11,674 nt of DNA from an uncultured bacterium (lineage in GTDB: Bacteria > CAIJMQ01): the NCBI GenBank assembly GCA_903821905.1, contig CAIJMQ010000007.1, positions 1 to 11,674 on the forward strand, read 5' to 3'. The first letter of the stretch is position 1; each line of letters starts with the position of its first letter. A program made the translations under genes and the position numbers. The notes below the pieces were generated by a model. That model saw only the letters and a list, made by a program, of their open reading frames with translations. It did not search any database and was not told where the DNA came from. Below, piece by piece: positions 1-11,674 of the stretch.

Positions 1-35
1 ACATCATTTTTCTTAAGTGTGCAATTATAAAATAC

Positions 36-65
36 TTGTATAGAAAAAATCATAAATATTATGAT
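36..65 (+). promoter_or_regulatory. possible sigma-70 promoter for the small membrane-protein gene
   Basis: A -35-like TTGTAT (36-41) and a -10-like TATGAT (60-65) are separated by 18 nt. Transcription would start near 72 and give a leader of about 20 nt that contains the ribosome binding site at 76-84. The -35 match is partial and the region is very AT-rich, so this is only a candidate. Confidence 0.3.
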
Positions 66-75
66 AAACTGCATT

Positions 76-84
76 GGGAGGTGG
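76..84 (+). promoter_or_regulatory. ribosome binding site fixing the start at 94
   Basis: GGGAGGTGG lies 9 nt before the ATG at 94. An in-frame upstream ATG at 61 has no such site, and the Shine-Dalgarno itself lies inside that longer reading frame. The start at 94 is therefore preferred, which shortens the product from 72 to 61 residues. Confidence 0.75.
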
Positions 85-93
85 AAATTTAAT

Positions 94-279
94 ATGAAAA
101 GAGAAAATAATGGTAAACCTGGATTTTTGCCACAGTTGACATTATGGAAAATGATACGTTTGGCAATATTCGCAATTTTGACTGCCATTGGCTTTATTTT
201 AAGCCACAATGGATATATAAACAGTTTTGGTTGGGGTTATGCTTTTGGATTAATAGGAATGGCTATTCTGATTGGTTAA
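94..279 (+). CDS. small hydrophobic membrane protein, function unknown
   Basis: I do not recognise this 61-residue product. It begins with a short basic, polar stretch (KRENNGK), then a likely membrane helix at about residues 20-37. A short Gly/Asn/Tyr-rich linker follows, then a second hydrophobic segment at about 46-60 that runs to the very C-terminus. Two membrane passes with both ends in the cytoplasm would fit the positive N-terminus. The strong Shine-Dalgarno nine bases before the ATG supports real translation. It is the only plus-strand gene here and converges on the glmM-like gene, with only 10 nt between the two stop codons. It could be a small-protein family member or the remnant of a larger membrane gene. 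No catalytic motif is visible. Confidence 0.6.
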   Translation: MKRENNGKPGFLPQLTLWKMIRLAIFAILTAIGFILSHNGYINSFGWGYAFGLIGMAILIG

Positions 280-289
280 TGCCCAATTC

Positions 290-1732
290 CTAACTTGATA
301 GTAGAATTTTTAATTGGGAAATGAGAAGGTTCGTTGTTTGTTCATTTTTTGATTCTGCAATTATTCGGATTATAGGTTCGGTATTCGAAGGTCTTATGTG
401 TGCCCATGAACCATCTTCAAATACAATTCTATAACCGTCCTGTGTATCTATATGTTTTATCCTGTCTTTATTCTCCTCAGTGAAGGTAGTCATTTCATCA
501 TCCAGAAATTTGTGTATCTTTTTTTGAGAGATTTTAATTTTTATCTTATCCTTTACCATAAAATATTTTGGAAGTTTATCTTCAAGCTCTTTTATGGAAA
601 AATCACTCCATGCCATATATGCCAGTATTAATGCCATTCCAACAGTAGAATTCCTACCGGCGTTTATATCTTTCAGGATAACACCACCATTGCCTTCTGC
701 CCCAAATGGAAGATTATACTTTTCCATAGCTTTTACAACATTTATCTCCCCTACCCTAGTTCTGGTTACCACAATTCCGTGTTCTTCCCATGATGATGTA
801 GTTGATAGGTTTATTGCAATTTGTTTTATATATTTTGTTTTTGACTGTTCCTGTAATTCTAAAAGGAACTTTCCGCAGAGTCTTGGGGTTAATTCTTCGC
901 TCCAAAGAGGCATTGCCACAAGACGGTCTTGGTCAGGGTCAAAAGCGAATCCTATGTCTAAGTTATGTTTTTTTATGGTGTCTTTAAGCTCAGCAAGGTA
1001 TTGCGGCGAAGGTTCAAGCCGACGTTTACATTTGGAAAGTGCTCCTATATTTATTGAGTAAATATTATTCTCTTCTATACCAATAGCAACAAGAAAACTT
1101 TTGGGGATTTGCAATCCTTCACCGCAACAGGCATCAAGAGCTATTTTGGGCTGTTTTTCTCTGATTTTCGAGAAAATCTCATCACCTTTATTTTTCTCCG
1201 ATGAACACAGGTCTATTACTTTTTTAATCTTTTCTATGACATCTCTGTTATATTCATCAGTACAAGACATTTCAGATGGGAGCTCTCTTATGCTTATTGA
1301 GCTATTTTCTGTCTTACCATTCCATTTATCTTTTATCTTTTGCATAACAGGGGCAGAAAGAATACTTGCACCATCTTTATATGAAGATATGAATTTAAGA
1401 CCGTTCCATTCGATGGGATTATGGCTTGCAGTAACAAATATGCCTCCACTTGCCTTGAAATGTTTTACTGCCCATTCCATAATAGGCAATGTTGTAATTC
1501 CAAGATTAGTAATATTATCTATTTTGTTCTTGTAAAGGGCTGCAAGAATTCCTTTAATGAGTTTATTCCCTGTAGGTTTTATATCTCGTCCAATTATTAT
1601 TTTCAGCGGTCGTCTTTGGGATTCGATATAATTCTTTAAGAATAGATTAGTAGCCGTATATGTTTCTTTTTCCGTAAGGGTTTTACCTACTATTCCTCTT
1701 ATTCCTGAGAGGGAAATTATTAAATCATTCAT
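290..1732 (-). CDS. glmM: alpha-D-phosphohexomutase, probable phosphoglucosamine mutase
   Basis: The product (480 aa) has all four signature loops of the alpha-D-phosphohexomutase superfamily. These are the phosphoserine loop TASHNP (residues 101-106, catalytic Ser103), the metal-binding loop DPDQDR (265-270), the sugar-binding loop AEGNGG (345-350) and the phosphate-binding loop RPSNTEP (447-453). These enzymes move phosphate between C6 and C1 of a hexose in the cytoplasm through a phosphoserine and a bisphosphorylated intermediate. The SGIRGIVG start and the adjacent glmU-like gene favour glucosamine-6-P to glucosamine-1-P conversion. The EGNGG loop, however, differs from the GE(Q/M)SGH type of classic bacterial GlmM, so phosphomannomutase or phosphoglucomutase activity is possible. 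The gene lies 35 nt after the glmU-like gene in the same direction and is probably co-transcribed. No clear Shine-Dalgarno precedes the ATG. Family assignment is firm; substrate is inferred. Confidence 0.85.
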   Translation of the reverse strand: MNDLIISLSGIRGIVGKTLTEKETYTATNLFLKNYIESQRRPLKIIIGRDIKPTGNKLIKGILAALYKNKIDNITNLGITTLPIMEWAVKHFKASGGIFVTASHNPIEWNGLKFISSYKDGASILSAPVMQKIKDKWNGKTENSSISIRELPSEMSCTDEYNRDVIEKIKKVIDLCSSEKNKGDEIFSKIREKQPKIALDACCGEGLQIPKSFLVAIGIEENNIYSINIGALSKCKRRLEPSPQYLAELKDTIKKHNLDIGFAFDPDQDRLVAMPLWSEELTPRLCGKFLLELQEQSKTKYIKQIAINLSTTSSWEEHGIVVTRTRVGEINVVKAMEKYNLPFGAEGNGGVILKDINAGRNSTVGMALILAYMAWSDFSIKELEDKLPKYFMVKDKIKIKISQKKIHKFLDDEMTTFTEENKDRIKHIDTQDGYRIVFEDGSWAHIRPSNTEPIIRIIAESKNEQTTNLLISQLKILLSS

Positions 1733-1767
1733 TTTATACTAAAAAGACAAGAATCTAGTATTTAGGA

Positions 1768-3105
1768 TTAAAGTTCTTCCAAACAATCTGTGCCTTCTTC
1801 TTTGGGAAAAATATATCGTAATGCTTGAATTTGTCCGGTTTTAGATAGTTTCTTTTTTATATGTTTCTTTTCCAAAATACAGCATTCAATATATACATCA
1901 TTATCTATAATACATCCGAATATATAGGTTATTCCTCTTATTGTGACATTCTTGCCTACTTTCACAGGGTATTTATCATTGCCTAGAATTTTTACTCCTT
2001 CACCTATCTTTATACCTTCTTGAAGAATTATATTCCCATCAAGTTCAGAATTTCTACCGATTTTTATGTCTTTATTAAGAATAACTCCACTGTTTAAACG
2101 AGCTCCTTTGCCTATATCTAAATCTACCAGAATACCCTCTTTATCCATTTTGAGTATATTATTAACAACTTCTTCAGCTATAAAGAAATCTTCAGGGTCT
2201 TGGAAAGTTACTATTCCTTTGAGTTGATCATAAACTCTTTGACGTGCAATCTTGTCCATTTCTTTAAGTGTAGCTCTATCGTTAAATCCTAAGAGCGAAC
2301 TTGAATCTTCAATCATTTGGGAGCCAACATTAAGATTTCGGTTGTTAAAAATTCTTACTATGTCAGTCAAATAGTATTCTTTCTGGATATTATCTGACTT
2401 TAAATATGGCATACATTCTCTAAGTGGTCTAGTTTTGAATGCATAAATCCCAGAGTTAAATTCTTCCATCTTGAGAAGTTCTTCTCTTGTAAATGACAGT
2501 GCTTTGCCTTCATGTACAATTTTGTAAATACCTTTAAGCCCAGCAATATCTTTATATTCTTTTATCTCAATCACCTCTTCTTTTTTTCTATCTTTAATGA
2601 CTCTACCATAATGGTTTTTTGTTACTTCTCCAGTATATTTACCGGTAAGAACTATCATATCGTAATTTGAGTTTTCAAATTTTGCTTTTAAGTTCTGTAT
2701 TATATCTTCAGTTATTAATCCTGCATCAGCTGGGAAAATATAAACAACACCTTTAAATTTCTTATCTATCGCTTCTAAAGCAACTTTTACAGCATCACCT
2801 GTGCCATTTTGTTCTTTCTGATAGACAAAGCAAGTGTTTTTCTTCTTCCCAATAGTTTTTACAACCTCCTCCGCCTTTATACCAACAACTATTATCTGAT
2901 TAGGACTAAAAATACCTTTTTGTGCTGTTTTTGACACCTTTATTACGGTTGGGACACCCCATATTTCGTAGAGAACTTTTGAGGTAGATGACTTTATTCT
3001 TTTACCATGTCCTGCTGCAAGAATAATTGATATATGAGGGATTCTATAGTTAAGACTAGATGAGTATTCTCGGATTAAGGAACTAATACTATACTTTTGA
3101 TTCAT
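1768..3105 (-). CDS. GlmU-like sugar-1-phosphate nucleotidyltransferase with shortened C-terminal domain
   Basis: The 445-residue product resembles the uridylyltransferase half of GlmU, which makes UDP-GlcNAc from UTP and GlcNAc-1-P. Visible are the nucleotide loop LAAGHGKR (29-36) with the downstream SKVL lysine (residue 43), QKEQNGTGDA (96-105), the Mg-binding Asp in PADAG (residue 127), HYGRV (165-169), FNSGI (216-220), QKEYYLTD (241-248) and GFNDR (273-277). From about residue 325, hexapeptide repeats indicate a left-handed beta-helix (DIGKGARL, DIKIGRNS, GIKIGEGV, PVKVGKNV). This helix is short. The acetyltransferase landmarks of GlmU (NFVE-K, the GHLTYLGD histidine segment and GAGT-CNYDG) are absent, and the protein ends in a charged tail. 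An extra segment of about 20 residues precedes FNSGI, and about 24 residues precede the Rossmann core. The ATG is the only usable start in that stretch and has no Shine-Dalgarno. The glmM-like gene follows 35 nt later. Nucleotide and sugar specificity are inferred. Confidence 0.8.
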   Translation of the reverse strand: MNQKYSISSLIREYSSSLNYRIPHISIILAAGHGKRIKSSTSKVLYEIWGVPTVIKVSKTAQKGIFSPNQIIVVGIKAEEVVKTIGKKKNTCFVYQKEQNGTGDAVKVALEAIDKKFKGVVYIFPADAGLITEDIIQNLKAKFENSNYDMIVLTGKYTGEVTKNHYGRVIKDRKKEEVIEIKEYKDIAGLKGIYKIVHEGKALSFTREELLKMEEFNSGIYAFKTRPLRECMPYLKSDNIQKEYYLTDIVRIFNNRNLNVGSQMIEDSSSLLGFNDRATLKEMDKIARQRVYDQLKGIVTFQDPEDFFIAEEVVNNILKMDKEGILVDLDIGKGARLNSGVILNKDIKIGRNSELDGNIILQEGIKIGEGVKILGNDKYPVKVGKNVTIRGITYIFGCIIDNDVYIECCILEKKHIKKKLSKTGQIQALRYIFPKEEGTDCLEEL

Positions 3106-3115
3106 ATTGCTTTAA

Positions 3116-3121
3116 ATTATA
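3116..3121 (-). promoter_or_regulatory. extended -10 promoter of the glmU-like gene
   Basis: On the minus strand, TGTTATAAT provides a perfect TATAAT (3121 to 3116) with an upstream TGn extension. No good -35 is seen 16-18 nt upstream, which is common for extended -10 promoters. The hexamer ends 10 nt before the ATG, so transcription starting about 7 nt downstream would leave a leader of only about 4 nt. It lies just past the groEL terminator, consistent with an independent unit. Confidence 0.55.
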
Positions 3122-3153
3122 ACAAAAATAAAATTAATGTGCTCATATAAAAC

Positions 3154-3183
3154 AACCCCGGCCTCTAAAATGAGACCGGGGTT
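3154..3183 (-). terminator. intrinsic terminator of groES-groEL
   Basis: A 12-bp stem with one C·A mismatch and a 6-nt loop (arms AACCCCGGCCTC at 3154-3165 and GAGACCGGGGTT at 3172-3183) lies about 40 nt after the groEL stop. On the minus strand the hairpin is followed by GTTTTAT. The GC-rich stem stands out in this AT-rich DNA. The T tract is short, but the position between groEL and a new promoter supports the call. Confidence 0.85.
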
Positions 3184-3220
3184 CATAAGCGTTATATTTT
3201 TAATGTACGCAGGGGTTACC

Positions 3221-5183
<1,963 letters not shown>

Positions 5184-5248
5184 AATATAAACCTCCTTAT
5201 TTGTTTTTATTTAATTTTTCAATTAATATTTTTCTATTTGAGGGCATC

Positions 5249-5276
5249 ATTATAACAGTATTTTTGAAATTTACAA
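5249..5276 (-). promoter_or_regulatory. sigma-70-type promoter of groES-groEL
   Basis: On the minus strand, -35 TTGTAA (5276-5271) and -10 TATAAT (5254-5249) are 16 nt apart, and a TGn extension gives TGTTATAAT. A start near 5242 would give a leader of about 60 nt that ends with the strong ribosome binding site of groES. No sigma-32-type (CTTGAA/CCCCAT) or CIRCE elements are seen here. Confidence 0.7.
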
Positions 5277-5302
5277 TAAGTGTTTGTAATACTTCCTGTG
5301 TC

Positions 5303-5323
5303 TTTAGAGTAAATTTCTCTAAA
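5303..5323. repeat. inverted repeat upstream of the groES promoter
   Basis: TTTAGAG (5303-5309) and CTCTAAA (5317-5323) form a perfect 7-bp inverted repeat with a 7-nt spacer. It lies about 26 nt beyond the groES -35 element and about 30 nt after the htrA stop. No T tract follows on the minus strand, so it does not look like a terminator. It may be an operator for groES, or coincidence in AT-rich DNA. Confidence 0.35.
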
Positions 5324-5351
5324 TTTATATTTCACATTAAGAATATCTGTT

Positions 5352-6839
5352 TTATTTCACTTGTATTCGAGTTGTAAATCTCCAATGACGCCCCATATAT
5401 GACCTTACACAACTAAATTCCACACTATTCTTCTCTTGTATTTTTTCTATTACTTTTCTGTAGTCGTCAATATTATTAACTGCATATCCGTTTATTTCTG
5501 TAATTAAGTCTCCTGCCTGAAGTTCTGCACGTTCGGCTAAAGAACCAGGTTGGATTTTAGTAATTATCACACCCTTTTGTCCTTTAAGGTCATATTGTCC
5601 AGCCAACTCATCATTGAGTTCTTTTACTTCAAGGCCTAATTTCTCTTGTGATTCTGTCGCGTCTTTTTTCCCTGCATCAGCAGTAAGCGTTTGTTTTTCA
5701 GTAATCTTAACCTTCTTGGAAATTTCCTTATCTCTGCGGAGAACAGTGATTTCCACTTCCGTATCAGGAACCAATCCAGCTATAAACTGCATTAATTGTT
5801 TAGTCGTATCTATCTTATTGGTAATATTTATCTCTTTACCATCTTTATCAAATTGCTTGCCATCAACCTTCAATATTATGTCATTACTGTTAATCCCAGC
5901 TTTATCAGCGGGAGAACCAACCTCTACTTGGCGTACTACAACACCCTTAGTTTGTTTTAATTCAAGGTCCTTAGCAAGCTTTTCATTGAGGTCTTGAATA
6001 CTAACGCCAAGCCATCCTCGTGTAATTTTGCCTTTATCAATTAATTGGTCCATAATTTTTCTAGCCATATTTATTGGAATTGCAAAACCTACTCCCATAC
6101 TCGCACCGCTTTTGGAAAAAATAGCTGTATTTATCCCAATAACTTCTCCATCCAGGTTAACAAGAGGGCCACCGCTGTTTCCTGGATTAATGGAAGCATC
6201 AGTTTGAATAAAATCTTCATACTGAGCAATTCCTATATTACTTCTTCCAACAGCAGAGATGATACCTGCAGTAACTGTATGCTGTAGTCCAAAAGGATTA
6301 CCTATAGCAAGAACCCATTCTCCCACTTTTACCTTATCTGAATCTCCAAGTGTTGCTTTTGGTAAATCTTTTGCATCTATTTTAATTACTGCAACATCTG
6401 TCTCAGGATCCCTACCTTTAATTTCAGCATCAAGTTCTCTTTTATCCGAAAGAATAACTTTAATTTTATCTGCATTTTCTACAACATGGTTGTTTGTTAA
6501 TATGTAACCGTCACTGGTTACAATTACACCGCTTCCAAGTTCTGGTATTTCTCTTTCTTCCGGAGCATTATATTGAGGGAAAAAATCCGGGCCAAAACGT
6601 CGTCTGAGTTCATCAAAAAAAGGATCATTTCCAAAGGGAGATAATCCTTGCTGTGAAACTCCAATTTTTACAGTTGATATAACACTTACTACAGAAGGAT
6701 TGACCTTATCACTTATTGATGAGAAAGCATTTGAAAGTTGTCGGAGTGAATCTAAGTCTTCTGCTTTAATTACGGTTAAAAAAGAAAATAAAAGTATCAA
6801 ACTTATAGAAAATCTTATCAGAAAAAATCTACTTTTCAT
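5352..6839 (-). CDS. htrA: periplasmic serine protease/chaperone of the DegP/HtrA family
   Basis: The 495-residue product starts with a signal peptide (basic MKSRFFLIRF, a hydrophobic stretch to about residue 24, likely cleavage after KA). The mature part would act in the periplasm, degrading or holding misfolded envelope proteins. The trypsin-like domain has the complete triad: His118 in TNNHVV, Asp148 in PETDVAV and Ser222 in GNSGGPL. A Phe-rich activation loop (about 66-95) precedes it, as in DegP/DegQ. Two PDZ domains follow, at about 275-380 (starting at RGWLGVSIQDL) and 400-485 (LGLEVKEL onward). The first carries an insertion around DGKEINITNKID. The ATG is one base after the grpE stop, and its AAAGGAG (6 nt spacing) lies inside the end of grpE, implying translational coupling. 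It is the last gene of the dnaK operon, so the operon links cytoplasmic and periplasmic protein quality control. Confidence 0.95.
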   Translation of the reverse strand: MKSRFFLIRFSISLILLFSFLTVIKAEDLDSLRQLSNAFSSISDKVNPSVVSVISTVKIGVSQQGLSPFGNDPFFDELRRRFGPDFFPQYNAPEEREIPELGSGVIVTSDGYILTNNHVVENADKIKVILSDKRELDAEIKGRDPETDVAVIKIDAKDLPKATLGDSDKVKVGEWVLAIGNPFGLQHTVTAGIISAVGRSNIGIAQYEDFIQTDASINPGNSGGPLVNLDGEVIGINTAIFSKSGASMGVGFAIPINMARKIMDQLIDKGKITRGWLGVSIQDLNEKLAKDLELKQTKGVVVRQVEVGSPADKAGINSNDIILKVDGKQFDKDGKEINITNKIDTTKQLMQFIAGLVPDTEVEITVLRRDKEISKKVKITEKQTLTADAGKKDATESQEKLGLEVKELNDELAGQYDLKGQKGVIITKIQPGSLAERAELQAGDLITEINGYAVNNIDDYRKVIEKIQEKNSVEFSCVRSYMGRHWRFTTRIQVK

Positions 6840-6840
6840 T

Positions 6841-7419
6841 TTATTCTCCTTTCAACATCTTTGGTTCTTCTGTTTTTTCAGAATCGGAAATTTTTACTTT
6901 AGCGGGACGTAAGAGTCTATTATGGAAAGTATATCCCGGCAATATCTCTTCTACCACTATATGCTTATTACTTTTACTTTTCTCCTCCTTGCTATGTTTT
7001 TTATTTACCACTTCCAATGCTTCATGAAGGTTGGGATCATAATTTTTCCCCAAAGCTTCAATTGGTTTAACACCGTGTTGATTCAATAGGTTTTTTAGTT
7101 CTTTGTATATCATCTCTACACCTTGCTTGAGAGTATTATTGGGATTGGAATTGGAATTCTCTATATGGCTAAGTGCTCTCTCAAAATTATCCACTATGCT
7201 TAACAACTGATAAAGAACGTTCTCAAGAGAAAACCTCTTTGTTTCTTCTAATTGTTTCTCGCTTCTTTTACGGTAATTTTCCAGTTCTGCCAATGATCTT
7301 TTCCACTTGTCAATATATTCTTCTTTTTCTTTGGTCAAAGCAGATATCTGGTCATCTTTTTCCTGAACAAGTTCTGTTATTTCTTTTTTTGCTTTACTTT
7401 CAGATTGTGTTTTATCCAT
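6841..7419 (-). CDS. grpE: DnaK nucleotide exchange factor GrpE
   Basis: This 192-residue protein has the GrpE plan. A long charged N-terminal coiled coil (about residues 5-70) includes WKRSLAELENYRKRSEKQ, followed by a helical dimer region (NVLYQLLSIVDNFERAL). A C-terminal beta-wing contains GVKPIEALGKNYDPNLHEAL and ends in EEILPGYTFHNRLLRPAKVKIS. GrpE dimers release ADP from DnaK in the cytoplasm and can act as a heat sensor. The ATG lies 2 nt after the dnaK stop without a good Shine-Dalgarno, so translation probably depends on ribosomes finishing dnaK. The order dnaK-grpE is the reverse of the common grpE-dnaK order, and no dnaJ follows. Confidence 0.97.
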   Translation of the reverse strand: MDKTQSESKAKKEITELVQEKDDQISALTKEKEEYIDKWKRSLAELENYRKRSEKQLEETKRFSLENVLYQLLSIVDNFERALSHIENSNSNPNNTLKQGVEMIYKELKNLLNQHGVKPIEALGKNYDPNLHEALEVVNKKHSKEEKSKSNKHIVVEEILPGYTFHNRLLRPAKVKISDSEKTEEPKMLKGE

Positions 7420-7421
7420 CT

Positions 7422-9359
7422 TTAATTCTCATCTTCAACTTTATAATCTGCATCAACTACATCTTCTCCACCGGTTTTATTGCTACCACGTTGTTTAGAT
7501 TGTCTTGTTCCCTGTCCTGTCTGCTGAGAACCTTGACCTGCATTCCCTTGTCCTTGAGCTGTAGTCTGTTGATAAAGTTCAGAAGAAACCGAATACCAAG
7601 TTTGATTCAAATTTTCCGTAGCTTTATTAATCTCTGTTGTATCATCTTTATCTATGACATCTTTTACCTGCTTTATTGCATCCTCTATTTTTTTCTGTTG
7701 CTCTGGTTTGATTTTATCTTTATTCTCTTTTAGCATTTTTTCTGATTGATAAATGGCAGTATCTGCTTTGTTTCTTGTTTCTGCTTTTTCTTTTTTCTTC
7801 TTATCTTCTTCAGCATAATTTTCTGAATCTTTTATAAGTCGCTCTTTCTCATTTTCAGAAAGTCCGCCCGAAGCTTGTATCTTTATACTTTGCTCTTTAC
7901 CTGTAGCTCTATCTTTTGCAGAAACATTTAATATACCGTTTGCATCTATATCAAATGTAACTTCAACTTGTGGTATTCCTCTTGGGGCAGGAGGTATACC
8001 AACAAGTTGGAATCTGCCTATAGTTTTATTGTCCATAGCCATTTCTCTTTCACCTTGTAATACATGAACTTCTACAGATGTCTGGCTATCTACTGCTGTA
8101 GTAAAAATTTCACTCTTTCTTGTCGGAATAGTTGTATTTCTTTGAATAAGAGGGGTCCTTACACCACCCAAAGTTTCTATACCAAGAGTCAGAGGAGTTA
8201 CATCTAATAGTAAAATATCTTTTACTTCACCTTTTAGAACACCTGCTTGAATAGCTGCCCCTACGGCTACTACTTCATCGGGATTAACTCCTTTATGTGG
8301 TTCTCTTTTAAATAGGTTCTTTACCACCTCTTGAACCTTTGGCATTCTTGTTTGTCCACCAACGAGAATTACTTCATTTATATCTTCAGGTTTTAATTTA
8401 GCATCTGATAATGCCCGTTTACATGGTGCAATTGATTTTTCTATAAGGTCATCTACCAATTTCTCTAATTGTGCACGTGTAAGTTTAATATTGAAGTGTT
8501 TGGGACCGGTAGCATCTGCTGTAATGAATGGCAGATTTATTTCTGTCTCTAAAGAAGTAGATAATTCACACTTAGCTTTTTCTGCTGCTTCTTTTAATCT
8601 TTGCAGTGCCATAGGGTCTTTACGTAGATCTATACCATTGTTTTTCTTGAATTCATTAGCTAACCAATCCATAATTTTCTGATCAAAGTTATCTCCTCCT
8701 AAATGAGTATCACCATTAGTTGCTTTTACTTCAAAAACTCCTTCTCCTATTTCAAGAATGGAAACATCAAATGTTCCTCCTCCCAGGTCATATACAGCTA
8801 TAGTTTCTGCTTTTTTCTTATCTAAACCATAGGCTAACGAAGCTGCTGTAGGTTCATTTATTATTCTTAATACTTCTAATCCCGCAATCTTTCCAGCATC
8901 TTTAGTTGCCTGTCTCTGGGAATCGTTGAAATAAGCTGGCACCGTGATTACTGCCTGGGTAACTTTTTCGCCGAGATAACTTTCAGCGTCTTGTTTAAGT
9001 TTTTGAAGTATCATCGCAGAGATTTCTGCAGGTTTATATTGTTCACCATTAAGAATTGCCACTGCATTGCCATCAGTATCTTTTTCTACCTTATAACCTA
9101 CAATATCAATCTCTTTGGGAACTTCAGTGTATTTTCTTCCCATAAATCTTTTTATTGAGGTAATAGTGTTTTCCGGATTGATAATTGCCTGTCTTTTTGC
9201 TGAAGTTCCTACAAGTCTTTCTCCCGATTTGGTAATTGCAACTACAGACGGTGTAGTTCTTCCGCCTTCCACATTGGAAATTACTGTTGGCTTTCCACCT
9301 TCCATAATTGCCATACACGAATTTGTCGTTCCTAAATCTATTCCAATTACTTTTGACAT
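7422..9359 (-). CDS. dnaK: chaperone DnaK (Hsp70)
   Basis: The 645-residue product is a complete Hsp70. The ATPase domain shows GIDLGTTNS (6-14), Lys70 in [19 protein letters not shown] (167-180), [11 protein letters not shown] (190-200), [10 protein letters not shown] (331-340) and [16 protein letters not shown]. The conserved linker and start of the substrate-binding domain follow ([13 protein letters not shown], from 381), then the lid and a Gln/Gly-rich low-complexity stretch (about 598-630). It ends in [13 protein letters not shown], close to the usual EEVVDADY-type terminus. The insert at about 80-105 is typical of Gram-negative DnaK. It binds hydrophobic segments in unfolded cytoplasmic proteins in an ATP cycle with GrpE and a DnaJ not encoded here. 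The start has AAAGGAGG with 10 nt spacing. It is the first gene of the dnaK-grpE-htrA operon, behind a sigma-54-type promoter at 9402-9418. Confidence 0.98.
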
Positions 9360-9401
9360 AAGATTCTAGCCTCCTTTCAAAAAACTTTTACATAAATAAT
9401 A

Positions 9402-9418
9402 TGCAATATCTATGCCAA
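9402..9418 (-). promoter_or_regulatory. sigma-54 (-24/-12) promoter of dnaK-grpE-htrA
   Basis: The minus strand reads TTGGCATAGATATTGCA. Against the consensus YTGGCACGNNNNTTGCW it matches every defined position except the CG pair after TGGCA. The GG and GC doublets are exactly 10 nt apart, the strict requirement of sigma-54. The predicted start is near 9391, giving a leader of about 32 nt that contains the dnaK ribosome binding site. The next two genes upstream include a sigma-54 activator. No equally good sigma-70 or sigma-32 promoter or CIRCE element was found in the 248-nt gap. Assignment is by sequence match only. Confidence 0.65.
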
Positions 9419-9504
9419 ATTGAGTATGTTTTACTTGGAATGTAATACCTGAAGACAATATACTCCAAAATAAAACTTACTGTTTTTATCTCAACTTAGC
9501 TTAA

Positions 9505-9562
9505 TGAGACAATCTGACACAACTTTTATTACTTGACTGACATACAGGGATTTTATGTCTCA
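9505..9562. promoter_or_regulatory. candidate upstream activator sites for the dnaK promoter
   Basis: TGAGACA (9505-9511) and TGTCTCA (9556-9562) are perfect inverted copies with centres 51 bp apart. Between them lie two direct copies of CTGACA (9514-9519, 9537-9542). The second contributes to a perfect dyad GACATA-N9-TATGTC (9539-9559). All lie about 115-170 nt before the predicted sigma-54 start, the usual distance for enhancer sites of NtrC-type activators. No known binding motif is matched, so this is inference from symmetry and position. Confidence 0.35.
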
Positions 9563-9607
9563 AAACGTTTTAAAAGCAGGGTTTTAATATGAATAACTTT
9601 GATATTT

Positions 9608-10642
9608 TTAATTAATACTATTTGCCATGACATATATCGTTTTGCTCCCATCTTTCAAAGTTGCTGAGACCATTTTGGCCTGAAGTGTATAATAAGTAGT
9701 GTTTGAATTTACTTTCTTCTCTGCAAAGGTAGGTTGGAATTCAAGTTCCAGTATTAAATTTTTGTAATTTTCTCTTACCATCTTTGCCTTATTCAAAGAA
9801 AAAGGAATAGAAGTAGGCATATTATCGAATTTTATTAACCACTGTTCTGTCTTCTCAAAATCTGATTTTTCAAACATTTCCATATAATAATCCCCGAAAT
9901 TTAATTTTCTAATATAATAAAACCATTCTTTTTCTCCTTGGGGAAATTGAGAAGGTGGGAATATTAATGGAAAATTCTTTTTCTCTATATCATATTTATC
10001 TAACGAAAAATTAAGGCACGCTATGTCTTCTTCTATACGAAGATTATTTTCTTCAATTTTCCATTCTTGGACAAAAGGTGGGACTGTAGAGGGAACAGGT
10101 GAAGATAAAGCATCATGTACAAAACGTGTCTCAAAGAGCATCATTGTATTTTGGAATTCCTGTAGCCAAGCAACTGGTATTTTAACGTATTTAGTTGATA
10201 AGGTTGTTCTCTGAACTTTTGTTTCTTCTATATGTTTATAAGATTTTGCTATATTAAGGCCTTTATTTATGTCATTATCATCAGGGGTATATAAAAATTC
10301 TATTTTAAAAACCGTGTTCTTAAATTTCTGTTCGTTATTTATATCATTTTTAATATTTCCTTCTATCCTTCTTTCATAGACTCCCTTTATATCATTTACC
10401 CTCTTTTGATGTTCTTCCTTTGATTCAAATTCTTCTATATCAGGTAAAGGAGGTATATAGGTTTTTATTCTTTCCTGTCTGGGAATTTCCTGATAAGTAT
10501 AGAATGCTTCCCATATCCCTTTTAACTGTTTTGCGTCAGTAATTGTTATTCTGTCTGTTTCTTCTTTTGAAAATAAGTTAATAGACAGTATTAATAAAAA
10601 TAATACGCTAAGGATAAAATATCTTTTAAAGGTTATCTTCAT
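9608..10642 (-). CDS. predicted secreted protein, function unknown
   Basis: I do not recognise this 344-residue protein. It has a clear N-terminal signal peptide (MKITFKRYF, then a hydrophobic core to about residue 23, and a likely cleavage site near FSKEE). There is no lipobox cysteine and no further membrane helix, so a soluble periplasmic or exported protein is expected. The mature part is rich in Glu, Lys, aromatic residues and predicted beta strands. A segment at about 67-95 (PDIEEFESKEEHQKRV, then an ER-rich stretch) looks like a short helical charged motif. Residues 180-195 are Pro/Ser-rich. There are no catalytic motifs. It starts 8 nt after GGAGGG, and only 5 nt separate it from the stop of the sigma-54 regulator gene. 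The two are therefore almost certainly one operon, and it may be a sensor-side or target partner of that regulator. No terminator is seen between it and dnaK. Confidence 0.8.
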   Translation of the reverse strand: MKITFKRYFILSVLFLLILSINLFSKEETDRITITDAKQLKGIWEAFYTYQEIPRQERIKTYIPPLPDIEEFESKEEHQKRVNDIKGVYERRIEGNIKNDINNEQKFKNTVFKIEFLYTPDDNDINKGLNIAKSYKHIEETKVQRTTLSTKYVKIPVAWLQEFQNTMMLFETRFVHDALSSPVPSTVPPFVQEWKIEENNLRIEEDIACLNFSLDKYDIEKKNFPLIFPPSQFPQGEKEWFYYIRKLNFGDYYMEMFEKSDFEKTEQWLIKFDNMPTSIPFSLNKAKMVRENYKNLILELEFQPTFAEKKVNSNTTYYTLQAKMVSATLKDGSKTIYVMANSIN

Positions 10643-10647
10643 TCTTA

Positions 10648-11674
10648 TTACCCTCCGATTGAATGGGTTGATAATTTTCTATGAAGTGTACGTCTACTAA
10701 TTCCCAGCATTTCAGCAGCTTTTGATTTGTTACCCCCAGCTTTTTTTAAAGCGTGGCTTATAACTAATTTCTCAACTTCGTCAAGAGATGCCATACCTTT
10801 TATATTTATACTTTCTTCAGTAGCTTTCTCAACTGCAACTCCCCTAACATCTAAAGACAATTCTTTAACACCAAGGATTTCTTTACGTGAAAAAACTACC
10901 ATGGACTCAATAGCATTCTTTAGTTCTCTTACATTACCATACCAATCATAGTTTTGCAATAGAATAAGAGCTTTTGATGATATCCCTTTTATCTTTTTTT
11001 TATTAGCTTTATTCGATTCTTTTAGAAAATGATGGACTAATAATGGGATATCTTCTCTGCGTTCCCTTAAAGGTGGCACTTCAATTTTTACTACATTAAG
11101 TCTCCAGTAAAGATCTTTTCTGAATTTATTTTCTTTGACCAGTTTTTCTAAATCTTGATTAGTGGCTGCAATAATTCTCGTATCTATCGCAATTGTCTTG
11201 GCCCCACCTACTCTTTCAAACTGTCTTTCTTCTAGAACTCTCAAAAGTTTAACTTGTACTGATGGAGATATTTCACTAACTTCATCTAAAAAAAGCGTAC
11301 CACTATTGGCTAACTCAAATCTACCTTGTCTTGATTCTATAGCACCTGTAAATGCTCCTTTTTCATGGCCAAAAAGTTCTGATTCCAAAACGCCTTTAGA
11401 AAGAGTAGAACACTGGACTGCTATAAAATCTTTATCTTTACGGTCACTTTGATGATGTATTGCCTTTGCAATCAATTCCTTCCCTGTTCCTGATTCTCCT
11501 TGAATGAGAACGGTAGCTCTTGTAGATGCTACTTGTGAAATCATATTAAAAATCTGTCTCATTTTTCTTGATTGACCAATTATATTCTCGAATGAATAAC
11601 GTTCATTAATTCCTTTTTTCAATAACTCATAGTCTTCTTTAAGTTTTCTATAAGAAAGGGCTCTTTCTATAACT
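10648..11674 (-). CDS. sigma-54-dependent NtrC-family response regulator, 5' partial
   Basis: The frame stays open to the right edge of the window, so the gene is cut. A TTG at 11622 would be a possible start, but the 17 codons before it read VIERALSYRKLKEDYEL. That is the helical linker typically found between receiver and AAA+ domains of NtrC-type regulators, and no start codon is needed there. The receiver itself lies outside the window. The AAA+ domain begins at YSFENIIGQS and shows Walker A GESGTGKE, the sigma-54 contact loop GAFTGA, Walker B TLFLDE, the LLRVLEERQFERVGG segment, FRKDLYWRLNV with the arginine fingers, and sensor II WYGNVREL. The last 45 residues form a Fis-type helix-turn-helix (GGNKSKAAEMLGISRRTLHRKL). 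It would open sigma-54 promoters by ATP hydrolysis. It is co-transcribed with the secreted-protein gene and lies upstream of the sigma-54-type dnaK promoter. Its cognate kinase is not in view. Confidence 0.93.
   Translation of the reverse strand, partial: VIERALSYRKLKEDYELLKKGINERYSFENIIGQSRKMRQIFNMISQVASTRATVLIQGESGTGKELIAKAIHHQSDRKDKDFIAVQCSTLSKGVLESELFGHEKGAFTGAIESRQGRFELANSGTLFLDEVSEISPSVQVKLLRVLEERQFERVGGAKTIAIDTRIIAATNQDLEKLVKENKFRKDLYWRLNVVKIEVPPLRERREDIPLLVHHFLKESNKANKKKIKGISSKALILLQNYDWYGNVRELKNAIESMVVFSRKEILGVKELSLDVRGVAVEKATEESINIKGMASLDEVEKLVISHALKKAGGNKSKAAEMLGISRRTLHRKLSTHSIGG

Follow-up and report, generated by a model that had tools for sequence, protein, structure and literature searches.

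The window, which is the whole stretch of DNA analyzed here, is an entire contig of 11,674 bp (contig C7 of assembly G000) from an assembly of 1.30 Mb that is 84% complete. On the minus strand, the gene order is a sigma-54 activator, a 344-aa open reading frame (ORF), a 248-bp gap, dnaK, grpE, htrA, groES, groEL, and glmU-like and glmM-like genes. Pfam matches back the names of the activator, dnaK, grpE, and htrA, while groES, groEL, and the glmU-like and glmM-like genes were named by reading their sequences. For the region upstream of dnaK, we compared this genome with three others of the same family (G001 to G003) and two from another family of the class (G004 and G005). The features considered are as follows.

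10648 to 11673, minus strand: sigma-54 activator and candidate regulator, an AAA+ protein with a GAFTGA motif and a Fis-type helix-turn-helix (HTH) (Pfam and motifs)
9547 to 9561, minus strand: promoter-distal enhancer-like box, GAGACATAAAATCCC, conserved in six genomes and weakest in G004 and G005
9506 to 9520, minus strand: promoter-proximal enhancer-like box, GTGTCAGATTGTCTC, 88 bp from the -24 element and conserved in six genomes
9402 to 9417, minus strand: -24/-12 (sigma-54) promoter of dnaK, TGGCATAGATATTGCA, an exact match that is conserved in G001 to G005
7422 to 9359, minus strand: dnaK, 645 aa (Pfam HSP70)
6841 to 7419, minus strand: grpE, 192 aa (Pfam GrpE)
5352 to 6839, minus strand: htrA/degP-like serine protease with PDZ domains, 495 aa (Pfam Trypsin_2 and PDZ)

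This dnaK gene gave the single full DnaK match in the assembly. The intergenic gaps are 2 bp between dnaK and grpE and 1 bp between grpE and htrA, with all three genes on the same strand, which bears out the dnaK-grpE-htrA operon claimed in a preliminary description of this DNA. In G005, the order is dnaK-grpE-htrA-clpB-groES-groEL, and one promoter may drive the whole dnaK-to-groEL set there. A sigma-54 promoter for groESL was rejected for the genome studied here, where groES instead has its own sigma-70-type promoter (TTGTAA-N16-TATAAT, window positions 5184 to 5351) that is conserved in G002. The 344-aa ORF between the activator and dnaK (9608 to 10642, minus strand) has a signal-peptide-like start and is without a Pfam match; it occupies this position in this genome only and is missing there in G001 to G003.

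The preliminary description had placed a near-consensus sigma-54 element at a fitting distance from the dnaK ribosome binding site, and we found an exact one. The promoter element, which starts 58 bp upstream of the dnaK start codon (ATG at 9359) and is followed, ahead of this codon, by an AAGGAGG ribosome site, has strict GG-N10-GC spacing (GG at 9416-9415, ten bases, and GC at 9404-9403) within the pattern TGGCAY-N6-TGCW; the transcript start is predicted to lie near 9391. It occurs once in the window and in 0 of 200 shuffles. The preliminary description had also proposed looking for the element in relatives and for rpoN in the genome, and both were found: the promoter reads TGGCATAAACTTTGCG in G001 and G002, TGGCACAAACTTTGCA in G003, and TGGCATGCTATTTGAT in G004 and G005, where the -12 pair is GA rather than GC (a GG-N10-GA variant), and the genome encodes RpoN (PF00309, E = 4.3e-14). 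Across the whole genome, TGGCN7TTGCW gave 23 matches, compared to 5 for the reversed control. Most of the strict -24/-12 matches fall within ORFs, the clearly intergenic ones being limited to three, at dnaK, at a pilin-like gene, and at one other locus. Of the two away from dnaK (L019 and L024), one is upstream of a type-IV-pilin-like gene and the other of an ORF of 248 aa that looks secreted.

The preponderance of strict matches inside genes could be taken to mean that the match at dnaK is a chance resemblance without function. We consider this very improbable, since the element is in the same place in five relatives and is found in many other phyla, and the opposite strand gives no match of equal strength. 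A weight matrix for -24/-12 promoters, built by hand, was applied to 105 dnaK upstream regions; 31 of them, including six from the class itself, reached the cut-off of at least 12.5, while no opposite strand did so (highest score, 11.2). The positives also cluster on the DnaK tree, requiring 11 changes versus 25.5 in shuffles.

The preliminary description had seen no HrcA/CIRCE or sigma-32 control at this locus, and our searches agree. HrcA was not found in any of eight genomes (this one and seven others), a search of the window for CIRCE that tolerated up to three mismatches found none, and no RpoH-sized sigma factor (about 285 aa) was found among the Sigma70_r2 matches of the class, which, judged by open-frame size, are either 436 to 482 aa (RpoD-sized) or at most 240 aa. 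Because this genome is incomplete, the case for HrcA and RpoH being absent depends mainly on the relatives. For model bacteria, it is fair to say, as that description did, that other systems usually control dnaK, although sigma-54 promoters at dnaK operons have precedent in Chlamydia and in predictions for Bacteroidota and Planctomycetota.

Cells usually require some DnaK at all times, and this constant need would fit a sigma-54 promoter that is merely secondary and inducible at dnaK, as would a sigma-70-like site matching at 9 of 12 positions at 9494-9467. Such an arrangement has precedent (PMC7482065, PMC8762339). However, sigma-70-like sites are no more frequent here than in shuffles, and no conserved -35/-10 pair stands out among the six aligned dnaK upstream regions, so we regard a purely secondary role as quite unlikely. 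As regards induction, it would be compatible with the explanation that we favor, and a weak housekeeping promoter may be present at dnaK as well.

Alignment of the six dnaK upstream regions revealed four conserved blocks, which are two 15-bp boxes, the -24/-12 element, and the ribosome site; the -24/-12 elements of G004 and G005 were misplaced by the aligner, and their position was taken from a separate comparison of upstream regions. The boxes are near GTGTCAAATAGTCCC. In each of the six genomes, their starts are exactly 41 bp (about four helical turns) apart; the spacing between the promoter and the nearer box, by contrast, varies from 51 to 145 bp. Enhancer-like sites at a variable distance upstream, which we looked for in assessing a sigma-54 promoter, are thus present as a pair. 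A looping sigma-54 activator predicts just this combination of a fixed box pair, a fixed promoter, and a variable distance between the two, which is not expected of a repressor operator. In G001, G002, and G003 (L139, L136, and L137), the spacer between the boxes and the promoter is longer and contains AT-rich TATAGTTTATGGTTGATAG-like repeats. The box pair, the truncation of the activator by the contig end, and the 344-aa ORF before dnaK make the picture fuller than the one first described. In the class itself, the degenerate box GNGNCANNNNGTCNC showed no genome-wide enrichment, and among the box sites outside the dnaK locus, those examined were not near any strong -24/-12 element, so no wider regulon can be drawn in this lineage.

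The sigma-54 activator was confirmed to lie upstream of dnaK on the same strand, at 1.29 kb. It contains a Walker A motif and GAFTGA, and the region of its N-terminal receiver domain is cut off by the contig end. Its orthologs in G001, G002, and G003 are full length (443 to 444 aa), 80 to 82% identical, and directly upstream of dnaK. In the G002 ortholog, a receiver domain (Pfam), an AAA+ domain with GAFTGA, and a Fis-type HTH are all present, the window copy having the AAA+ domain and the HTH; this receiver domain identifies the regulator as an NtrC-type response regulator. The activator ortholog beside dnaK in relatives, the conservation of the element at dnaK, and the presence of rpoN together support the sigma-54 reading of the operon.

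In a sister family, the regulator ortholog is unlinked to dnaK and lies in the order purC, a DUF3108-like gene, a histidine kinase gene, the regulator gene, and a gene for a STAS protein (the purC and DUF3108 labels come from reading the sequences). The orthologous kinase is encoded in this genome on contig C101 (L287, 2641 to 3840) and in family relatives in L288 and L289. None of these kinase genes is followed by the regulator gene, and each follows the same DUF3108-like gene, with purC also present in L287. The simplest reading of these gene orders is that the regulator gene came to adjoin dnaK in this family and the kinase gene stayed in place. The soluble histidine kinase encoded in L287 is probably the regulator's kinase. 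The STAS-domain gene directly after the regulator gene in the sister family (L208, 5069 to 5539; L209, 4269 to 4733) suggests a partner-switching input. In family relatives (L207, L139, and L137), the regulator gene is preceded by mlaE/mlaF/mlaD-like lipid-transport genes and a phosphodiesterase gene, neighbors that hint at an envelope link.

Three further sigma-54 activators are encoded in this genome, for a total of four with strong Sigma54_activat matches, and sigma-54 could drive dnaK with another of these activators at the boxes. The neighboring regulator would then serve other genes, for example, envelope genes, and would be beside dnaK by chance or history, as its mla-like and phosphodiesterase neighbors in family relatives and its separation from dnaK in the sister family could indicate. 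On the other hand, the regulator gene is the immediate neighbor of dnaK in three family genomes, the kinase co-occurs with the box across phyla, and a related regulator is divergent from an hsp20-dnaK operon in L066. On balance, we find it unlikely that another activator acts at the boxes.

Beyond the class, the box generalizes to the palindrome GNGACA-N3-TGTCNC. When up to one mismatch is allowed, 13 of 30 promoter positives have it upstream of the promoter, versus 0.1 expected; since the motif was itself suggested by some of these sequences, the comparison is partly circular. The kinase was not used in defining the box motif. A profile of its N terminus (alignment A1) was searched in 80 genomes, with presence taken as E < 1e-13, and the kinase was present in 30 of them, comprising genomes of the class itself, Kiritimatiellota, Lentisphaerota, and Verrucomicrobiota, one Omnitrophota genome, a few loci labeled only as uncultured bacteria, and G018. 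At dnaK, the box was found with no more than one mismatch in 17 of the 30 kinase-positive genomes versus 2 of the 50 others (Fisher P = 1.3e-7), and with two mismatches in 25 of 30 versus 5 of 50 (P = 3.5e-11), with both P values being inflated by shared ancestry. One of the two box-positive exceptions, G067, has a more diverged kinase-regulator pair.

In ten genomes of the kinase/box type, the perfect palindrome occurs in 16 places, 15 of which were examined. Five of these lie 91 to 118 bp from a correctly oriented -24/-12 element scoring at least 12.9, four before dnaK and one before hsp20; the four dnaK sites had helped suggest the motif, and the hsp20 site had not. The remaining 10 are located within ORFs, with a nearby -24/-12 match, itself weak (9.6), at just one of them. 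Since the palindromes beside a good promoter precede only dnaK or hsp20, this genome-wide search, made from sequence only, returned heat shock genes.

When the G002 regulator was used as a query against 15 genomes, many of the kinase-positive ones had one best match of 48 to 51% identity over the full length, set apart from the next match by scores of 468 versus 358 bits in G060 and 476 versus 340 bits in G061. The kinase gene directly adjoins the regulator gene in G060 to G063, G065, and G070, as it does in the sister family. This adjacency occurs outside the class in Kiritimatiellota and Lentisphaerota, where the dnaK upstream regions have a -24/-12 element and GNGACA-N3-TGTCNC. In addition to the 31 positive dnaK regions, hsp20-dnaK operons have -24/-12 elements ahead of hsp20 in L077 (score, 19.6) and L066 (13.0), with weaker elements in G015 and G012. 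The regulator of L066 (AUK196, 782 to 2813) is a 45% identical receiver-type protein encoded divergently from the sigma-54 hsp20-dnaK operon, with GACA/TGTC repeats between the two.

Our preferred explanation, to which we assign a probability of roughly 70%, is that sigma-54 RNA polymerase drives dnaK-grpE-htrA and is gated by the NtrC-type regulator at the two boxes. For regulator binding, phosphotransfer, and the signal, we infer the following sequence of events. The polymerase would sit in a closed complex at the dnaK -24/-12 element until a signal, presumably misfolding or envelope stress, activates the soluble kinase; envelope or folding stress is suggested as a possible signal by htrA in the operon and by the mla-like genes beside the regulator in relatives. 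The kinase would phosphorylate the regulator (the ortholog of the gene at 10648 to 11673), which would then bind the two boxes about 90 to 145 bp upstream of the promoter, loop the DNA, hydrolyze ATP, and remodel the polymerase to open the promoter. This combination of kinase, regulator, box, and promoter is also predicted to act on dnaK, and in one or more cases on hsp20, in Kiritimatiellota, Lentisphaerota, and Verrucomicrobiota. More tentatively, at somewhat less than even odds, a dedicated sigma-54 two-component system could be the main heat shock regulator of dnaK and hsp20 in these three phyla and in this lineage, replacing sigma-32 or HrcA. If the proposed gating is correct, this heat shock circuit would place an ATP-gated promoter before a gene whose constant expression is usually regarded as necessary, and Hsp70 supply would be gated by a phosphorylation signal rather than through a repressor or sigma factor titrated by chaperones. 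This raises the question of which signal the kinase senses.

The proposed system resembles NtrB-NtrC, in which a soluble kinase and a receiver-AAA+-Fis regulator act with paired upstream enhancers and a -24/-12 promoter, all of which are matched here; it differs in having a general chaperone operon as its target and in its box sequence. HsfB-HsfA of Myxococcus xanthus is reportedly a two-component system with an NtrC-like regulator for the heat shock gene lonD and, by this description, is alike in placing such a system at a heat shock gene and different in the gene targeted. In Chlamydia, there is also a sigma-54 promoter before the dnaK operon, and sigma-54 activation there relies on a kinase and an NtrC-type regulator, as is proposed here, but HrcA, CIRCE, and a housekeeping promoter, none of which were found here, are retained there (PMC7482065, PMC8762339). 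The conserved enhancer-like box pair upstream of dnaK is a further difference and a feature of the present lineage. A 2025 survey found sigma-54 promoters to be enriched, by computation, before chaperone genes in Bacteroidota and Planctomycetota, with predictions before dnaK, grpE, groES, groEL, and hsp20 (PMC12316311); its evidence is computational and from other phyla, and its passages on these genes name no enhancer box or cognate regulator for them. Its reference 80, cited there for sigma-54-dependent grpE in Bacteroides, is a Blattabacterium genome paper and apparently not an experimental proof.

In the open-access literature, we found no paper on the box or the kinase-regulator pair as a heat shock system and nothing closer than the systems above. 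The sigma-54 link to dnaK as such is already known; the new elements are a lineage lacking HrcA, the box pair, and the candidate two-component system. Control of Hsp70 in most non-model bacteria has been little tested, and the recurrence of promoter, enhancer sequence, response regulator, and kinase in several phyla makes the proposal testable in cultured Kiritimatiellota or Verrucomicrobiota. In Kryptonia and some other genomes (L107, L109, L039, and L028), a strong -24/-12 element precedes dnaK without the box, and a different activator probably acts at these loci.
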